Part shown: positions 1 through 64,000 of the stretch, piece after piece
How positions within the stretch are numbered: position 1 is the stretch's first letter
Layout: the number at the start of each line of letters is the position of its first letter
Source of the DNA: Methanocella paludicola SANAE
GTDB taxonomy: Archaea > Halobacteriota > Methanocellia > Methanocellales > Methanocellaceae
Length of the DNA: 64,000 nucleotides
NCBI RefSeq assembly: GCF_000011005.1
Contig: NC_013665.1
Span: 434,001-498,000 of the forward strand
Direction: 5' to 3'
Notes under the pieces: generated by a model
The model's input: only the letters and a program-made list of their open reading frames with translations
Databases searched by the model: none
What the model was told of the DNA's origin: nothing
Program-made: the position numbers and the translations under genes

Positions 1-566
1 GCCAGTCCGAGGAGGCTCATGACCGTAGTGCCGATGCGCTCGCGGAACAGGTCGTTATCGTCCCGGATGGCGGGCCCGGGGGCGGCGAACGACTTCAAAA
101 TGGACACGGGGATGCCCGCGTTGCTGCCCGGCGTGTATATGCGCATCTCCGCCGCATCTCGTAAGCGCTGGATGCGCTCTCCGCCCTGGCCCCAGCTTGC
201 CAGCCCGTTCTTCCACATATCCGCCTGCTTAGCGGCATAATCCTCGGGCGACATGCCCTTCTGGCGGGCATCATCCACATTGATCCAGGGCAAAAAGTCC
301 TGGCCCCGAAGCTGAGGGAAAGTAAGCAATAAATTACACAGGTCGCCCTTAGGGTCGATGAGGATAGCAGGCACCCCATCGATGGCCGCCTCCTCGATCA
401 AAGAGATGCACAGCCCGGTCTTGCCGCTGCCCGTCATGCCTACGCACATGGCATGGGTCACCAGGTCTTTAGAATCATACAGCAGAAGCTCATCTTTCGC
501 TTTCTGGGCGCTCAGGTCGTAGGCCTTCCCCAGGTAAAAAGAACCTAATTTTTCGTAATCCTCCAT
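1..566 (-). CDS. DUF87/HerA-like ATP-binding protein, N-terminal part (truncated by window edge)
   Basis: The reading frame starts at the ATG at 566 and stays open to base 1, giving about 188 N-terminal residues; the remainder lies outside the window. A Walker A motif (GMTGSGKT) sits near residue 47 and is followed by a conserved IDPKGDL segment, the arrangement of HerA/FtsK-like DUF87 ATPases. Family members are usually several hundred residues and are predicted DNA- or polypeptide-translocating ATPases. The protein has no signal peptide, so it should be cytoplasmic. It is divergent from the racemase gene, with about 150 bp of AT-rich promoter space between. The exact substrate cannot be told from this part. 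Confidence 0.8.
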
Positions 567-715
567 AACGCAAACACCCGCGCACGATGCTAGAGGAAGA
601 GTTAGAAGCGTATCCTATTAGTAGATTTTTATTTAGCTACAGCTCGCCCCTTATGGCAAAATATATCGTATCTGCAACGGTTCAGGCACTTACTCATAGA
701 TAAAAGGGCTGCAAC

Positions 716-1417
716 ATGAAAACAATAGGACTAATAGGCGGCATGAGCTGGGAATCGTCCATCGAGTATTATCGCATCATCAACGAGGCGGTCAGGGAAC
801 AAATGGGCGGTCTCCATTCCGCGCCCATCGTCATGCACTCGGTCGAGTTCGAGGACATAAGGGCGCTCCAGGATAAGGGGGAGTGGGCCGAACTTACGAA
901 TATCATGGCCGACATGGCCCGGGGCCTGAAGTGGGCCGGGGCGGACTTTATTCTTATATGCACGAACACCATGCACATCATGGCCGACGACGTCCAGAGG
1001 CGTGCGGGCATCGACGTTCTCCACATCGCCGACGCCACGGGCTTGGAAATACGGCGCGCCGGCCTCAAGAAGGTAGGGCTCCTGGGCACGAGGTTCACGA
1101 TGGAGAAGGACTTCTATACGGGGCGGCTTAAGGACGGGTTCGGCATCGAGGCCATCATCCCGGAAGAGGCCGAACGGCAGGAAGTCCACGACATCATCTT
1201 CAAAGAGCTGTGCGCCGGCGTCATCCGCCCTGAGTCTAAAGCGCGGCTAAAGGAGATCATCGCGGGCCTTAGCTCGAGGGGCGCCGAGGGCATTATCCTC
1301 GGGTGCACCGAGATACCCCTCATCATCGGCCAGGGCGACGTGCCACTGCCCGTTTTCGATACCACCCGCATTCACGCCATGGCCGCCGTCGGGCGAGCGA
1401 TGCCGCAGGCCGGGTAA
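716..1417 (+). CDS. Aspartate/glutamate racemase family protein
   Basis: A 233-residue protein of the cofactor-independent Asp/Glu racemase family. It opens with the IGLIGGMSWESS segment and carries the two catalytic-cysteine motifs in the expected places: CTNTMH (Cys82) and GCTEIPL (Cys197). Family knowledge: the two thiols deprotonate and reprotonate the alpha carbon, giving D-aspartate or D-glutamate. The length is normal for the family. It appears to be a single gene, followed about 75 bp later by a small membrane protein. Amino-acid specificity cannot be read from the sequence. Confidence 0.88.
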   Translation: MKTIGLIGGMSWESSIEYYRIINEAVREQMGGLHSAPIVMHSVEFEDIRALQDKGEWAELTNIMADMARGLKWAGADFILICTNTMHIMADDVQRRAGIDVLHIADATGLEIRRAGLKKVGLLGTRFTMEKDFYTGRLKDGFGIEAIIPEEAERQEVHDIIFKELCAGVIRPESKARLKEIIAGLSSRGAEGIILGCTEIPLIIGQGDVPLPVFDTTRIHAMAAVGRAMPQAG

Positions 1418-1493
1418 ACCCCCGCACGGGATTTTCCGGCACGGTTAAAACCCGCATAACCTTTTATAAGAAAGCGGATACATAGGGGCCAAC

Positions 1494-1712
1494 ATGGATA
1501 ATCTCACGCAAAGGCGCATCATCGCAGTCATCGGCATCATCATCGCGTTCGGAGGCCTCTGCTCATTCCTCTGGGGCATGCTTAATAAAGACTCAGTCCT
1601 CCAGCTCATCGGCTTCTTCTCCATCATCATCGCTTACGTGCTCATGCTGGCCGTCAAGAAGATACGGGAAAAGGGCATGGCTGAAAAGCAGCAGGAATCA
1701 AAAGTCGAATAG
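1494..1712 (+). CDS. Small two-helix membrane protein, unknown function
   Basis: A 72-residue protein with two hydrophobic stretches (about residues 9-28 and 35-53) and a charged, Lys/Glu-rich C-terminal tail. A purine-rich stretch before the ATG can serve as ribosome binding site. I do not recognise the family. Its last 15 bases overlap the end of the convergent rfcL gene, so the two transcripts must run into each other. It resembles the small membrane proteins that are abundant in methanogen genomes. Confidence 0.6.
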   Translation: MDNLTQRRIIAVIGIIIAFGGLCSFLWGMLNKDSVLQLIGFFSIIIAYVLMLAVKKIREKGMAEKQQESKVE

Positions 1713-3218
1713 TGTGCGCTGTCTTTTTGGCTCGGAAGGCGCTTCTTCTTTTTTTGGCTCTTCCACTAGAGGCTCGACGACTATGGCCGGGGCCGGTACC
1801 TCGCCGCCGTCCCTCGCCGTCTTGCGCTTCCGCTTCGGCTTAGGGGCCGGCTCCGCCGCGGGCTCTGCTGCCGTCTCTTCCACCTTATGGGCTGACGGCT
1901 CCTTCGGTGCAAAACGCGCGAAAACATCGATCTCGTGCTCGACCTCCTTCTCGATGAGGTCCCGGGACTTTTCGTATACCTTACCCACCTTTTTCGAGGA
2001 CTTCTCCGCATCCAGGAGGAACGCTATCTCGTCCTCCTCCAGCTTGAGCCTCGCCGTAATGCCGACGGCGTAGCCCTCGTCCCTGAATAGCACGCGTAAA
2101 AGCGGTATGAAGACAGCCCGCGCCTCCCTTTTGGACGTGTGGCAGTACTTGCCGATCTTCGCGGCGAGCGAGTCCCGGACGGCCCTGGTGCCCCTGGCCC
2201 TGCCGAGCTTCTGCCAGTACGTCGGGGCGCTGTACTTCGAGTAGCCCCCGTAGCGGCGCTTTCTGGCGCGGTTCACGCCGGCCACCATCATGAACGAGGC
2301 GTAGCGCCACATGCCGTAGTCCATGCGCCGCCTGACCCGGGCAAGGAACAGGTCCGCCTTCGAAAGGGCATCGAAGCCCCTCTCGAGGTCGCCGTCATGG
2401 TACTCCCGCGGGAGGTTCTCGTCCACCCACCCGATAAGGTCCTCGGGGCTCTCGTCCAGGTCCATTACCGCTCTCCGGGCCTTCCCGGGGTCGTCTCCCC
2501 GGAAGATGAGGCCCATCACCTTAAAAATCGATTCCGGCACGTCCCGCTCGCCCGTGGAAACGTCGGCGAGCGTCACCTCTTCCCGGCCCATGGCCGCGGC
2601 CTGCAGGTCGTTGATGGCCGACCTCATGTCGTTCGTGCGCTCTGCGATCTTCATGAGCGCCTCGGGCTGGCACTTGATGTTCTCGGCCGCGCATATCTTT
2701 TTTAGGGCTTTCACGATAGAGGTGCTAAGCAATGCCCTGAACTGGATGGGCTCTGCCGCGTCCCTGAGCGGTTTCGAGAGCGCATAAAAGTCATTCGCGA
2801 TCAGGATAATAGGCTGATTAGTATTCTTAATGACATTGATAATGGCAGCCTCTCCGCCGCGGTCGTAATTGCCGTGGAGGTTATCGGCCTCGTCCAGGAT
2901 GAGCAGGCGCCTCTCGTTAGTGCCCCCGAAGGTGCCCGTCTTCGAGGCGGAGCCGGCGACTTTATTGATGGCGTCCTTTGTTCGCTGGTCCGAGGCGTTC
3001 ATCTCGATGTAGTCCCAGCCCATGTCGTGAGCGAGCGCTAATGCGGCCGAGGTCTTACCGATGCCCGGGCCTCCGTAGAGGATGGCGGCCTTTTTGCCGG
3101 AGCCGAATGTCTCGGCCCACTTCCTGAGGGCCTTCACGGCGGCGTCGTTGCCAAGCACGCCGGACAGCGAGACGGGCCTGTACTTCTCCGCCCAGTCCAT
3201 GCAGCGCTCTTCGCTCAT
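1698..3218 (-). CDS. rfcL: Replication factor C large subunit (clamp loader)
   Basis: A 506-residue AAA+ ATPase. Walker A GGPGIGKTS is at residues 49-57, Walker B LILDEAD at 106-112, and the N-terminal WAEKYRP box typical of RFC subunits is present. The C-terminal third is Lys/Glu/Pro rich and ends in QRTLFDF, a PCNA-interacting (PIP) box at the extreme C-terminus, as known for archaeal RFC-L. The protein loads the PCNA sliding clamp together with the small subunit, which is not in this window. It is divergent from the methanogenesis marker 2 gene. Confidence 0.96.
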   Translation of the reverse strand: MSEERCMDWAEKYRPVSLSGVLGNDAAVKALRKWAETFGSGKKAAILYGGPGIGKTSAALALAHDMGWDYIEMNASDQRTKDAINKVAGSASKTGTFGGTNERRLLILDEADNLHGNYDRGGEAAIINVIKNTNQPIILIANDFYALSKPLRDAAEPIQFRALLSTSIVKALKKICAAENIKCQPEALMKIAERTNDMRSAINDLQAAAMGREEVTLADVSTGERDVPESIFKVMGLIFRGDDPGKARRAVMDLDESPEDLIGWVDENLPREYHDGDLERGFDALSKADLFLARVRRRMDYGMWRYASFMMVAGVNRARKRRYGGYSKYSAPTYWQKLGRARGTRAVRDSLAAKIGKYCHTSKREARAVFIPLLRVLFRDEGYAVGITARLKLEEDEIAFLLDAEKSSKKVGKVYEKSRDLIEKEVEHEIDVFARFAPKEPSAHKVEETAAEPAAEPAPKPKRKRKTARDGGEVPAPAIVVEPLVEEPKKEEAPSEPKRQRTLFDF

Positions 3219-3335
3219 CGAATCTAAGATGCTTCGCGTAGAGATTAATACTTTGCGAGCCCGCAGGGGACGATATATTTAAAAAGCATTAAAAACAATA
3301 GGCAGACAATAGGCATATTACATGGAGAGACTTGC

Positions 3336-4322
3336 TTGAAACTCGAGATACTTGCAGGGGCGCTTCGCGATTATCTGGGAACTACCCGCAAGCACACCAT
3401 TAAAAACATCGTTGGCATCTTCGACGAGAAGGGCACGAACCCCTCGTTCGGCGAGGACGCCGCCATCATCGATAACGGCGAGTACGCTTTACTATTAGCG
3501 GCCGACGGCATCTGGGACAAGCTCATGAGGGTCGACCCCGAGTGGTCCGGGTACTGCTCGGTGCTCGTCAACGTCCATGACATCGCCGCCATGGGCGGCA
3601 GGCCCCTGGGCATGGTGGACGTATTTTCCTCTAACTCCGACGAGATCACGCAGCGAGTCTTAAAGGGGATGAAGGCCGGCATCGATAAGTTCGGCGTGCC
3701 CATCGTGGGCGGCCACGTGCACCCCGACACTCCTTATGCGGCCCTCGACGTGGCCATCCTGGGCATCGCGAAAAAGGATACGGTCATTTACAGCAGCACG
3801 GCGAAGCCGGGCGACGACGTAGTCCTGGCCATCGACATGGACGGCCGGGTCCACCCCTCCTGTGACCTCAACTGGGACACGACGTTCCTGAAGGACGCCT
3901 CCATCGTAAGGCAGCAGGTCGGTTCCATGGTGGAGCTTGCCGAAAGGAAGATGCTCACGGCTGGCAAGGACGTCAGCAACCCCGGCATCATCGGGACGCT
4001 GGGCATGCTCCTCGAAGTCTCTGGCGTGGGCGCCGACGTGGACATGAGCGCCATGCCGAAGCCTGAGAGCCTCGAATGGGAGCACTGGCTCAAGATGTAC
4101 CCGGGCATGGGCTTTATCGTGACCTGCAAGCCTGAGAACACGGAGCAAGTCCTTGACATTTACCGGAACCACAAGCTTAATGCTACAAAGGTCGGTAAGA
4201 TAGTCTCCGCCCCCCGCCTCGACCTCGTCAAAGGCAAGGAGAGGGCCACGGTGTTCGACTTCACGAAGCACGAGATCACCGGGCTCGGGCCTGCCAGGGG
4301 CCGGTGGTGCAATAATCACTAA
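3336..4322 (+). CDS. Methanogenesis marker protein 2 (AIR synthase/ThiL-like fold)
   Basis: A 328-residue protein of the PurM/ThiL (AIR synthase-related) superfamily, matching the methanogenesis marker 2 pattern as I know it: FGEDAAII near the N-terminus, the VNVHDIAAMGG segment, GGHVHPDTPY, and SNPGIIGTLGML toward the C-terminus. The family is confined to methanogens and relatives; its biochemical role is not established, though the fold suggests an ATP-dependent phosphotransfer or amidation. The start is a TTG with GGAGAG six bases upstream; the nearby ATG at 3322 closes after five codons, so the TTG is preferred. The next gene follows after 9 bp, implying co-transcription. Confidence 0.85.
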   Translation: MKLEILAGALRDYLGTTRKHTIKNIVGIFDEKGTNPSFGEDAAIIDNGEYALLLAADGIWDKLMRVDPEWSGYCSVLVNVHDIAAMGGRPLGMVDVFSSNSDEITQRVLKGMKAGIDKFGVPIVGGHVHPDTPYAALDVAILGIAKKDTVIYSSTAKPGDDVVLAIDMDGRVHPSCDLNWDTTFLKDASIVRQQVGSMVELAERKMLTAGKDVSNPGIIGTLGMLLEVSGVGADVDMSAMPKPESLEWEHWLKMYPGMGFIVTCKPENTEQVLDIYRNHKLNATKVGKIVSAPRLDLVKGKERATVFDFTKHEITGLGPARGRWCNNH

Positions 4323-4331
4323 GGTGTATCA

Positions 4332-5345
4332 ATGGCAAAGAAAGTCGCAGTCATCAAAGGGGACGGCGTAGGCCCCGAACTGACCGATCTGATGATGAAA
4401 ACCGTTAAGGCGGCCGGCTCTAAGGCGGGCTTCGTCGAGTGCGAGGCCGGCGCCGGCTGGTGGGAGAAGCACGGCGGCAACAGCCTTATCCCTGAGGAGA
4501 CCTGGAAAGCTCTTTCTAACACGGATGCCTGTTTTAAGGGCCCCACCACGACTCCCGGAGGCGCGGGCTCCCCGAAGAGCGTCGCCGTCTCCATTCGCCA
4601 GAAGTTCGACCTGTACGCGAACGTCCGGCCGATCAAGTCCTATAAAGGCACTGCCGCTCCGCTGGGCGAAGTCGACTTCGTCTGCGTGCGTGAGGGCACC
4701 GAAGGCCTCTATGTGGGCGAGGAAGTCCAGCTCACCGACGACGTTTATATCGCTATCAGAAAGATCACCCGCCCCTCCTGCCGGCGCATCGCGAAGTACG
4801 CCTTCGAGGAGGCAAAGCGCCGGAAGTGGAAGTCGGTCGTGGCGATCCACAAGAGCAATATCTTAAAGAAGACCGACGGCGCCTTCCTCGAGGAGTGCGA
4901 GGCCGTGAAAAAACAGTACAAGGGCATCGAGCTCGAGGAGTACCACGTCGATAACGTGGCCCAGCAGCTCATCAAGAATCCCGCTAACTATAACCAGAAA
5001 GTGCTCCTGTCGACTAACCTTTTCATGGATATCCTGAGCGAGGAGTGCTCGTCCCTGGTCGGCAGCATCGGCTTAATTTATAGCGCGAATATCGGCGACA
5101 AGTATGCCATGTTCGAGCCGGCCCACGGCAGCGCTCCGAAGTACGCTGGCATGGATAAGGTCAACCCGGTGGCGACGGTGCTCGCCGGCGCCTGGATGAT
5201 CGATTACCTGGGCGAGAAGAAGCAGTCCCAGGCGATCTTTAAGGCGACGGAGAAGGTCATCGCCGAGAAGAAGCACGTCACCTATGACATGGGCGGTAAG
5301 GCGAAGTCGAGCCAGATGGTGGATGCTATCATAAAGCACCTGTAA
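4332..5345 (+). CDS. Isocitrate/isopropylmalate dehydrogenase family protein
   Basis: A 337-residue beta-decarboxylating dehydrogenase. The N-terminal IKGDGVGPE motif, the central active-site arginines and Tyr, and the C-terminal nucleotide-binding FEPAHGSAPKYAG segment are all present. The HGSAPKYAG loop is typical of NAD-type isocitrate or homoisocitrate dehydrogenases. Substrate (isocitrate, isopropylmalate or homoisocitrate) cannot be fixed by eye. A Re-citrate-synthase-like gene at 13.4 kb makes isocitrate a reasonable guess. It follows methanogenesis marker 2 by 9 bp. Confidence 0.85.
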   Translation: MAKKVAVIKGDGVGPELTDLMMKTVKAAGSKAGFVECEAGAGWWEKHGGNSLIPEETWKALSNTDACFKGPTTTPGGAGSPKSVAVSIRQKFDLYANVRPIKSYKGTAAPLGEVDFVCVREGTEGLYVGEEVQLTDDVYIAIRKITRPSCRRIAKYAFEEAKRRKWKSVVAIHKSNILKKTDGAFLEECEAVKKQYKGIELEEYHVDNVAQQLIKNPANYNQKVLLSTNLFMDILSEECSSLVGSIGLIYSANIGDKYAMFEPAHGSAPKYAGMDKVNPVATVLAGAWMIDYLGEKKQSQAIFKATEKVIAEKKHVTYDMGGKAKSSQMVDAIIKHL

Positions 5346-5413
5346 CCTGCAGGTGCATTTTTAATTTTATGCTGTGTTGTATTAGCCTTAATTATCGGAG
5401 CAGACCCCGTTTT

Positions 5414-5480
5414 TAAGCTCGCGAAGAGGTACAAGTCCGCGAAGACTGTTCTAGCTCGAAGACCGCGAAGCGGACTTTAA
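5414..5480 (+). repeat. Solo, degenerate D-family repeat arm between convergent genes
   Basis: The intergenic space between the dehydrogenase and pgk holds a stretch beginning TAAGCTCGCGAAG and continuing with spaced CCGCGAAG units. It resembles, with substitutions, the 85 bp inverted arms that flank the GxxExxY gene at 57.1-57.7 kb, but only one arm is present. AAGTCCGC (about 5434-5441) and GCGGACTT (5470-5477) can pair, so the segment can also form a hairpin that might help terminate both convergent transcripts. Confidence 0.6.
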
Positions 5481-5526
5481 AGCATGGATGAGATGATATT
5501 AATTCAACACAGTAAATTTAAAAAGG

Positions 5527-6765
5527 TCAGTGGGTCTTAGCACCCACATGCTCCATCATCCTCTTTTTAGCAGCCTTCAGCGCGTCGATGGCGGGCATGG
5601 GCTTGCCGCTCAGGAAGTCGATGGCCGCGCCGCCACCGGTGGAGACGTGCGTGATCTTGTCCTCGATGCCCATCTCCTCGACGGCCGCGGAGCTGTGGCC
5701 CCCGCCGACCACGGAGAACTTCGCCTTCGTCGCCGCCATGAGAATATCGCGGGTCCCGGTGCCAAATTCGGGGTTCTCGAAGACGCCCGCAGGGCCGTTC
5801 AATATGACCTTATCAGAGTGACGGATGATGTCCGAGAAGTTGGCGATGGTCTCGTGGCCGATGTCCATGATCGGGTAATCGGCGGGAAGCTGCCGGACGT
5901 TTATCTCGACGCGCTTGCCGTCCTTGTTGATGGCCACGTCGCTGGGCATTAAAATCTTACCGTCGAACTTCTGGAGGACCTCCTTTGCATTAGGGATCTC
6001 GCCCGTGAGCTCGTTCTTCTCCAGGAACTCGTAGTTGGGATTGCCGATGTTCATGCCGCTCGCGGCCAGGAACACGTTGGCGACGACGCCCGTGACGAGC
6101 ACGCGGCTGGCGATGCCCTTCTCCAGCACGTTCTTCGTGACACTGATGCTGTCGTCCACCTTTGCGCCGCCTAAGACATATACGACCTCGCCGCCTCCGC
6201 GAAGGGCCTCGGTCAGCGAGTCGATCTCCTTCTGCATGAGCTTGCCCGAGCCCGATGGGAGTATGGGCGTGAAGCCCACGAGCGAGTCCTGTGAGCGGTG
6301 GGAGGCGCCGAACGCGTCGTTTAGGAAGACCTGGGCCAGCGGGGCGAGCTTCTTGACCATCACGGTCTTCGCGGCCGCCTCGGGTTTCAGTTCAAGCACT
6401 TCCTCGGAATAAAAGCGGACGTTCTCGAGCATGACGATGTCGCCGGGCTCGGCCTCGACGATGGCCGCCCGGGCGTGGGAGCCGAAAATATCGTCGACGT
6501 AGTGGACGCTCTGCTTCACGTAGCGCTGCAGGCGCTTCGCGTGCTGCTCCATCGTGGTGAAGTCCTTCTTGCCGGGCCGGCTCTGGTGAGCGATGAGGAC
6601 GACCTTCGAGCCCTCGAGGCCCTTGATCGTGGGCACGCTCTCCCGGATACGCTTATCGTCGAGTATCTTCCCGTCGGGCCCTATGGGCGAGTTGAATTCC
6701 GCTCGTAATATCACGGTCTTTCCATCAAGGTCAAAGTCATCCATCGTACAATAATCGCGGTCCAT
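5527..6765 (-). CDS. pgk: Phosphoglycerate kinase
   Basis: A 412-residue archaeal-type phosphoglycerate kinase, which interconverts 1,3-bisphosphoglycerate + ADP and 3-phosphoglycerate + ATP in the cytoplasm. N-terminal substrate-binding residues are seen in ILRAEFNSP and AHQSRPG; the hinge and nucleotide domain show LGGAKVDDS, LNGPAGVFE and the C-terminal VGGGHSSAA loop. The gene stands alone between a convergent dehydrogenase and a divergent membrane-anchored protein. In a methanogen it most likely serves gluconeogenesis and glycogen metabolism. Confidence 0.97.
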   Translation of the reverse strand: MDRDYCTMDDFDLDGKTVILRAEFNSPIGPDGKILDDKRIRESVPTIKGLEGSKVVLIAHQSRPGKKDFTTMEQHAKRLQRYVKQSVHYVDDIFGSHARAAIVEAEPGDIVMLENVRFYSEEVLELKPEAAAKTVMVKKLAPLAQVFLNDAFGASHRSQDSLVGFTPILPSGSGKLMQKEIDSLTEALRGGGEVVYVLGGAKVDDSISVTKNVLEKGIASRVLVTGVVANVFLAASGMNIGNPNYEFLEKNELTGEIPNAKEVLQKFDGKILMPSDVAINKDGKRVEINVRQLPADYPIMDIGHETIANFSDIIRHSDKVILNGPAGVFENPEFGTGTRDILMAATKAKFSVVGGGHSSAAVEEMGIEDKITHVSTGGGAAIDFLSGKPMPAIDALKAAKKRMMEHVGAKTH

Positions 6766-6940
6766 GCGCTCTACATCCCATGCATATTTAGTCGATATTG
6801 TTATATGATTTTCTCGGGGTTTGTTGTGCCGCCGTTGCTATCGGCTGCCGAGTAAACGGTTGAATAGTATTATTAGGCTCTTAAAAACATAAAGGCTCCG
6901 GCAAACTTTATTTATAAGGCAGGCCATACGCCGGTTTATC

Positions 6941-7555
6941 ATGACCCTGTGGAAGCCGGCGGCCGTCCTGGCGTTATTCGCTGCTATGCTCTTTATCGGC
7001 TACTTCTGGCCATTCCAGATCTGGCTCGACGACGTGAGGCCGCACCTTCCGGAGTCGCTCGACGACTGGGTGCAGAGCATCCTGGACCGTCTTCCGCCCG
7101 ACAAGGACAAGAACCTCAAGCTTCCCCTGCCCGAAGTGAAGTACGAATGCGACTTTTATTACGATCCTGTCGTTGGTACGGGCGAGTTTAATTCCACGCA
7201 GTGGATCTTGAATAATACGGCGTCCGATGACAAGTTCGTTGCCGACATCTTCGGGGCCGAGCTTATCATGGGGATGACGTGCCGGGTCTCTACCGTTGGA
7301 GGCGACTGGGCCAACGCCCCAGATCCCATCAGCATGATGGTCCACACCAATGACATTTACAAGACGGACAACGCCACCTACGCGTACGAGCTTGCGAAGA
7401 TGGAGAAGGCCGACTACGTGTTTTTACCGTACAGGGGCCTATACACCGGCTGGTGGGTGCCCAAGGAAGAGGTAAATTACACGAAATTCAATGATACCCG
7501 GTACTTCGAGCAGGTATTCGCAGAAGATAACGTCACTATTTACCGTATTCTATAA
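6941..7555 (+). CDS. Membrane-anchored extracytoplasmic protein, resembles the C-terminal domain of ArnT/STT3-like glycosyltransferases
   Basis: A 204-residue protein with one N-terminal membrane segment (about residues 7-25) and an otherwise soluble, presumably extracellular domain with several N-x-S/T sequons. The run of features FNSTQWILNNT, then CRVST, then YVFLPYR and a terminal VTIYRIL recalls the soluble C-terminal domain of polytopic lipid-dependent glycosyltransferases, but the multi-spanning catalytic part is absent. A TTTATTTATA box about 25 bp upstream of the ATG suggests a leaderless or near-leaderless transcript. Function unknown; the domain assignment is by pattern only. Confidence 0.6.
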   Translation: MTLWKPAAVLALFAAMLFIGYFWPFQIWLDDVRPHLPESLDDWVQSILDRLPPDKDKNLKLPLPEVKYECDFYYDPVVGTGEFNSTQWILNNTASDDKFVADIFGAELIMGMTCRVSTVGGDWANAPDPISMMVHTNDIYKTDNATYAYELAKMEKADYVFLPYRGLYTGWWVPKEEVNYTKFNDTRYFEQVFAEDNVTIYRIL

Positions 7556-7691
7556 TGAGATCCATCTCCTTTTTAGGTCGTGGGCAGGATTATCCTGCCT
7601 TATTATCTGCATGGTTCAATATGGATCTGACTACAAAGTACCGTGCTTACTCTTCGTCCTTGTTTATTCAATGCGAGGCACGTACAGCCCT

Positions 7692-8010
7692 CCGGTTGGT
7701 AACACGAAAACACGAATTCTTTTTATATCCCACGTAAGGGCACGAAATGCACGAAGGTACATGCTTTGGCATTTAAAACACGAAACAACCTCCCTAAGGG
7801 CCCTAAAACTCTAAAGGATTAAAACTCAAGAGAAAGCATGATTTGCCCATAATAAGTATAAAGTTCATGCCGTCTCTTGTGTTTCAATCTTTGGAGTTTT
7901 AGGGCCCTTAGGGAGGTTGTTTCGTGTTTTGAACACCAGGCATGAGCTTGGTGATTTTGTGTCTTACGTGGGATATAAAAAGTCTTTCGTGGTTTCGTGA
8001 TACCGACCGG
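7692..8010. repeat. Family A long palindromic element, copy 1
   Basis: The 582 bp gap between two convergent genes is mostly one long palindrome. Ends are CCGGTTGGTA (7692-7701) and TACCGACCGG (8001-8010). Within it 7720-7738 pairs perfectly with 7963-7981 (19 bp), and 7775-7811 pairs perfectly with 7894-7930 (37 bp). Two further copies occur at about 19.13-19.44 and 54.46-54.77 kb, with similarity reaching some tens of bases past the ends. Reading frames across it are not conserved between copies, so it is not a gene. Confidence 0.9.
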
Positions 8011-8137
8011 GGGATTCAACTCCACAGGATACACAGCATAGGAACGATATGTAAGAAACCAGAAGCATGCGCCAGTTTATAAAAACGGAGAAGAACTAAA
8101 AAGATAAATGGGAGCCGCTCGAAGCGGCACCCTGAAT

Positions 8138-9724
8138 TCAAGCCTTAACCTGCTTAACCTTCACCTCTTCCTCAACCTCAGGCCGGCGGTCGAGCATCCA
8201 CACGGCGGCCATGGTGATGGTCGAGACGATGAGCCCCGGGATGAACGGGTCGATGGTCTGCCAGGGCGCGCCCAGGAGGTTCGTGCCGAAGATCAGCTTC
8301 GCCAGGCCCACGATGCCCGCGTACTTCGCGTGCACGAAGACCGCCCAGAAGAGCCACACGAGCGAGCCGACCACGACGCTGGACTTGGCGGCAAGCTGGG
8401 AAGGCCTCTTGCTGTAGAGGGCGTGGGCGAACGCCGGGAGGAAGGCAGCGGCGCACAGGCCCATGAACAATGCCGTTGCTGCGGCGATGAAGCTCGTGGG
8501 CATGATGTACGCCACGATGACGCTGATCACCAGCATCACCAGCACGCTGGCCCGGTTCATGAGGATGGACGGCTTCTGCTTCTTCCACTTGCCCAGGATA
8601 TCGTTGCCCGCCGCGGTGCCCATGGTGTGGAACAGCGCGCTCAGCGTGGACATGGCCGCGGCCAGGAGCGTCAGCATGAACAGCACGACGAACCAGTCGG
8701 GCATCGCCGCGTTGATGTACGCCGGTATGATGGAGTCGATGTTGTTACCGGCCGCGGCCATCGCCGTCGTGCCCGCCGTCTGCTGGAAGTAGACGTTCGA
8801 TAGTGCCCCCACGGTGAACGCTACGCCTGTCATCATCAGGATGAAGAAGCCGCCTATGGGGACGGCCCGGTTAAGGGACTTGTTATTCTTCGCTGTCATG
8901 AACCGCACGACTAGCTGCGGCTGCGCGAGCACGCCGATGCCCACGCCCATGACGATGGAGGTGATCATGGAGTACCATAGCGGAGAGCCCAGCGTGGGCA
9001 TCTGCGTCCACCCGTTGAACCCCGTCTTTGTCAGGCTGGCCGGCGCCGTGCTCGCGAGGTCCGTTAGCGCCTGGAAGCCGTTAGTGACGCCTCCGATCGA
9101 GATGAACGTGAAGGCCAGGAGGACGGTCATGCCTATGAGCATGATGATGCCCTGGAAGGTGTCGGTGTATATGACCGCCAGCAGCCCGCCCAGGATGACG
9201 TATACCGCCGTTATGATCGCGAACGCGAGCAGCGCCAGGTTGTAGTTGATGGCGAACGTGGTCTCGATGAACCTCCCTGCCCCGGTTATCACGGCGGCCG
9301 CGTACAGCGGCATGCCCACCAGGATGACGAGGCCGCACACGTACTGCATGAACGACGAGTTGTAGACTTTCCCCATCAGGTCGGGGAAGGTGACGGCCCG
9401 CAGCTTGCTCCCGATCTCCCTTGTCTTCTTGCCGAACACCACGAACGCGAGCAGGATGCCCACGCCGATGTTGAGGAAGGTCAGCCAGATCAGGCCCATG
9501 CCCATGTATCCGGCCTGGCCGCCGAAGCCCACGATGGCCGATGTGCTGATGAACGTTGCGCCGTAAGAGATGGCGATGAGCGCCGGATGGACCTTCCGCC
9601 CCGCCAGCATGTAGTCCTCCGCCTGCTTCGTCTGCTTATATCCCAGATATCCCAGCGCCAGAACGATCACAAGGTATACTAATGCCATGACGGCGAAGGT
9701 GAGGGTGTCAACTGCCATCCGCAT
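8138..9724 (-). CDS. Sodium:solute symporter (SSS family)
   Basis: A 528-residue polytopic membrane protein with roughly 13 hydrophobic segments. The N-terminal YLGYKQTKQAEDYMLAGRKV segment followed by GATFISTSAIVGF is diagnostic of the SSS (PutP/PanF) fold, and the STLSALFHTMGTAA region near the Na+ site is intact. It should import an organic solute with sodium; the substrate is not predictable. Its start overlaps the end of a 40-residue accessory protein by 17 bp, implying translational coupling. A TrmB regulator is divergently encoded and is the obvious candidate regulator. Confidence 0.92.
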   Translation of the reverse strand: MRMAVDTLTFAVMALVYLVIVLALGYLGYKQTKQAEDYMLAGRKVHPALIAISYGATFISTSAIVGFGGQAGYMGMGLIWLTFLNIGVGILLAFVVFGKKTREIGSKLRAVTFPDLMGKVYNSSFMQYVCGLVILVGMPLYAAAVITGAGRFIETTFAINYNLALLAFAIITAVYVILGGLLAVIYTDTFQGIIMLIGMTVLLAFTFISIGGVTNGFQALTDLASTAPASLTKTGFNGWTQMPTLGSPLWYSMITSIVMGVGIGVLAQPQLVVRFMTAKNNKSLNRAVPIGGFFILMMTGVAFTVGALSNVYFQQTAGTTAMAAAGNNIDSIIPAYINAAMPDWFVVLFMLTLLAAAMSTLSALFHTMGTAAGNDILGKWKKQKPSILMNRASVLVMLVISVIVAYIMPTSFIAAATALFMGLCAAAFLPAFAHALYSKRPSQLAAKSSVVVGSLVWLFWAVFVHAKYAGIVGLAKLIFGTNLLGAPWQTIDPFIPGLIVSTITMAAVWMLDRRPEVEEEVKVKQVKA

Positions 9725-9830
9725 CGCCGCCTTCGTTCCACTTTACGAGCCCGTACAGGATACAGACAAGTGCTATACCCAGCGTGCAAATGTACCCCAA
9801 TAAAATCCAGGGGTCATCGATACCCAGCAT
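9708..9830 (-). CDS. Symporter small accessory protein
   Basis: A 40-residue protein (start ATG at 9830, with GGAGAG eight bases upstream; an ATG at 9836 would add two residues). It has a single membrane helix (GYICTLGIALVCILYGLV) after a DDPW segment and ends in an acidic tail. The gene ends inside the start of the sodium:solute symporter. Short one-helix proteins placed immediately before SSS transporters are a known archaeal and bacterial arrangement (symporter small accessory proteins); the assignment here rests on size, topology and overlap. Confidence 0.75.
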   Translation of the reverse strand: MLGIDDPWILLGYICTLGIALVCILYGLVKWNEGGDADGS

Positions 9831-9882
9831 GTTCATTACTCTCCATATTAATCGTACTATTCTCAATTGAAAGGTCGGAATG

Positions 9883-9896
9883 ATTTTTATATAAAG
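9883..9896. promoter_or_regulatory. Near-symmetrical TATA box serving divergent trmB and symporter genes
   Basis: TTTTTATATAAAG reads as a good archaeal TATA element on both strands. On the + strand a start site about 25 bp downstream would fall just before the ATG at 9924 of the TrmB gene. On the - strand it would give a leader of about 30 bases before the accessory protein at 9830. No other equally good box is present in the 93 bp gap. Positions of transcription starts are inferred. Confidence 0.5.
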
Positions 9897-9923
9897 ATGT
9901 ATAACGTGACTGTCTGTAGCACT

Positions 9924-10745
9924 ATGAACCAGCCTTTCGACGAGAAGACGCTATCAAAGATGAGCATGTTCGGGCTTACGGAGTACGAGGCCCGGGTGTA
10001 CCTTACTCTTATTGTTAAGGGCGGCCTTGAGGCCAGCAAGGTGTCGAAGTATGCCGATATTCCGAGGCCCCACACGTACTCAGTTTTGAAGTCGCTGCAG
10101 ATGCGGGGCCTGGTTACAGTGATCCCTGAGGCCGTGAACCGTTACCGTGCAGTACCCCTCGACGAGGGCATGGACCTGCTCATGGAGGAGCAGGAGAAGC
10201 AGCTTTCGTACCTTCGAGATGCTCGTGAGGAGCTTCTTTCGGAGATTAAGCCTAAAGAGGCTATACCTACAAATCACCAGTCTATCGTTTTGCTATACTA
10301 TGGCCGGCAGAACGTGTACAAGCTCGTGGACGAGATGTTCGCCCGGTGCGAGCACACCTGCGACATCATGACGACTGCCAACGGCCTGGTACGGTTTTAC
10401 AAGTATTTCAGCGATAAGGCATCCGAGTTCCGGAATAAGGACATCAAGGTGCGGTTCATCGCCCCCGTTACGCCCCAGGTCGAGGACTTTGCCCTCAAGC
10501 TTTCACAGCTCGTGGAGCTGAGGCATATCGACCGTCTGCCGTACATCAGGGTCGTGCTGCTGGACGAGAAGGAAGTGCTGTTCGCCGAGTTCTTCGACGA
10601 CGACTTCAAGTCGACGGGCAGGGAGACGGGCATCTGGATCAACCAGGCCGAGCTCACGAAGATGATGAAGACCATGTTCGAGAACACGTGGCAGAACACG
10701 GTGCCATACGAGAAGAAGGGCGAGCCATCGCCGTCTTCTGACTAA
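9924..10745 (+). CDS. TrmB-family transcriptional regulator
   Basis: A 273-residue regulator. The N-terminal winged helix is clear: SMFGLTEYEARVYLTLI, then a KYADIPRPHTYSVLKSLQ recognition region. The C-terminal portion (from about residue 110) has the sugar-sensor-like TrmB C-domain pattern. A TTG at 9867 would extend the frame by 19 residues, but that would place the TATA box inside the gene; the ATG at 9924 is therefore preferred. It is divergent from the symporter operon, which it probably controls. Confidence 0.85.
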   Translation: MNQPFDEKTLSKMSMFGLTEYEARVYLTLIVKGGLEASKVSKYADIPRPHTYSVLKSLQMRGLVTVIPEAVNRYRAVPLDEGMDLLMEEQEKQLSYLRDAREELLSEIKPKEAIPTNHQSIVLLYYGRQNVYKLVDEMFARCEHTCDIMTTANGLVRFYKYFSDKASEFRNKDIKVRFIAPVTPQVEDFALKLSQLVELRHIDRLPYIRVVLLDEKEVLFAEFFDDDFKSTGRETGIWINQAELTKMMKTMFENTWQNTVPYEKKGEPSPSSD

Positions 10746-10782
10746 TAGAAAGTTTTTATCCCCTCCTGCCCAACTTCTTATT

Positions 10783-11307
10783 ATGTGTGAGGACCCTCAC
10801 CCCTCCAGTCCCGGCCCGAAGAAGCCGAAAAAACTCTCTGAGGAAATGGACGCCGATTCCCATATCCGGGAAGGTAATGCTCTTTTATTGGTCGGCCGCA
10901 TCGACGAGGCCATCGAGGAATATCGGGCCGCCCTGGATAAAGACCCGGAGAATGCGGAGGTCCATTATAACCTGGGCCTGATCTATCGAAAGACAATGCA
11001 GCTCGACGACGCGATACGGGAGTACCGGGAAGCGATACGCGTTGATCCGGGAAATATGAAATATCACAATAACCTGGCCGCGGCGCTCGTCGTCAAGGGC
11101 CAGAAATCCGAGGCTGTAAAGGAATACGAGGAAGCACTGAGGATCGAGCCGAAGAATGCGACGCTGCACTTTAACCGGGGATTCGCGCTGGACGAGATGG
11201 GCGAGCTGCAAGAAGCGAAAAAGGAATACGAGGAAGCACTGAGGATCGACCCGGGCTTCGATCATGCTATGTTTTACCTGGGAATGCTCAAGAAAAAGCT
11301 CAAGTAA
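10783..11307 (+). CDS. TPR repeat protein
   Basis: A 174-residue soluble protein. After a Pro/Lys-rich start of about 25 residues come roughly four tetratricopeptide repeats of 34 residues (consensus features such as AEVHYNLGLIYR, KYHNNLAAALV, ATLHFNRGFALDEMG). A 29-base direct repeat (11119-11147 and 11221-11249, spacing exactly 102 bp = one repeat unit) shows that two of the repeats duplicated recently or were homogenised. TPR arrays mediate protein-protein contacts; the partner is unknown. Confidence 0.88.
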   Translation: MCEDPHPSSPGPKKPKKLSEEMDADSHIREGNALLLVGRIDEAIEEYRAALDKDPENAEVHYNLGLIYRKTMQLDDAIREYREAIRVDPGNMKYHNNLAAALVVKGQKSEAVKEYEEALRIEPKNATLHFNRGFALDEMGELQEAKKEYEEALRIDPGFDHAMFYLGMLKKKLK

Positions 11308-11340
11308 ATATTTTAGGCCTGTAATCTCATTGAGACGATC

Positions 11341-12189
11341 ATGGACATAAGGACCTCCCGGTTTGGTAAAACCGGCCGCCAGGTGACGATAGCCGGCCTG
11401 GGCGGCGAGGGCGTTTTACGGACTTACGGCCGCACGCAAGAGGCGGTCGCGGTCATCGACGAGGCCGTGAGGCAGGGGATCCGTTATTTTGATTGCGCGC
11501 AGGCCTACGCGGGCAGCGAGGGATACTACGGCCACTACTGGCCCGCCCATCCCGACGCCCGGGCCAAAGTCTTCCAGGCGAGCAAGTCGGCCTCCCGGGA
11601 TAAAGAAGGCGCATTAGCGGACCTGGACAACACGCTCAAGACCATGGGCATCGACTACCTCGACCTCTGGCAGATCCACGACGTGCGAACGCGGGAGGAC
11701 ATCGACGAGATCGAGGGGAAGGGCGGGACGTTAGAGGCATTTTTAGAGGCTAAAAAGTCAGGCAAGGTGAAGCACATCGGCGTCACCGGCCACCACGACC
11801 CGGCAATACTGACCTATTGTATTGAAAATTGGCCGGTCGAGTCCGTCATGATGCCCGTCAACCCCGTCGAGGGGGCTCTCGGAGGCTTCCTCACGGAGGC
11901 GCTGCCTGCCGCGAACAAGAAGGGCATCGCCGTTATAGCCATGAAGGTGCTGGGGCACGGAGGCTACGTCATCCCCGACGCAAAGATCTCGGCGGGAACG
12001 CTGATCCGATATGCGCTATCCCAGCCGGTGACGGTCGCCATAGTCGGCTGTATGGATCCTGATGAGGTGCGGGAACTGGCCGGAGCGGGCAGGGAATTCC
12101 AGCCTATGCCGCCCGAAGAGCAGGCACAATTAGTTGATATCTATCATCCATATGCCCGAAAGCTGGCATACTACAGGGGCACATTCTAA
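11341..12189 (+). CDS. Aldo/keto reductase family oxidoreductase
   Basis: A 282-residue TIM-barrel oxidoreductase. The N-terminal RTSRFGKTGRQVTIAGLGGEG segment, YFDCAQAY carrying the catalytic Asp/Tyr pair, the LDLWQIHDV strand and GVTGHHDP are typical of the AKR superfamily branch common in methanogens. There is no C-terminal 4Fe-4S module, which some archaeal homologues carry. The substrate is unknown. Its 3' end overlaps the convergent nadE gene by 4 bp. Confidence 0.88.
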   Translation: MDIRTSRFGKTGRQVTIAGLGGEGVLRTYGRTQEAVAVIDEAVRQGIRYFDCAQAYAGSEGYYGHYWPAHPDARAKVFQASKSASRDKEGALADLDNTLKTMGIDYLDLWQIHDVRTREDIDEIEGKGGTLEAFLEAKKSGKVKHIGVTGHHDPAILTYCIENWPVESVMMPVNPVEGALGGFLTEALPAANKKGIAVIAMKVLGHGGYVIPDAKISAGTLIRYALSQPVTVAIVGCMDPDEVRELAGAGREFQPMPPEEQAQLVDIYHPYARKLAYYRGTF

Positions 12190-13157
12190 CGTTTCATCAA
12201 TTGCTCTTCTTCAGCAGCCTGGGGCTCGATGTTCACCGATATTGGCATGCTCCTCCGGACCCTTTCGCTTGCGATGGACTTTTTTACCGCTACAATATCG
12301 TCGAGCCTCACGCCCGCCATATCGGCGATATCCGCCTCCCACAGGCCTTCCATCAGCCCGCATAGCACCATATCCAGCTTCTCGTAGGGAAGGCCGATGG
12401 TCTCCTCGTTGGGCATACCCTCCCCCCAGAGGTCGTGCGACGAGGGCTTATTCACGATGTGCTCCGGTACGCCGATGTGCGCAGCCAGCGCCTTTATCTG
12501 TGTCTTGAACAGGTGGCTCAGTATAGAGATGTCGCAGGCCCCGTCGCCGTACTTATCATAAAAGCCGATGGTAAGCTCCGACAGGTCGTCTGTGCCCACG
12601 ACCAGGTAGTCCATGATGATCGCGTGAAAGTATATCGTCATCATCCGCGCCCGGGTCTTGGCGGTCATGAAGGCGTGCATCCGGCCTACGTAATGGTCCT
12701 CCTGCGCCCCGCCAGGCGTGTAGATCGAGCTGAAGGACTCGGCGAACGCCGACTGCTTTCCGGTCATCCGCTTCATGCGGTCCACCGCTTCTTCCATCGC
12801 CGAACGGCTGGACGTCACCTCTTTCGGGAAGAGCGTATAGGCTCCAAGGCCTTCCAGGATGGGCGATATGTCGATCTTCTTGTATGGTATGCCCAGCTTT
12901 TCGGCCAGGTCGATGCCGTCCTCCGTGTTCTTCGGCGTCGTATCCCGCTCGGGCAGTATGAGGCCCATTACCTTTTCCTTTCCCAGCGCCTCGACGCACA
13001 GAAAGGCCACCGTGGACGAGTCCAGGCCGCCTGACAGACCTATCATCGTTCCCTTTTTATTGAACCGCCTGATCTGCGACCGAATAAAATCGACGATCTC
13101 CGCCCTAGCTTTTTCAGGATTAAAGGCAAGGCATTCTTTCAGGCTATTTTCTGCCAT
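12186..13157 (-). CDS. nadE: NAD synthetase
   Basis: A 323-residue N-type ATP pyrophosphatase. The P-loop SGGLDSS lies at residues 42-48. Downstream motifs VGTDDLSELTIGFYDKYGDG and a PSHDLW element match NAD synthetase, which amidates nicotinate adenine dinucleotide to NAD+. No glutaminase domain is present, so it should use ammonia. It is somewhat longer than minimal NadE proteins, with a C-terminal extension. It is convergent (4 bp overlap) with the aldo/keto reductase. Confidence 0.93.
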   Translation of the reverse strand: MAENSLKECLAFNPEKARAEIVDFIRSQIRRFNKKGTMIGLSGGLDSSTVAFLCVEALGKEKVMGLILPERDTTPKNTEDGIDLAEKLGIPYKKIDISPILEGLGAYTLFPKEVTSSRSAMEEAVDRMKRMTGKQSAFAESFSSIYTPGGAQEDHYVGRMHAFMTAKTRARMMTIYFHAIIMDYLVVGTDDLSELTIGFYDKYGDGACDISILSHLFKTQIKALAAHIGVPEHIVNKPSSHDLWGEGMPNEETIGLPYEKLDMVLCGLMEGLWEADIADMAGVRLDDIVAVKKSIASERVRRSMPISVNIEPQAAEEEQLMKR

Positions 13158-13162
13158 GCATT

Positions 13163-13214
13163 AAAATCCCGTAGCCAAAAACTTAATTGATGCCATTAAA
13201 AGAAACGGGATTTT
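13163..13214. promoter_or_regulatory. Inverted repeat in the nadE/citrate-synthase-like intergenic region
   Basis: AAAATCCCGT (13163-13172) and ACGGGATTTT (13205-13214) form a perfect 10 bp inverted repeat just upstream of nadE. It lies in the 247 bp gap between two divergent genes, so it could be an operator or an RNA hairpin in the nadE leader. A TATA-like AAATATTATAAAC at about 13356-13367 and GGTGA at 13392-13396 serve the rightward gene. Confidence 0.35.
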
Positions 13215-13404
13215 TTCCGGTATAAAGCCTTTAAAAGCCAACTTATAGCCCAATTATGTAAAATGATGCCGGATTATACTGCCTTATCTCATAAAAATCG
13301 CATAAACCTGCCACAACGTAATTATATTGCCGGTACCGTGCCGATTTCATACAAAAATATTATAAACTATGAATTTGAATGTATGGCCATAGGTGACCTA
13401 GCCA

Positions 13405-14799
13405 ATGATGCGACGATACGACGAAATGCCCAAGATAAAACTGCCCAACGCGAAGGACATCAAGATCAGCGACACCACCATCAGGGACGGCTGCCAGATG
13501 CCTGGCATCGTGATGAAAAAGTCGCACAAGCTCAAGATCTTCGAGTACCTGCACGACATGGGCGTGGAAAAGCTGGAGACGTTCATCTATAACGACAGGG
13601 ATAAGGACGCGGCCCGGGCCATGATGGACTACAGCTACGATTTCCCGGAGGTCACCGGCTGGGCGAGGGCAAACCCGGCGGACATCGACGAAGTCCTCAA
13701 GGTAGGGGGCATAAGGGAGACGGGCATCCTGATGTCCATATCCGACTCTCACATTTACGATAAGATGGGGCTGAAGAGCTACGAGGAGGCCGAGAAGAAG
13801 TACCTGAACGCCCTCCAGTATGCGGTCGACCACGGCCTCAAGACCAGGTGCCACATCGAGGACACCTCGAGGGCCAACTACGCTTTCGTTTATCCGTTCA
13901 TCAGGAAGTGCATCGAGATCGACCCGCACACCATCATCCGCGTGTGCGACACGCTGGGCTACGGCGTACCCTTCCCCGAGGAAGAGGAGCCGTACGGGAT
14001 ACCGATCGTCGTTAAAAAGCTCAAGGAGATCGGCGTCAAGCACATCGAGATGCACGTCCACGACGACTTCGGCCTGGGCGTCGCGAACACCCTGGCGGGC
14101 CTCTGGTACGGCGCCGACTGGGCCAACCTCACCTTCCTTGGCATCGGCGAGCGCGCCGGTAATTCCGAGCTGGAAAAGATCATGGCATTCCTTATCACCC
14201 GGGTGGAGGGCTTCGACAAGTACGACCTCCGCACGGTCACGGAGTTCGCCCAGTACATGGAGGACGAGGTCGGCCTCCGCGTCCCGAGGAACAAGGCCAT
14301 CGTGGGCAAGAACATCTTCTCCCACGAGTCGGGCATCCATACGGCGGGCATCATCAAGAACCCGTTCACGTACGAGCCCTTCCCGCCCGAGCTGGTGGGC
14401 GGCAAGCGGAATCTCATGATCGGCCAGACATCGGGCACCGAAGTGGTCAGGCTCAAGGCCGAGGAGGCGCTCAACGAGCTGCTGGGGATCGAGGTCCACG
14501 TGGAGAAGTCCGACTCCCGCATCAAGAGCATCCACAACGAGATCCAGAAGATGTACGACGCCGAGGAGCGGCGCTCCTCTGTCTCCGACGAGGAGATGAA
14601 GGATTACGTTCGGAAGTATTTCCTGTACCAGGTCGACGGCTGGGAGGAGGAGCTCGAGGAGCGTAAGGCGAAGAAGAAGCTGAACCTGACGCTCGTGAAC
14701 CCTGAGTTCATGCCGCTTGACGGTATCCCTGCCGCGGCGACTTCGCTGACGGATAAGTCCGTTAAGAAGGTTAAGAACGGGTCTTCAAAGAAGAAGTAA
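13405..14799 (+). CDS. Re-citrate synthase-like / isopropylmalate-homocitrate synthase family protein
   Basis: A 464-residue DRE-TIM metallolyase. The SDTTIRDG start motif, the metal-binding HVHDD pair in the middle and the GERAGN loop define the HMGL-like condensing-enzyme fold. The ETGILMSISDSHIYDKMG stretch strongly recalls the Re-face citrate synthase of Clostridium kluyveri rather than classic LeuA, and no LeuA-type regulatory domain is evident; the C-terminus is instead a Lys-rich tail. It would condense oxaloacetate and acetyl-CoA if the assignment is right. Start chosen at the ATG at 13405, eight bases after GGTGA. Alternative: homocitrate or 2-isopropylmalate synthase. Confidence 0.7.
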   Translation: MMRRYDEMPKIKLPNAKDIKISDTTIRDGCQMPGIVMKKSHKLKIFEYLHDMGVEKLETFIYNDRDKDAARAMMDYSYDFPEVTGWARANPADIDEVLKVGGIRETGILMSISDSHIYDKMGLKSYEEAEKKYLNALQYAVDHGLKTRCHIEDTSRANYAFVYPFIRKCIEIDPHTIIRVCDTLGYGVPFPEEEEPYGIPIVVKKLKEIGVKHIEMHVHDDFGLGVANTLAGLWYGADWANLTFLGIGERAGNSELEKIMAFLITRVEGFDKYDLRTVTEFAQYMEDEVGLRVPRNKAIVGKNIFSHESGIHTAGIIKNPFTYEPFPPELVGGKRNLMIGQTSGTEVVRLKAEEALNELLGIEVHVEKSDSRIKSIHNEIQKMYDAEERRSSVSDEEMKDYVRKYFLYQVDGWEEELEERKAKKKLNLTLVNPEFMPLDGIPAAATSLTDKSVKKVKNGSSKKK

Positions 14800-14819
14800 A
14801 AAACTTTATTTTTCTCTTT

Positions 14820-15509
14820 TTAAGGCCTTTTCAGGGCCACATAGCCACCATCAGACTCTTCCACGAACAGCACCGCTCGTCCCTGCACGAACGACGGCGT
14901 AGGCGATTTGCGGATGGCGATCATGCCATCATTAACCAGGCGCCCGTCGATGGTCATGACCTGGTCGATGCCCGAGCTCAACAACGCCCATACGGGCTGG
15001 GGTCCGATGAGCTCCCGGTTGCGCCCCCTCAATAAGAACCGCCCGTCGCTTCCCGATGCGGCGAGCCCTATTCCCGCCACGGAGCCGATGACTCCTCCCT
15101 CGGTGCCGCCCAGGCCTTCGAGGCGTATGCCGGCGTTAGCCGCCACGGAGCGGGCCCTTTCCTGGTTAACGACAATGCACTTTGCGTCCTGCCCGAAGGC
15201 GACCACCCCGGAGTTGACCTGCCTCGAGGAAGCGACGGCGATCCCGGGGTCGCTGCCCTCGACGAAGTCGTCGAGCATCAGCTTTTTAGCGGTGTCGAAA
15301 ATATCGTCCATGCCCGAATCGCCCTGGATGTGGATGACGGCACAGCTATTATGCGACGTGAACGGTATGGACTCGTGGACGAAGAGCTGATGCCGGGTGA
15401 CGCCCATCACATGGTATCTTCTTGAAAGCTCTACTGCTATGGCCCTGGCCAGCCTTCCCGTGCCCCGTGACTCTAAATTATCGGTGTCGTCCATCGCAAG
15501 ATATATCAT
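14820..15509 (-). CDS. TiaS-like (TCKD-domain) protein
   Basis: A 229-residue protein opening with YLAMDDTDNLESRGTGRLAR, the DDTD motif of the TiaS kinase-like domain that in full-length TiaS phosphorylates C34 of tRNA-Ile2 before agmatine attachment. Here only that region and a following short domain exist; the OB-fold and zinc ribbon of full TiaS are missing. It is therefore a short paralogue rather than TiaS itself, with unknown substrate. It is convergent with the condensing-enzyme gene (20 bp gap). Confidence 0.7.
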   Translation of the reverse strand: MIYLAMDDTDNLESRGTGRLARAIAVELSRRYHVMGVTRHQLFVHESIPFTSHNSCAVIHIQGDSGMDDIFDTAKKLMLDDFVEGSDPGIAVASSRQVNSGVVAFGQDAKCIVVNQERARSVAANAGIRLEGLGGTEGGVIGSVAGIGLAASGSDGRFLLRGRNRELIGPQPVWALLSSGIDQVMTIDGRLVNDGMIAIRKSPTPSFVQGRAVLFVEESDGGYVALKRP

Positions 15510-15601
15510 AGATCCACATCTCTGTAACTGTTTTTGATTGCTAAATGCTACAATGTTAAACGACCCTATCCTATAAATAGCATTTCAGTTAGCGAAACCA
15601 G

Positions 15602-16243
15602 TTAATCCCTGACCAGCGCCCTCGCGTCTACCGCCATTGCGCCGTTCTCGTATGCCATTACGGGGTTCATGTCCAGCTCCATGACACGGTCCTGCTCCAT
15701 CATGAGCTTCGACGTGTTGACGATGATATCGGCCAGCGCCTCAATGTCCACGCCCTTCTTGCCCCGGGCGCCCTTCAGTATGGCATAGCCCTTGACGTCG
15801 TCGATCATGTCCATGGCCATCGCCCGGTCCACGGGCGCGACCCTTATCGAAACGTCCTTGAAGACCTCCACGAAGATGCCTCCAAGGCCGAACAGGATCG
15901 TAGGCCCGAACTGGGGGTCACGCCTGGCGCCCACGATGACCTCGGTGCCCTGTGGGGCCATTGACTCGACGACGACCTTCGCATCGGGATCTATCGTATG
16001 TGCCTTTGCTAAAATGCGCTCGGCATTACGGCCCACGTCCGAAGGGTTACAGAGGTTAAGCGCCACCAGCCCCAGGTCGCTCTTGTGCACGATCTTCTCG
16101 GACAGCACCTTTACCACGGCCGGGAACCCGATGTGCCTGGCGGCCTCGGAAGCCTCGATGGCGCTGCATGCCGCCCGACCCTCGTTCACCGGGATGCCGT
16201 AACCGGCCAGGAGCTCCTTGGCCTCGAGCTCGCTCAGCATCAT
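15602..16243 (-). CDS. acdB: ADP-forming acetyl-CoA synthetase, beta (ATP-grasp) subunit
   Basis: A 213-residue ATP-grasp domain protein. LLAGYGIPV near the N-terminus, PAVVKVLSEKIVHKSDLGLV and the C-terminal ELDMNPVMAY segment are typical of the beta subunit of acyl-CoA synthetase (NDP-forming). It binds ADP and, with the alpha subunit, converts acetyl-CoA + ADP + Pi to acetate + ATP + CoA. The start codon overlaps the alpha-subunit stop by 4 bp, giving coupled translation. Other acyl-CoA substrates are possible. Confidence 0.9.
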   Translation of the reverse strand: MMLSELEAKELLAGYGIPVNEGRAACSAIEASEAARHIGFPAVVKVLSEKIVHKSDLGLVALNLCNPSDVGRNAERILAKAHTIDPDAKVVVESMAPQGTEVIVGARRDPQFGPTILFGLGGIFVEVFKDVSIRVAPVDRAMAMDMIDDVKGYAILKGARGKKGVDIEALADIIVNTSKLMMEQDRVMELDMNPVMAYENGAMAVDARALVRD

Positions 16244-17616
16244 TTCCCAGCCTCCTTAAGGAACCCATTATAGCGGATCAGGGCGCTCAGCGCCTCCGCC
16301 GCCCTCTCGGGCGCAGGATAGAACGGCACGCGGTTCCTCCGGAACATGCCGGCCACAGCGTTTACCTCCCTGCCGCCCATCCAGCAGGCGACGACGGGCT
16401 TGGGGTACTTTTCCTTGAGGGCGTCGATCACGGCCCTCGCGGGCTCGGCGGCGCTCGTGAACCCGGCGTGCGCATAGATCACCATAACGCAGTCTATGTC
16501 CTTATCGTCGATGAGCATCTTGAGGGCCTCCCTGTAAATATCGTAGTCCGACTTCGCCACCGTATCGATAGGGTTCTTCACGGAGGCGAATGCCGGCAGC
16601 AGCCTGGCTATGCCGGCCTTCGTATGCCTGGTCAGCTCGGGCACTTTCATGCCCCTGCGCTCGCAGGCATCGCTCGCCATGATGGCCGCCCCTCCGCCGT
16701 TCGACAGGATCGCTACGCGATTCCCATTAGCCTTCGGCTGGGTGGACAGCGCCATGGCGGCATCGAACATCTCCTCCACGCCTTCCACCCTGACTACGCC
16801 GCACTGCCTGAACGCTGCATCGTAAACCGCATCAGACCCGGCCAGGCTTCCTGTGTGCGAGGCCGCGGCCCTGGCCCCGGCCTGGCTCACGCCCGCCTTG
16901 ATGGCCAGCTTCGCCTTCTTGACCTTCCGGGCGGCCTCCATGAACTTCCTGCCGTCCTTCAGGCCCTCGATATACATGGCGATTGTCCAGGTGCCCTTAT
17001 CCTGCTCGAAGAACTCTAAAAGGTCGGCCTCTGAAACGTCAGCCTTATTGCCCGTGCTGACCACGCAGTTCATGCCGAGGTTGGAGCCGATGGCCCAATC
17101 AACTAAAGAGAGCCCCAGCGCTCCGCTCTGGGTAATAAATGATATCTCGCCTTTGGGGGGCATCCGGGGCACGATGCTGGCGTTGAGCGAGATGCTGTTG
17201 TTCACGAAACCCATGGTGTTCGGGCCCAGCATGCGCATCCCGTACGAAGCGGCCTTTTGTTTCAGCTTTTCCTCAAGGACTGCCCCGTCGGGGCCGACCT
17301 CGCTGAAGCCCGCCGTGATGACACATAAAGCCTTTACTTTTTTCGCCCCGCACTCGTCCACGACCTGGAGCGCCGCAGACGCCGGAACTATAATGATAGC
17401 CAGATCGACCTCTCCGAGTATGTCGCCGACCCTGGCATAGCATTTTATCCCGTCGATATCGGGCGTCGAGGGGTTCACGGGATAGGCTTTGCCCTTGTAG
17501 GCATTACTGACGATATTATGAAAAACCTTATAGCCCCACTTGGAGGGCTCCCTGGATACGCCGATCACGGCGATGCTCCGGGGCCTCAGCATGGGGTTCA
17601 GCGAGCTGTCGGTCAC
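16240..17616 (-). CDS. acdA: ADP-forming acetyl-CoA synthetase, alpha subunit
   Basis: A 458-residue protein with an N-terminal CoA-binding Rossmann domain (MLRPRSIAVIGVSREPSKWG) and two succinyl-CoA-ligase-like flavodoxin domains. The catalytic His region is visible as AASHTGSLAG near residue 255. It is the large subunit of the two-subunit enzyme; in some archaea the two parts are fused in one chain, here they are split. The beta subunit follows with a 4 bp overlap. The pair would allow substrate-level ATP formation from acetyl-CoA, or acetate assimilation in reverse. Confidence 0.92.
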   Translation of the reverse strand: MTDSSLNPMLRPRSIAVIGVSREPSKWGYKVFHNIVSNAYKGKAYPVNPSTPDIDGIKCYARVGDILGEVDLAIIIVPASAALQVVDECGAKKVKALCVITAGFSEVGPDGAVLEEKLKQKAASYGMRMLGPNTMGFVNNSISLNASIVPRMPPKGEISFITQSGALGLSLVDWAIGSNLGMNCVVSTGNKADVSEADLLEFFEQDKGTWTIAMYIEGLKDGRKFMEAARKVKKAKLAIKAGVSQAGARAAASHTGSLAGSDAVYDAAFRQCGVVRVEGVEEMFDAAMALSTQPKANGNRVAILSNGGGAAIMASDACERRGMKVPELTRHTKAGIARLLPAFASVKNPIDTVAKSDYDIYREALKMLIDDKDIDCVMVIYAHAGFTSAAEPARAVIDALKEKYPKPVVACWMGGREVNAVAGMFRRNRVPFYPAPERAAEALSALIRYNGFLKEAGK

Positions 17617-17657
17617 GCGTTCACCTTAAAATAATTTATCTCTACATATAAAAAAGC

Positions 17658-18527
17658 CTACCGCATTGCTTCGATAAGCTCGTGCACGTTGAGCGGGCGC
17701 ATGTCGGGCTCCTTGTTGAAGTGGTAGCAATAATCATGGTATATCTCGACCACTTTTGGCACGGCCAGGCCCGAGCCCTCGACCAGCGCCCTGTTATAAA
17801 AAATATCCCTGGGCGTCCCCTCGCCGACGATGGCCCCGCGCTTCAGGATGCACACCCTGTCGGCCAGCCTTGCGACCATGTCCAGGTCGTGGGTCGCCAT
17901 GACCACGCTGATGCCGAACTCGTTCCTGAGCCGGACGATGATGCGCTCGATCAACTCACTATGCCAGGTGTCCAGGTCCGACGTGGGCTCATCCATCGCG
18001 ATGACCCGGGGCTTCATCGCCAGCACCCCTGCGATAGCCACGAGCCTCTTTTGCCCGCCCGAGAGGTACGCGGGCAGTCGGTCGTCCATGCCTGTGGCGC
18101 CCACGCTCTCCAGCGCCTCAACGGCCGCTTTACGGGCTTCGGGCATGCTCATGCCCATGTTCAGCGGGCCGAACATGACGTCATCTAAAACAGTAGGAGC
18201 GAATAATTGGTCCTCGGGCCGCTGGAACACCAGCCCCACGTATCGCCATATCTCATTCTTCGTGGCGCCCGTCAGTTCCTCGCCCATGACGTACACCCTT
18301 CCCGACGACGGCAGCAGCAGCCCGTTCAGGTGCTCCAGCAGCGTCGATTTTCCGGAGCCGTTGCCCCCGCAAACCGCTACGATCTCCCTCTCGTGGACGT
18401 GGAAGCACATGTTGTGAATGCCCTGGACGCCGTCAGGATATATGTGAGAGGCGCAGTCGACGTGGATGATGTCATCGTTCCTCTTCACCGGGCAGGCGCA
18501 GTGGCTGTCATATTCGAGCATATCCAA
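17658..18527 (-). CDS. Energy-coupling-factor (CbiO/EcfA-type) ABC transporter ATPase
   Basis: A 289-residue ABC ATPase: Walker A GGNGSGKS at residues 54-61, signature LSGGQKR, Walker B VIAMDEPTSDLD. The VFQRPEDQLFAPTV Q-loop is the classic CbiO/EcfA sequence. Such ATPases drive cobalt, nickel or vitamin uptake together with a CbiQ/EcfT scaffold and an S-component, none of which is adjacent here. The N-terminus carries an unusual Cys/His-containing extension (HCACPVK) ahead of the ABC domain. Substrate unknown; nickel or cobalt would suit a methanogen. Confidence 0.88.
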   Translation of the reverse strand: MDMLEYDSHCACPVKRNDDIIHVDCASHIYPDGVQGIHNMCFHVHEREIVAVCGGNGSGKSTLLEHLNGLLLPSSGRVYVMGEELTGATKNEIWRYVGLVFQRPEDQLFAPTVLDDVMFGPLNMGMSMPEARKAAVEALESVGATGMDDRLPAYLSGGQKRLVAIAGVLAMKPRVIAMDEPTSDLDTWHSELIERIIVRLRNEFGISVVMATHDLDMVARLADRVCILKRGAIVGEGTPRDIFYNRALVEGSGLAVPKVVEIYHDYCYHFNKEPDMRPLNVHELIEAMR

Positions 18528-18628
18528 TATATCGTTTCAAGCGAGGGCTAAAAAATGATATCCGGCTTATTAACGGCTTACGCCCGGCTAAAAATGTTTA
18601 TAGCATCATGGCGCATACTAAAAATATC

Positions 18629-19066
18629 ATGGCGAGAGAGGCGGGTAGGGGAAAATTCAGGGGCATACCGCTGCGAGCCCATCACTTATTATGCCTGCTG
18701 GGATTCCAGGGCATCGGCTATACGGCCGACTTCATCCGTAATTTCCAGAAGGTGAAGCGCATGATCGACCAGCACCCGGACCTGCAGATCGAGGTGGTCG
18801 ATACTTCCGACATGATCTGTATCGCCTGCCCGAACATGCAGAATAACGAATGCTTCAGGAGTGGCCTGAAGCTTAACCAAAAGGTCAAGGATATCGACCG
18901 GCGTGTCATGGAGCGTCTTGGCATTAAGCCCGGTGACCGGTTTAAGGCCGCGGAGTTTTACGCCCTTGTAAAGGAGAAGATCAAGCCCGGCGATATTAAC
19001 GAAATATGCCAGGGGTGCGAGTGGCTTAACCTGGGTTTTTGCCCGCGGGGCCTGGCTAATCTTTAA
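18629..19066 (+). CDS. DUF1284 domain protein
   Basis: A 145-residue cysteine-containing protein. LRAHHLLCLLGFQGIGY at the N-terminus, then DMICIACPNMQNNEC and QGCEWLNLGFC, match DUF1284, a family thought to bind an iron-sulfur cluster or metal through its conserved Cys residues. A TTTATA box at 18597-18602 favours the ATG at 18629 over the one at 18608 (seven residues longer). It is divergent from the ECF ATPase. Function is not known. Confidence 0.8.
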   Translation: MAREAGRGKFRGIPLRAHHLLCLLGFQGIGYTADFIRNFQKVKRMIDQHPDLQIEVVDTSDMICIACPNMQNNECFRSGLKLNQKVKDIDRRVMERLGIKPGDRFKAAEFYALVKEKIKPGDINEICQGCEWLNLGFCPRGLANL

Positions 19067-19130
19067 TAGTCCAGTAGTTTTGTGCTTGCCACTCTATCAC
19101 TCCTCGTCTATGCGACGCACGTACAGCCCT

Positions 19131-19440
19131 CCGGTTGGTAACACTAAACCACGAATTCTTTTTATATCCCACGTAAGGCTCGAAATGCACAAAGGTACAT
19201 GCTTTGGCGTTCAAAACACAAAACAACCTCTCTAAGGGCACGAACCGCTCCAAAGGATTAAAACTCAAGAGAAAGCATAAATTATTGGATAAGCGCATGC
19301 CGTCTCTCGTGTTTCAATCTTTAGTGTTTTAGCGCACTTAGGGAGGTTGTTTCGTGTTTTAAACACCCGGCATGCACTTGGTGATTTCGAGCCTTACGTG
19401 GGATATAAAAAGTCTTTCGTGGTTTAGTGATACCGACCGG
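19131..19440. repeat. Family A long palindromic element, copy 2
   Basis: Ends CCGGTTGGTA (19131-19140) and TACCGACCGG (19431-19440) are identical to copy 1. The TTTTTATATCCCACGTAAG arm and its complement, and the ACAACCTC...GGGAGGTTGT arms, are both present with a few mismatches; the loop differs most from copy 1. It fills the 434 bp gap between convergent DUF1284 and aroD genes. One - strand frame is open here but is frameshifted in copy 1. Confidence 0.9.
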
Positions 19441-19500
19441 AGGGACCAACTCCAGGGGAAACAAGGCAATGGACTGAACACAAGCACTGAACTACTGAAG

Positions 19501-20157
19501 TCACCGCAGGCCGAGGAGCCGTAGCCCTTCCAGTATTTTGTCGACACGTATCTGCCCCGGCGCCACGGGCTTCCGCACGTACCCGTAGGTGAACTGCGAG
19601 CCGTACACCGGCCCCACGATGCGCGAATGCGCTCCCATCTCGCCCATGGCGATAGTGCACAGGGGACGCTTGGACTTCAACGTGACCTCGAATAGCCGCA
19701 GCACGTCCCTGAGGCTGGCGGGGGTCACGGCCAGCTTGGCGATATCGCCCTTTTCGTGGCACTGTACGACGATGTCCATCATCTCCTTTTTCGAGGGCAT
19801 CTTCTCGAAGTCGTGGTACGATATTATGGATAATGCGTCCGTTCCCCCGGTGAGCGCCACAAGCTCTTCCACGTTAGGCGCCCGCAATTCGACGTCGATG
19901 TAGTCGGCCACCGGCACCAGGGCCTTAAAGATCTTGACTCGATCCCTATCGCTCCCCTTGAATGCGCCGCCCTCCCATGTGGGCCGGACCGTGATGATGA
20001 GCGGCTTATTAAGCTTATAAATGCGTTCCACAAGTGGCTGAGGCCCCTCATCGAGAAGGTCAACTCTGATCTCGATGATGTCTGCGCCCAGCGATATGGC
20101 CTCTTTGGCCTCGTCCAGCGACGTTACGGTCGCCACGACTTTAGGGGGGAACTCCAT
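19501..20157 (-). CDS. aroD: 3-dehydroquinate dehydratase, type I
   Basis: A 218-residue type I dehydroquinase of the shikimate pathway. Early motifs GADIIEIRVDLL and ITVRPTWEGG, the catalytic His in ISYHDFEK and the Schiff-base Lys in AKLAVTP are all there, and the product length is typical. The frame is open further upstream to 20253, but the extra residues lie over the end of the neighbouring gene and look like a shadow; the ATG at 20157 begins the family sequence. It follows the DHPS-like gene by 10 bp in the same operon. Confidence 0.93.
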   Translation of the reverse strand: MEFPPKVVATVTSLDEAKEAISLGADIIEIRVDLLDEGPQPLVERIYKLNKPLIITVRPTWEGGAFKGSDRDRVKIFKALVPVADYIDVELRAPNVEELVALTGGTDALSIISYHDFEKMPSKKEMMDIVVQCHEKGDIAKLAVTPASLRDVLRLFEVTLKSKRPLCTIAMGEMGAHSRIVGPVYGSQFTYGYVRKPVAPGQIRVDKILEGLRLLGLR

Positions 20158-20167
20158 AACAAAACCT

Positions 20168-21610
20168 CTAGAATGGATCGTCCTGCAGGTAGGACCGCTT
20201 GAATCGGATGGCCAGGCGGGCCTTCTCCAGCTCTTTGCCCAGGTAGCCGGCATGGTCGAGCATGGACATCAGCCCCATATCCGCCAGCGTTTCGATGATG
20301 GTCATGGGCTCGTCGCCGACGACGGTCACGCTGCCGTTGTTCACGTAGATCCGGCCGTCCTTGACGTATATGTTGAAGTTGCCGGCCGGGTCAAGCTTGA
20401 GCTCGTGGCGCTTCGCCTCGATGACCGTCGGCCCGGGCTCCACCATATCCCTCCGAGCCCGCTTTTCCTTGATGATCAGCAGATCGATGCCCAGGTCCTT
20501 CGGCGAGCCTTTGTGTTTTTTCGCCAGCGCCATCATGTCGCAGGCCGTCTTTAGCTCATAAGCGCAGTTCACCGTCTTATGGCTCGCCTCCGTGGTGAAC
20601 AAGGCGCTCACGCCCAGCTCCATGGCGATACCGGCCAGGAGGGCGTTAATGCCCACGGAGTCGGCGTCCATGAGCTCGGTCACGTTCCCTGCGCCAAAGA
20701 ACAGGGGCATGTCGGGCTCCCGGCGCCGGAACTCCCTGTACCTCTCTAAAGAATCGGCTAACCCGTGGCCCACGGGCGACAGGATGGGATCGGCCAGGAT
20801 GCTCTTAATGCCCAGAGCCCTTGCCTTTTCGATATTGACAAAAAGCTCGTCCAGCGATTCGTCGTTCGGGATCACTACCGCGGCCAGGCCCTTTTCAGCC
20901 ACCAGCGGGCCCACTTCGTCCAAATTCGAGCCGTTCAGGCTCAACACGAGGCCCGCGCCCTCGCCGATGCCGGCCCGGATGTACTCGGGGATGAGCGTGT
21001 CCACGCTCAGGGGCTTCCTTGTAACGGACCGGGCAACGCGGACCGCATGCCTTACCGCATCCTCGCTCGACTCCAGGGGCACGCCCAGGTCGATGACGTC
21101 CGCCGCCGCATAGCTCTCGATCTTGCTCACAAGCTCCACATCAGTGAGCTTCGTGGCGTCCGCCACCTCGGCCACGACCTTCATCGTCGAGGTGCCGCCG
21201 ATCTTCACGCCCTTCAAGGAAAATGCACATGAGGCGCCAGCCTCAATATCGCCAAGCTCTTTCAGGGCGCTCTCCCGCTTCACATTCGCCAGCAACATAT
21301 CCGCCGGCACTTTACTGGAGAACTCCACCCGGCCGGCGGCGGCCAGGGCAAGAGGGATATCGTAAGCCTGCTTAGGGCCCAGGCGGATCTTCACGCCCAG
21401 CTTCTTCTCCAGGCCCGAAAAGTCGGAGGCCGCGAGCCCCGTCACGAGCACCAGGTCATAGTCGCCTTTAACGGGGGCGATGGCCTTTTCCAGCAGCTTC
21501 GGGGTGATAAAGGCGGCAACGCCGACGTCGAGCATGAGGACGTCCGCATCGCCTGCCAGCTCCTTCACGACAGGATAGGCGAGTCGGCCCGTCACGAGCA
21601 ATATACGCAT
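20168..21610 (-). CDS. Dihydropteroate synthase-like protein (methanogen type)
   Basis: A 480-residue protein with an N-terminal Rossmann-like part (MRILLVTGRLAYPVV) and a central TIM-barrel pterin-binding domain. DVIDLGVPLES, KPLSVDTLIPEY and the FTTEASHKT region correspond to DHPS motifs. This long archaeal DHPS-related family is known from methanogens, where a role in tetrahydromethanopterin synthesis has been proposed but not settled. It heads an operon with aroD; shikimate pathway products give p-aminobenzoate-type precursors, so the pairing is sensible. Confidence 0.85.
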   Translation of the reverse strand: MRILLVTGRLAYPVVKELAGDADVLMLDVGVAAFITPKLLEKAIAPVKGDYDLVLVTGLAASDFSGLEKKLGVKIRLGPKQAYDIPLALAAAGRVEFSSKVPADMLLANVKRESALKELGDIEAGASCAFSLKGVKIGGTSTMKVVAEVADATKLTDVELVSKIESYAAADVIDLGVPLESSEDAVRHAVRVARSVTRKPLSVDTLIPEYIRAGIGEGAGLVLSLNGSNLDEVGPLVAEKGLAAVVIPNDESLDELFVNIEKARALGIKSILADPILSPVGHGLADSLERYREFRRREPDMPLFFGAGNVTELMDADSVGINALLAGIAMELGVSALFTTEASHKTVNCAYELKTACDMMALAKKHKGSPKDLGIDLLIIKEKRARRDMVEPGPTVIEAKRHELKLDPAGNFNIYVKDGRIYVNNGSVTVVGDEPMTIIETLADMGLMSMLDHAGYLGKELEKARLAIRFKRSYLQDDPF

Positions 21611-21642
21611 ACAGAAATGTTATAACGGCCTGATGAATATTG

Positions 21643-22320
21643 ATGCTTATGCTTCGCTTCGACCTGCACGTGCACTCTAACTTTTCGAAGGACGGGCTGA
21701 GCTCTGTCGAGGACATTCTCCGGGCGGCCGCCGCAAAGGGGCTCGCCGGGTTGGCCATCACCGACCATAACACGACGGCAGGAGGCCGCCGTGCGCTTGA
21801 GATCGTAGATAAAGTGGCGCCCGGCCTGATAGTGATCCCCGGCGAGGAAGTATCCACGAAGCAGGGGCACCTCATCGTCCTGGGCATTACGCAGGACATC
21901 CCCCCGGGCATGACGGTCGACGATACCATAAAGGAAGCCCGCAGGCAGGGCGGCCTGGTGGTCGTGCCCCACCCGTACAACAGGCCGAGGCACGGCATGA
22001 ACATCCCCGAAGGAGCGGACGCTGTGGAAGTGTACAACTCCCGGTACATACTGGGCATGCACAACCGCATGGCCAGGAGAGGCGCGAAGGCCCGCAAATT
22101 ACCGGAAGTCTCGGGAAGCGACGCGCACCAGGCATCCCTTGTGGGCAGCGCTATAACTTTGATTAAGGCAGAAAAAAATCCGAAAGCAGTTCTAGAGGCC
22201 ATAAAAGAGGGGAAAACGGGAATCGACGTCAGGCGGACCCCGCTGCACATTTATGCCCTCCAGATGGCTAACGGATGGGCAAAAAAACTAAGGGCGTTTT
22301 TTATTAAGATAAGCAAATAG
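21643..22320 (+). CDS. PHP-domain metal-dependent phosphoesterase
   Basis: A PHP-fold protein of about 225 residues. The metal-binding motifs are visible: DLHVHSNFSKDG, ITDHNT, a central GEEV and VPHPYNRPRHG, and the late SGSDAHQ. Family members are phosphoesterases such as histidinol-phosphate or nucleotide phosphatases; the substrate here is unknown. Start candidates are ATGs at 21643 and 21649; the first metal motif follows directly. It is divergent from the DHPS-like gene with only about 32 bp between. Confidence 0.82.
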   Translation: MLMLRFDLHVHSNFSKDGLSSVEDILRAAAAKGLAGLAITDHNTTAGGRRALEIVDKVAPGLIVIPGEEVSTKQGHLIVLGITQDIPPGMTVDDTIKEARRQGGLVVVPHPYNRPRHGMNIPEGADAVEVYNSRYILGMHNRMARRGAKARKLPEVSGSDAHQASLVGSAITLIKAEKNPKAVLEAIKEGKTGIDVRRTPLHIYALQMANGWAKKLRAFFIKISK

Positions 22321-22386
22321 TTTTCCCTAAATCCGCATTTATCGAAATATTTATCCGATATGAGGTATATAGATAAACGATTCCTC

Positions 22387-22836
22387 ATGGATAGCATAGA
22401 TAACACAATCATCGATAAGCTTTCCAAGGATAGTCGTACCCATTGCACGGAGATAGCCAGCGAGCTGGGCGTTGCGACATCCACCGTGCATAAGCGTGTG
22501 AACCAGATGTATAGTGAAGGCGTGATCGAGCAGTTCACGGTTATCCTGGATCCCAAGAAGACTGGTATGCCTCTGACCACCTTCATAGGCATCAACGTGG
22601 ACGAGAACTACAAGGCGGAGATCGTTACCAAGCTCAAGTCGCTGAAGAACGTGCTGGAGGTCTACGAGATACTCCAGCCCTACGATATCTTCGTCAAGGT
22701 GCGGACGAGCGACATGAGCGAGCTGAAGGATTCCGTCCTCAGGGTGCTGGACAATACGGACGGCGTGATCAGCTCCAGCAGCATCATAACCACTATCAGG
22801 CATAAGGAGAAGACGTGCATACTGGGTGATCAATGA
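22387..22836 (+). CDS. Lrp/AsnC-family transcriptional regulator
   Basis: A 149-residue regulator. The N-terminal HTH is typical (DNTIIDKLSKDSRTHCTEIA, then ATSTVHKRVNQM), followed by a RAM-like ligand and oligomerisation domain. A TATA-like GAGGTATATAGAT lies before the ATG at 22387, which is preferred to the ATG at 22360. It is the first gene of a tight four-gene set: it overlaps the next gene by 4 bp. It probably controls this operon. Confidence 0.87.
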   Translation: MDSIDNTIIDKLSKDSRTHCTEIASELGVATSTVHKRVNQMYSEGVIEQFTVILDPKKTGMPLTTFIGINVDENYKAEIVTKLKSLKNVLEVYEILQPYDIFVKVRTSDMSELKDSVLRVLDNTDGVISSSSIITTIRHKEKTCILGDQ

Positions 22837-23141
22837 TGTTGACGGTGTCCATCGTAGAGGCCGTCGCCGCGTTCCTCATGTACATACTGGGGGGAGCGCT
22901 CGTACTATTCATCTACGAATCCTACACCCGGACAAAGCAGAAAAATCTCATGTACATGGCATTAGGGTTCTTTCTCATCATCTTCGGGAGCAACCTGAAC
23001 ACGCTGATCGTGATGCTGCCTACCATGATCGGGGGCTCTATCCCCATCGATGACAGCATCTCCCGGACGGCATCCCTGCTGATACAGCTCAGCGGCATCC
23101 TGACCCTGCTGTACTCGGCGCTGAACCCGTATGCATCGTAA
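22833..23141 (+). CDS. Small membrane protein, DUF7521-like
   Basis: A 102-residue protein with three predicted membrane helices (about residues 8-28, 38-62 and 78-97). The arrangement recalls short archaeal membrane proteins that sit beside winged-helix regulators, but the family is not certain. The start overlaps the stop of the Lrp gene (ATGA), and the next gene starts 12 bp after its stop. It may anchor or transmit a signal in the four-gene operon; function unknown. Confidence 0.65.
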   Translation: MMLTVSIVEAVAAFLMYILGGALVLFIYESYTRTKQKNLMYMALGFFLIIFGSNLNTLIVMLPTMIGGSIPIDDSISRTASLLIQLSGILTLLYSALNPYAS

Positions 23142-23153
23142 GGGCGAGGTATT

Positions 23154-23672
23154 ATGGATAAATACGTGAACTTTGCAAAAACCTGGAAGTCGGTGGGCGT
23201 GACCAACAGGCTCAGGTGGCAGCAGAATAACTCGCTGGGCCGTTTCAACAAGTACCTGTTAATACGTTTCATCGATCGTTATGGCGAGAAGGCCCTGGAG
23301 GTCATCTCCGAGACCGGCCTGGCCGTGGGCTACGACGACGGCAAGAAGATCGTCGATAACCTGAACCTGGACTCCAACTCGTTAAGGGCGCTGCTCATAC
23401 CCATGGAGGCCATATCTCTCCTTGCAGGCGTCGACTCGGACATCCTGGTGGAAAGCAGCTACGGCCCCGGCACGATCTGCCTGAAGGTGGGCGACTGTAT
23501 TTATGCCACCCTGTTCGACGGCATGAACGTGGGCGCCGACTTCAAGACCAACGCCTGCGTGAGCTATTCTACGGGCCTGACCCACGCCGTGAGCGAGAGG
23601 TCCAAAGTTAAAGTCGTCAAGCGCAGGTGCGCCGGCGATAAGTACTGTGAGTTCGTGGTGAGCCTGGGATGA
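23154..23672 (+). CDS. V4R-like small-molecule sensor domain protein
   Basis: A 172-residue soluble protein. The C-terminal KRRCAGDKYCEFVVSLG resembles the terminal Cys pair seen in V4R and related hydrophobic-ligand-binding domains, and the preceding region has the expected alternating pattern. V4R domains bind small molecules and metals and act as sensors. The identification is from pattern only. It lies inside the Lrp/membrane-protein/CPBP operon and overlaps the CPBP gene by 4 bp. Confidence 0.6.
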   Translation: MDKYVNFAKTWKSVGVTNRLRWQQNNSLGRFNKYLLIRFIDRYGEKALEVISETGLAVGYDDGKKIVDNLNLDSNSLRALLIPMEAISLLAGVDSDILVESSYGPGTICLKVGDCIYATLFDGMNVGADFKTNACVSYSTGLTHAVSERSKVKVVKRRCAGDKYCEFVVSLG

Positions 23673-24436
23673 GGCGCGGCCTCAAGCTGCTCGCCGTTTT
23701 TCTGTTTTATCTTTTGAACGCCTGGCTCGTGGTGTCTTTTTCGTCGTTGGCCGGCATACTGACGTATCCGCTGATCATTATCCTGTCGGTCTTCTTTATC
23801 GCGGTCTTCGAGCTTCAAGTTCCCTGGAAAGGTTTCGCGGAAGGGGCGATCTTCGCGGCTGTTCCCATGGGCCTGGTACTCGCCGTGCTCCTGCTTTCTG
23901 GCGCCATCACTCCCGGCCCCATCCGGGAGGATTTTTCGTACTACCTACTACTGGGCGTATTCGTGCAGCTTCTGGTCAGTTTCGGCGAAGAGCTGGGTTT
24001 CAGGGCCGCCATTTTCCAGGGCCTCTTCGACGAGCTCGGCCTCTGGCCTGCGGCGCTCCTTTCGGCGGCGGGATTCGCCGCGTTGCACCTGCCTTCTATG
24101 GGCATCGTAGGCCTGGGCAGGCAGTCGGACCTGATCGCGCTGGGCACCATCTTCCTGGCGGGGATCGTGCTGGCCCTGCTCTACCGTTATGGAGGCCTGC
24201 TCAACGCCATCGCGTTCCACTTCGTCTGGAATTTCATCGAGTATAACCTGTTCGAGCTGGGGCCGCTGGAGGGGGCTATTCTTGTGTCTAAGCCCGGACC
24301 CGACATCATCACGGGCGGCGCCTTCGGCCCGGAGGCCTCCGTCGTCACGCTGGCCGTGACCGCCCTGCTTATCGTCGCCGTATGGCTGTACTACAATAAG
24401 GTGCGGAAGCCCGCTAATTCCTTGTCTGCGCCTTAA
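23669..24436 (+). CDS. CPBP-family intramembrane metalloprotease
   Basis: A 255-residue protein with about seven membrane segments. All three motifs of the CPBP (Abi, Rce1-like) family are present: EELGFR (EExxxR), FAALH (FxxxH) and HFVWN (HxxxN). In eukaryotes Rce1 trims prenylated proteins; prokaryotic members are linked to bacteriocin immunity and to signalling. Start overlaps the V4R-like stop by 4 bp, so it is the last gene of the four-gene operon. Confidence 0.88.
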   Translation: MRRGLKLLAVFLFYLLNAWLVVSFSSLAGILTYPLIIILSVFFIAVFELQVPWKGFAEGAIFAAVPMGLVLAVLLLSGAITPGPIREDFSYYLLLGVFVQLLVSFGEELGFRAAIFQGLFDELGLWPAALLSAAGFAALHLPSMGIVGLGRQSDLIALGTIFLAGIVLALLYRYGGLLNAIAFHFVWNFIEYNLFELGPLEGAILVSKPGPDIITGGAFGPEASVVTLAVTALLIVAVWLYYNKVRKPANSLSAP

Positions 24437-24485
24437 TCGGTAGTTACTGTTTCCGATTTATAAATTTATGTTTAGCTTACCTCGT

Positions 24486-24807
24486 TTAAGGCACAAAGCT
24501 GACGAGACACTATTTTCAACACAATGGCACGGAGTTCACGAAGGCTCACTAAGATTTCTTTTCAGATGGAGGGACAGAGGTCACAAAGACCGGTTCATTG
24601 GGTTAAGAGGCACAAAGGATACGATGGCACAATGAATGAACATGCGAACACTTTTTGCCATCGTGTCATTGTCCCCTTCGTGCCTCTTGATGCAAAAAGC
24701 CGGCTCTGTGGCCTTTGTGTCCTCCATCTGAAAAAAGACTCCGTGGACTCCGTGCGCTTTGTGCCATTGTGGTGAGAAATAGTGCCTCTGTCGGCTTAGT
24801 GACTTAA
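24486..24807. repeat. Family B long palindromic element, copy 1
   Basis: A 320 bp palindrome in a 498 bp gap. CACAATGGCAC (24520-24530) pairs with GTGCCATTGTG (24761-24771), and pairing continues imperfectly to a central loop. Copy 2 is at about 50.43-50.76 kb. The central 49 bases (24634-24682) are identical in both copies (50583-50631), while the arms have drifted. The arms contain spaced CACAAAG, CACGGAG and CACGAAGG units. Confidence 0.88.
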
Positions 24808-24935
24808 AAATCAGGCTGTACAGGCAATAACCAGGCAAAGCGCATATAATATAAGTATGGAACTATTTAGCAACTATTTAGCTGGGCGCACAAAATATAT
24901 CGGGTTAGCCAAAGATAAAAAGAGTAGGCGGTCCT

Positions 24936-25112
24936 ATGGCTCTGGTCTGGTCGCAGGAATTGATGCTCATCCTGATGGTCTTCGTGCTGGCGCTATTCCT
25001 CATAGCGTTCGTTATCGCCCTGCTCTACGGCCTCTGGAACCGCAGGCGGGATGACCGGCTCAAGAAGATCGAGGAGCGCCTGAAGGCCATCGAGGAGCGG
25101 CTACATAAGTAG
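24936..25112 (+). CDS. Small single-helix membrane protein upstream of tatA
   Basis: A 58-residue protein: a hydrophobic helix of about 22 residues (LMLILMVFVLALFLIAFV region) followed by NRRR and a strongly charged amphipathic or coiled-coil helix (KKIEERLKAIEERLHK). The layout is like TatA or TatB, but the FG hinge is missing. tatA begins 65 bp later on the same strand, so they may be co-expressed. Family unknown. Confidence 0.65.
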   Translation: MALVWSQELMLILMVFVLALFLIAFVIALLYGLWNRRRDDRLKKIEERLKAIEERLHK

Positions 25113-25177
25113 CATCTTGATCGCCGCAAAAAGTATATTATAATGGAGATAGGCTAATTGTTAATTGGAGAAAGACC

Positions 25178-25507
25178 ATGGTATTAGGTTTAGGCCCGAC
25201 AGAGATCTTACTCATATTCGTCGTAATTGTCTTATTATTCGGAGCCACGAAGCTCCCCGAGCTTGCGCGCTCCATGGGCCAGTCCATGGGCGAGTTCAAG
25301 GTGGGCCAGATAGAGGCCGAGAAGAAGTACGAGAACATGAAGAGCCAGGTGAACCCTCCGGCCCAGAACGCAGACGATATCGCTTTGACCCGCGCCCAGA
25401 GGATGGCGAAGAACCTGAATATCGACATAAAGGGCAAGTCTGACGAGCAGCTTCTCGCGGAGATCGAGAAGAAGCTGGCCGAGCAGGAAGTTGGCGCTAA
25501 GAAGTAA
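25178..25507 (+). CDS. tatA: Twin-arginine translocase subunit TatA
   Basis: A 109-residue TatA/Hcf106 protein. The N-terminal helix ends in LLFGATKLPELARSMG, containing the FG...LP hinge and the start of the amphipathic helix, followed by a charged tail. It forms the protein-conducting part of the Tat export system in the cytoplasmic membrane. No tatC is present nearby in this window, so the receptor must be elsewhere. The tail is longer and more charged than that of minimal TatA. Confidence 0.9.
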   Translation: MVLGLGPTEILLIFVVIVLLFGATKLPELARSMGQSMGEFKVGQIEAEKKYENMKSQVNPPAQNADDIALTRAQRMAKNLNIDIKGKSDEQLLAEIEKKLAEQEVGAKK

Positions 25508-25559
25508 GACGCTAAAACTTCTAATCGTTTTTTCGTTTTGCCATAGCCATTTTTAGTAA

Positions 25560-25569
25560 GTTATTTATA
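25560..25569 (+). promoter_or_regulatory. TATA box for the initiator tRNA gene
   Basis: GTTATTTATA lies about 45-55 bases before the tRNA 5' end, allowing a start site about 25 bases downstream and a short 5' leader for RNase P removal. This is inferred from position and sequence only. Confidence 0.4.
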
Positions 25570-25614
25570 GTGATGCCTGCATGTATAGGATGCAAAACTT
25601 TTGTATCACCGTAT

Positions 25615-25689
25615 AGCGGGGTGGGGTAGTCAGGAGATCCCGACGGGCTCATAACCCGTAGACCAATGGTTCAAATCCATTCCCCGCTA
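25615..25689 (+). tRNA. Initiator tRNA-Met (CAU)
   Basis: A complete 75-base cloverleaf without intron. The acceptor AGCGGGG (25615-25621) pairs with CCCCGCT (25682-25688), with discriminator A at 25689; no CCA is encoded. The anticodon arm is GACGGGCTCATAACCCGTA, with CAT anticodon and the three GC pairs at the base of the loop that mark archaeal initiator tRNA. The A1:U72 pair is also an initiator feature. T-arm GGTTCAAATCC is intact. Confidence 0.96.
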
Positions 25690-25740
25690 CTTTCTATGAT
25701 TATATCATGGCGGTTTCATCACTATAAATAACAATTTTAG

Positions 25741-25980
25741 GCATGGGCTTCTAATACGTCGCGGTTCGACGCCCGGCCTGATGGCCGTGCTACTCCGTCT
25801 TTTCGGGTGCTCCACCGTCGGGGCCGCGCTTGCACCCTCGGTCGCATGGCCGCTTATGCGGCATGCTCCCTCCGCAAGCGCTAAGCGACGTTTTACTCTT
25901 CGAAAAAAACGTCCATTACCCCGCCGCCTCCGCATCGGCCTGATGGCCGACTGATGCCCGAAAAGACTCCGCCGAACGCG
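25741..25980. other. GC-rich, hairpin-rich non-coding region downstream of the initiator tRNA
   Basis: The 447 bp gap between the tRNA and the peroxiredoxin gene contains a GC-rich block of about 240 bp. CGGCCTGATGGCCG occurs twice (about 25775-25788 and 25936-25949) and is itself a short hairpin; a CGCATGGCCGCTTATGCG hairpin lies between. A - strand open frame covers it, but its product is almost all Arg/Pro/Ala without a recognisable domain, so I do not call it. No RNase P or SRP RNA motifs were recognised. Confidence 0.4.
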
Positions 25981-26136
25981 ATAATATCTTTATCAGGAAA
26001 CCACTATATCCGTAAAAAATTTTTCTGGACGACAGCCCTTAATTTTGCTCGCCATTCATCTTGCGCAGTCATCGTATCTTTGTTAATAACCCCGATAAGC
26101 CTTATAAAAATGTAAAAAAAGCTTGGACTTGCGGGG

Positions 26137-26820
26137 ATGAGAACAGTGAAAACAAAGCCAATAATACTTGTGTCCTTCATGGGCATTATTGCCTTGCTAT
26201 TGATCTGCATGACGCTGGCAACGAGCGCCACGGCTCTGAATAAACATATGGTCAATAAGGGGAATGGACAGCAAGCTCATGGGCTGAAGATCAATGAACG
26301 ATTACCTGCTCTTGAAGCCGATGCTTATTATAAGAACAACATTACCAGGATTAATCTAAGTGATTACCAGGGCAAATGGCTGGTCTTTATTTTCTATCCG
26401 GCGGACTTCACCTTCGTCTGCCCCACCGAGCTCGAGGAGATGGCTTCCCTTTACAAGAACTTCACCGAACAGGGCGCCGAAGTTTTCAGCGTCAGCCGTG
26501 ACACGCCATATGTCCACAAGGCATGGCACGACTCCGATCCCAGGATAAATAAGGTCGAGTATCCCATGCTTAGCGATACCACTGGCGAACTGTGCAAGGC
26601 ATTTGGCACTTACAATGAAAGCAATGGCCTTTCGCAGCGCGCTAGCTTCATCTTCGACCCGGACGGCAACTTGAAGGCGATGGAGATCCATGACGATGGC
26701 TTCGGCCGAAATACAAGGGAATTACTTCGTGAACTTGAGGCTTTGAAGTTCGTCCGTGAGAACAAGGGCAAGGTCTGCCCTGCAGGCTGGAAACCTGGCG
26801 ACGAGGCCATCCAGCCTTAA
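26137..26820 (+). CDS. Exported AhpC-type peroxiredoxin
   Basis: A 227-residue thioredoxin-fold peroxidase. The peroxidatic motif PADFTFVCPTE (Cys95) and a second, resolving cysteine near the C-terminus (VCPAGW, Cys214) are typical of AhpC/2-Cys peroxiredoxins. Unusually, residues 1-34 form a signal peptide or membrane anchor (a basic start, then a long hydrophobic stretch ending ATSATA). It should therefore reduce peroxides outside the membrane. There is no lipobox and no twin-arginine pair. The reductant is unknown. Confidence 0.9.
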   Translation: MRTVKTKPIILVSFMGIIALLLICMTLATSATALNKHMVNKGNGQQAHGLKINERLPALEADAYYKNNITRINLSDYQGKWLVFIFYPADFTFVCPTELEEMASLYKNFTEQGAEVFSVSRDTPYVHKAWHDSDPRINKVEYPMLSDTTGELCKAFGTYNESNGLSQRASFIFDPDGNLKAMEIHDDGFGRNTRELLRELEALKFVRENKGKVCPAGWKPGDEAIQP

Positions 26821-26833
26821 CTGGATATGTCCA

Positions 26834-27601
26834 TTACTTTTTCCCGGTGATGATGCCTATGGGTCCCACCATGAACGGCATCCTGAGCGCCCTTGGAATG
26901 AACGACTCTTTATGGGTGTCGACGAACTTGACCTCGCTGATACCCCAGCCCTTTATCGTCTTAACAAGCTCCTCGGGCGTGCCATAGGCCTTCTTTACCA
27001 GGAACAGATCCTGGAACGTGAACTTCCCGCCCTTCTTCAAGACGCGAAGCGCCTCACGGATCAGCTCTTTCTTATCTTTTGCATCGCGGACTTCATGGAA
27101 CGTTAAATTACTGACGACGGCATCGAACGTCTCGTCCTCGAAAGGCAGTTTCATGGCGCTGGCCTTCTGGAAGGTGACCCTATCACTAACGCCTTCGGCG
27201 GCCGCATTTTTCTCGCAGATCTTTTTAGAATATGACCAGTTATGGCCCCAAAAATCAACGCCGGTAAGGCGGGCATTGGGGTATTTCTTAGCCAGCTTGA
27301 TGGTGAGCGCGGCGCTGCCGCAGCCTATGTCGAGCAATTTTCCCTGCCCGTTCCAGGCAAGGTTAGCCAGCACCAGGTCATAGATCTTATTCTGAACGTT
27401 GCCCCCCCGGGCCGAGAACATCCGCCTGGCATAAGCGAAATAGGCGGCGATGAGAAGAAAAACGATTGCCAGGAGGACGAGCATCGGGAACAATAACGCT
27501 ATTACCAGTAAGGCCAGGCCGATCAGAACGGGCATGAGGACCAGCCTCTTGGAGACCCAGTTACCATAGTACGGCTTCTTGACCGATACCATATTGAACA
27601 T
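26834..27601 (-). CDS. Membrane-anchored SAM-dependent methyltransferase
   Basis: A 255-residue protein with two adjacent N-terminal membrane helices (about residues 22-56) and a class I methyltransferase domain: motif I LLDIGCGSAALT, then GVDFWG, then VVSNLTFHEV (post II), and KGGKFTFQD. It should methylate a membrane-associated or lipid-like substrate. The open frame extends upstream to 27721 but would run over the divergent gene; ATG at 27601 (or 27592) is preferred. The function of the family is unknown. Confidence 0.82.
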   Translation of the reverse strand: MFNMVSVKKPYYGNWVSKRLVLMPVLIGLALLVIALLFPMLVLLAIVFLLIAAYFAYARRMFSARGGNVQNKIYDLVLANLAWNGQGKLLDIGCGSAALTIKLAKKYPNARLTGVDFWGHNWSYSKKICEKNAAAEGVSDRVTFQKASAMKLPFEDETFDAVVSNLTFHEVRDAKDKKELIREALRVLKKGGKFTFQDLFLVKKAYGTPEELVKTIKGWGISEVKFVDTHKESFIPRALRMPFMVGPIGIITGKK

Positions 27602-27653
27602 CTTTCTAGTTCGACAATTTAATATGTTCCCGATATTATTGTATTTTCTTGAT

Positions 27654-28454
27654 ATGTCGGTGCCGGGTAAAGCTGAAAACGTACGGAAATACGGGAAACC
27701 GCCATTTAGCGTAGCCGTCATTCATGGCGGCCCCGGTGCTACGGGCGGGATGGCTCCTGTTGCCAGGGAATTATCCGTACGCAGAGGCGTCCTGGAGCCA
27801 CTGCAGACCGCCTCGTCCATCGACGGCCAGGTCGCTGAATTGCATGATGTGCTGCTCGAGAATGCGGCCCTTCCCGTTACGCTGATCGGCCATTCGTGGG
27901 GTGCCTGGCTTAGCCTTATTTTCGCTTCCACATACCCGCAGCACGTGAAAAAGCTGATATTGATAGGATGCGGACCCCTAAAAGAAGAATACGCCTCGCA
28001 GATCATGGAGACAAGGCTGAGCCGCCTGAGCGATGAGGAAAAAGATACGTTATATTCGCTGGCTGAAGCATTGAACGATTCCCATATTTTGGATAAGAGC
28101 ATTGCTTTCGCCGAGTTCGGTAAGCTGATGTCAAAGGCCGATTCCTATGCTCTGCTTCCGGGCGACGGGCCAGATCTGATGATGAGGGCGGACATCAACG
28201 CCCGCGTCTGGGGAGAGGCCGAGGTGCTCAGGAGAAGCGGAGAGCTATTGCGAATTGCCGACCGTATCAGATGCCCTGTGGTAGCGATCCATGGCGATCG
28301 CGACCCGCATCCCGCAGTAGGGGTAAAAAAGCCCCTGATGGGGACAATAAAGGATTTCCGGTTCATCCTGCTGGAGAAATGCGGCCACGAGCCCTGGCGG
28401 GAGCGCTTTGCCCGGGGCCTGTTTTTCGAGATACTGGAACGCGAGCTAGCGTGA
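27654..28454 (+). CDS. Alpha/beta hydrolase
   Basis: A 266-residue alpha/beta-hydrolase fold protein. The oxyanion HGGPGA segment, the nucleophile elbow IGHSWGAW, the acid in HGDRDPH and the catalytic His in CGHEPW are all in order. HGGPG is shared with proline iminopeptidases, but the substrate cannot be assigned. A longer start at 27579 would overlap the divergent methyltransferase; the ATG at 27654 is taken. The stop overlaps a convergent gene by 9 bp. Confidence 0.82.
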   Translation: MSVPGKAENVRKYGKPPFSVAVIHGGPGATGGMAPVARELSVRRGVLEPLQTASSIDGQVAELHDVLLENAALPVTLIGHSWGAWLSLIFASTYPQHVKKLILIGCGPLKEEYASQIMETRLSRLSDEEKDTLYSLAEALNDSHILDKSIAFAEFGKLMSKADSYALLPGDGPDLMMRADINARVWGEAEVLRRSGELLRIADRIRCPVVAIHGDRDPHPAVGVKKPLMGTIKDFRFILLEKCGHEPWRERFARGLFFEILERELA

Positions 28455-29021
28455 GCAGGCTCGCTTAAGTAACTTTTCGTCGGGATAGTCGAAGATACCA
28501 GAAACAATGACGTGACCCTTTCCCAGGCTTTTGTGGACCATCACGGCCCTGCCGTCCCCCGTCGCCATCGCTACGTCGCCGTTGAAGCCAGTGAAGTAGG
28601 CGTCGCAATTCCTGGGGCCGGGCTCGAACGTCAGGCCTTCGGGGCAGGCGGATCTAAGGAGCCTTACTTCGCTTTGCCTGAACTGCTCGCCAATTTTGAA
28701 TATGTGATGATACACGGGAGCACCGGGCAGCCAGCCATACTTGTAGCCCTCGATGCCTGCGCCATACGCCAGGACGATGCCTCCCCTCTCGACGAATTCC
28801 TCGATACGGCCCCGGCAGCCCTCGAGCGCGGGCAGCATCCTATAATACTGGCGTACGGCGAAAGCGGAAGGTATGATAAGCAGCTTAGATGGCTGGCAGT
28901 AAGGCGTCCCGAAGAGAGCGGGCACCATCTGCTGGCAGGAAAAGCCGTATGCATCGAAGAACTGCTCGAACGCCCTGCTCTTGCTGTCCGATAGGACCGT
29001 TATATCGAGCATGATATTCAC
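28446..29021 (-). CDS. Hypothetical protein, glutamine-amidotransferase-like (BPL_N-type) fold
   Basis: A 191-residue soluble protein. KLLIIPSAFAVRQYY, then a RGGIVLAYGAGIEGYKYG stretch, and a late KGHVIVSGIFDYPD resemble class I glutamine-amidotransferase-like proteins such as the BPL_N family, but the catalytic Cys is replaced (AYGAG rather than GxCxG). It is probably a non-catalytic relative. It overlaps the convergent hydrolase by 9 bp and follows the next upstream gene by 6 bp. Confidence 0.6.
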   Translation of the reverse strand: MNIMLDITVLSDSKSRAFEQFFDAYGFSCQQMVPALFGTPYCQPSKLLIIPSAFAVRQYYRMLPALEGCRGRIEEFVERGGIVLAYGAGIEGYKYGWLPGAPVYHHIFKIGEQFRQSEVRLLRSACPEGLTFEPGPRNCDAYFTGFNGDVAMATGDGRAVMVHKSLGKGHVIVSGIFDYPDEKLLKRACSR

Positions 29022-29027
29022 AAATAG

Positions 29028-29558
29028 CTATTCTTCCTCGATCCAGCCGGTGCTATATTTAGACTCGGTCCAGTCCTCTTCTACCAGGGAGACGCCCTTC
29101 TCGTTGACGATGCGGACGGCGTCGTTGAACTCGTCGGCCAGCGTCTCGACTATCCACCGGTCCACGTCCGCGGGCGCGTCCTTGTGCTTACGCATGTCGT
29201 CCAGGGCGTCTGAAAGCTCTACCTCGGCGCCGTTCATCTGGATGATGGTGTATGCGACGATGCCGGCGCTGTTGTACTGGACAGGGCCGTAGAAGATGAT
29301 GTTGTAGGTCGCGCCGCACTTGCACGAGACCGTTAAAAGCTCGGAGCCTTTGAGTATGTTGGGCATGCCGTCAGGCGTCTTGACCACGATGCGGAAGTTG
29401 CTGTCCTCCGGTATTTTCGTGATATTGCCCTCAAGCATCAGGCGCTTGCAGCGGCGGCAGGTCCTGCCCAGCAGGTAATCGTCGTAGTTGATGCCGCTCC
29501 TGTTGATGACGATCTCGGTCAGTATCCGCAGCCCGCAGGGTTCTTTATCGAGTTTCAT
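29028..29558 (-). CDS. Hypothetical zinc-binding protein
   Basis: A 176-residue soluble protein of unknown family. It has a CRRCK pair near residue 34 and a later CKCG pair near residue 80, which together could hold one zinc ion. The C-terminus is acidic and ends in GWIEEE. The gene is followed 6 bp later by the amidotransferase-like gene, so they are likely co-transcribed. No function can be given. Confidence 0.65.
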   Translation of the reverse strand: MKLDKEPCGLRILTEIVINRSGINYDDYLLGRTCRRCKRLMLEGNITKIPEDSNFRIVVKTPDGMPNILKGSELLTVSCKCGATYNIIFYGPVQYNSAGIVAYTIIQMNGAEVELSDALDDMRKHKDAPADVDRWIVETLADEFNDAVRIVNEKGVSLVEEDWTESKYSTGWIEEE

Positions 29559-29652
29559 GCCGAATTAAATCTTATGACGAATGAATTTATCTCTTTTCTG
29601 GTGTCGGCATTAAGTTTTAATATAGACCGTTACAAATCAGAATTATCATAGC

Positions 29653-30279
29653 ATGAAACATGAGGATATTTGCGCCGTAGATATCGAGGGCCTTCTGCCC
29701 CTGCTGTCGAAGTCCGTGGCCGAGCGCAGCGATTCCCTGAAGCTGCCATATAAGGTGAACACGGACCCCGAGTGTAACTTTTGTAAAAAGAATAAGCAGA
29801 TCTACCTCACGGACCACGAGTACGAGCACCCGGAGCCGACGTTCATCAAGCGCCTTCCGGCCAGCGTCGCCGCCCTGAGCTATGAGCAGGACTACCCGGG
29901 GCGCTCGGTCGTCATCCTGAGGGACCACGAGACCAGCCTTACGTACATGCTGGAGCATAAGTTCTTATTATTCATGGCCTTCATGGAGGACGTTTCAGCG
30001 GTGTCCGAGGCCATATATGAGACTCTCGATCCCGTGAAGATCAACTACATGATATTGATGAACCAGAACGACCACTTTCATATGCACCTGATCCCCCGCT
30101 ATACAAACGAGGGCGACAAGATGCATACGCCGCCCGTGTTCCGGGGCACGCCTGGTCTGGTGCCGGGTTTCGATTATCGCTCGCTGGCGCTGAAGATCCG
30201 GCATCACCTGCCCACGAAGAAGTCGGAGTTCAGTGTGTGTATCGAGGAATTGATTAACTCTGGGCTGCCGGAAAAATAA
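29653..30279 (+). CDS. HIT-family hydrolase/transferase
   Basis: A 208-residue histidine-triad protein. The catalytic triad is seen in HFHMHLIP near residue 142 (HxHxH-phi-phi). An N-terminal CNFCKKN pair with downstream His residues forms a zinc site, as is common in the GalT/HIT branch. HIT proteins act on nucleotide phosphates or phosphoramidates. It is longer than minimal HIT proteins (about 110-150 residues) because of N- and C-terminal additions. Substrate unknown. Confidence 0.85.
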   Translation: MKHEDICAVDIEGLLPLLSKSVAERSDSLKLPYKVNTDPECNFCKKNKQIYLTDHEYEHPEPTFIKRLPASVAALSYEQDYPGRSVVILRDHETSLTYMLEHKFLLFMAFMEDVSAVSEAIYETLDPVKINYMILMNQNDHFHMHLIPRYTNEGDKMHTPPVFRGTPGLVPGFDYRSLALKIRHHLPTKKSEFSVCIEELINSGLPEK

Positions 30280-30303
30280 ATTACGCCACGATGTGCAAAT
30301 CAG

Positions 30304-30798
30304 TTTGGTCGGTATCTCGAACCTCTCCAAAGGAATTAAACCACGAATTTTTCTTTTTAGATTTTTCTCACGAAGCCTCGAATGCTCTAGCTCACCGTCA
30401 ACGCACGAACTCTCAAACACTCTGGGCAGTGCTCTAAGTCTCTAACGCGCTAACCCGAAAATAAAGCTCCAAGGCTCGAATACACGTTTGAAACGCTAAA
30501 CGGTGGAGCACGAACACTCTAAGAGCCCGGTCGTTCCCCCGCATTTTGGGGTGTTCGGGGCGTTGGCGTTTTAGCCGTGCCTTCGAGTATTAGTACTCCG
30601 TCGTTTAGCGTTTCAAACGTGCATTCGAGCCTTCGAGCCTTCGTTTCGGGTTAGAGCATTTGTGATTTCGAGCACTGCCCCGCGTATTCGAGAGTTCGTG
30701 CGTTGACGGTGAGTTCGAGGCTCAGGGATTTAGTGAGTAAAATCTTAAAAAAGATTCGTGGTTTACTTCCTTTGGAGAGGTTCGTGATACCAACCGAA
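30304..30798. repeat. Family C long palindromic element
   Basis: A palindrome of about 495 bp filling the gap between two convergent genes. Outer arms: GGTCGGTATC...CCTCTCCAAAGGAATTAAACCACGAA against TTCGTGGTTTACTTCCTTTGGAGAGG...GATACCAACC. Inner arms include AAACGTGCATTCGAGCC-like sequence against its complement. The termini and the CCACGAATTTTT stretch look like those of family A, suggesting common descent with a different middle. No open frame is conserved. Confidence 0.85.
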
Positions 30799-30851
30799 CA
30801 AATCAGCGCAACGGGATACAAGGAATAAACCATGGCACGTGATATGAAAAA

Positions 30852-31121
30852 TTAATCTTCGTAGACCAGCCTGGGCGGCGGCACAAGCTCGGGAAACGCC
30901 TCGGCGATCATCTCAGGGTCGCTGTCGATGGCACAGAGCGCCTTCAGCATCCGCGCGGCCTCGCCCGCGTCAGCCTCCTCCTTAAGGCGAACGACGATAG
31001 TGCACCTCTCCTTATCCCGGTCAAAGGCCCGGCACTCCCTGTCACAGGTCCGGTCCTTTTCGAAGTAGCACTTCTTCTGTGGCTGCGGCCGCCTGTTAAA
31101 AATATTCAGCTTGAGCATCAT
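30852..31121 (-). CDS. Small cysteine-rich hypothetical protein
   Basis: An 89-residue protein with five Cys residues, four clustered as C-x7-C-x3-C-x9-C in its first half (KKCYFEKDRTCDRECRAFD, then C), a pattern that could bind zinc or a cluster, followed by a predicted helical region and a Pro-rich end. The gene follows the ABC ATPase with a 1 bp overlap, so it belongs to the same transcript. Family unknown. Confidence 0.6.
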   Translation of the reverse strand: MMLKLNIFNRRPQPQKKCYFEKDRTCDRECRAFDRDKERCTIVVRLKEEADAGEAARMLKALCAIDSDPEMIAEAFPELVPPPRLVYED

Positions 31122-31993
31122 TACTCCGCCATGAGCTTCACATAAATATCTTCCAGTGCCGACTCCTTCATCGACATGTCGACTAAAGCCCAGTTATTCT
31201 CGGAAATGTTCCTGAGCAGGGAGGCGATCTCGCCCACATCGGCCGTCCTGTAGATATAGTTCCCGTCCTTCTTATCATAATCAAGACGCTGGTCGCTCAT
31301 GAACTTCACCTCGTACTCCCGCTTACCCAGGTCCTTCCGGATATTTTCCATCGTGTCGCAGACCACAAGCCGGCCGTTCTTCATGATGGCCACCCTGTCA
31401 CAAACATATTCGACGTGGAACAGGTTGTGGGCGCTCAAGACGATAGTCTTGCCCTCGTTTCTAAGGCGGCGCATATAGTCCACGATGAAGAAAGACGTCA
31501 GCGGGTCCAGGCCCGAGCTGGGCTCGTCGAGCACGAGCAGCTTAGGGTCGTGAAGCAGGGCACGGGCGATAGCGACCTTACGCTTCATACCCTTAGAAAG
31601 CTCGCCGGTCAGCTTATTCCGCTCGGGAAGCTTCAGCGAGTCCAGCAATAGATCAATGCGCTCCTTCGCCTTCGCCGGGGGCATGTCGTACAGCTCGGAG
31701 AAAAATCGCAGGTACTCGTTCACGGTCATGTTCTCGTATAGCGGGCTCTCTTCGGGCAAATAGCCCAAAAAACGCTTCACGTAGGTGCCGTCCCTGGCCA
31801 TGTCCCGGCCCATGACCTCGACGGTTCCGGACGTCGGGCTGATGAGGCCGACCATCATCTTTAGCGTGGTGCTCTTGCCGGCGCCGTTGTGGCCGATGAT
31901 GCCCAGGATCTCGCCGTCACGCACCTCAAGGCTCAGGTCCTTAACGGCCTCGAAGTCTTTATATGACTTGGTAACGCCCGTCAGCTTAATCAT
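31121..31993 (-). CDS. ABC transporter ATP-binding protein (ABC-2 exporter type)
   Basis: A 290-residue ABC ATPase: Walker A GHNGAGKST, Q-loop GYLPEESPLYENM, signature ELSKGMKRK, Walker B LLVLDEPSSGLD. The C-terminal extension of about 80 residues is typical of CcmA/NatA-like ATPases that work with ABC-2 permeases. It is divergent, by only about 38 bp, from two permease genes on the other strand, which are its likely partners. Confidence 0.92.
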   Translation of the reverse strand: MIKLTGVTKSYKDFEAVKDLSLEVRDGEILGIIGHNGAGKSTTLKMMVGLISPTSGTVEVMGRDMARDGTYVKRFLGYLPEESPLYENMTVNEYLRFFSELYDMPPAKAKERIDLLLDSLKLPERNKLTGELSKGMKRKVAIARALLHDPKLLVLDEPSSGLDPLTSFFIVDYMRRLRNEGKTIVLSAHNLFHVEYVCDRVAIMKNGRLVVCDTMENIRKDLGKREYEVKFMSDQRLDYDKKDGNYIYRTADVGEIASLLRNISENNWALVDMSMKESALEDIYVKLMAE

Positions 31994-32031
31994 TAACCCA
32001 CCATATATTTGGAATGCATTAATAATTTTTC

Positions 32032-33783
32032 ATGGGCAGTATGAGCAAGATCCTGCAGGTGGCGAAGAGGGAATTAGGAAGGTTTCGGACCCGGTTCAGC
32101 GGGCGCTCTCAGCCGGTCGTGCTGGCGCTGATCGTGATCTCGCTTATCGTCTCCTATTTTGTCGCCCAGCAGGGCCTCGTCATCGGCAAGGGCATTTATA
32201 CTATAGGTATTTCGCCTGACGGGCCGGCCATCGGCGACATGAGGTTCAATGTACTTAGCCTCGACCGAGAGGCCGGGCAGAAGATGCTCAGGGACGGCTC
32301 CATCGACCTGTACATGGACGGCGAGACGGCGCTCACGCGGAGCGACGACCGCTCGCAGTACGCGGCCGGGGCCCTCAGGCAATACCTGGAAAATGCCGAG
32401 ACGACGCTGCTCATCGAGCAATACGACATCAACCGGTCGTTCCCGCTGCGCGTCGAGGTCGGCTACCTCTACGCGACGGCGACACCGGCGCCCACGCCGA
32501 CAGGCGTGGCCAGCATAGCACCGACGGCCGCGCCGTCGAACGACACCGGCGCCGCGGTCAAAGCGCAGATCGAGGAGCTGAAGAACGGCGGCAGCACCAG
32601 ATTCAAGGCAGAGTTCGTATCCGAGAACGAGGTCCTCATTCCGTCGCTGATGACCTCATCCGTGCCCCTGGCGCAGGTCGTGCTCGCATTCCTCTACATC
32701 GTGCCCGTCCTGTTCATGGGCATCTTCTTCAACAGCAGCTTCATGGAGGAAAAGACCAATCGCAAGCTTAATGTCCTGATGTCGGCGCCGCTGGCTCCGC
32801 TGGACATCATCGCGGGCAAGATGCTCCCGTACATCTCCTTCTCGCTGGCCCTCGTCATCGTGATCACTCTGGCGCTGGCCGGGGACCTGCTCCTGGCCCT
32901 GGCCATATTCCTCCCGATAATCCTGTTCATCTTCGCGATATACCTCATGGTGGCCCTCGTCTACCGGACATTCAAGGACCAGACGTTCTTCTCCATGGCC
33001 GCCATGACGTTCGTCATCGGGTACCTGGTGCTCCCCGCCCTGTTCACCGGCATCAACGACGTGAGCTACATCTCGCCCCTCACGCTGGCCGTCCAGATGT
33101 ACCGGGGCGAGAGCTTCAGCATGGCGCAGTACGCCCTCTCGACGGCGCCCATGTACCTGGTCTTCGGGGTGGCGATGTTCGTGGGCGTGCGCATCTTCAA
33201 CGAGGAATATCTGCTCGGCTTCGGGCCGCTCTACCGGAAGCTGGCGGACGCCATCTACCTGGCCATAGACCAGAACCACCTTTACGTCTCCATCGGCTTC
33301 ATCAGCCTGCTCATGATCCCCGCCGTCTTCATGGTGCAGATGATCATCGCCATCCTCTCGCTGATGATCCCCGTGAGCCTGCCGACGATGGTGTACATGG
33401 CCATCCTGCTGGTCTTATGCGTCATCGTGGAGGAGGTCGCCAAATCCGTGGGCATCGCCACCCTCCTGGAGAACAAGAAAGTAAGCTCCACTAAAACGCT
33501 CCTGATCCTGGCAGCCTGCTCGGCCGTAGGTTTCTTCATCGGAGAGAAAGTGCTGCTATACCTGTCTTTAAGCGTAGTCTCGAACATCATGCTCCTGGAG
33601 GCTATCGGGAGCGCGGGCCTGCTCATCATACCGCTCATCGCGCACTTCATATTCACGTCCATCGTGTGCCTGCTCACCCAAAAGATGGGCACCAAATACT
33701 ACCCACTGGCCATAATGGCAGGCTCGCTCGTCCACTTCCTCTACAACTTCTTCATCCTGGCGCAGGAAATGGGGATGGTATGA
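32032..33783 (+). CDS. ABC-2 permease fused to a PrsW-like intramembrane protease domain
   Basis: A 583-residue membrane protein with two parts. The first about 400 residues are an ABC-2 permease: an N-terminal helix, a large external domain with a Pro/Thr-rich linker (about residues 150-170), then six helices with EEKTNRKLNVLMSAPL typical of NatB/YhaP permeases. The last about 150 residues form a second membrane domain with EEVAKS (E467, E468, K471), GFFIGE (E505), H538 and H568, the EExxK, FxxxE and His motifs of PrsW proteases. The next permease starts at the stop (ATGA). Possible functions: export coupled with signal-cleavage. Confidence 0.8.
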   Translation: MGSMSKILQVAKRELGRFRTRFSGRSQPVVLALIVISLIVSYFVAQQGLVIGKGIYTIGISPDGPAIGDMRFNVLSLDREAGQKMLRDGSIDLYMDGETALTRSDDRSQYAAGALRQYLENAETTLLIEQYDINRSFPLRVEVGYLYATATPAPTPTGVASIAPTAAPSNDTGAAVKAQIEELKNGGSTRFKAEFVSENEVLIPSLMTSSVPLAQVVLAFLYIVPVLFMGIFFNSSFMEEKTNRKLNVLMSAPLAPLDIIAGKMLPYISFSLALVIVITLALAGDLLLALAIFLPIILFIFAIYLMVALVYRTFKDQTFFSMAAMTFVIGYLVLPALFTGINDVSYISPLTLAVQMYRGESFSMAQYALSTAPMYLVFGVAMFVGVRIFNEEYLLGFGPLYRKLADAIYLAIDQNHLYVSIGFISLLMIPAVFMVQMIIAILSLMIPVSLPTMVYMAILLVLCVIVEEVAKSVGIATLLENKKVSSTKTLLILAACSAVGFFIGEKVLLYLSLSVVSNIMLLEAIGSAGLLIIPLIAHFIFTSIVCLLTQKMGTKYYPLAIMAGSLVHFLYNFFILAQEMGMV

Positions 33784-34820
33784 TGGGCGGGTTCTACGCC
33801 ATCATGAACAAGGAGCTCGTCTCGGTCATGAAGGAGAAGACCATAGTCCTGGCCATCCTCATTCAGCTCCTCATAGCGGCCTTCTCGTCCGTCATCCTGG
33901 TTGGCCTGATGTCCTTCTACGACCCGAACTCTATCGCCGAGAACACGAACATCCACTTTAGCGTGGGCGTGTCAGGCGACTCTGACGGGGTTTTCTCGTC
34001 CTATCTCAGGGATTCTAATTTTGTCGTCTCCGCGTATGCCACGGAAGAGGAGGCGAAGGAGGCGATGAGGTCGGGCATCATCGATGCCGTGATCGCCATT
34101 CCCGCAAGCGAAGGGGTCGTGGACATGCAGCTCTACATGCCCCAGTCAGACACCAGCGCCACAGTGTTCACGATGCTCATTAAGGAGCCCCTGAAAAAGT
34201 ACGAGAACTACCTCAGGGAGAAGAACGGCATACACGTGATGTATACGGGGATGAGCGGCAGGCAGAGCACCACCTTCGAGTTCCTGTACTCGTTCATCGT
34301 GCCCCTGCTCATGCTCTTCCCCGCCTTCATCGCGGGCAGCATGATCATCGACTCCATCTCCGAGGAGGTGGAGAACAAGACGCTGGACACGCTCCTTTCG
34401 GCTCCGGTATCGCTGAACGCCGTGCTCTTCGGAAAGGTCGCCGCCACGCTGTTCCTGGCCGCCGTACAGTGCGTGCTCTGGCTGGTGCTTCTGTCGCTGA
34501 ACCGGCTCTACGTCCAGAGCCCGCTGGAAGTGCTATTGCTGGCGCTCATCATAACGGCTTTCGTCACTTTCGGCTCGGGCATCATCTCGCTCTACTTCAA
34601 GGACCGCGAGCGGTCCCAGTTCGCCTACTCCATGCTGCTCCTGGCCGCGGCCGGGGCCAGCCTGTTCTTCGATCCTTCCCCGCTAAGTCTCATGGCCCGG
34701 CTGGCCATGGGCGACCTGCATGTGGGCCTGTCGGACGTAGCGATATTCGTCGTGCCCCTCATCGTGCTCATCGGCGCCTTTACGCTGGCCTCCCGCAGGC
34801 TCATAGCGATGAAGGCTTAA
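33780..34820 (+). CDS. ABC-2 type permease
   Basis: A 346-residue permease: one N-terminal helix, a large extracytoplasmic domain, then five or six helices. SEEVENKTLDTLLSAPVS is the conserved coupling segment. The ATG at 33780 overlaps the preceding stop (ATGA), so it should be translationally coupled to the PrsW fusion; upstream open sequence in the same frame is overlap shadow. With the divergent ATPase it makes an exporter. Substrate unknown. Confidence 0.88.
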   Translation: MMGGFYAIMNKELVSVMKEKTIVLAILIQLLIAAFSSVILVGLMSFYDPNSIAENTNIHFSVGVSGDSDGVFSSYLRDSNFVVSAYATEEEAKEAMRSGIIDAVIAIPASEGVVDMQLYMPQSDTSATVFTMLIKEPLKKYENYLREKNGIHVMYTGMSGRQSTTFEFLYSFIVPLLMLFPAFIAGSMIIDSISEEVENKTLDTLLSAPVSLNAVLFGKVAATLFLAAVQCVLWLVLLSLNRLYVQSPLEVLLLALIITAFVTFGSGIISLYFKDRERSQFAYSMLLLAAAGASLFFDPSPLSLMARLAMGDLHVGLSDVAIFVVPLIVLIGAFTLASRRLIAMKA

Positions 34821-34825
34821 AAAAG

Positions 34826-35635
34826 CTATTTAATAAAACGCTCGAGCGTGGAATCCTCTTCCGCCCGCGCACGGTCCAGCTTAAGCCGCATCCCATCCTC
34901 GGCGGCGATGGTCTTAACGCCCGTCGTCTTCTCGATGCGGAAAGCGATATCACGAGGATGTGCCTTGACCACCTGCATCCCGAAGTGGTTAAGGATCGCC
35001 ATACCAGGCTTAGCCACCTTCAAAACCTTCTCGACGTCGCCCGGTATGAGGTGCTGGAAACGGTCGTCGTATGTGATGCGTACCATATTGATAATAAGAT
35101 AATCGCAGTCCTTCATGGCCTCGCCGATGCCGTCAAAATATTTCGTATCCGCAATGTAGCCCAGCGTCTTATTCTCGAAGCGGAACTTGATGGCGTAGGA
35201 CTCCACGTCCGAATGCTTCAGGCGCAGTGCGCCCTCTATGGACACGCCGTTAAGCCGGTACTTCGCCCCTTCCTTGAGCGCGAAGACGTTATTCCTGATG
35301 TACTTGCGGACGTACTTGAGCACGACCGGGTCGTTCCCTTCCAGGCAATCCCAGGGGGCTATCAGCATGCCTTTAGGCTTAAATCCCCCTCCGGACATGG
35401 CCTCAGTCATGATGTTGACGTCGTTGGAGTGGTCGATGTGGCGGTGAGAGAGCACGATGCAGTCGAGCCGCGAGGGCTTCAGGCCAAGCTCCACGCATCT
35501 CACAAGGCAGCCTGGCCCCGGGTCGAGAAGGATGGCGTTGCCGTCGAGGTCAAGCCACATGCCGCCGCTCTTGCGTATCTGGTTGGCGACGACCATGCGT
35601 CCGCCCGCCGTGCCGAGGAAAACGATCTCCGACAT
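34826..35635 (-). CDS. Metallo-beta-lactamase-fold hydrolase (RNase Z-like)
   Basis: A 269-residue MBL-fold protein. Metal motifs: LSHRHIDHSND (HxHxDH), an Asp in YIADTKYF and His in ILNHFGM. FLGTAGGRMV at the N-terminus is the usual RNase Z-like start. Members process RNA or act as phosphodiesterases; nothing here decides which. It is convergent with the permease gene (5 bp gap). Confidence 0.85.
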   Translation of the reverse strand: MSEIVFLGTAGGRMVVANQIRKSGGMWLDLDGNAILLDPGPGCLVRCVELGLKPSRLDCIVLSHRHIDHSNDVNIMTEAMSGGGFKPKGMLIAPWDCLEGNDPVVLKYVRKYIRNNVFALKEGAKYRLNGVSIEGALRLKHSDVESYAIKFRFENKTLGYIADTKYFDGIGEAMKDCDYLIINMVRITYDDRFQHLIPGDVEKVLKVAKPGMAILNHFGMQVVKAHPRDIAFRIEKTTGVKTIAAEDGMRLKLDRARAEEDSTLERFIK

Positions 35636-35684
35636 GCTACAATTACATCGTCCGACAAATGATATAAATGTAAGTATAATAGGC

Positions 35685-36035
35685 CTATTTTTTACCGCAC
35701 AGGTTCTCGCCGCAGCACGGCGCTTCGACGGGCTTCAGCTCGCCCTTAAGGAAACGCTCGACCGCGTTGTCGATCGATCCCAGTGCGCCGGTCACGACGA
35801 CGATGTTGCGCTCCCTCATAATGCCTTTTACTCGCTCGCCCATGCCGCCCGAGATGACGTGCGTAACGCCGTGGGCGGGCATCAGCTCAAGCACTGCGCC
35901 CTTCTCGCGCCCAGGGTTCTTAATTGTCTCCCGGGACACGACCTTACTCTCCTCCACCATGAGGAGCATGAACTCAGAGGCCTTCCCGAAGTGGTTGTGC
36001 ACCATGGTGCTCTTCATCGGGACACAGATCTTCAT
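35685..36035 (-). CDS. NifX/NifB-C-like (dinitrogenase iron-molybdenum cofactor) family protein
   Basis: A 116-residue protein with the MKICVPM start and NHFGKASEF motif of the NifX/NafY/MTH1175 family. It ends in a Cys-rich APCCGENLCGKK tail, a common addition in methanogens. The family binds iron-sulfur or cofactor precursors, but many archaeal members are unrelated to nitrogen fixation and no nif genes are adjacent. ATG at 36035 is chosen because the family sequence begins there; ATG at 36041 is also possible. Confidence 0.82.
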   Translation of the reverse strand: MKICVPMKSTMVHNHFGKASEFMLLMVEESKVVSRETIKNPGREKGAVLELMPAHGVTHVISGGMGERVKGIMRERNIVVVTGALGSIDNAVERFLKGELKPVEAPCCGENLCGKK

Positions 36036-36084
36036 AAGCATTCCAAAAAAGGTTAAAGCATGATAGTATATGGACTTTACCGGC

Positions 36085-36402
36085 TCACGGGGCCTTCTCC
36101 CGGAGCCAGAGCTGGGCGTCCTCATCCGAGACGACCTCGTAGCGGCCCTCGAGCGACTTCTTAATGCTGTCGATGAGCTCCGCGGGCGGCAGAGGGATGA
36201 ACTCTCCGGTCACGATGGCAAGCTGGCGGCTGCCGGTGTCGATGTCGAAGCCGAATGTAAAAAAGTCCGTGTCCCGGTCGAACATGATGTCCTCGCCGAT
36301 GGTGATGAAGTCGCAGCTCTGGAGGGGAATGCTCGTCTCGATGACGATGCGGCGGGAAAATTCGGTCTTTTTATCCACGATATTAAGGATTATCCTGTTC
36401 AT
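36085..36402 (-). CDS. Hypothetical protein
   Basis: A 105-residue soluble protein of unknown family (an ATG at 36414 would add four residues). The sequence alternates beta-like segments (RRIVIETSIPLQSCDFITIG, then FFTFGFDIDTG) with a C-terminal helix. It lies 49 bp upstream of the NifX-like gene on the same strand. Frames on the opposite strand have poorer composition, so this frame is preferred. Confidence 0.55.
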   Translation of the reverse strand: MNRIILNIVDKKTEFSRRIVIETSIPLQSCDFITIGEDIMFDRDTDFFTFGFDIDTGSRQLAIVTGEFIPLPPAELIDSIKKSLEGRYEVVSDEDAQLWLREKAP

Positions 36403-36490
36403 GGCAATTCTCATTGCTAATTACGCCCCGATGCAAGAAAAGCTTAATGCTACGGGCAGATGACTATACTATTAACAGATGGTGACTTAC

Positions 36491-36889
36491 ATGGTCAAGC
36501 TGACACAAGAAGTAAAGGATTCGATGCAGGGCGTAAAGACCATTTTCCTGGCGACCTGCTCCCGGGCCGGCGTGCCCAACGTCGTGCCCATGGGCGCCTA
36601 CAAGGTCTTAGATGACGAGACGATGCTCCTGTCCGACCAGTTCATGCAGAAGAGCCTGTCGAACATGCAGGAGAACCCGCGCGTGGCCCTCACATACTGG
36701 AGCGAGAAGGGAGGCTTCCAGATCAAGGGCACGGTCACGCTGCACAAGGACGACCAGGTCTTTAAGGACGACGTGGCCTGGGTCAAAGGCATGAAGCCGA
36801 CCCTGAACCCCAAGACGGCCATCGTCATGAAGATCACCGACGTGTACGTGGTCAAGCCGGGCCCCGACGCCGGTAAAAAATTACTTTAA
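36491..36889 (+). CDS. Pyridoxamine 5'-phosphate oxidase-like flavin-binding protein
   Basis: A 132-residue split-barrel protein of the PNPOx-like superfamily. KTIFLATCSRAGVPNVVPMG and the following LSDQFMQKSL segment form the FMN/F420-type pocket. Substrate unknown; many archaeal members are F420- or FMN-binding oxidoreductases. GGTGA at 36481-36485 lies six bases before ATG 36491, which decides that start over the ATG at 36479. It overlaps the convergent response regulator by 4 bp. Confidence 0.82.
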   Translation: MVKLTQEVKDSMQGVKTIFLATCSRAGVPNVVPMGAYKVLDDETMLLSDQFMQKSLSNMQENPRVALTYWSEKGGFQIKGTVTLHKDDQVFKDDVAWVKGMKPTLNPKTAIVMKITDVYVVKPGPDAGKKLL

Positions 36890-37563
36890 ATTTTCTTTTT
36901 CGGCCTTTTCGCTCTCTTTACTGGCTGGGTAGCCATGAGCATCTTCTCGATGTGCGACAGGTCCTCGGCCTGCTGCTCCAGCCCTTTTTTAAGAGAGGAC
37001 AGCATCGCCGTCGACTGCTCTCCGCCGTTCTCGCCATACATCTGGGAGTAAAGGCTGTACTTCTTCTTTAACGACCGGTACTGGGTGAACTTCCGCAGGT
37101 AGCGGTCCTTGAGCTCGGTCAGCATCTCCTTCTGGACGCCCGACTTACCCGCCATGCCCATGATGCGCTCCACGTCCGTCTTCGCGGTGAGCACGTCCTC
37201 GACAGCCTCGCGCAGCTTATCCAGGCTGGCGTCGGACTTCATGATGTAGTTCTCGATAAGGTGGGCCCGGTCCATGATGTCCCGGAGGGTCAATTCCACG
37301 CCCGTGACCATGATAACTGGTATGTCCCTGAGATTACCGTCGTTCTTCATGGCATCGGCCACTTCCCAGCCGTTCATGGGCTCCATGCGGATATCCAAAA
37401 ACAATAGGTCCGGATGGCTTTTACGGGCCATCTCGATGCATTCGGCGCCGCTGTGGGCTTTCAGGGTCCGGTAGCCAATGCTCTCCAGCTTTTCGGCGAT
37501 CACGTCCGCAACATCGGGCTCGTCATCGGTAATAAGTATTAGCTTGCGGGAAGTCCTTGCCAT
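36886..37563 (-). CDS. Response regulator (REC domain) with helical C-terminal region
   Basis: A 225-residue protein. Residues 6-125 are a receiver domain: acidic pair D13-D14, phospho-acceptor D57 in LLFLDIRMEP, the Thr in MVTGVE and the Lys in IMKSD. The rest is a Lys/Arg-rich, predicted helical segment with no DNA-binding motif. No partner kinase is adjacent; such single-domain-plus-helix regulators in methanogens may act by protein-protein contact. Confidence 0.85.
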   Translation of the reverse strand: MARTSRKLILITDDEPDVADVIAEKLESIGYRTLKAHSGAECIEMARKSHPDLLFLDIRMEPMNGWEVADAMKNDGNLRDIPVIMVTGVELTLRDIMDRAHLIENYIMKSDASLDKLREAVEDVLTAKTDVERIMGMAGKSGVQKEMLTELKDRYLRKFTQYRSLKKKYSLYSQMYGENGGEQSTAMLSSLKKGLEQQAEDLSHIEKMLMATQPVKRAKRPKKKI

Positions 37564-37740
37564 GTTCGTACCTGTTTTTCATTTTAAAACTATCTATAAG
37601 TTATGGTGACAGCTGAATAATAATAATTGTAATATCTAATACTTAATACTTTCATATTTATTCAAAACAGCACATAATTACGCATGGCGCATGCTGGATG
37701 TACGTACTTAAAAATTTGCCGGGAGGCCCGCAGGGGCCCT

Positions 37741-38079
37741 TCACATCCGGCTTCTCACAGAACGCCTGCCCATCAGCGCGATCATCGCGCCTAAGAGGAT
37801 GCCCGCCCCGGCCGCGAGGGCCACGCTCTCGAACGGGTGGTCCCTTATGTTCATCTTCACGTTATCGACGTTCTTGTCCACCTCGGTGCGCGCAGTATCC
37901 ACTTTGCTCATCATTTTGTCCCGGTACTCGTTGATGTTAAAGCTCCGGATATCGTCCGCCAGGTTCCTCATCGACCCCGCCACTTTTCCCGCCGTCCTGG
38001 CGCCCGTGTCCTCGAGGCGCGCGGCCGACTGCTCCATACTGCTCGCAAGCTCGTCCTTCTTTGCACTGTACTCTACCAT
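37741..38079 (-). CDS. DUF883/ElaB-YqjD-like membrane-tail protein
   Basis: A 112-residue protein with a long charged amphipathic helix (start ATG at 38079, VEYSAKKDE), then a Gly-rich C-terminal membrane anchor (LAAGAGILLGAMIALM) ending in basic residues. This is the layout of the ElaB/YqjD/DUF883 family, tail-anchored proteins tied to stress and ribosome association in bacteria. A longer start at 38124 lacks support. It stands alone between a response regulator and the Ech operon. Confidence 0.7.
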   Translation of the reverse strand: MVEYSAKKDELASSMEQSAARLEDTGARTAGKVAGSMRNLADDIRSFNINEYRDKMMSKVDTARTEVDKNVDNVKMNIRDHPFESVALAAGAGILLGAMIALMGRRSVRSRM

Positions 38080-38246
38080 CGCAAACCACCATGCCTGCAC
38101 CGCCATGTGCGGCGCAAAAATCATTTTGAACAGTCCTGTAATTGACCTACTTACTCTTTTTTGCCGTAGGATTTATAATCGTTTTTAAAAGAAAAACCGG
38201 GGGACGGTAAAAGAGAGTATACGCCGCCCCCTGCGCATGCGGTCAA

Positions 38247-38693
38247 TTATTTTTTAGCTTCCTCGGGCTTGTCAGTTACGGGCTTGCCCTCCGCAGTCGC
38301 CGCCTTTTTCGCCGCCTCTGCCTTCCGCTTCTTGATGATGGGCGCGTTCTCGTTGGTCACAAGCGTGTATACCGTTAAGCGCTCCTTCGATGGCTTGGTG
38401 TAGACCTCGTTCTGGGATATCGCGTTGGTCGGGCACACCCGGACGCAGTAGCCGCAGCGGATGCACTGCGTGTTCAGGTATTCGACGGTCGTCTCCTCCT
38501 TGTGTATGATGATGCACTCGGCGGGGCATGACCGCTGGCACAACTGGCATAAAATGCACTTGGTGCCGTCGAAGGTAACGTCAGCTCTCGTACCTGGGAA
38601 GTGCTGGTACGGGGTGAACGGGTAATTGGACGTGTACGGCTTGCTTGTGATATTTTTAAAGATGTTCTCGAGTATCTTCAGCATTGCCATCAC
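38247..38693 (-). CDS. echF: Ech hydrogenase subunit EchF (two 4Fe-4S ferredoxin-like)
   Basis: A 148-residue polyferredoxin related to complex I subunit NuoI. Two 4Fe-4S motifs: CILCQLCQRSCP and CIRCGYCVRVCP. It relays electrons between ferredoxin and the EchC cluster. The C-terminus is Lys/Ala rich. It is the last gene of the operon and overlaps echE by 4 bp. Confidence 0.93.
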   Translation of the reverse strand: MMAMLKILENIFKNITSKPYTSNYPFTPYQHFPGTRADVTFDGTKCILCQLCQRSCPAECIIIHKEETTVEYLNTQCIRCGYCVRVCPTNAISQNEVYTKPSKERLTVYTLVTNENAPIIKKRKAEAAKKAATAEGKPVTDKPEEAKK

Positions 38694-39772
38694 CTGTCAA
38701 AGCACCCTATGCACGGGTCGAACGTGATCGTTATGAGCCCGACGTCCGCGATGTGGGAGCCCTTGATGAGGGGCGCTATGCCCAGGCCGTTCCCGTACGT
38801 CGACGTCCGTACCTTCACCCGGTCCAGCTCCTTCGACTTCTTGCCCCGGACGTAGTAGAACAGCTCTCCCCTCGGAGCCTCCACCCTGGCGATGTTCTCG
38901 CCCTCGGGCATGGCCTTTGACTTCGCGAAGAGCTCGTCAGGAGTGCCGTCCAATAATGGGACAAGCTGCCGGATCAGGTCGATGGACTGGAAGAGCTCGC
39001 GGACCCTTACGAGCGAGCGGGCCCAGCAGTCGCCATCCTTCTCGACGATGGGCGTGACCTTGACCTCCCTGTAGAGCAGGTGAGGCGCTGCGTGCCTCAC
39101 GTCGTATGGCACGTTACTGCCCCTTGCGACGGGGCCGACGACGCCCAACTCCTTCGCCATCTTTTCGGTCATGACCCCGACGCCCTGCATTCTCTGCTTG
39201 ATGGTATAGCTGCTCACGATTATCCTCTCGATCTCATGGGCGCGTTTCTCAATGTCGTCGCAGAAGTCAAGGATCTCCTTTGCCATCTCGGGGCCGATAT
39301 TCCTCGTGACGCCGCCGACGATGTTGATGCCGTGGAGCACCCGGTTGCCCGTAGTGCGCTCGAACACGTCGAGGACCTGCTCCCTGTGCCGGAAGCAGAG
39401 CATGAACATGTTCTCGAACCCTATCGCCTCGAGCGTCAGGCCGATGGCCAGGAAGTGGCTGTGAAGCCTTTCCAGCTCCAGCATGATCGTCCTTATGATG
39501 GCCGCGCGGCGGGGGAGTTCCAGCCCCGCCATCGTGCCCTCGACGCCCAGGCAGAAGCAGGTCGAGTGGTGCTGCGTACAGATCGCGCAGACACGCTCCG
39601 ATAAATAAGCGGCCTTATTGTAGTCCCACTCGAATTTCTTCTCGAGCCCCCTGTGGACGTAGCCCGCCTCGAGGTCCACGTCCTTGATGAGCTCGCCGTC
39701 CGTGGTTAATTTTAAGCGCAGCGGCTCGATCCAGACGGGGTGCTGCGGGCCGAATTGTATGGTCGTTCTCAT
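38690..39772 (-). CDS. echE: Ech hydrogenase large subunit EchE
   Basis: A 360-residue group 4 [NiFe]-hydrogenase catalytic subunit. The four nickel ligands lie in RVCAICTQHH near the N-terminus and DPCIGC at the end. The chain stops three residues after the last Cys (CFDR), so there is no C-terminal extension for a maturation protease to remove. It catalyses H2 formation or oxidation on the cytoplasmic side. It lies between echD (1 bp gap) and echF (4 bp overlap). Confidence 0.95.
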   Translation of the reverse strand: MRTTIQFGPQHPVWIEPLRLKLTTDGELIKDVDLEAGYVHRGLEKKFEWDYNKAAYLSERVCAICTQHHSTCFCLGVEGTMAGLELPRRAAIIRTIMLELERLHSHFLAIGLTLEAIGFENMFMLCFRHREQVLDVFERTTGNRVLHGINIVGGVTRNIGPEMAKEILDFCDDIEKRAHEIERIIVSSYTIKQRMQGVGVMTEKMAKELGVVGPVARGSNVPYDVRHAAPHLLYREVKVTPIVEKDGDCWARSLVRVRELFQSIDLIRQLVPLLDGTPDELFAKSKAMPEGENIARVEAPRGELFYYVRGKKSKELDRVKVRTSTYGNGLGIAPLIKGSHIADVGLITITFDPCIGCFDR

Positions 39773-39773
39773 T

Positions 39774-40109
39774 TCATTTCCTCCGGAGGGGCGCGTTGAC
39801 GCTCGGGTGCAGGAAGAACCTGCCCGGCACGCCTTTTACCCGTACGCCGAACATCTCGCATAGCTCGTTCTCGGCGATGTACGCCGCGGGTATGATGGGC
39901 GTGATGCTCTCGATCTCCTCGTTGCCTCCGGCCTTCGGCACGATGATCCTGTAGTTCTCGGTCTGGCCGATGCCGGTATGGAAGAAGTAAATTACTTCGA
40001 TGTTCTCGCCCGTGTCCGCTCCTACGATGGTGATGAGCCGGGCGTCCTTAGCCTTAAGGCCGTTAACGATGCCCTGGAGCTCGGCCTGGGTGACGGTCTT
40101 CGCTTCCAT
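39774..40109 (-). CDS. echD: Ech hydrogenase subunit EchD
   Basis: A 111-residue protein corresponding to the 30 kDa-type complex I subunit (NuoC-like) in short form. It holds a YFFHTG segment and ends in GRFFLHPSVNAPLRRK, typical of EchD. It is structural, bridging EchC and EchE. It abuts echC with no gap. Confidence 0.88.
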   Translation of the reverse strand: MEAKTVTQAELQGIVNGLKAKDARLITIVGADTGENIEVIYFFHTGIGQTENYRIIVPKAGGNEEIESITPIIPAAYIAENELCEMFGVRVKGVPGRFFLHPSVNAPLRRK

Positions 40110-40589
40110 TCAGGCCGCCCCCTTCGCTTTTGCCTTCTTTTCTTCCAGGATCTTCCTCTCCTTCTCGTTCAGGATGTCCAGCGCCAGGACGAGGCCGTCG
40201 ATGACCGCCTCGGGGCGCACGTTGCAGCCGGGCACATATACGTCGACCGGTACGACCTTGTCGACTCCGCCGCAGTGGCCGTAGCATCCCTGGTAGATGC
40301 CACCCGTGCTCGCGCACGTGCCGACGGAGATGACGACCTTGGGGTCGGGCATCTGGTCGTAGAGGTTCTTGATGATCTCCTTGTATTTTATCGTTACAGG
40401 GCCCACGACGAGCATGACGTCGGCGTGCTTCGGGTTGCCCGTGCTCATCACGCCGAACCGGCTGACGTCGTACCTGGGCGTCAGGCATGCAAGTATTTCC
40501 AGGTCGCAGCCGTTGCAGCCTCCGGTGCCCACATGGATGACCCAGGGCGACTTCTTTCTCGAAATCTCAGTCAGGCTCATGCTATCCAC
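40110..40589 (-). CDS. echC: Ech hydrogenase small subunit EchC
   Basis: A 159-residue NuoB-like subunit, ligand of one 4Fe-4S cluster through CNGC (C25, C28), C92 in SVGTCAS and C122 in YVPGCNVRPE. It passes electrons from EchF to the [NiFe] site. The length is typical. The start overlaps the end of echB by 13 bp. Confidence 0.94.
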   Translation of the reverse strand: MDSMSLTEISRKKSPWVIHVGTGGCNGCDLEILACLTPRYDVSRFGVMSTGNPKHADVMLVVGPVTIKYKEIIKNLYDQMPDPKVVISVGTCASTGGIYQGCYGHCGGVDKVVPVDVYVPGCNVRPEAVIDGLVLALDILNEKERKILEEKKAKAKGAA

Positions 40590-41476
40590 CTCCCGGTCAC
40601 TATGATGTATATCAGGTTAATTATCAACAATACCATCCCGACTATGAATACTTGCTTCAGCATCTGGTCGACCCGGAGCCTCGCCGTCGCGTTGTCGACG
40701 ACGATGAGGAACACGTAGGCCACCAGCATCATCAGTACCTGCATGATCACGCCCGGGATGACGAGGCCGCCAAGGGCAACGTCCTTCACGAAGAACAGGC
40801 TGACGAACCACAGGATGAAGAACATCTCGAAGAAGTGCGCCGTTAAGAGCAGGCCAAGGTACTTGCCCGAATACTCCGTTTCCGGCCCCTGGGCGATCTC
40901 CTGGTGCGCCTCGGCGATGTCGAAGGGCGACTTCCGGGCCTTAATGGGGAGTATGATGAAGATGGCCAGCAGCGCCAGCGGCAGCGTGTAGAGCAGCGGC
41001 TGGGCGGCGCTATATATGGACTCGATCTCGAAGCTCCCGGTGACCAGGCGGATCAGGAATACCGCGAACAGCAGTATCGGCTCGTAGGTCAGCATCTGCA
41101 TTAATTCACGGGTCGCCCCCACGTTACCGAACTGGGAGCGCGTGCTGTAGCCCGCCAGCACCAGGAAGATGAAGGACAGGCCGAAGATGAACGTCGTGAT
41201 CAATAGATCGTACTGGAACAGCAGGAGCGCCAGGCTCAGGATGACCGTGAGCAGGTACGCCGCGCCGAAGACCAGGTACGTCTTGTTGACGATCTTGTCC
41301 TCCTTGCCGAAGAGCTTGAACGTGTCGTAGAACGGCTGCACGATCGGCGGGCCCGACCGGTTCTGTATCCGGGCCGTGACCTTACGGTCTATGCCGATCA
41401 GCAGGCCGCCGATGATCGGGGACAGGATGAGCAGCAAGAGCGGCACGCCGTATGTGATGAGTATGTTATCCGCCAT
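40577..41476 (-). CDS. echB: Ech hydrogenase membrane subunit EchB
   Basis: A 299-residue NuoH-like protein with about eight membrane segments. The conserved RIQNRSGPPIVQP loop and the SPFDIAEAHQEIAQGPETEYSG loop are present; the Glu residues in the latter are linked to ion transfer in complex I relatives. It holds the hydrogenase module to the membrane. Confidence 0.94.
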   Translation of the reverse strand: MADNILITYGVPLLLLILSPIIGGLLIGIDRKVTARIQNRSGPPIVQPFYDTFKLFGKEDKIVNKTYLVFGAAYLLTVILSLALLLFQYDLLITTFIFGLSFIFLVLAGYSTRSQFGNVGATRELMQMLTYEPILLFAVFLIRLVTGSFEIESIYSAAQPLLYTLPLALLAIFIILPIKARKSPFDIAEAHQEIAQGPETEYSGKYLGLLLTAHFFEMFFILWFVSLFFVKDVALGGLVIPGVIMQVLMMLVAYVFLIVVDNATARLRVDQMLKQVFIVGMVLLIINLIYIIVTGRWIA

Positions 41477-41477
41477 T

Positions 41478-43379
41478 CTAGATCACCGCCGCGATGAATA
41501 ATGCCACGAGCAGCAGCACGCCGACGGGGTCGAGGTATTTCAGGACCACGCTCTCGCCGATAATGCTCTGGAAGTAGCCTCCGCCGATCTCGGGCTCCTC
41601 GCCGGTGCCGCAGGCATAGGTGTGCGTGACCGCCGTCTTGGGCACTCTGATGGCCACCAGCGGTACTAGCAGGATGATCAGGAAGAGGATCAAGAAGCCC
41701 AGCGGCGAGAACCCGCCGATGGCGCTCTGGATACTCCATCCGATCTCGATCGGCCCGCTGCCATAGACGGACGGCAGGGTGATCAGGCTGCTGAAGAATA
41801 AGGTGGAGAGCGCCACGGTCACGAACACGCCCAGCACCAGTACGATGAGCGGCAGCTCCATGAACCAGTCGTGGTGCTCCTTCTTCGGCGCCTCGAACGG
41901 CTTCGTGGCCAGCAACTTGCCGGCCCAGCGGGCGTAGTAGAACACCGAGAATATGCTGCCGAAGATGATGAAGAATATGTCCAGCAGCGACAGGCTGATC
42001 GTGGTGAAGGTGGACACGGACTGGAAGGCCAGCCACTTGCCCACGAACACGCCGAACGGGGGCGCCATCAGCGATATAAGGCCGATGACCATGATGTATG
42101 CCACCAGGGGCATCCGGTTCACCAGGCCCTCCATGGACTCGATGTCACGGGCGCCTGTCTCGTGCTGTACCTCTCCGACGCAAAGGAATAGCAGACCCTT
42201 GGAGACCGCGTGGAACATTAGCAGCGCCACGGCCGCCGTCAGGGCGAGCCCGGTGTTGATCCCGGTACACATGGCGATAAGCCCCAGGTAGCTGATGGTC
42301 GAATAGGCCAGGATGCGCTTCGTATCCGTCTGGCTGAGCGCGAGCAGGGCGCAGAACATGAACGAGAAGCCGCCGATGACCGCGATGAGCGTCGACAGGA
42401 AGCTACCCACGATGAGCGGGGCGATCCTTATCAGGAGGTACACTCCCGCGTTCACCATCGTGGACGAGTGGAGCAGCGCCGACACGGGCGTGGGGGCCAC
42501 CATGGCCCCGGTCAGCCACGAGTTGAACGGCATGAGCGCCGACTTGGTGAAGGCCCCGAACGCCATGAAGGCGAACGGCAATAATGCCGCCGACGCCGGC
42601 AGGAACGACAGGAAGCCCGGCAGCGTCGCCTTCATGCCGGAGAGCTCGGACAGGAACATGGTCCCGTACGAGGACTCGATGAGCACGATGCCGCATATAA
42701 GCGACACTCCGCCCAGAAGGTTCATCCACAGGGCACGGTCCGATGCCTTGATCGAGGCTTCGTCGTGGTAGTGCCTGATGAGGAGGAACGAGCAGAGCGT
42801 GGTGACCTCCCAGAAGAAGAACATCCAGGTAAGGTCATTGGCGAACACGAGGGCGTTCATGTCCCCGAGGAATACCATCATGATGAGGAAGAACGGCGAT
42901 GCCCGCCTGTCTCCCTTCATGTAGCCGACCGAGTAGATGAGGATGAGCGAGCCGATGATAGAGACGATGAGGCACATGACGATGGCCAGGTTGTCCATCA
43001 CGAATGTGATGCCGGCGGCGTGTTCCGCCTTCGGCATGAAGAACTCGAGATAGGTGAGCGGTATAAGCTGTAATATGGCCAGGAGTACGGCCTTATACTC
43101 CTTGTCCTTGATACCGAAGTATAAGAAAGTCAATAATAACAGATAGTCAAGCACAAGGATGACCGGAGAGAGCGGCATGCTGAGCCCTCCCAGGCCGATA
43201 GATTCGACGGACAGCGTTTGAGCGCCGCCGGTCAGCACCAACAGGGAAGCTACCATGAGTACGAGGGCACACAGGATGACCACGTATTTCTTCAGCTCGA
43301 AGCCCGGTATCAGGTAGCAGACGATGCCGAATAATGCCGGCACGATCGTCATTAGTAATAATAGAAGTGAACCATCCAT
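41478..43379 (-). CDS. echA: Ech hydrogenase membrane subunit EchA
   Basis: A 633-residue NuoL/MrpA-like antiporter subunit with about 15 membrane helices. Key transport residues are seen in WEVTTLCSFLLI and ALLHSSTMVNAGVYL, and further Lys residues occur in central helices. It couples ferredoxin oxidation and H2 evolution to H+ or Na+ translocation. First gene of echABCDEF; the promoter lies in the 135 bp gap to the divergent HAD gene. Confidence 0.94.
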   Translation of the reverse strand: MDGSLLLLLMTIVPALFGIVCYLIPGFELKKYVVILCALVLMVASLLVLTGGAQTLSVESIGLGGLSMPLSPVILVLDYLLLLTFLYFGIKDKEYKAVLLAILQLIPLTYLEFFMPKAEHAAGITFVMDNLAIVMCLIVSIIGSLILIYSVGYMKGDRRASPFFLIMMVFLGDMNALVFANDLTWMFFFWEVTTLCSFLLIRHYHDEASIKASDRALWMNLLGGVSLICGIVLIESSYGTMFLSELSGMKATLPGFLSFLPASAALLPFAFMAFGAFTKSALMPFNSWLTGAMVAPTPVSALLHSSTMVNAGVYLLIRIAPLIVGSFLSTLIAVIGGFSFMFCALLALSQTDTKRILAYSTISYLGLIAMCTGINTGLALTAAVALLMFHAVSKGLLFLCVGEVQHETGARDIESMEGLVNRMPLVAYIMVIGLISLMAPPFGVFVGKWLAFQSVSTFTTISLSLLDIFFIIFGSIFSVFYYARWAGKLLATKPFEAPKKEHHDWFMELPLIVLVLGVFVTVALSTLFFSSLITLPSVYGSGPIEIGWSIQSAIGGFSPLGFLILFLIILLVPLVAIRVPKTAVTHTYACGTGEEPEIGGGYFQSIIGESVVLKYLDPVGVLLLVALFIAAVI

Positions 43380-43514
43380 AGAGTCACCAGGCGTGTAGAA
43401 TATAATTGTAAATCATTATATTTAAAACCAATGGCACGCCTAATATCCTTTGAATGTGGCAACGTGCTTGTATATTAGAAAATCTTTTATGCGCGTCCGC
43501 CATAGCTTAATTTA

Positions 43515-44174
43515 ATGGCTATCAAGCTCGTTATAAGCGATTTTGACCGGACGTTCACTGACGAGAGCCTGTCCGTGGGGCCGGAGTTGCGCGAGGCCAT
43601 ACGCATCATCCAGGCGAAGGGCATTGGTTTCTCGATCGTCTCCGGCCGTAACTATGACTTCCTCCTGGAGTTTTGCCGTGAGCTGGACGGGCTTGTCGAT
43701 TCATTTGTCGCCGAGAATGGCTGCCTCGGTTTCTTTAGAGGTAAAAAATACTTGCTCGGGGATTCGCGCCTGCGGGGCGAGCTTCTTAGGCGGCTCGAGA
43801 GGCTTAGCGTGCCGTACGGGCAGGGAGAGGTCATCGTCGCCGTCGACGTGCAGCAGGAAAAGGGCCTCGTGGAAGCGCTCAATGGCATGGGCGGAGCGTT
43901 CCACATCATCAGGAACGTGGACTCCCTCATGATACTGCCCGCGGGCATCTCAAAGTCGTCCGGCGCCGGGTGGCTGTCCGGGATGTACGGCGTGTCCAGG
44001 GACGAGACGGCGGCCATCGGTGACGCGCAGAACGACGTGGCGTTCAAGGACTCGTGCGTCTTACTGGGCGCAGTATCGAACGCCATCCCGGAGATGAAGG
44101 CCGCCGCCGATTACGTGTGCAGGCAGGGCTATGGCAGGGGCCTCCAGGAGTTCATCGAGTTCATAGGCCGCTAA
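43515..44174 (+). CDS. HAD-family phosphatase, archaeal phosphoglycolate phosphatase type
   Basis: A 219-residue HAD hydrolase. Motif I SDFDRTFTD (nucleophile D9, D11), motif II SIVSGRN, and motif IV GDAQNDVAF are clear, with a C2-type cap domain. It resembles the archaeal phosphoglycolate phosphatases, though sugar phosphates are possible substrates. It runs in the same direction as the GH15 gene 44 bp downstream, so a role in sugar metabolism is plausible. Confidence 0.82.
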   Translation: MAIKLVISDFDRTFTDESLSVGPELREAIRIIQAKGIGFSIVSGRNYDFLLEFCRELDGLVDSFVAENGCLGFFRGKKYLLGDSRLRGELLRRLERLSVPYGQGEVIVAVDVQQEKGLVEALNGMGGAFHIIRNVDSLMILPAGISKSSGAGWLSGMYGVSRDETAAIGDAQNDVAFKDSCVLLGAVSNAIPEMKAAADYVCRQGYGRGLQEFIEFIGR

Positions 44175-44218
44175 ATACCCATATAACGATTTTATAATGA
44201 GCGGGTGAATCTGATTTT

Positions 44219-45979
44219 ATGTATGGCGTCGTCGGCAACGGGGAGACATGCGCTTTCATCAGCATATTCAGCTCGCTGGATTGGCTCTGCCTGCCCAGGT
44301 TCGACTCCCCGACGATGTTCGCCAGGGCTCTGGACAGCGTGAACGGCGGCTCGATCACCCTGTCCCGGGAGCAGGCGGGCACGAGCACGCCCTTCGAGAG
44401 GGGCGAGCAGCGGTACCTGGAAGACACGAACCTGCTGGAGACCACGAGCCTGGTGGGCGCCGACACGGCCAGGGCCATCGACTTCATGCCATTCGGCAAG
44501 CACAAGCTCTGGCGCATCCTGGGCGTCTCGGGGCCTGACAACTTCAAGCTCGTCCTCGACGTGGACCCCAGGCCCGACTATAACCGCTCAAAGCCGACCA
44601 TAAATATCCTCGACAACGGGCTGATGATCTGCTCCCCGGGCCAGGCGCTGATGATCACCTGCTCGGAAAAGGCCGTGGTAAAGAAAAAAAGCATAACCTT
44701 CGACGTGCAGCCGCCCATGACCATACCGCTGCTGCTGACGTACGGCTCTACGCCCGAAGAGGCCAGGAAGGCGGCGGCCAGCTCGAACTACGAGCGCGAG
44801 TACCAGGCGGACCTCAAGCTATGGAGGAACTACACGGCATGCGCCTTCCCGGTGTTCGACCTCAGCCCGCGGATGCACTATTATTATATGCGCTCCCTGC
44901 TCGTGCTCAAATTATTAATGTACGACAGGAGCGGCGCCATCCTGGCCGCCCCCACGACATCGTTCCCCGAGATCGTGGGCGAGGACAAGAACTGGGATTA
45001 CCGTTTTTGCTGGGTCCGGGACGGGGCCTACAGCGCCGAGGCGCTGGCGCTGGCTGGACTCTTCGGGGACTCCCGGCAGATCATCGATTTCTTATTAAGC
45101 ATCGTGCAGCCCGAGGGCAAGCCCTATCCTTACCCGCTTGTGTCCATTTACGGCGACCTCACGGGCACGGAAGAGGAGGAGGTCGACACGCTCGCCGGGT
45201 TCGGGAACAGCCGGCCCGTCAGGATCGGCAACAAGGCCGTCGACCAGAAGCAGAACGACCTGGAGGGCGAGGTCATCCATGCCATATACACGCTGAATAA
45301 ATATTCGGGCTGCGCGGGATACGTGGAAGAGAATTTTCTGGCCATCGAGAGGATCGTGGAGCACGTGGCCGGGCACTGGAGGGAGAAGGACGCGGGCATC
45401 TGGGAGTTCCGGCGCCAGTACATGGATTATGTCCACAGCAAGACGATGTGCTGGGCGGCGCTGGAGTACGGCGCCCGGCTGGCCACGCTGGTAGACAGGC
45501 GTCATCTCGCCAGCAAATGGGGCCTGGAGGCGGAGAAAGTTAAAGTCGACATCGTCAAGAATGGGTGGTCTGAAAAGCGGAAATGTTTCAAGCGTGCGTA
45601 CGAGGACGACGCGTACGACGCGTCAGTGCTGGCAATACCCCTCATGAACATGCTCCCCATGGAAGACCCGATGGTGCGCATGACCATCAAGAGCATCACG
45701 GATAACCTGGGCACGGGCGGCCTGCTAAAGCGGTTCGCGGAGGAGCCCAACGCCTTCATGCTCTCCTCGCTATGGCTGGCCCAGGTGCTGATGAAAAGGG
45801 GCAAGACCGTGAACGCCCTGGATATCATTAATAGGGCGGCACGCTACGCCTCCAGCGACCTCGGCCTCTTCGCCGAAGAGTACGACATGTACTACCAGCG
45901 CCTCGTGGGCAACATCCCGCAGTCGTTCTCGCACGAGGAGTTCGTCAAGTCCATTAATTATCTCCTGGGGAAAGAGTGA
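44219..45979 (+). CDS. Glycoside hydrolase family 15 protein (glucoamylase/trehalase-like)
   Basis: A 586-residue GH15 protein: an N-terminal beta-sandwich (YGVVGNGETCAFIS start) and an (alpha/alpha)6 barrel. Barrel motifs are NWDYRFCWVRDGAY, the EGEVIHA segment and SKTMCWAALEYGARL. It has no signal peptide, so it works inside the cell on glycogen, maltooligosaccharides or trehalose. The convergent glycosyltransferase gene 23 bp away likely makes the substrate. GGTGA precedes the ATG by about ten bases. Confidence 0.9.
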   Translation: MYGVVGNGETCAFISIFSSLDWLCLPRFDSPTMFARALDSVNGGSITLSREQAGTSTPFERGEQRYLEDTNLLETTSLVGADTARAIDFMPFGKHKLWRILGVSGPDNFKLVLDVDPRPDYNRSKPTINILDNGLMICSPGQALMITCSEKAVVKKKSITFDVQPPMTIPLLLTYGSTPEEARKAAASSNYEREYQADLKLWRNYTACAFPVFDLSPRMHYYYMRSLLVLKLLMYDRSGAILAAPTTSFPEIVGEDKNWDYRFCWVRDGAYSAEALALAGLFGDSRQIIDFLLSIVQPEGKPYPYPLVSIYGDLTGTEEEEVDTLAGFGNSRPVRIGNKAVDQKQNDLEGEVIHAIYTLNKYSGCAGYVEENFLAIERIVEHVAGHWREKDAGIWEFRRQYMDYVHSKTMCWAALEYGARLATLVDRRHLASKWGLEAEKVKVDIVKNGWSEKRKCFKRAYEDDAYDASVLAIPLMNMLPMEDPMVRMTIKSITDNLGTGGLLKRFAEEPNAFMLSSLWLAQVLMKRGKTVNALDIINRAARYASSDLGLFAEEYDMYYQRLVGNIPQSFSHEEFVKSINYLLGKE

Positions 45980-46002
45980 TCAGCCGGTGAGCGGCGACCC
46001 GG

Positions 46003-47307
46003 CTAGCCGGTCAGTAGCGACTCTCCGGCCCCCGAAGGCTCCTCGAACCCTTTCCCGAGGCAGATATTATCGTAGATGTCACAGTGCTCCCGGAAGCCCC
46101 GGTCCACGCAGAAGCGCTCGCAGGCGATCTGCCGGCCCCTTTCCCCCATCAGCTTTCTCATCGCCGGGTCCTCGATCATCCTGCAGATCTGGCGGGCAAG
46201 CGCCTTATGGTCCTTCGGCTGGAACAGTAACCCGTTGAAGCCGTCGATGATCTGCTCGGGTATGCCGCCGACGTTCGAGCCCACAACTGGCTTGCCGAAG
46301 CACATGGCCTCCGAAATGACCAGGCCGAAGCCCTCGTTGATGGACGGCTGGACGAGCATGTCGCAGGCATCGTACGCTTTCATCAGGTCTTCCTGGCTTA
46401 CCTTGCCTAAGAACCGTACTTTTCCGCCCAGCCCGAGCTCCTGCACCATCGCCTCGAGCTCTTCGAGCCGGTTCGTGCGCCCGATGAACTTTTTCGTGAG
46501 GGACCCGTTCCCGATGAAGATGCACGTCGTGTCCGGGTGCTTCTTTATTACCACGGCCATGGCCTTGATCAGGTACTCCTGCCCTTTACGGGGGTCGATA
46601 CGGGACACGCAGAGCACGAGATCATCGCCGCCGGGGATGTTGTACTTCTCCCTGAAGTCGTTCTCCCCGTCAGTGACGTATTCGTCCGTGTCGATGAACG
46701 GGTTGATCTTAGAGACCTTGTCGGGATTCATGCCGCTCTCGACCGCAGTGCGCACGTACTCGTCCGTGGAAAAGATGACCCTGTCGTAGTAGCGCATATA
46801 CCTCACGAGGAACTCCCTCCACTCGGCCGGCGTATCCCTGGTGAACGGTATGTGCCAGGTAAAGATGGCGGGCACCCCGATATCGCTCTTGATCAGGAAC
46901 GCGAGGGGCATCACCTGGAAGTCGTGCACGTGGAGCACGTCGAACTTCTCGATATCGTACACCTGCCGCACCTTCTCGTACATGTTGAGATTGAAGCCCA
47001 GGTATTCCGTGTAGCCGTTGCTGAAGCGGTCCTCCAGCGACGAGACCTTCCGCCCGTGAGTAACGTCGATGATGAGCTCCTTGAACTTGAAATAGCCGTC
47101 GATTGACTCCTGCATGCCCTCGTCCCCGGACATGCGGTACACGCGGACGCCATCCACGACCTCGTACTCGGGCATGTCGGAGGACCGCAGGTGCACGACC
47201 ACCATCTCATCCCCTCGGGCCGTCAACTTCCTGCCCAGCGACTGCAAGTACCTGGTCACGCCGCCGATGTACGGATAAAACGACTGTGAGACGACACAAA
47301 TTTTCAT
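46003..47307 (-). CDS. Glycosyltransferase family 4
   Basis: A 434-residue GT-B glycosyltransferase. FYPYIGGVTRYL at the N-terminus and EGFGLVISEAMCFGKPVV near residue 330 (acidic E-x7-E motif) are typical of GT4 retaining enzymes, with the CVSRIDPRKGQEYLI segment in the C-domain. It may be a glycogen or trehalose-type synthase acting with GH15, or a lipid-linked sugar transferase. No membrane segment is seen. Substrate not determinable here. Confidence 0.87.
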   Translation of the reverse strand: MKICVVSQSFYPYIGGVTRYLQSLGRKLTARGDEMVVVHLRSSDMPEYEVVDGVRVYRMSGDEGMQESIDGYFKFKELIIDVTHGRKVSSLEDRFSNGYTEYLGFNLNMYEKVRQVYDIEKFDVLHVHDFQVMPLAFLIKSDIGVPAIFTWHIPFTRDTPAEWREFLVRYMRYYDRVIFSTDEYVRTAVESGMNPDKVSKINPFIDTDEYVTDGENDFREKYNIPGGDDLVLCVSRIDPRKGQEYLIKAMAVVIKKHPDTTCIFIGNGSLTKKFIGRTNRLEELEAMVQELGLGGKVRFLGKVSQEDLMKAYDACDMLVQPSINEGFGLVISEAMCFGKPVVGSNVGGIPEQIIDGFNGLLFQPKDHKALARQICRMIEDPAMRKLMGERGRQIACERFCVDRGFREHCDIYDNICLGKGFEEPSGAGESLLTG

Positions 47308-47569
47308 AAAGATGGTTCTTGAATGACGGGCTAAATATGTTCGTCGAATTTTTACCTGTAAAAAAACACTCCGATTTACATTAAAAGCGTTAATATGCCA
47401 GCTTAATTAATAACTGGGAAAAATTCTACTCATTTATCCATTATAACTATAGTGCAATCCCCGCCTGACCGGAGGGGCGTGTAAAAAGGCTAAAAGGTAC
47501 CGAAGGTAGCCGATTATGTCGACACCGCTACCTGGCCCTATGAACCGCTTGTGCGTAAATATTTATGGT
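47308..47569. other. Intergenic region without recognised feature
   Basis: This 262 bp gap separates two genes on the same strand. It is AT-rich near the glycosyltransferase start, with TATA-like stretches that may serve that gene. No tRNA, repeat of families A-D, or conserved frame was found; short open frames have unlikely composition. Confidence 0.5.
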
Positions 47570-48865
47570 CTACGGGTACGACCGGCTGATCGTCCTCGGG
47601 TACGGGATGGTGTCCCTGATGTGCTCCAGGCCGCATATCCAGCGTACCAGACGTTCGGTGCCCATGCCGAACCCGGAGTGCGGCACCGAGCCGTAGCGTC
47701 TCAGGTCCAGGTACCAGGCGTACTTCGCCGGATCCTCGCCCTGCTTGCGTATGCGTTCCTCAAGGATCGCCAGGTCGGTCTCCCTCTCGCTGGCGCCGAT
47801 GATCTCGCCAAAGCCTTTCGGCGCTATCATGTCGACATTAAGCACTTTCCCGTTCCCGGCGTCCTTCATGTAGAAGGCCTTCACCTCGGCCGGGTACTCC
47901 GTAATAAATAATGGCTTATCGTAATGTGTCGAGAGCTGCCGTTCCTCGTGGGTGCCGAAGTCCTCGCCGGGCTTGAACTCGAACCCGTCCGCCTGGAGTA
48001 CTTTCACGGCCTCGTCGTAGGTGATCCTGGGGAAGGGCGCCTTCAGGCCCTTGAAATATTCCGGGTCGCCGCCTACGAGCCTGATCTCCTCCGCCCTTTC
48101 CTCGCCGACCCTGTTGCACACGTAGCAGACGAGCTGCTCAAGCATGTCGATCATCTCATACAGTCCCATCCAGGCCATCTCGCCCTCGATGTGCCAGTAC
48201 TCGGCCAGGTGCCTGGTCGTGCGGGACTTCTCCGCCCTGAAGGAGGGCGTGATCGAGTACACTTTCTCGAGCCCGAAGATGAGCGACTCGAGGTATAGCT
48301 GCGCGCTCTGGGACAGGTACGCTTTGTCCTCGAAGTACTTGAGCTCGAAGAGCGTGGACCCGCCCTCGCAGGCGCTCGAGATGATGATGGGCGGCGTGAC
48401 CTCGAAGAACTCGTGGTTCCTGAACCATTCCCGGGCAGCGCTTAATACCGAGTCCTTGACCTTCATGATGGCCACGAGCTGCTTGCTCCTGACGTCCAGG
48501 TGCCTCAGGTCCAGCAGTACCTCGGGGTTGTGTTCCTCTTCGCCGAATATGGGATAGTCCCTGGATGCCCCGATCAGCTTCAGGTCCGTTGCCGAAAGCT
48601 CTTTTCCTCCAGGCGCCCTGGGGTCCGAGCGGACCTTGCCCTTCACGATAATGGAGCATTCGAGCGACAGCGCGTCCGCGACCTTCAAGGCCTCGTCGCA
48701 CACGTTGCCCTTGCGGGCGGTCACCTGCATTTCGCCGGTGGCGTCCCTTATGAGAGTAAAAACGATCTTGCCGCTCGAGCGGTTCTTGACGACCCATCCG
48801 CCGACCTCCACTTCCTCGCCGTCGGCGAACCTTCCGGAAAGCACGTCCTTTATCCTTGCGTACAT
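47570..48865 (-). CDS. asnS: Asparaginyl-tRNA synthetase
   Basis: A 431-residue class IIb synthetase: an N-terminal OB-fold anticodon-binding domain (EVEVGGWVVKNR) and a catalytic domain with motif 2 FRAEKSRTTRHLAEYWHIEGE and motif 3 GFGMGTERLVRWI. The AEYWHIEGEMAW run favours AsnRS over archaeal AspRS, which it otherwise resembles. It charges tRNA-Asn with asparagine. A minor possibility is a second, non-discriminating AspRS. Confidence 0.87.
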   Translation of the reverse strand: MYARIKDVLSGRFADGEEVEVGGWVVKNRSSGKIVFTLIRDATGEMQVTARKGNVCDEALKVADALSLECSIIVKGKVRSDPRAPGGKELSATDLKLIGASRDYPIFGEEEHNPEVLLDLRHLDVRSKQLVAIMKVKDSVLSAAREWFRNHEFFEVTPPIIISSACEGGSTLFELKYFEDKAYLSQSAQLYLESLIFGLEKVYSITPSFRAEKSRTTRHLAEYWHIEGEMAWMGLYEMIDMLEQLVCYVCNRVGEERAEEIRLVGGDPEYFKGLKAPFPRITYDEAVKVLQADGFEFKPGEDFGTHEERQLSTHYDKPLFITEYPAEVKAFYMKDAGNGKVLNVDMIAPKGFGEIIGASERETDLAILEERIRKQGEDPAKYAWYLDLRRYGSVPHSGFGMGTERLVRWICGLEHIRDTIPYPRTISRSYP

Positions 48866-49052
48866 AGGCTCATCTACGGGCGCGTATTAGGGCGTCATTC
48901 ATCAAAAAGCTTTAGGCTGATGCCTATTCGAGCAGCGAGACACTCCCTGACATAGCATTCAGCCTTAATGGTATTATGTTACTTCAGGCCGATTACAGGA
49001 TGATGATATAAGCTATTTATATCCTCGCGCATAACTTCCTGTACGTGGTACC

Positions 49053-50387
49053 ATGAGGGGTTTCCGGCTTATCTTGCTCATCCTTATATGTTCGTTCTCG
49101 CTCGTTCTCATTATGCCCTGTGTGACTGCCTGGTCGCCCGCGGTCGTTTCCATCGCCGCGTCCAACTCGACTTCCGTGGCATTGCTCGACGACGGCACCG
49201 TGTGGCAGTGGGGCTACGTGAGTGACGGCGTCGAATATGCGACGCCCCAAAAGGTAGAGATCTCGGTCGTAAGGAAGATCGCGGCCGGGTACGGCCACGT
49301 GCTTGCTCTGAAGGGAGACGGAACTGTTTGGGCCTGGGGGTCGAACAAGTACGGACAGCTCGGGGACGGCACATATAACGACAGCGCCGGGCCGGTCCAG
49401 GTAGCGGGGCTCACGGGCGTCAAGGCCATCGCCGCCGGCAAGGACATCAGCCTTGCTCTGAAGGGCGACGGCACGGTGTGGGCCTGGGGCTCCAACTCGT
49501 ACGGCCAGGTAGGCGAGGGCTCGCTCAATTATAAGGGCACGGCCGTGCCCATCCAGGTTAAGGGCCTGAACAATATCCAGGCCATATCGGCCGGGGGCTC
49601 GCACTGCCTCGCATCGCAGGGAGACGGCGCGGTGTGGGCCTGGGGCGATAACCGCCACGGCGTTTTGGGAGACGGCACCAACGAGAGCCGCTTTACTCCC
49701 GTCCGGTCTAAGATCTATAACGTGATGGGCCTCGACGCGGGCGACGCCCACGCGCTGGCCGTCATGGTGGACGGCAACGTCTGGTCATGGGGCTATAATT
49801 ATAACGGCCAGCTCGGCATGGGCGGCACGAGCCTGAACGACCTCGGCCGGCTCTCATTCGGGCCGGAGGCGGACTCTTTTAACCCCGATATCGTCCGGGG
49901 TTTATCCGGCGTGAAGTCAGTGGCAGTGGGCGCCTCGCACTCCGTCGCGCTGGCCGATAACGGCACCGTCTGGACGTGGGGCAGTAACTCGGACGGCCAG
50001 CTAGGTGTCGGTAAAACAGGGGGAAGCGACATGACCGTGCCCGTGCGGGTGAGCGGCATTAACGGCATCACCGCCGTCGACGCGGGCCTCTATCATACGC
50101 TGGCCCTCAAAGACGACGGCAGCGTATGGGCCTGGGGCTCGAACGCTGAGGGCCAGGTCGGTAACAGGAGCGCCTCCGCGGGCTCTCCTGCGCTCGTGCT
50201 CATGCAGACGCAGATACTGCCTTCGCCGACGTCCACGCCTATCATCGTTACCGCTTCTCCGACTACCCCGGAGAGCGGGCCGAACTACATGCTTATCGGT
50301 TCCATCGCACTTCTGGCCGTCATCGTAATAGTCGTCGTCACAGCGTGCGTGCTATTGCTTAGAAGTAGAAAAAAGGGCTCCGGGTAA
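49053..50387 (+). CDS. Secreted/membrane-anchored RCC1-type seven-bladed beta-propeller
   Basis: A 444-residue surface protein: N-terminal signal peptide (about residues 1-25), seven RCC1 repeats, a Thr/Pro-rich spacer (about residues 385-405) and a C-terminal membrane helix followed by RSRKKG. The blade core xVWxWG occurs exactly seven times, matching a closed seven-bladed propeller. RCC1 domains mediate protein contact; as an extracellular protein it is probably an adhesin or surface receptor. It stands alone. Confidence 0.88.
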   Translation: MRGFRLILLILICSFSLVLIMPCVTAWSPAVVSIAASNSTSVALLDDGTVWQWGYVSDGVEYATPQKVEISVVRKIAAGYGHVLALKGDGTVWAWGSNKYGQLGDGTYNDSAGPVQVAGLTGVKAIAAGKDISLALKGDGTVWAWGSNSYGQVGEGSLNYKGTAVPIQVKGLNNIQAISAGGSHCLASQGDGAVWAWGDNRHGVLGDGTNESRFTPVRSKIYNVMGLDAGDAHALAVMVDGNVWSWGYNYNGQLGMGGTSLNDLGRLSFGPEADSFNPDIVRGLSGVKSVAVGASHSVALADNGTVWTWGSNSDGQLGVGKTGGSDMTVPVRVSGINGITAVDAGLYHTLALKDDGSVWAWGSNAEGQVGNRSASAGSPALVLMQTQILPSPTSTPIIVTASPTTPESGPNYMLIGSIALLAVIVIVVVTACVLLLRSRKKGSG

Positions 50388-50431
50388 GAGGCCTTAAAAT
50401 TCTATGTTAGTCTGGTAATTACTTGCTATTC

Positions 50432-50757
50432 TTTGAGGCACTAAGCGTACAGAGGCACTACTCTCACCACAATGGCACGGAGTTCACAAAGGCTCACTAA
50501 GATTTTTTTTAAAATGTAAGGGACAGAGGTCACAAAGACCGGTTCATTGGCGATAGGGCACAAAGGATACAATGGCACAATGGAATGAACATGCGAACAC
50601 TTTTTGCCATCGTGTCATTGTCCCCTTCGTGTCTCTTAACCCAAAAAGCCTTCTCTGCGGCCTTTGTGAACTCCATTTTAAAGAAAGCTTTGTGAAACTC
50701 AGTGCGCTTCGTGCCATTGTGGTGAAAACAGTGCCTCTGTACACTCAGTGCCTTAAA
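50432..50757. repeat. Family B long palindromic element, copy 2
   Basis: About 326 bp, between the convergent RCC1 and mscS genes. CACAATGGCAC (50468-50478) pairs with GTGCCATTGTG (50711-50721). The 49 bases at 50583-50631 are identical to 24634-24682 of copy 1, whereas arms differ in several places. Frames in it share a short peptide with copy 1 only because the DNA is conserved; they are not called. Confidence 0.88.
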
Positions 50758-50828
50758 AACCCGGCAGTACTGCATATAGCAACAGATAGGAAAACGCATC
50801 TACATTATGCAAGTAACTGGAATAATTA

Positions 50829-51980
50829 TTAGCGCACCCGGGGCCGGACGTTCACCGTCGGGTACGGTATGACGATGCCCTCTTTTTTGAATGTGGCCAG
50901 GGCGTTACGGTATATGCTGTCCGACACAGACAGGTCGTTATCGTAATTGTCCACGTATGCAAGAAGCATTATAGTCACGGCAAAATCGCCCAGCTCTGAC
51001 AGGTAAGCCCTCGGCTTCGGGTCAGCGGATACGCCAGGCGTCCCCGAGGCGATGCTTTCCAGGATGGCACAGGCCTTTTCGGCGTCCGAGGCGTAGCTTA
51101 TCCTGACCTTAAGCTGGACCCGGAGCTTCACCTCGGGCTGCGAAATGTTCACGATATGGCTGGAGGCCATCTTCTCGTTGGGGACGACCACGATGCGGCC
51201 GTCCATGGTCCTCACACGGGTGCTCCACAGGCCCACGTCTTCCACGTCGGTCGCCCCGATGCCGTCCAGGTATAGCCTGTCCCCGATCTTAAAGGGCCGG
51301 TCAGTAAGGATGGCCATTGCGCCGAAGATATTCATGAGCATCGCCTTCGCCGCGAACGCGACGGCGATGCCGACGACGCCCAGGCTCGCTATCAGCGGCG
51401 TGACCTCGATGAAGAGGTCCAGGACCATGATGCCCGCGATGACATAGACGAGCACGACAACGACTTTTTGCAGGAACGGCAGCAGGTGGTCGTCAAGGTC
51501 TGAGCCCGTCTTGGGGGCGACGTCAGCGACGTACCACCGGATGAACGCGCTGATGATGTTCGAAACCAGGTATGCGCCGACCAGGATAAGGGCGATGGCG
51601 GCCAGCTTATCGATGGCGCCGACGATGCCCGGAGAAAGGCCGTTGAGCGTGTTGCACGCGAAGTAGACCCCGGCCACGATGATCAATACCTGTACCGGGG
51701 TTCTTATGGCTTTCAATAGTTCGTCATCGATCGACGACCGGGTCTTTGAGACGAGCCTCGGGGCTATGTCCGTGATGAAGCGCCTGACGATCCATGACAG
51801 CGCTAAAAAAATGGCCAGGACGATGGCCGCCGTGAGCGCTTCCGCCATTACGCCGCTCAGGCCAAGGTATGTCCCTATCAGGCTTTCCAGCCATCCGGAC
51901 AGCTGGCTTACACTCGCCTGCCCAAAAGTATCCGTCGTGCCGGCGGTCACATTTGAGCCGATGGAAGCGTTCCCGGACAT
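50829..51980 (-). CDS. MscS-family mechanosensitive ion channel
   Basis: A 383-residue MscS protein with about five membrane segments. The pore-lining helix VVGIAVAFAAKAMLMNIFGAM and the beta domain start TDRPFKIGDRLYLDG are classic. It should open on membrane tension to release osmolytes. It is the third gene of a Lrp/aminotransferase/mscS transcript, starting 3 bp after the aminotransferase stop. Confidence 0.92.
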   Translation of the reverse strand: MSGNASIGSNVTAGTTDTFGQASVSQLSGWLESLIGTYLGLSGVMAEALTAAIVLAIFLALSWIVRRFITDIAPRLVSKTRSSIDDELLKAIRTPVQVLIIVAGVYFACNTLNGLSPGIVGAIDKLAAIALILVGAYLVSNIISAFIRWYVADVAPKTGSDLDDHLLPFLQKVVVVLVYVIAGIMVLDLFIEVTPLIASLGVVGIAVAFAAKAMLMNIFGAMAILTDRPFKIGDRLYLDGIGATDVEDVGLWSTRVRTMDGRIVVVPNEKMASSHIVNISQPEVKLRVQLKVRISYASDAEKACAILESIASGTPGVSADPKPRAYLSELGDFAVTIMLLAYVDNYDNDLSVSDSIYRNALATFKKEGIVIPYPTVNVRPRVR

Positions 51981-51983
51981 AGG

Positions 51984-53177
51984 TCAGCGCTTGACGCGTT
52001 TCTTAATGGTGGGGGCTTTTTCCGTCTTCAGCGTATCCAGGAACCGGCCGATGCGGGCCAGCGCTTCCTTGATGTCCTCCATGGACGAGCAGTACGAGCA
52101 CCTCAGGTGCCCGATGCCGGACTCGCCGAAAACGCTTCCCGGCACGGTGACGACACCCTGATCGTACAGCAGCCTCTCCGAGAACTCCTCGGAGGACAGG
52201 CCGGTGGATCTTATCGACGGGAACGAGTAGAACGCCCCTTTAGGCTCGAAGCAGTCCATGCCCAGCGCGTTGAACCCTCTGACGATGACACGGCGCCGGC
52301 GGTTGTACTCCCTGACCATATCCTGCATGTCGCTCTGGCCGTTCTTCAGCGCCTCGATGGCGCCCAGCTGGGCGCCGATGGGAGCGCAGAGCATGGTGTA
52401 CTGGTGGATCTTCATCATGGCCTCGATGACGTCCGCGTTGCCGCAGGCGTAGCCCAGCCTCCAGCCGGTCATGGCGAACGCCTTGCTGAACCCGTTCAGG
52501 AGAATCGTGTTGTCCCTCATGCCGTTCAATGATGCGATCGAGGCATGCCTGCCGTCGTAGGTAAGCTTCTCGTAGACCTCGTCCGTGAGGACCATCAGGT
52601 CGTGCTCGATGGCGACGTCGGCGACCTCCTCCAGGTCCTTCCTGGTCATGATGGCGCCCGTGGGGTTATTCGGGTAGTTCATGATGATGGCCGTGGTCTT
52701 TCGGGTGATCCTCTTTTCGATGTCCTCCCGGCGCACCTTGAAGTCGTTCTCGGCCCTGGTGCTGACCGGCACAGGGACGCCGCCGGCCATGATGACGCAG
52801 GGCTTGTATGACACGTAGCTGGGCTCCACGACCAGGATCTCGTCGCCCGGGTCCGTGATAGCCCTTATGGCCAGGTCGATGCCCTCGCTCACGCCCGTAG
52901 TGACTAAGATCTCGTTATTGGGGCTGTAGTCGCCTCCGGAGCCCTCGAAGGTGTACTTCGATATGAGCTCCCTTAATTCGAGTAATCCCCAGTTCGAGGT
53001 GTAGGTGGTCTTGCCCTTCTCCATGCCGTAGATGGACGCCTCCCTCACGCGCCAGGGGGTGATGAAGTCCGGCTCCCCCACGCCTAAGGAGATGACGTCC
53101 TTGATGGTGGAGGCGATATCGAAGTACTTGCGGATGCCTGACGGGGGCAGCTCGATGACCTTTTTCGCGATCTTCAT
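51984..53177 (-). CDS. Class I/II pyridoxal-phosphate aminotransferase
   Basis: A 397-residue fold-type I aminotransferase. LGVGEPDFITP at the N-terminus, NYPNNPTGA (substrate Asn), LTDEVYEKL (Asp for PLP N1) and the PLP-lysine loop NGFSKAFAMTGWRLGY are all present. It probably handles aspartate, alanine or an aromatic amino acid. The start overlaps the stop of the Lrp regulator by 4 bp. Confidence 0.92.
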   Translation of the reverse strand: MKIAKKVIELPPSGIRKYFDIASTIKDVISLGVGEPDFITPWRVREASIYGMEKGKTTYTSNWGLLELRELISKYTFEGSGGDYSPNNEILVTTGVSEGIDLAIRAITDPGDEILVVEPSYVSYKPCVIMAGGVPVPVSTRAENDFKVRREDIEKRITRKTTAIIMNYPNNPTGAIMTRKDLEEVADVAIEHDLMVLTDEVYEKLTYDGRHASIASLNGMRDNTILLNGFSKAFAMTGWRLGYACGNADVIEAMMKIHQYTMLCAPIGAQLGAIEALKNGQSDMQDMVREYNRRRRVIVRGFNALGMDCFEPKGAFYSFPSIRSTGLSSEEFSERLLYDQGVVTVPGSVFGESGIGHLRCSYCSSMEDIKEALARIGRFLDTLKTEKAPTIKKRVKR

Positions 53178-53695
53178 GGGTGTATGACCAGCCTGCTGTC
53201 CTCTTCCTTCTCGAACATGATCTCGCCCTCCCGCTTGTAGCTCCTGAGCATGAAGTGGGTGGCGGTGTGAGTGACCTGGCTCAGGGGGGCGATCTTCTCG
53301 GCCACGAAGAAGGCGACCTCCTTCATGGTCTTGCCCTTGATCACCAGGTGGAGGTCGTGGTCTCCCGAGACCAGCATGCAGGTGACGACCTCGGGGAATT
53401 TGGATATGCGCTCGGCCACCGCATCGTAGCCCACGTTGCGCTCCGGGTTGAGCTGTACCTCGATGATGGCGTAGACTGAGTCATCGCCGTACTTCTCCCA
53501 GTCGATGAGCGTCTTATAGTGCCGGATGATGCCGCGGGCCTCCATCTCCTTGATGAAGCGCTGCACGTCCTTTTCCTTGAGGCCGGTCTGCTCCGCGATC
53601 TCCCTGGCCGTGAGCCTCGAGTCGTTCTCAAGCAGTTCCAGAACCTCGCGCATGGACTCGTCGGACGAGCCCTTCCTGACTTTCGATGTGGCCAT
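53174..53695 (-). CDS. Lrp/AsnC-family transcriptional regulator
   Basis: A 173-residue regulator with an N-terminal HTH (LLENDSRLTAREIAEQTGL, then KDVQRFIKEMEARGII) and a RAM domain (HDLHLVIKGKTMKEVAFFV). The frame is open upstream to 53896, but the ATG at 53695 begins the family sequence and the extra part looks random. It is the first gene of an operon with an aminotransferase and mscS and probably controls it in response to an amino acid. Confidence 0.87.
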   Translation of the reverse strand: MATSKVRKGSSDESMREVLELLENDSRLTAREIAEQTGLKEKDVQRFIKEMEARGIIRHYKTLIDWEKYGDDSVYAIIEVQLNPERNVGYDAVAERISKFPEVVTCMLVSGDHDLHLVIKGKTMKEVAFFVAEKIAPLSQVTHTATHFMLRSYKREGEIMFEKEEDSRLVIHP

Positions 53696-53823
53696 TGGAA
53701 TGAACCCCGTTGTCGGAGTTACTTGTTTGGCATTTACCTTTAAAAATGTAACGTTCCTGCCTAAAAAGAGTCTAAAGCGTTTTTTACTATGATGATAAGT
53801 AATATCGGTGTTATGATAATCGC

Positions 53824-54036
53824 TTAGAGCCTGAGCCGCTCCACGGCGAGCTTGATGTCGTCCGCCTTGATAGTCTTGCGGCCCGCGTGTATGCAAAGCT
53901 TGCTGGCCTCGGTGCCGACCTTCAGCACATAGTCCTCTGTATATTTTACCATCTCGTCGACCGCCTCGGCGGAGATCCTGTCGCCCCCCGCCTGGCTTAA
54001 CAGCCTGGCGATCGGTGCCTTAGAAATTTCTGTCAT
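53824..54036 (-). CDS. Archaeal histone
   Basis: A 70-residue histone-fold protein: SKAPIARLLSQAGGDRIS at the N-terminus and AGRKTIKADDIKLAVERL at the C-terminus are the HMf/HMt signature. It wraps DNA as dimers and longer oligomers. A strong ribosome binding site AGGAGGATAT (54041-54050 on the opposite strand) precedes the ATG, in keeping with high expression. Confidence 0.97.
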   Translation of the reverse strand: MTEISKAPIARLLSQAGGDRISAEAVDEMVKYTEDYVLKVGTEASKLCIHAGRKTIKADDIKLAVERLRL

Positions 54037-54040
54037 AGCG

Positions 54041-54150
54041 ATATCCTCCTATTCGTTATCATAACTTCACGATACGTAATAAACGTTTTGATTTTTTTGT
54101 TTGAATTTTCCCTTTTTAGGCGGATTATGCGCTTGATTTTAAAAATAAGG
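54041..54150 (-). promoter_or_regulatory. Histone gene promoter and ribosome binding site
   Basis: Reading leftward, CCTTATTTTTAAAATC (54135-54150) provides a TATA-like element, followed by a T-rich leader and then AGGAGGATAT at 54041-54050, eight bases before the histone ATG. The leader would be about 70 bases. Position of the transcription start is inferred. Confidence 0.4.
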
Positions 54151-54152
54151 CA

Positions 54153-54308
54153 TTATTGGGCTTTATATCCTCCCGCGGGCTCCGGGCATCCTATCCTGAG
54201 CATCGTCTTCGGCATGCTGCATAGCCCTCTTCGCTTACCGCTCGCGCTCAGTCCCGGGAATCTGTAGGGGCAGTCTGACTTTGCACATTCTCTCATATCC
54301 ATTTCCAT
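54153..54308 (-). CDS. Putative 49-51 residue cysteine-rich microprotein upstream of the histone gene
   Basis: A short frame with Cys at 8, 13, 30 and 41, and many Lys/Arg residues. GAGG lies just before the ATG at 54308 and seven bases before the ATG at 54302, which is the better start. The four Cys could bind zinc. Codon use (GAC, CCC, GCC, AAG) is like that of neighbouring genes. It lies just upstream of the histone on the same strand. No family recognised; may be chance. Confidence 0.4.
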   Translation of the reverse strand: MEMDMRECAKSDCPYRFPGLSASGKRRGLCSMPKTMLRIGCPEPAGGYKAQ

Positions 54309-54463
54309 ACCTCAATGGGGGAGGATGAGCTTATGCCATATAAGGTAAAGTAGCGCGCGCGGAGAAAGTAATCGCTCCATACATACGAATAACTAACATA
54401 TCAAATATTAACTGTAGTTCCATTTTTTAATATCGCTCTCCAATGTGACGCACGTACTGCCCG

Positions 54464-54769
54464 TCGGTCGGTAACACGAAAACACGAATTTATTTTATAT
54501 CCCACGTAAGGCTCGAAATGCACAAAGGTACATGCTTTGGGGTTCAAAACACGAAACAACCTCTCTAAAAGACGAACCTCTCGAAAGGATTGAAACACGA
54601 GAAAAAGCATAACCATTGGAGTTCATGCCGTCTCTTGTGTTTCTATCCTTTAGTGTTTTGGAGCCCTTAGGGAGGTTGTTTCGTGTTTTAAACGCACGGC
54701 ATGCACCTGGTGATTTCGGGCCTTACGTGGGATATAAAAAGTCTTTCGTGGTTTAGTGATACCGACCGA
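54464..54769. repeat. Family A long palindromic element, copy 3
   Basis: Ends TCGGTCGGTA (54464-54473) and TACCGACCGA (54760-54769). The CCCACGTAAGG arm and its complement, and ACAACCTCTC against GGGAGGTTGT, are kept as in copies 1 and 2; the left arm is a little shorter. It lies downstream of the CBS-domain gene and upstream of the small Cys-rich frame. No coding frame is kept across copies. Confidence 0.88.
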
Positions 54770-54851
54770 AGGGATCCAGCTCCACAGGCAACACTGCAAA
54801 GGATTGAAATACAGATACGTAAACGGCCTATATGGTGAAAAAGAAAAACGT

Positions 54852-55412
54852 CTATTTGTTAAGAAGCCGCATGATATTGTACTTCGTGATGACGCCGACG
54901 ACCTTGCCCATCTCCATGACGAGGACGGCGTGGTTGGCCTCGAGGAGCGCAGATATTGTGCCCATGTCGGTTCCGGGGGCTACGGCCGGGAACGAGTCCT
55001 CCATGAGCTCACGCACGCGGGCATTGCTTATGCGCTGGATGTCGCGGCTGCCCATGGCCTGCACCAGCGCGCTCTCGGAAATGCTCCCTATGGGCACGCC
55101 GTTCTCCAGCACGGGGACCTGCGAAAACCCGTACTTCTCCATGATCTTTACTGCCTGGTCCACCGACTCGTCCGGGGAGAGCGAGATGACGGGGGCGGTC
55201 ATCAGGTCTTTCGCGGTGATGCGGGACTTCTCCATGTCGTCCAGGGCCGTGATGATGCTCTTGACCGTGGACAGCCTGGGGTCTACGTCGCCGGACTCGA
55301 TCCGGGCGATCAGCGGCTGGCTCACGTGCGCGCGGGCGGCAAGCTCGCTCTGCGTCAGGCCAAGCTTAACGCGTTTCTTCTTTATGCTCTCTGGGGTCGG
55401 AAGCTCCATCAA
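54852..55412 (-). CDS. HTH-CBS domain transcriptional regulator
   Basis: A 186-residue protein: an XRE-type helix-turn-helix (LGLTQSELAARAHVSQPLIARIESG, about residues 17-42), then a CBS pair (TAPVISLSPDESVDQAVKIM; VAPGTDMGTISALLEANH). CBS pairs bind adenine nucleotides, so this would be a nucleotide-responsive regulator of a type common in methanogens. It is divergent from the surface-protein gene, which it might regulate. Confidence 0.88.
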   Translation of the reverse strand: MMELPTPESIKKKRVKLGLTQSELAARAHVSQPLIARIESGDVDPRLSTVKSIITALDDMEKSRITAKDLMTAPVISLSPDESVDQAVKIMEKYGFSQVPVLENGVPIGSISESALVQAMGSRDIQRISNARVRELMEDSFPAVAPGTDMGTISALLEANHAVLVMEMGKVVGVITKYNIMRLLNK

Positions 55413-55552
55413 TATCTAAACTCAAGCGTTTGTTATTTATAATTTATGCATACGGCGCATAAACGGCAGGGCTTAACAAGTAAGCCTTTATAAGGTGATT
55501 TTTCGATATTTAAATAGAAATATATTTATAATTTATCCACTAAATTATATAT

Positions 55553-57103
55553 TTGGCACCGATTGTGGTTTTTGCCATTATTCAGGGTGTTAGGGCGGTC
55601 AAATTGAGCGGACAAAACGCAATATTGCCGGCGACGGCGGCCTTGCTGATACTACTTTATCTCATGCCCGTAGCTGCCGCCCAGTCCACGACCGGCCTAT
55701 CGTTATCCAACTCCAGCGACAGCGACGGGCGGGCGATATACGTCGAAGGCTACATCACGGGAGGCGACGAGGTGCACGATAAGACCACGTACCCCATACC
55801 CGGCGCCATCATATACTTCATCAAGGACCAGCAGGTGGTGAACCAGACGAAGTCGAACGCCATCGGCTACTACAACGTCGTCATCACCTCGGGCACGTAC
55901 TCCGTCGTCACCGCCGCGGCGGGATTCCAGACGCTCATGGACGAGCAGGAGTTCAAGGGCACGCGGACGCTTAACCGGCAGCTGAAGAAAGTGCCCTACG
56001 CGGGCATCGTGCCCTATGCCGTGAACCCCGTGCTCGAGACGAGCCCCGGCAGGGAGGCTGCGTGTACGATTTGCGTCGAGAACAGCCAGCTCCAGGACCA
56101 GTACGTCTCGTTCGGCCTCCAGACCCCCGAAGTCGATGGCAAGAACTGGGCCGGATGGTGCCCCGAGGGGCAGATGCTAGGCATCCGCAGCGGCTCCCAG
56201 CGCGAGATCACCTTCATGTTCCAGTATAACGGGGACCAGCGCGGGGCCTATGTCTGGTACGTGCTCGTCACCGGCGGGTCTTTCTACGCGAAGATACCCG
56301 TCGTCGTGGTCGTCAAGGACATGCCGTACGAGTCGCTCGACCTGTACTCGAACTACCCGAGCCGCACGGTGAAGGCCGGCGACACCGCCCGCTTCGTCTT
56401 CAGCGTGAACAACGGCTACGCCCGGGATAAGCCGCTGACGCTCGAGATACAGAAGCCCGACGGCTGGGGCGCCACGACGGGCAACGGCACGCTGTACTAC
56501 GCAGCCCGAGCCGAGGTCGCGTCCTCCGATTTCTGGGTCTACGTCCCCCAGGATACGCCCCCCGGCCCATACACGGTCAACCTCACCCTTAAAGGCCAGG
56601 ACGTTTCCTCGAACATGCTCACGCTCTACCTCCAGGTCGAGGGCACTCCCGCCTACGAGGCGGTGATCAAAGGCTATAAGGCCTCCGCCCAGGGCTACCC
56701 CTCGATCAACCTCACCGATGGCGACGCTTTCGACATACCTGTCCGTGTATACAACGACGGCGAGTTCCCCATCGACATAATGGTGACCGCGGAAGTGGGC
56801 GAGAACTGGGCTTACTACATGAGCGGCGCCCCATGGGATAAAATAACGGTCGAGCCCGGCTCCGGCTCAGACCTCATCATCCGCTCCCGCGTGCCCAACG
56901 GCACCACGGGCAATTACACTGCTAAGATATACCTTGACGGCGGCGGCCAGACTAAAACGCTCATGGCCCTCCTGAACGTGACCTCCAGCGAGTCGCCGCC
57001 CATTAAGTCGGATGCCCTGGGGGGGCTGCTGTTAGCTGGGGGAACTGCCGGGGTCATTACGGTGTCGCTACTGGCCACCGCACGAAAACGCCGTCGATAT
57101 TAA
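55553..57103 (+). CDS. Secreted surface protein with carboxypeptidase-regulatory-like and NEW3-like domains
   Basis: A protein of about 500-516 residues: signal peptide, a CarboxypepD_reg-like beta-sandwich (AIGYYNVVITSGTYSVVTA), two or more Ig-like NEW3-type domains (TPPGPYTVNLTL, NGTTGNYTAKIYL) and a C-terminal membrane helix ending in RKRRRY. Many N-x-S/T sites suggest N-glycosylation. The start is unclear: a TTG at 55553 is the longest option, a TTG at 55604 gives a better signal peptide, and the TATA box at about 55520-55531 is close to the first. Probably cell-envelope protein. Confidence 0.8.
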   Translation: MAPIVVFAIIQGVRAVKLSGQNAILPATAALLILLYLMPVAAAQSTTGLSLSNSSDSDGRAIYVEGYITGGDEVHDKTTYPIPGAIIYFIKDQQVVNQTKSNAIGYYNVVITSGTYSVVTAAAGFQTLMDEQEFKGTRTLNRQLKKVPYAGIVPYAVNPVLETSPGREAACTICVENSQLQDQYVSFGLQTPEVDGKNWAGWCPEGQMLGIRSGSQREITFMFQYNGDQRGAYVWYVLVTGGSFYAKIPVVVVVKDMPYESLDLYSNYPSRTVKAGDTARFVFSVNNGYARDKPLTLEIQKPDGWGATTGNGTLYYAARAEVASSDFWVYVPQDTPPGPYTVNLTLKGQDVSSNMLTLYLQVEGTPAYEAVIKGYKASAQGYPSINLTDGDAFDIPVRVYNDGEFPIDIMVTAEVGENWAYYMSGAPWDKITVEPGSGSDLIIRSRVPNGTTGNYTAKIYLDGGGQTKTLMALLNVTSSESPPIKSDALGGLLLAGGTAGVITVSLLATARKRRRY

Positions 57104-57121
57104 AAGACTGTGAATTTGATA

Positions 57122-57206
57122 TAAGCTCGCGAAGCTTGTTAAGTCCGCGAAGGCTTTTCGAGCCCGAAGGCCGCGAAGCTGGCGCGAAGACCGCTAAGAT
57201 TTTTTT
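57122..57206 (+). repeat. Left inverted arm (family D) of the GxxExxY unit
   Basis: An 85 bp arm beginning TAAGCTCGCGAAGCTTG and ending CGCTAAGATTTTTT. It is the reverse complement of 57667-57750 with about two mismatches. It contains spaced CGCGAAG units. It starts 18 bp after the surface-protein stop. Confidence 0.92.
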
Positions 57207-57265
57207 ATTAATTGGTAATTGCTAAATACTTATATGCATATTATTGTAAATAAGCTGTGATTTAT

Positions 57266-57655
57266 ATGGAACCTATTCCCGAAGAAATAGAAAAGATCGT
57301 GACCCAAATTATCGATGCAGCATACAATGTCCACGCATACACAGGCAACGGACTGCTCGAAAGCGCATACGAAGCATGCATGCTCATCGAACTGGAAAAG
57401 AAAGGATTGACTGTTGAAAACCAGATACTATTACCTATTATATACGACGGCCACATCATACCCAACGCCTACCGCCTCGACATCCTGGTAAACAAATGCG
57501 TAATAGTTGAAATAAAAGTCGTCGAAGATATACTCCCGGTACACATATCCCAGGTACTAACATACCTGAGATTCACCGATCTCAGAATAGGCCTGATCAT
57601 AAACTTTAACAAAAAATACTTCGGCGATGCAGTCAGGAGAGTAAAACGAAAATAA
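57266..57655 (+). CDS. GxxExxY protein (PD-(D/E)xK-nuclease-like)
   Basis: A 129-residue protein with the family signature GLLESAY (residues 29-35, GxxExxY) and a later LDILVNKCVIVEIKVVE segment that looks like a PD-(D/E)xK core. The family is widespread in bacteria and archaea but has no established function. Start ATG 57266 follows GTGA by five bases; GTG at 57257 is less likely. The gene is clearly more AT-rich than its neighbours and favours ATA, AAA and TTA. It lies between two 85 bp inverted arms, suggesting acquisition as a unit. Confidence 0.85.
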   Translation: MEPIPEEIEKIVTQIIDAAYNVHAYTGNGLLESAYEACMLIELEKKGLTVENQILLPIIYDGHIIPNAYRLDILVNKCVIVEIKVVEDILPVHISQVLTYLRFTDLRIGLIINFNKKYFGDAVRRVKRK

Positions 57656-57666
57656 AATATTCTTTA

Positions 57667-57750
57667 AAAAAATCTTAGCGGTCTTCGCGGCAGCTTCGCG
57701 GCCTTCGGGCTCGAACAGCCTTCGCGGACTTAACAAGCTTCGCGAGCTTA
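57667..57750 (-). repeat. Right inverted arm (family D) of the GxxExxY unit
   Basis: Reverse complement of the left arm 57122-57206, nearly identical, starting 11 bp after the GxxExxY stop and ending 13 bp before the DUF2124 gene end. Being between convergent genes, the two arms could form a very large stem with the GxxExxY gene in the loop. Confidence 0.92.
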
Positions 57751-57763
57751 AAAAGATAGAGAG

Positions 57764-58264
57764 CTAAGGCTCAAACTTCTGCACCTGGATCGGGTCGATA
57801 TTCGCATCAATGACCACGTCGAAGGGCACCTTACCGTACCAGCCGGCCTTCTCGAACATGCTCATGAAGCAAATGCCCATGACTTTTCCGCCGGGCTTCA
57901 GGATAGCCTTAATACGCTCCGCAGTGCCAGCGGCGTCCACCTTGCTGCCGGGCATCGACAGGCCGCCTAAAACAATAACGAAGTCGGCGCCGTGCGGGTC
58001 AGCAGCGCCCCCGGCCTGCATGCCTATACCGGGCACATGCCAGACGGACCGGGTCTCCTCCAGGATCGCATCGGGGACCAGGAACATCTCCACGTGGTCG
58101 TTCCGGATGGTGTATGCGAACAGCTCGATGAAGGGCACGCAGGTGCCCGCGCTGCCGAGGAACACGATCTTATGGGCGCGCTGCATGCCCAGCGCCGCCA
58201 TCTGCGCCTTAAACGTCTTCAGCAAAGGCGAAAGCCCTTTTGTGGTCTCTACGACTTTATACAT
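57764..58264 (-). CDS. DUF2124-like methanogen protein
   Basis: A 166-residue soluble protein with KIVFLGSAGTCVPFIELFAY and FVIVLGGLSMPGS, a Rossmann-like pattern, matching the methanogen family DUF2124 as I recall it. It ends in a short DPIQVQKFEP. The gene follows nrpR directly (no gap), so it is likely in the same operon. Function unknown. Confidence 0.6.
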   Translation of the reverse strand: MYKVVETTKGLSPLLKTFKAQMAALGMQRAHKIVFLGSAGTCVPFIELFAYTIRNDHVEMFLVPDAILEETRSVWHVPGIGMQAGGAADPHGADFVIVLGGLSMPGSKVDAAGTAERIKAILKPGGKVMGICFMSMFEKAGWYGKVPFDVVIDANIDPIQVQKFEP

Positions 58265-59245
58265 CTAATCCAGCCTCTTCAACTCATTTACGTTCATGAC
58301 GGCGGAGAGCGGTATGATGCGCGTCTTGATGCCCATCTCAGTGAGGGCGGCGAACGGGTTGATGCCCGAGTAGCTCGCGATGCCGCACTTGCCCGTCTCG
58401 ATGGGAACGCCAAGCAGGGGCCGCATGTTCTCGCAGCCCGAGAATATGCCATGGATGTCGGCGCTTTCTAGCTGGCTGATGATCTGCCGGGCATTCTCGC
58501 GGGCGTTCACCGGGATCTCCCTGATGTTGGCCAGGACGTAGCCTGAGCCCGTCTCAAGGACCTTGAGCACGGACGTCATCTTCCTCGAGACGAAGACGTT
58601 CATGGGGTTGATGGACGTGCCGTGATAATCGATCACCTCGGTGAAGCGCTCAGCGTTATGGTCCTTAACGCGGATGAGGCCGCCGTACTTCAGGTTCACG
58701 GGTATGCCCCGCTTTAAAAGGACTCCGTCGATGGTGATGCTGCAGAACGTGGCGAGAGCGACCTGGCCCTCGGGAACGTCGTTCTCCAGGATCTCCTGGC
58801 CCTCGTCCACTACCTTGAGCCGGGGACTGATCGCGTAGCCGGCCTCTACGACACGCTTGAGCGTATCGATCGAGCGGTCCAGGTCCGACTTGTTAATGTA
58901 ACAGATGTTCACCACGGCCTCGCCCGTGTCCGTGGCCGGGTCGAAGGTGGTCTTGAACTCGTACTCCTCGATGCGCGTCGAGACAAAGCCTAAGCGGTCG
59001 GTGACGAGGGCGTGCTTCATCTCCTCCTCGCCCAGCGGGGTGATGACCCTGCCAAGGTAGCCGTGCTTTTTGGTGAAGCCCCGCTCGTCGAGCATCCTCA
59101 GGTGATAGCGGGTCGCACGCTCGCCCAGGTTATATCCCCGGCGGTTGAGCTCTTCGGCGATCTTGCGGGCCCCCACCTCTCCGTTCGACTCGCTCAGGAT
59201 ACGAAGGATCTCGATAAGTTTCCGCTGTGTCTCTGCGTCCGGCAT
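58265..59245 (-). CDS. nrpR: NrpR-type global nitrogen regulator (single NrpR domain)
   Basis: A 326-residue regulator: an N-terminal winged helix (LRILSESNGEVGARKIAEELNRRG, then RATRYHLRMLDERG) and one DUF128/NrpR ligand-binding domain ending FAALTEMGIKTRI. NrpR represses nitrogen-assimilation genes and is released by 2-oxoglutarate. Here a single NrpR domain is present; some methanogens have two in one chain or in two proteins. It stands upstream of DUF2124 and downstream of pyrG. Confidence 0.9.
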   Translation of the reverse strand: MPDAETQRKLIEILRILSESNGEVGARKIAEELNRRGYNLGERATRYHLRMLDERGFTKKHGYLGRVITPLGEEEMKHALVTDRLGFVSTRIEEYEFKTTFDPATDTGEAVVNICYINKSDLDRSIDTLKRVVEAGYAISPRLKVVDEGQEILENDVPEGQVALATFCSITIDGVLLKRGIPVNLKYGGLIRVKDHNAERFTEVIDYHGTSINPMNVFVSRKMTSVLKVLETGSGYVLANIREIPVNARENARQIISQLESADIHGIFSGCENMRPLLGVPIETGKCGIASYSGINPFAALTEMGIKTRIIPLSAVMNVNELKRLD

Positions 59246-59317
59246 TTCGATTATCTTCCCTAAACAAATTAAAAGATGCTACGCCGTTTTATAATTTACT
59301 ATGCGGCGAAATCATGT

Positions 59318-60961
<1,644 letters not shown>

Positions 60962-61019
60962 TCACCACTGGTTTAATGAAAACAATCTGCCACCATTTGG
61001 CTTAAACTTAATGATATAC

Positions 61020-61625
61020 TTATTGGAGTCGGAGGCGGTCCCGCACCGCGTCTACTATGCGCTCGTGGACGTCTGCTACGGGAGCCTCGGTGTTGATGAC
61101 CACAGCGTTAGGCTGCTTTCCTATCGCTAAGAAGATCTTCCTGACTTTTTCGAGGTACGCCTCGTTCTCGAAGTGGCCCACCACGTTCTTTCTGGTATTG
61201 ACCCGGGCCATGCTTTTTTCAGGGGCGAGGTCGAGGATGATGATGAGGTCGGGCACGGGCGAGAATGCCTCGTTCTCCAGGCGGATCCGCTCGGGGTCAA
61301 GGCCGCGGGCGCCCTGGTACGCCATGTTCGATAAGTAGTAGCGGTCCATGATGACGGATTTGCCCGATTCGAGGGCAGGCCGTATGTTCTTCTCGACGTC
61401 CTCCCTCCGGTCCTCCATGAACAGGCGGAGCTCGTCCCGGGGGCCGAAGCTGCCGGCATGTGCGCGGCGGGCGATCTCCTGCCCGTACTTCCCCTGTGTC
61501 GGCTCTTTCAGGGCGACCGCTTCTACGCCATGTCTCTCCAGCCATTCCTTCAGGAGCTGTACCTGGGTGGTCTTGCCGGTACCGTCGATGCCTTCGATGG
61601 TGATCAGTCGGCCTTTTCGGGTCAT
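61020..61625 (-). CDS. tmk: Thymidylate kinase
   Basis: A 201-residue P-loop kinase: EGIDGTGKTTQ (residues 11-21), the DR motif in MDRYYLSNMAYQGARG and the LID region with conserved Arg. It phosphorylates dTMP to dTDP. The gene precedes pyrG by 64 bp on the same strand. Confidence 0.95.
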   Translation of the reverse strand: MTRKGRLITIEGIDGTGKTTQVQLLKEWLERHGVEAVALKEPTQGKYGQEIARRAHAGSFGPRDELRLFMEDRREDVEKNIRPALESGKSVIMDRYYLSNMAYQGARGLDPERIRLENEAFSPVPDLIIILDLAPEKSMARVNTRKNVVGHFENEAYLEKVRKIFLAIGKQPNAVVINTEAPVADVHERIVDAVRDRLRLQ

Positions 61626-61724
61626 CCTGACTTCATCGTCCGCTGACCATATTAAAATATTCGTTGGGAACTTATTTGCAATATAATGAAAATATTTATC
61701 GTTGATTAAGCTTATTTGTGATAT

Positions 61725-62096
61725 ATGCCCGTTTCGCTCTCGCTCCGTGCAGCCGGTATTTTGTCGGTCGCCGTCGTGCTGGCCGCCTCGGCGCTGTACA
61801 TGCCGGAGACTGTCCCCGCTGACCCGTACCAGGCCACGATGAGGCTATCGGCCGGCATCCTGCTGGCCTGGGGCTCGCTGTCGCTGTCACGCTCCATCGG
61901 GCGCACGCTTCTCGGGAACGGAGGGAACGGCGCCTTCAAGGCCCTGTATTGCTCCGGCTTTGTGTCCGCAGGGGCCGGCCTCTCCGGGGCGGCCTCGGCG
62001 TTCTACGCGATGAACTTACCGCTTGCGGCTTCGCTTGCAGCCGCCTCTTTCTCGGGGGCGGGACTGATGCTCCTTCAGTTCCAGAAAGGGGGGTGA
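61725..62096 (+). CDS. Hypothetical membrane protein
   Basis: A 123-residue protein rich in Ala, Gly, Ser and Leu with about four membrane helices. GTGAT lies just before the ATG. It is the first of three small genes packed together (4 bp gap to the next) followed by a GbsR-like regulator. I do not recognise the family. Confidence 0.55.
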   Translation: MPVSLSLRAAGILSVAVVLAASALYMPETVPADPYQATMRLSAGILLAWGSLSLSRSIGRTLLGNGGNGAFKALYCSGFVSAGAGLSGAASAFYAMNLPLAASLAAASFSGAGLMLLQFQKGG

Positions 62097-62100
62097 ACGA

Positions 62101-62364
62101 ATGGACATAACGATATTATATATTGTGGCCGGTGCCGCCTGTATCGTCATATCCCTTCTGGTATATCGCTCTCTCAGGGCGCCGTTCTTCCTCTATCTAT
62201 CGGCGGCGCTCTTGATGGCCTGCGCTTTCATCATTACCTGTATCGTAGCCCCTGAAGTCCGTGCGCTATCGGACCTCTCGCTGGCGCTGAGCGGGGCAAG
62301 CATGGGTGCGGCCTCGCTTCAATTATCGTATTCGTTCGGGCTGGCGGGCGGTCACCGTGATTAA
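62101..62364 (+). CDS. Hypothetical membrane protein
   Basis: An 87-residue protein with three predicted membrane helices (about residues 3-24, 28-50 and 57-80). It starts 4 bp after the preceding gene and its stop overlaps the GTG of the next gene by 8 bp. Function unknown; probably works with its neighbours. Confidence 0.55.
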   Translation: MDITILYIVAGAACIVISLLVYRSLRAPFFLYLSAALLMACAFIITCIVAPEVRALSDLSLALSGASMGAASLQLSYSFGLAGGHRD

Positions 62365-62737
62365 GCAGCTTGTGGACACGGTGAGGGGCGCGGACGGATA
62401 CGCGGGCATGGCCGTCTACAGGGGCGACGGCATGCTGTTTTCGGAGGGGCTGGAGCCCGCCTATACGGACATGATAAAGGCGCTGTTCGAAGAGATCGGC
62501 GGGCATTTTTCGGCGAGAGGGGTTTCACTTGTCATCCGGGGCTACACTGTCCGGGCGTTCCTGGCCGAGGACAAGCTCGTGATATGCAGGTCCGAGGGGC
62601 GGTTCATGGCCATGCCCGTCCTGCGTGACAGGGAGCCCGAGTACGCCGCAGGCCAGGCTCCCCCGGGCCTTATAACGAAGGAAGAGGCGAGAAAAGAGGC
62701 CGCAGCAATGCTTAAGTTGCTCATGTCGTCAGGATAA
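62357..62737 (+). CDS. Roadblock/LC7-like small protein
   Basis: A 126-residue soluble protein from a GTG start overlapping the previous stop. The GADGYAGMAVYRGDG...LVICRS order resembles a Roadblock/LC7 domain, which in archaea regulates small GTPases (MglB-like), but no GTPase is adjacent. The C-terminal helical part is Lys/Glu-rich. The family call is by pattern. Confidence 0.5.
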   Translation: MIKQLVDTVRGADGYAGMAVYRGDGMLFSEGLEPAYTDMIKALFEEIGGHFSARGVSLVIRGYTVRAFLAEDKLVICRSEGRFMAMPVLRDREPEYAAGQAPPGLITKEEARKEAAAMLKLLMSSG

Positions 62738-62797
62738 TTTTTATCTTTTCAGAAATTTCAAAAAACTTAAATAGTTGGGGGTGCATCCAGTAGCTTG

Positions 62798-63295
62798 ATG
62801 GCCAAGTCTTACTCTGACATCATCCAGGAGAGGGAGGCAATACTGGGCACATTCGAGGCCCTGTTCAAGGCCCGTGGCCTGGGCGCGCTCCACGGCCGGG
62901 TCTTCGGCGCCATACTTCTGGCGGTCGATCCCGTGACCCAGGATGAGATCAGCGAGTTCACCGGGTACTCTGTGCCGGCGGTCAGCTCAGCGCTCGAAGA
63001 GCTGGTCAGGGTGGGCCTTGTAGCCAGGCAAAAGCGGCAGGAAAGCCGCAAGAACTACTACTCGAGCCGGGCTAACCTCGATGAGATCATGCGCATGGTG
63101 CTCAAGACGATCCACGACGACTACGTACTCGTGGTGCTCAATCGGCTTCAGTATTCGAAGGCCGACGCCGAGGGCACGCAGGACCCTAAATTAAGCGAGC
63201 ACGTCGAGTTCATCGAGAACTACGAGGCCAGGCTCAGGGACTTAGAATCATACATGAATAGATTACTGGACGTACCACTGGAGGAGAAAAAGTGA
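62798..63295 (+). CDS. GbsR/MarR-like transcriptional regulator
   Basis: A 165-residue winged-helix protein. LGALHGRVFGAIL and QDEISEFTGYSVPAVSSALEELVRVGLV are the GbsR-type HTH; a coiled region follows. Its stop overlaps the ferredoxin start by 4 bp, so it may regulate the ferredoxin and geranylgeranyl reductase genes or lipid saturation. Confidence 0.85.
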   Translation: MAKSYSDIIQEREAILGTFEALFKARGLGALHGRVFGAILLAVDPVTQDEISEFTGYSVPAVSSALEELVRVGLVARQKRQESRKNYYSSRANLDEIMRMVLKTIHDDYVLVVLNRLQYSKADAEGTQDPKLSEHVEFIENYEARLRDLESYMNRLLDVPLEEKK

Positions 63296-63471
63296 TCACT
63301 GTAAACCGTTATCGCTGTGGCTACTGCGGGGCGTGCGTTAGCGTCTGCCCCAGGGATGCCCTGGACCTTGTCGAGACTTACATCGAAGTAGACGACAAAT
63401 GCAGCAACTGCGGCATCTGCACGAAAGTTTGCCCTATGGGGGCGCTGGAGCTGGTCGAGGATGAAGAGTAA
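63292..63471 (+). CDS. Two-cluster (2[4Fe-4S]) ferredoxin
   Basis: A 59-residue ferredoxin with two full motifs: [12 protein letters not shown] and [12 protein letters not shown]. It starts with GTG overlapping the GbsR stop, and its end overlaps the geranylgeranyl reductase start by 11 bp. The probable job is to deliver electrons to the reductase, as shown for a similar pair in Methanosarcina. Confidence 0.93.
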
Positions 63472-64000
63472 CTACGACGTCATAGTGGTCGGCGCCGGCC
63501 CGGCGGGCTCCATCGCGGCGAGGACGGCCGCGGAGCAGGGGCTGGACGTTCTATTAATAGAGAAGCGCCAGGAGATCGGCGACCCGGTAAGGTGTGCCGA
63601 AGGCACGGGCAAGATGGGGCTCTCCCAGTTCATCGAGCCCGATCCGAGGTGGATCTGCGCCGAGGTCACCGGCGCCCGGATATTCGCCCCGGACGGGACC
63701 TGCATAGAGCTTAACGAGAAGCTGGCCGGCAAGGAAGTCGGCTACGTCCTCGAGAGAAAGATCTTCGACCGCGCCGTCGCGAAAACGGCCGCCAGGGCCG
63801 GCGCCGAAGTGCAGGTCAAGACCCAGGCCACCTCCCTCATCAAGGAGAACGGCGTCGTCTGCGGCATCAAGGGCAAGCACCGCGGCGAGGACTTCGAGGC
63901 CAGGGCGAAGGTCGTCGTAGGCGCCGACGGCATCGAGTCAAAGGTCGGCAAGTGGGCGGGAATAAACACCACCCTCAAGCCGAAGGACATCGAGACCTGC
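63461..64000 (+). CDS. Geranylgeranyl reductase family protein, N-terminal part (truncated by window edge)
   Basis: The frame opens at the ATG at 63461 and runs to the window end, giving 180 residues. It starts with an FAD-binding [15 protein letters not shown], followed by RCAEGTGK and [13 protein letters not shown]. This is the digeranylgeranylglycerophospholipid reductase pattern; the enzyme hydrogenates the isoprenoid chains of archaeal lipids. The ferredoxin upstream overlaps it by 11 bp. Confidence 0.9.

Follow-up and report, generated by a model that had tools for sequence, protein, structure and literature searches.

GxxExxY genes usually lie between inverted arrays of short repeat units and may belong to a class of small mobile elements in bacterial and archaeal chromosomes

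The small palindromic elements of microbial genomes include REP palindromes, the presumed substrates of RAYT proteins. GxxExxY proteins are often encoded in multiple copies per genome and have, to our knowledge, no assigned function. Intervening sequences (IVS) of 23S rRNA carry terminal inverted repeats and a small ORF and are cut from the rRNA by RNase III; more than 25 years since they were discovered, their origin was still called unclear (PMC4990558). Here, we analysed a stretch of 64,000 nucleotides of the Methanocella paludicola SANAE chromosome (NC_013665.1, positions 434,001 to 498,000; referred to as the window), in which a GxxExxY gene lies between long inverted arms. When compared with the described systems, this unit has a small ORF enclosed by terminal inverted repeats, as IVS do, but neither the 23S rRNA location, as it is intergenic, nor the S23p ORF, as its gene encodes a GxxExxY protein. 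It contains a single ORF, PDDEXK_3, and no transposase gene, leaving the criterion for a DDE insertion sequence unmet. The criterion of many extragenic palindromes in the chromosome, typical of REP/RAYT systems, is met, with 46 type A (the arm of the window unit) and 69 type B arm matches.

A repeat search of the window retrieved an arm pair of 86 nt that is 98% complementary, with two mismatches and 457 nt in between (Table 1), in line with the near-perfect inverted arms with about two mismatches described in the initial annotation. That annotation had also placed a 129-aa GxxExxY gene of odd base composition in a convergent gene gap, and these features were borne out by the family match (TIGR04256, 2e-40), by a G+C content of 42% in the gene and 39% in the unit interior compared to 57% in the window, and by a plus-strand gene to the left and a minus-strand gene to the right of the unit. 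The length of 129 aa is counted from an ATG; an alternative GTG at 57257 would give 132 aa. Folding of the unit as DNA yielded -147.6 kcal/mol versus -66 +/- 4 for shuffled sequences (z = -20). As judged from a second genomic copy, the repeated segment runs from 57123 to ~57762, hence ~12 bp past the right arm and to one base from the DUF2124 stop codon. Far from the GxxExxY unit, the window also holds a gene-less relic with the ends CTGTGTTGTATTA and TAATTCAACACAG.

Table 1 Features of the GxxExxY unit and its surroundings (window coordinates)
Feature	Position	Strand	Basis or remark
Whole unit	57123..57762	+	segment common to window and L006, 98.6% over ~644 bp; flanks unrelated
Left arm	57122..57207	+	tandem degenerate CGCGAAG-type units, reading towards gene; 46 genomic arm matches
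Right arm	57665..57750	-	reverse complement of left arm
AT-rich leader, left arm to gene	57208..57265	+	sequence; one difference compared to L006
GxxExxY gene, 129-aa PD-(D/E)xK protein	57266..57655	+	TIGR04256, PF13366, AlphaFold2 model, Cas4 fold match
Outer right end	57751..57762	.	present in both genomic copies
Left neighbour, NEW3/CarboxypepD_reg protein	55553..57103	+	kept in relatives without unit
Right neighbour, DUF2124	57764..58264	-	kept in relatives without unit
Gene-less relic, same arm family	5372..5512	.	ends CTGTGTTGTATTA and TAATTCAACACAG enclosing one partial arm, 5415-5471

The window protein matches TIGR04256 with 137.8 bits, exceeding the curated cut-off of 35 bits, and PF13366 (PDDEXK_3) with 132 bits (1.4e-38). 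Its core residues D72 and E82-x-K84 correspond to the D ... ExK pattern of the PD-(D/E)xK superfamily, and both D72 and K84 are invariant in an alignment of 12 Methanocellales sequences. An AlphaFold2 model (mean pLDDT 95) gave its best matches to solved structures with the Cas4 proteins SSO0001 and Pcal_0546, although these were weak (E 8.6e-4, TM about 0.5). The family match and the confident Cas4-like model support the initial assignment as a nuclease, so the protein is likely a small PD-(D/E)xK enzyme, with nuclease activity itself being inferred. A PDB sequence search with the alignment and a search of the PADLOC defence library returned no match, and PHROGs gave weak matches only. Both GxxExxY sets analysed are under purifying selection, with dN/dS values of 0.047 for copies of the M. 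paludicola genome (L002-L004) and 0.089 for a Dyadobacter set.

The M. paludicola genome (one contig, 2,957,635 bp) encodes six GxxExxY proteins (L001-L006), all of which are flanked by inverted arms; in four of them, the arms differ in sequence from those of the window unit (L005). The remaining one, L006, duplicates the entire unit near genomic positions 1948000-1948600, 1.46 Mb away, with 98.6% identity over ~640-644 bp and flanks unrelated to those in the window. Eight differences separate the two copies in the shared stretch, of which six lie in the left arm and none in the gene. At the left-arm differences, L006 has the variants that are frequent among other, gene-less arms of the genome, a pattern suggestive, on sequence alone, of arms recombining with one another. 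A genome search with the window unit's left arm as query retrieved the type A arm at 46 places, including the four arms of L005 and L006; the other matches mostly form ~20 additional inverted pairs without a GxxExxY gene. Eight of these gene-less pairs are short hairpins whose loops measure roughly 55-60 bp; others contain nested palindromes. The type B arm, carried by L002-L004, has 69 genomic matches. At several sites (L044, L046, L050, L057), palindromes of differing families are nested in one another, and at L046 the inner palindrome lies between copies of a TTATCTTT repeat, a possible target duplication that we judge suggestive only. Target-site duplications, for which the initial annotation had proposed a search, were found neither at L001-L006 nor at the ends of gene-less type A pairs; old insertions could have lost one.

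Comparison with three other genomes of the family showed that two of them (G001 and G002) keep the convergent NEW3-type and DUF2124 neighbours and lack the GxxExxY gene. In G001, the same gap instead holds a palindrome that is built from CACAGAGG-type units and contains no gene. Both genomes belong to other genera, so exact insertion junctions could not be read. The initial annotation had considered the unit as acquired and possibly mobile without a transposase, and would have considered mobility unlikely for a fixed locus with no empty site and with arms found nowhere else. Neither situation applies, and the distant second copy, the dispersed arms and the gene-free neighbours in two relatives support its reading. 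Occurrence is patchy: within the phylum, 11 of 148 genomes carry a protein above the GxxExxY cut-off. No GxxExxY match was found in 50,697 phages and no confirmed relative on viral contigs, while 8 of 72,556 plasmids carry the gene; rarity on phages and plasmids is as expected for a chromosomal element.

To cover the family more widely, bacterial and archaeal genomes were scanned, yielding 80 GxxExxY loci from many phyla, 70 of which had enough flanking sequence. Arrays were scored as at least two copies of C[AG]CN[GA]AG (CRCNRAG, 7 nt), spaced 1-3 nt apart, within 300 bp. Such arrays were present upstream at 56/70 loci, in inverted orientation downstream at 59/70 and on both sides at 51/70, compared to none of 367 control positions (shifted positions on the same contigs) with both. 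At about a fifth of the 70 loci, the unit was missing on one or the other side, and additional unit flavours include CGCAGAT, CACGAAT, CGCAAAT, and ATCAYAG. Because the motif had been chosen after inspection of the same loci, a test independent of any motif was applied to other locus sets. Here, the inverted-repeat score exceeded the 99th control percentile at 25 of 29 GxxExxY loci from ten genomes and at 12 of 15 in Methanocellales; the ten-genome set overlaps the first census, to which each genome had contributed one locus. Eight previously unused distant plasmid copies showed clear arms in three cases, and most of the others were distant members with faint or absent arms. A plain inverted-repeat score with permissive gaps, applied to the 80-locus set, was weak (12/70 above the 99th percentile), because controls score high under this scheme and many arms are only ~30 nt long; it was superseded by the unit test and the stricter inverted-repeat score. 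Our literature search retrieved no description of GxxExxY arms, as the family is named only without them, and the commonest arm sequences were not found as text in the literature searched. Subscription papers were not covered, leaving an earlier mention possible.

Resemblance between arms follows the proteins rather than the hosts. When mapped on a protein tree of 142 loci, the unit classes switch 33 times, compared to 64.7 times with shuffled labels (0/200 shuffles as low), and across genomes arm similarity rises with protein identity (Mantel rho 0.25, 0/999 permutations). ATCAYAG arms mark one supported clade composed of one Dyadobacter and several Microcystis proteins; other GxxExxY copies in these genomes carry different arms and lie elsewhere on the tree. 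Likewise, paralogues of the same genome that are less than 45% identical have mostly unrelated arms. Such co-variation would be expected of a unit moving as a whole, or of a protein reading its own arms.

Several states of one insertion site were seen in Dyadobacter: the gap between leuC and leuD contains a GxxExxY unit in Dyadobacter sp. CECT 9623. Among 47 Dyadobacter genomes with both genes, this gap is empty in 15 (13-42 bp), gene-less in 6 (84-115 bp), and occupied by a GxxExxY unit in 13 (one frameshifted) or by a unit with a four-helix-bundle gene in another 13. On a leuC+leuD tree, the occupant state changes at least 15 times, and supported sisters differ in three cases: empty versus four-helix bundle (L226/L239), GxxExxY versus four-helix bundle (L246/L255), and four-helix bundle versus GxxExxY (L240/L249). 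Part of these changes could stem from homologous replacement of the operon. One genome (L250) carries a GxxExxY unit inside arms of the four-helix-bundle type. Two further Dyadobacter sites show a similar picture: a gene-less palindrome in L307 faces the unit in a close relative (L308), L315 has a RAYT-like gene with REP-like palindromes, and in L325 only the end of the GxxExxY gene is left together with its palindrome, representing a deletion product. The site occupied by a GxxExxY unit in L178 carries this RAYT-like gene in L315 and a RhuM-like gene in L309; both genes were named by eye, the RAYT-like one without a family search.

The four-helix-bundle gene at leuC-leuD matches TIGR02436, the S23p ORF family of 23S rRNA intervening sequences. 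In nine genomes, 23 of 24 tested TIGR02436 loci have inverted arms of tandem short units, which differ in sequence from GxxExxY arms; flanking arrays at L265-L294 include, for example, GTTTATGAGTTTATAAG, GAATGAGTGAATGAG, and AAGGAGGAAGGGAGG. No TIGR02436 gene is present in the Methanocella genome.

Some units stay at the same place across species, as observed in Microcystis (L169/L195/L196) and Gelidibacter (L171/L172), with the arm copy number in Microcystis ranging from ~4 to 9. An empty-site reading in Microcystis was dropped, as the flank at L201 is itself a rearranged gene array. Further arrangements were seen at single loci: partial, tandemly arranged copies of a GxxExxY gene's 3' portion and its arm in Gelidibacter (L194), a toxin-antitoxin-like pair between arm-unit copies directly downstream of a GxxExxY gene in Microcystis (L197:1840-2900) that is absent from relatives, and a GxxExxY gene between fabD and fabG in Sphingomonas parapaucimobilis (L330, NZ_CP155749.1), separated from these neighbours by 33 and 2 bp, with arm units upstream only.

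Our best explanation, which we regard as evenly poised, is that GxxExxY units form a class of small, selfish chromosomal elements of wide distribution. Their PD-(D/E)xK nuclease would act on the arms of its own unit, gene-less derivatives would exist beside them, and their way of working would be REP/RAYT-like. Such a unit would consist of a ~125-codon nuclease gene between inverted arrays of short degenerate units (CGCGAAG plus spacer in the window, mostly CRCNRAG or CRCNRAT plus 1-3 nt in the family), and would be copied as a whole, arms included, to new intergenic sites. Gene-less arm pairs may be non-autonomous or decayed relatives. The nuclease would recognise these arms, probably in the form of hairpins or cruciforms that arise in single-stranded DNA, and its cut might lead to copying of the arm-bounded DNA elsewhere, comparable to the presumed action of RAYT on REP palindromes. 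Mobility of the unit is well supported but inferred, as no movement was observed directly; it rests on the copies found at unrelated sites, on relatives without the gene, on empty sites, and on the patchy distribution. Likewise inferred are the nuclease as the mover, the action of the arms as DNA hairpins, and the manner of insertion. A nuclease that drives copying is the simplest inferred account of the arm-protein co-variation and does not exclude a passenger role, since other genes use comparable arms. The more specific proposal remains tentative, and we hold it with less than even confidence: GxxExxY proteins would be the movers of an unrecognised class of bacterial and archaeal mobile DNA, reading tandem 7-nt arm units and spreading gene-bearing and gene-less palindromes without target duplication, in niches shared with an IVS-type four-helix-bundle class.

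Several other explanations have to be weighed against this nuclease-driven unit. The arms could be the mobile part and the nuclease a passenger, with arm pairs that pick up various small genes while spreading through slipped replication, template switching or the trans action of an unrelated enzyme. Gene-less arm pairs indeed greatly outnumber gene-bearing ones, four-helix-bundle genes with comparable arms occupy the same leuC-leuD site, and both the toxin-antitoxin-like pair between arm copies (L197) and the varying arm copy number in Microcystis fit such a process. However, random pick-up would not produce arms that track the GxxExxY lineage rather than the host and that differ from four-helix-bundle arms, and the protein is under purifying selection; we consider a mere passenger unlikely, albeit a reading to be kept in mind. 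A homing-type process appears clearly less probable. Here, the nuclease gene would invade gene-less palindromes by cutting, followed by repair from a gene-bearing unit via arm homology, consistent with identical L005 and L006 genes whose units differ nearly exclusively in a left arm carrying variants of resident gene-less arms (only suggestive) and with the common nesting of palindromes of different families. Where direction could be read in Dyadobacter, though, the gene-less form was the deletion product (L325), and the 13-42 bp leuC-leuD gaps reveal palindrome-free sites beside occupied ones.

Spread through neutrality at the RNA level, with arms pairing in the transcript and RNase III excising the insert as in IVS, would agree with the shared build (PMC4990558), with insertions within the leuC-leuD and fabD-fabG operons and with the IVS protein family at leuC-leuD. 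Arm mismatches, on the other hand, show no excess of G-U-compatible changes in a sense-strand wobble test (138 vs 111, p = 0.10), with the bias at leuC-leuD arms even being in the opposite direction, and an Rfam search of seven loci gave only one sub-threshold chance match. The lack of a wobble excess favours action at the DNA level, and we regard the RNA-based reading as very improbable. Units that stay in place between Microcystis or Gelidibacter species, together with purifying selection on GxxExxY, might point to a static host module for repair, defence or junction resolution. An immobile module is hardly credible given several copies per genome, patchy occurrence, near-identical copies at unrelated sites, empty sites, and no match in the defence library.

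With convergent arrays, arm-protein co-change, gene-less copies, and empty sites, GxxExxY becomes a testable mobile-element family. Many dispersed CACAGAG/CGCAAAG-type repeats of microbial genomes would thereby receive a shared explanation, and such repeats are linked, by architecture and shared sites, to the intervening sequences of 23S rRNA.

Compared with known systems, the window protein is a clear member of TIGR04256 and PF13366, and the arm architecture is reported here as an addition to the searched literature on these families, which is silent on arms and mobility. Its best fold matches lie with Cas4 and RecB-type PD-(D/E)xK nucleases, but with only ~129 aa and a weak match, function cannot be transferred. 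Like insertion sequences with their MITEs, the unit bears a gene between terminal inverted repeats and has many gene-less relatives; unlike them, it has neither a transposase domain nor a visible target duplication, and each of its arms is an array of repeated units, not one terminal repeat. With 23S rRNA IVS, it has in common an ORF of ~120 codons between terminal inverted repeats and the same genomic niche, and TIGR02436 genes located outside rRNA likewise bear inverted arms of tandem short units, whereas the protein is unrelated, the unit is intergenic, and the arms show no sign of selection at the RNA level. REP/REPIN elements with RAYT (TnpA-REP) are likewise small extragenic palindromes with many gene-less copies and few tied to one small DNA-processing enzyme, and one Dyadobacter site holds a GxxExxY unit in one species and, as judged by eye, a RAYT-like gene with palindromes in another. 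In contrast to RAYT, the GxxExxY enzyme is of the PD-(D/E)xK type, with only PDDEXK_3 and GxxExxY matches and no Y1 HUH transposase, and its palindrome consists of tandem short units that enclose the gene, without a GTAG/CGTC tag being seen. What we rate as new is thus a proposed REP/RAYT-like way of working with an unrelated enzyme and a different arm design.
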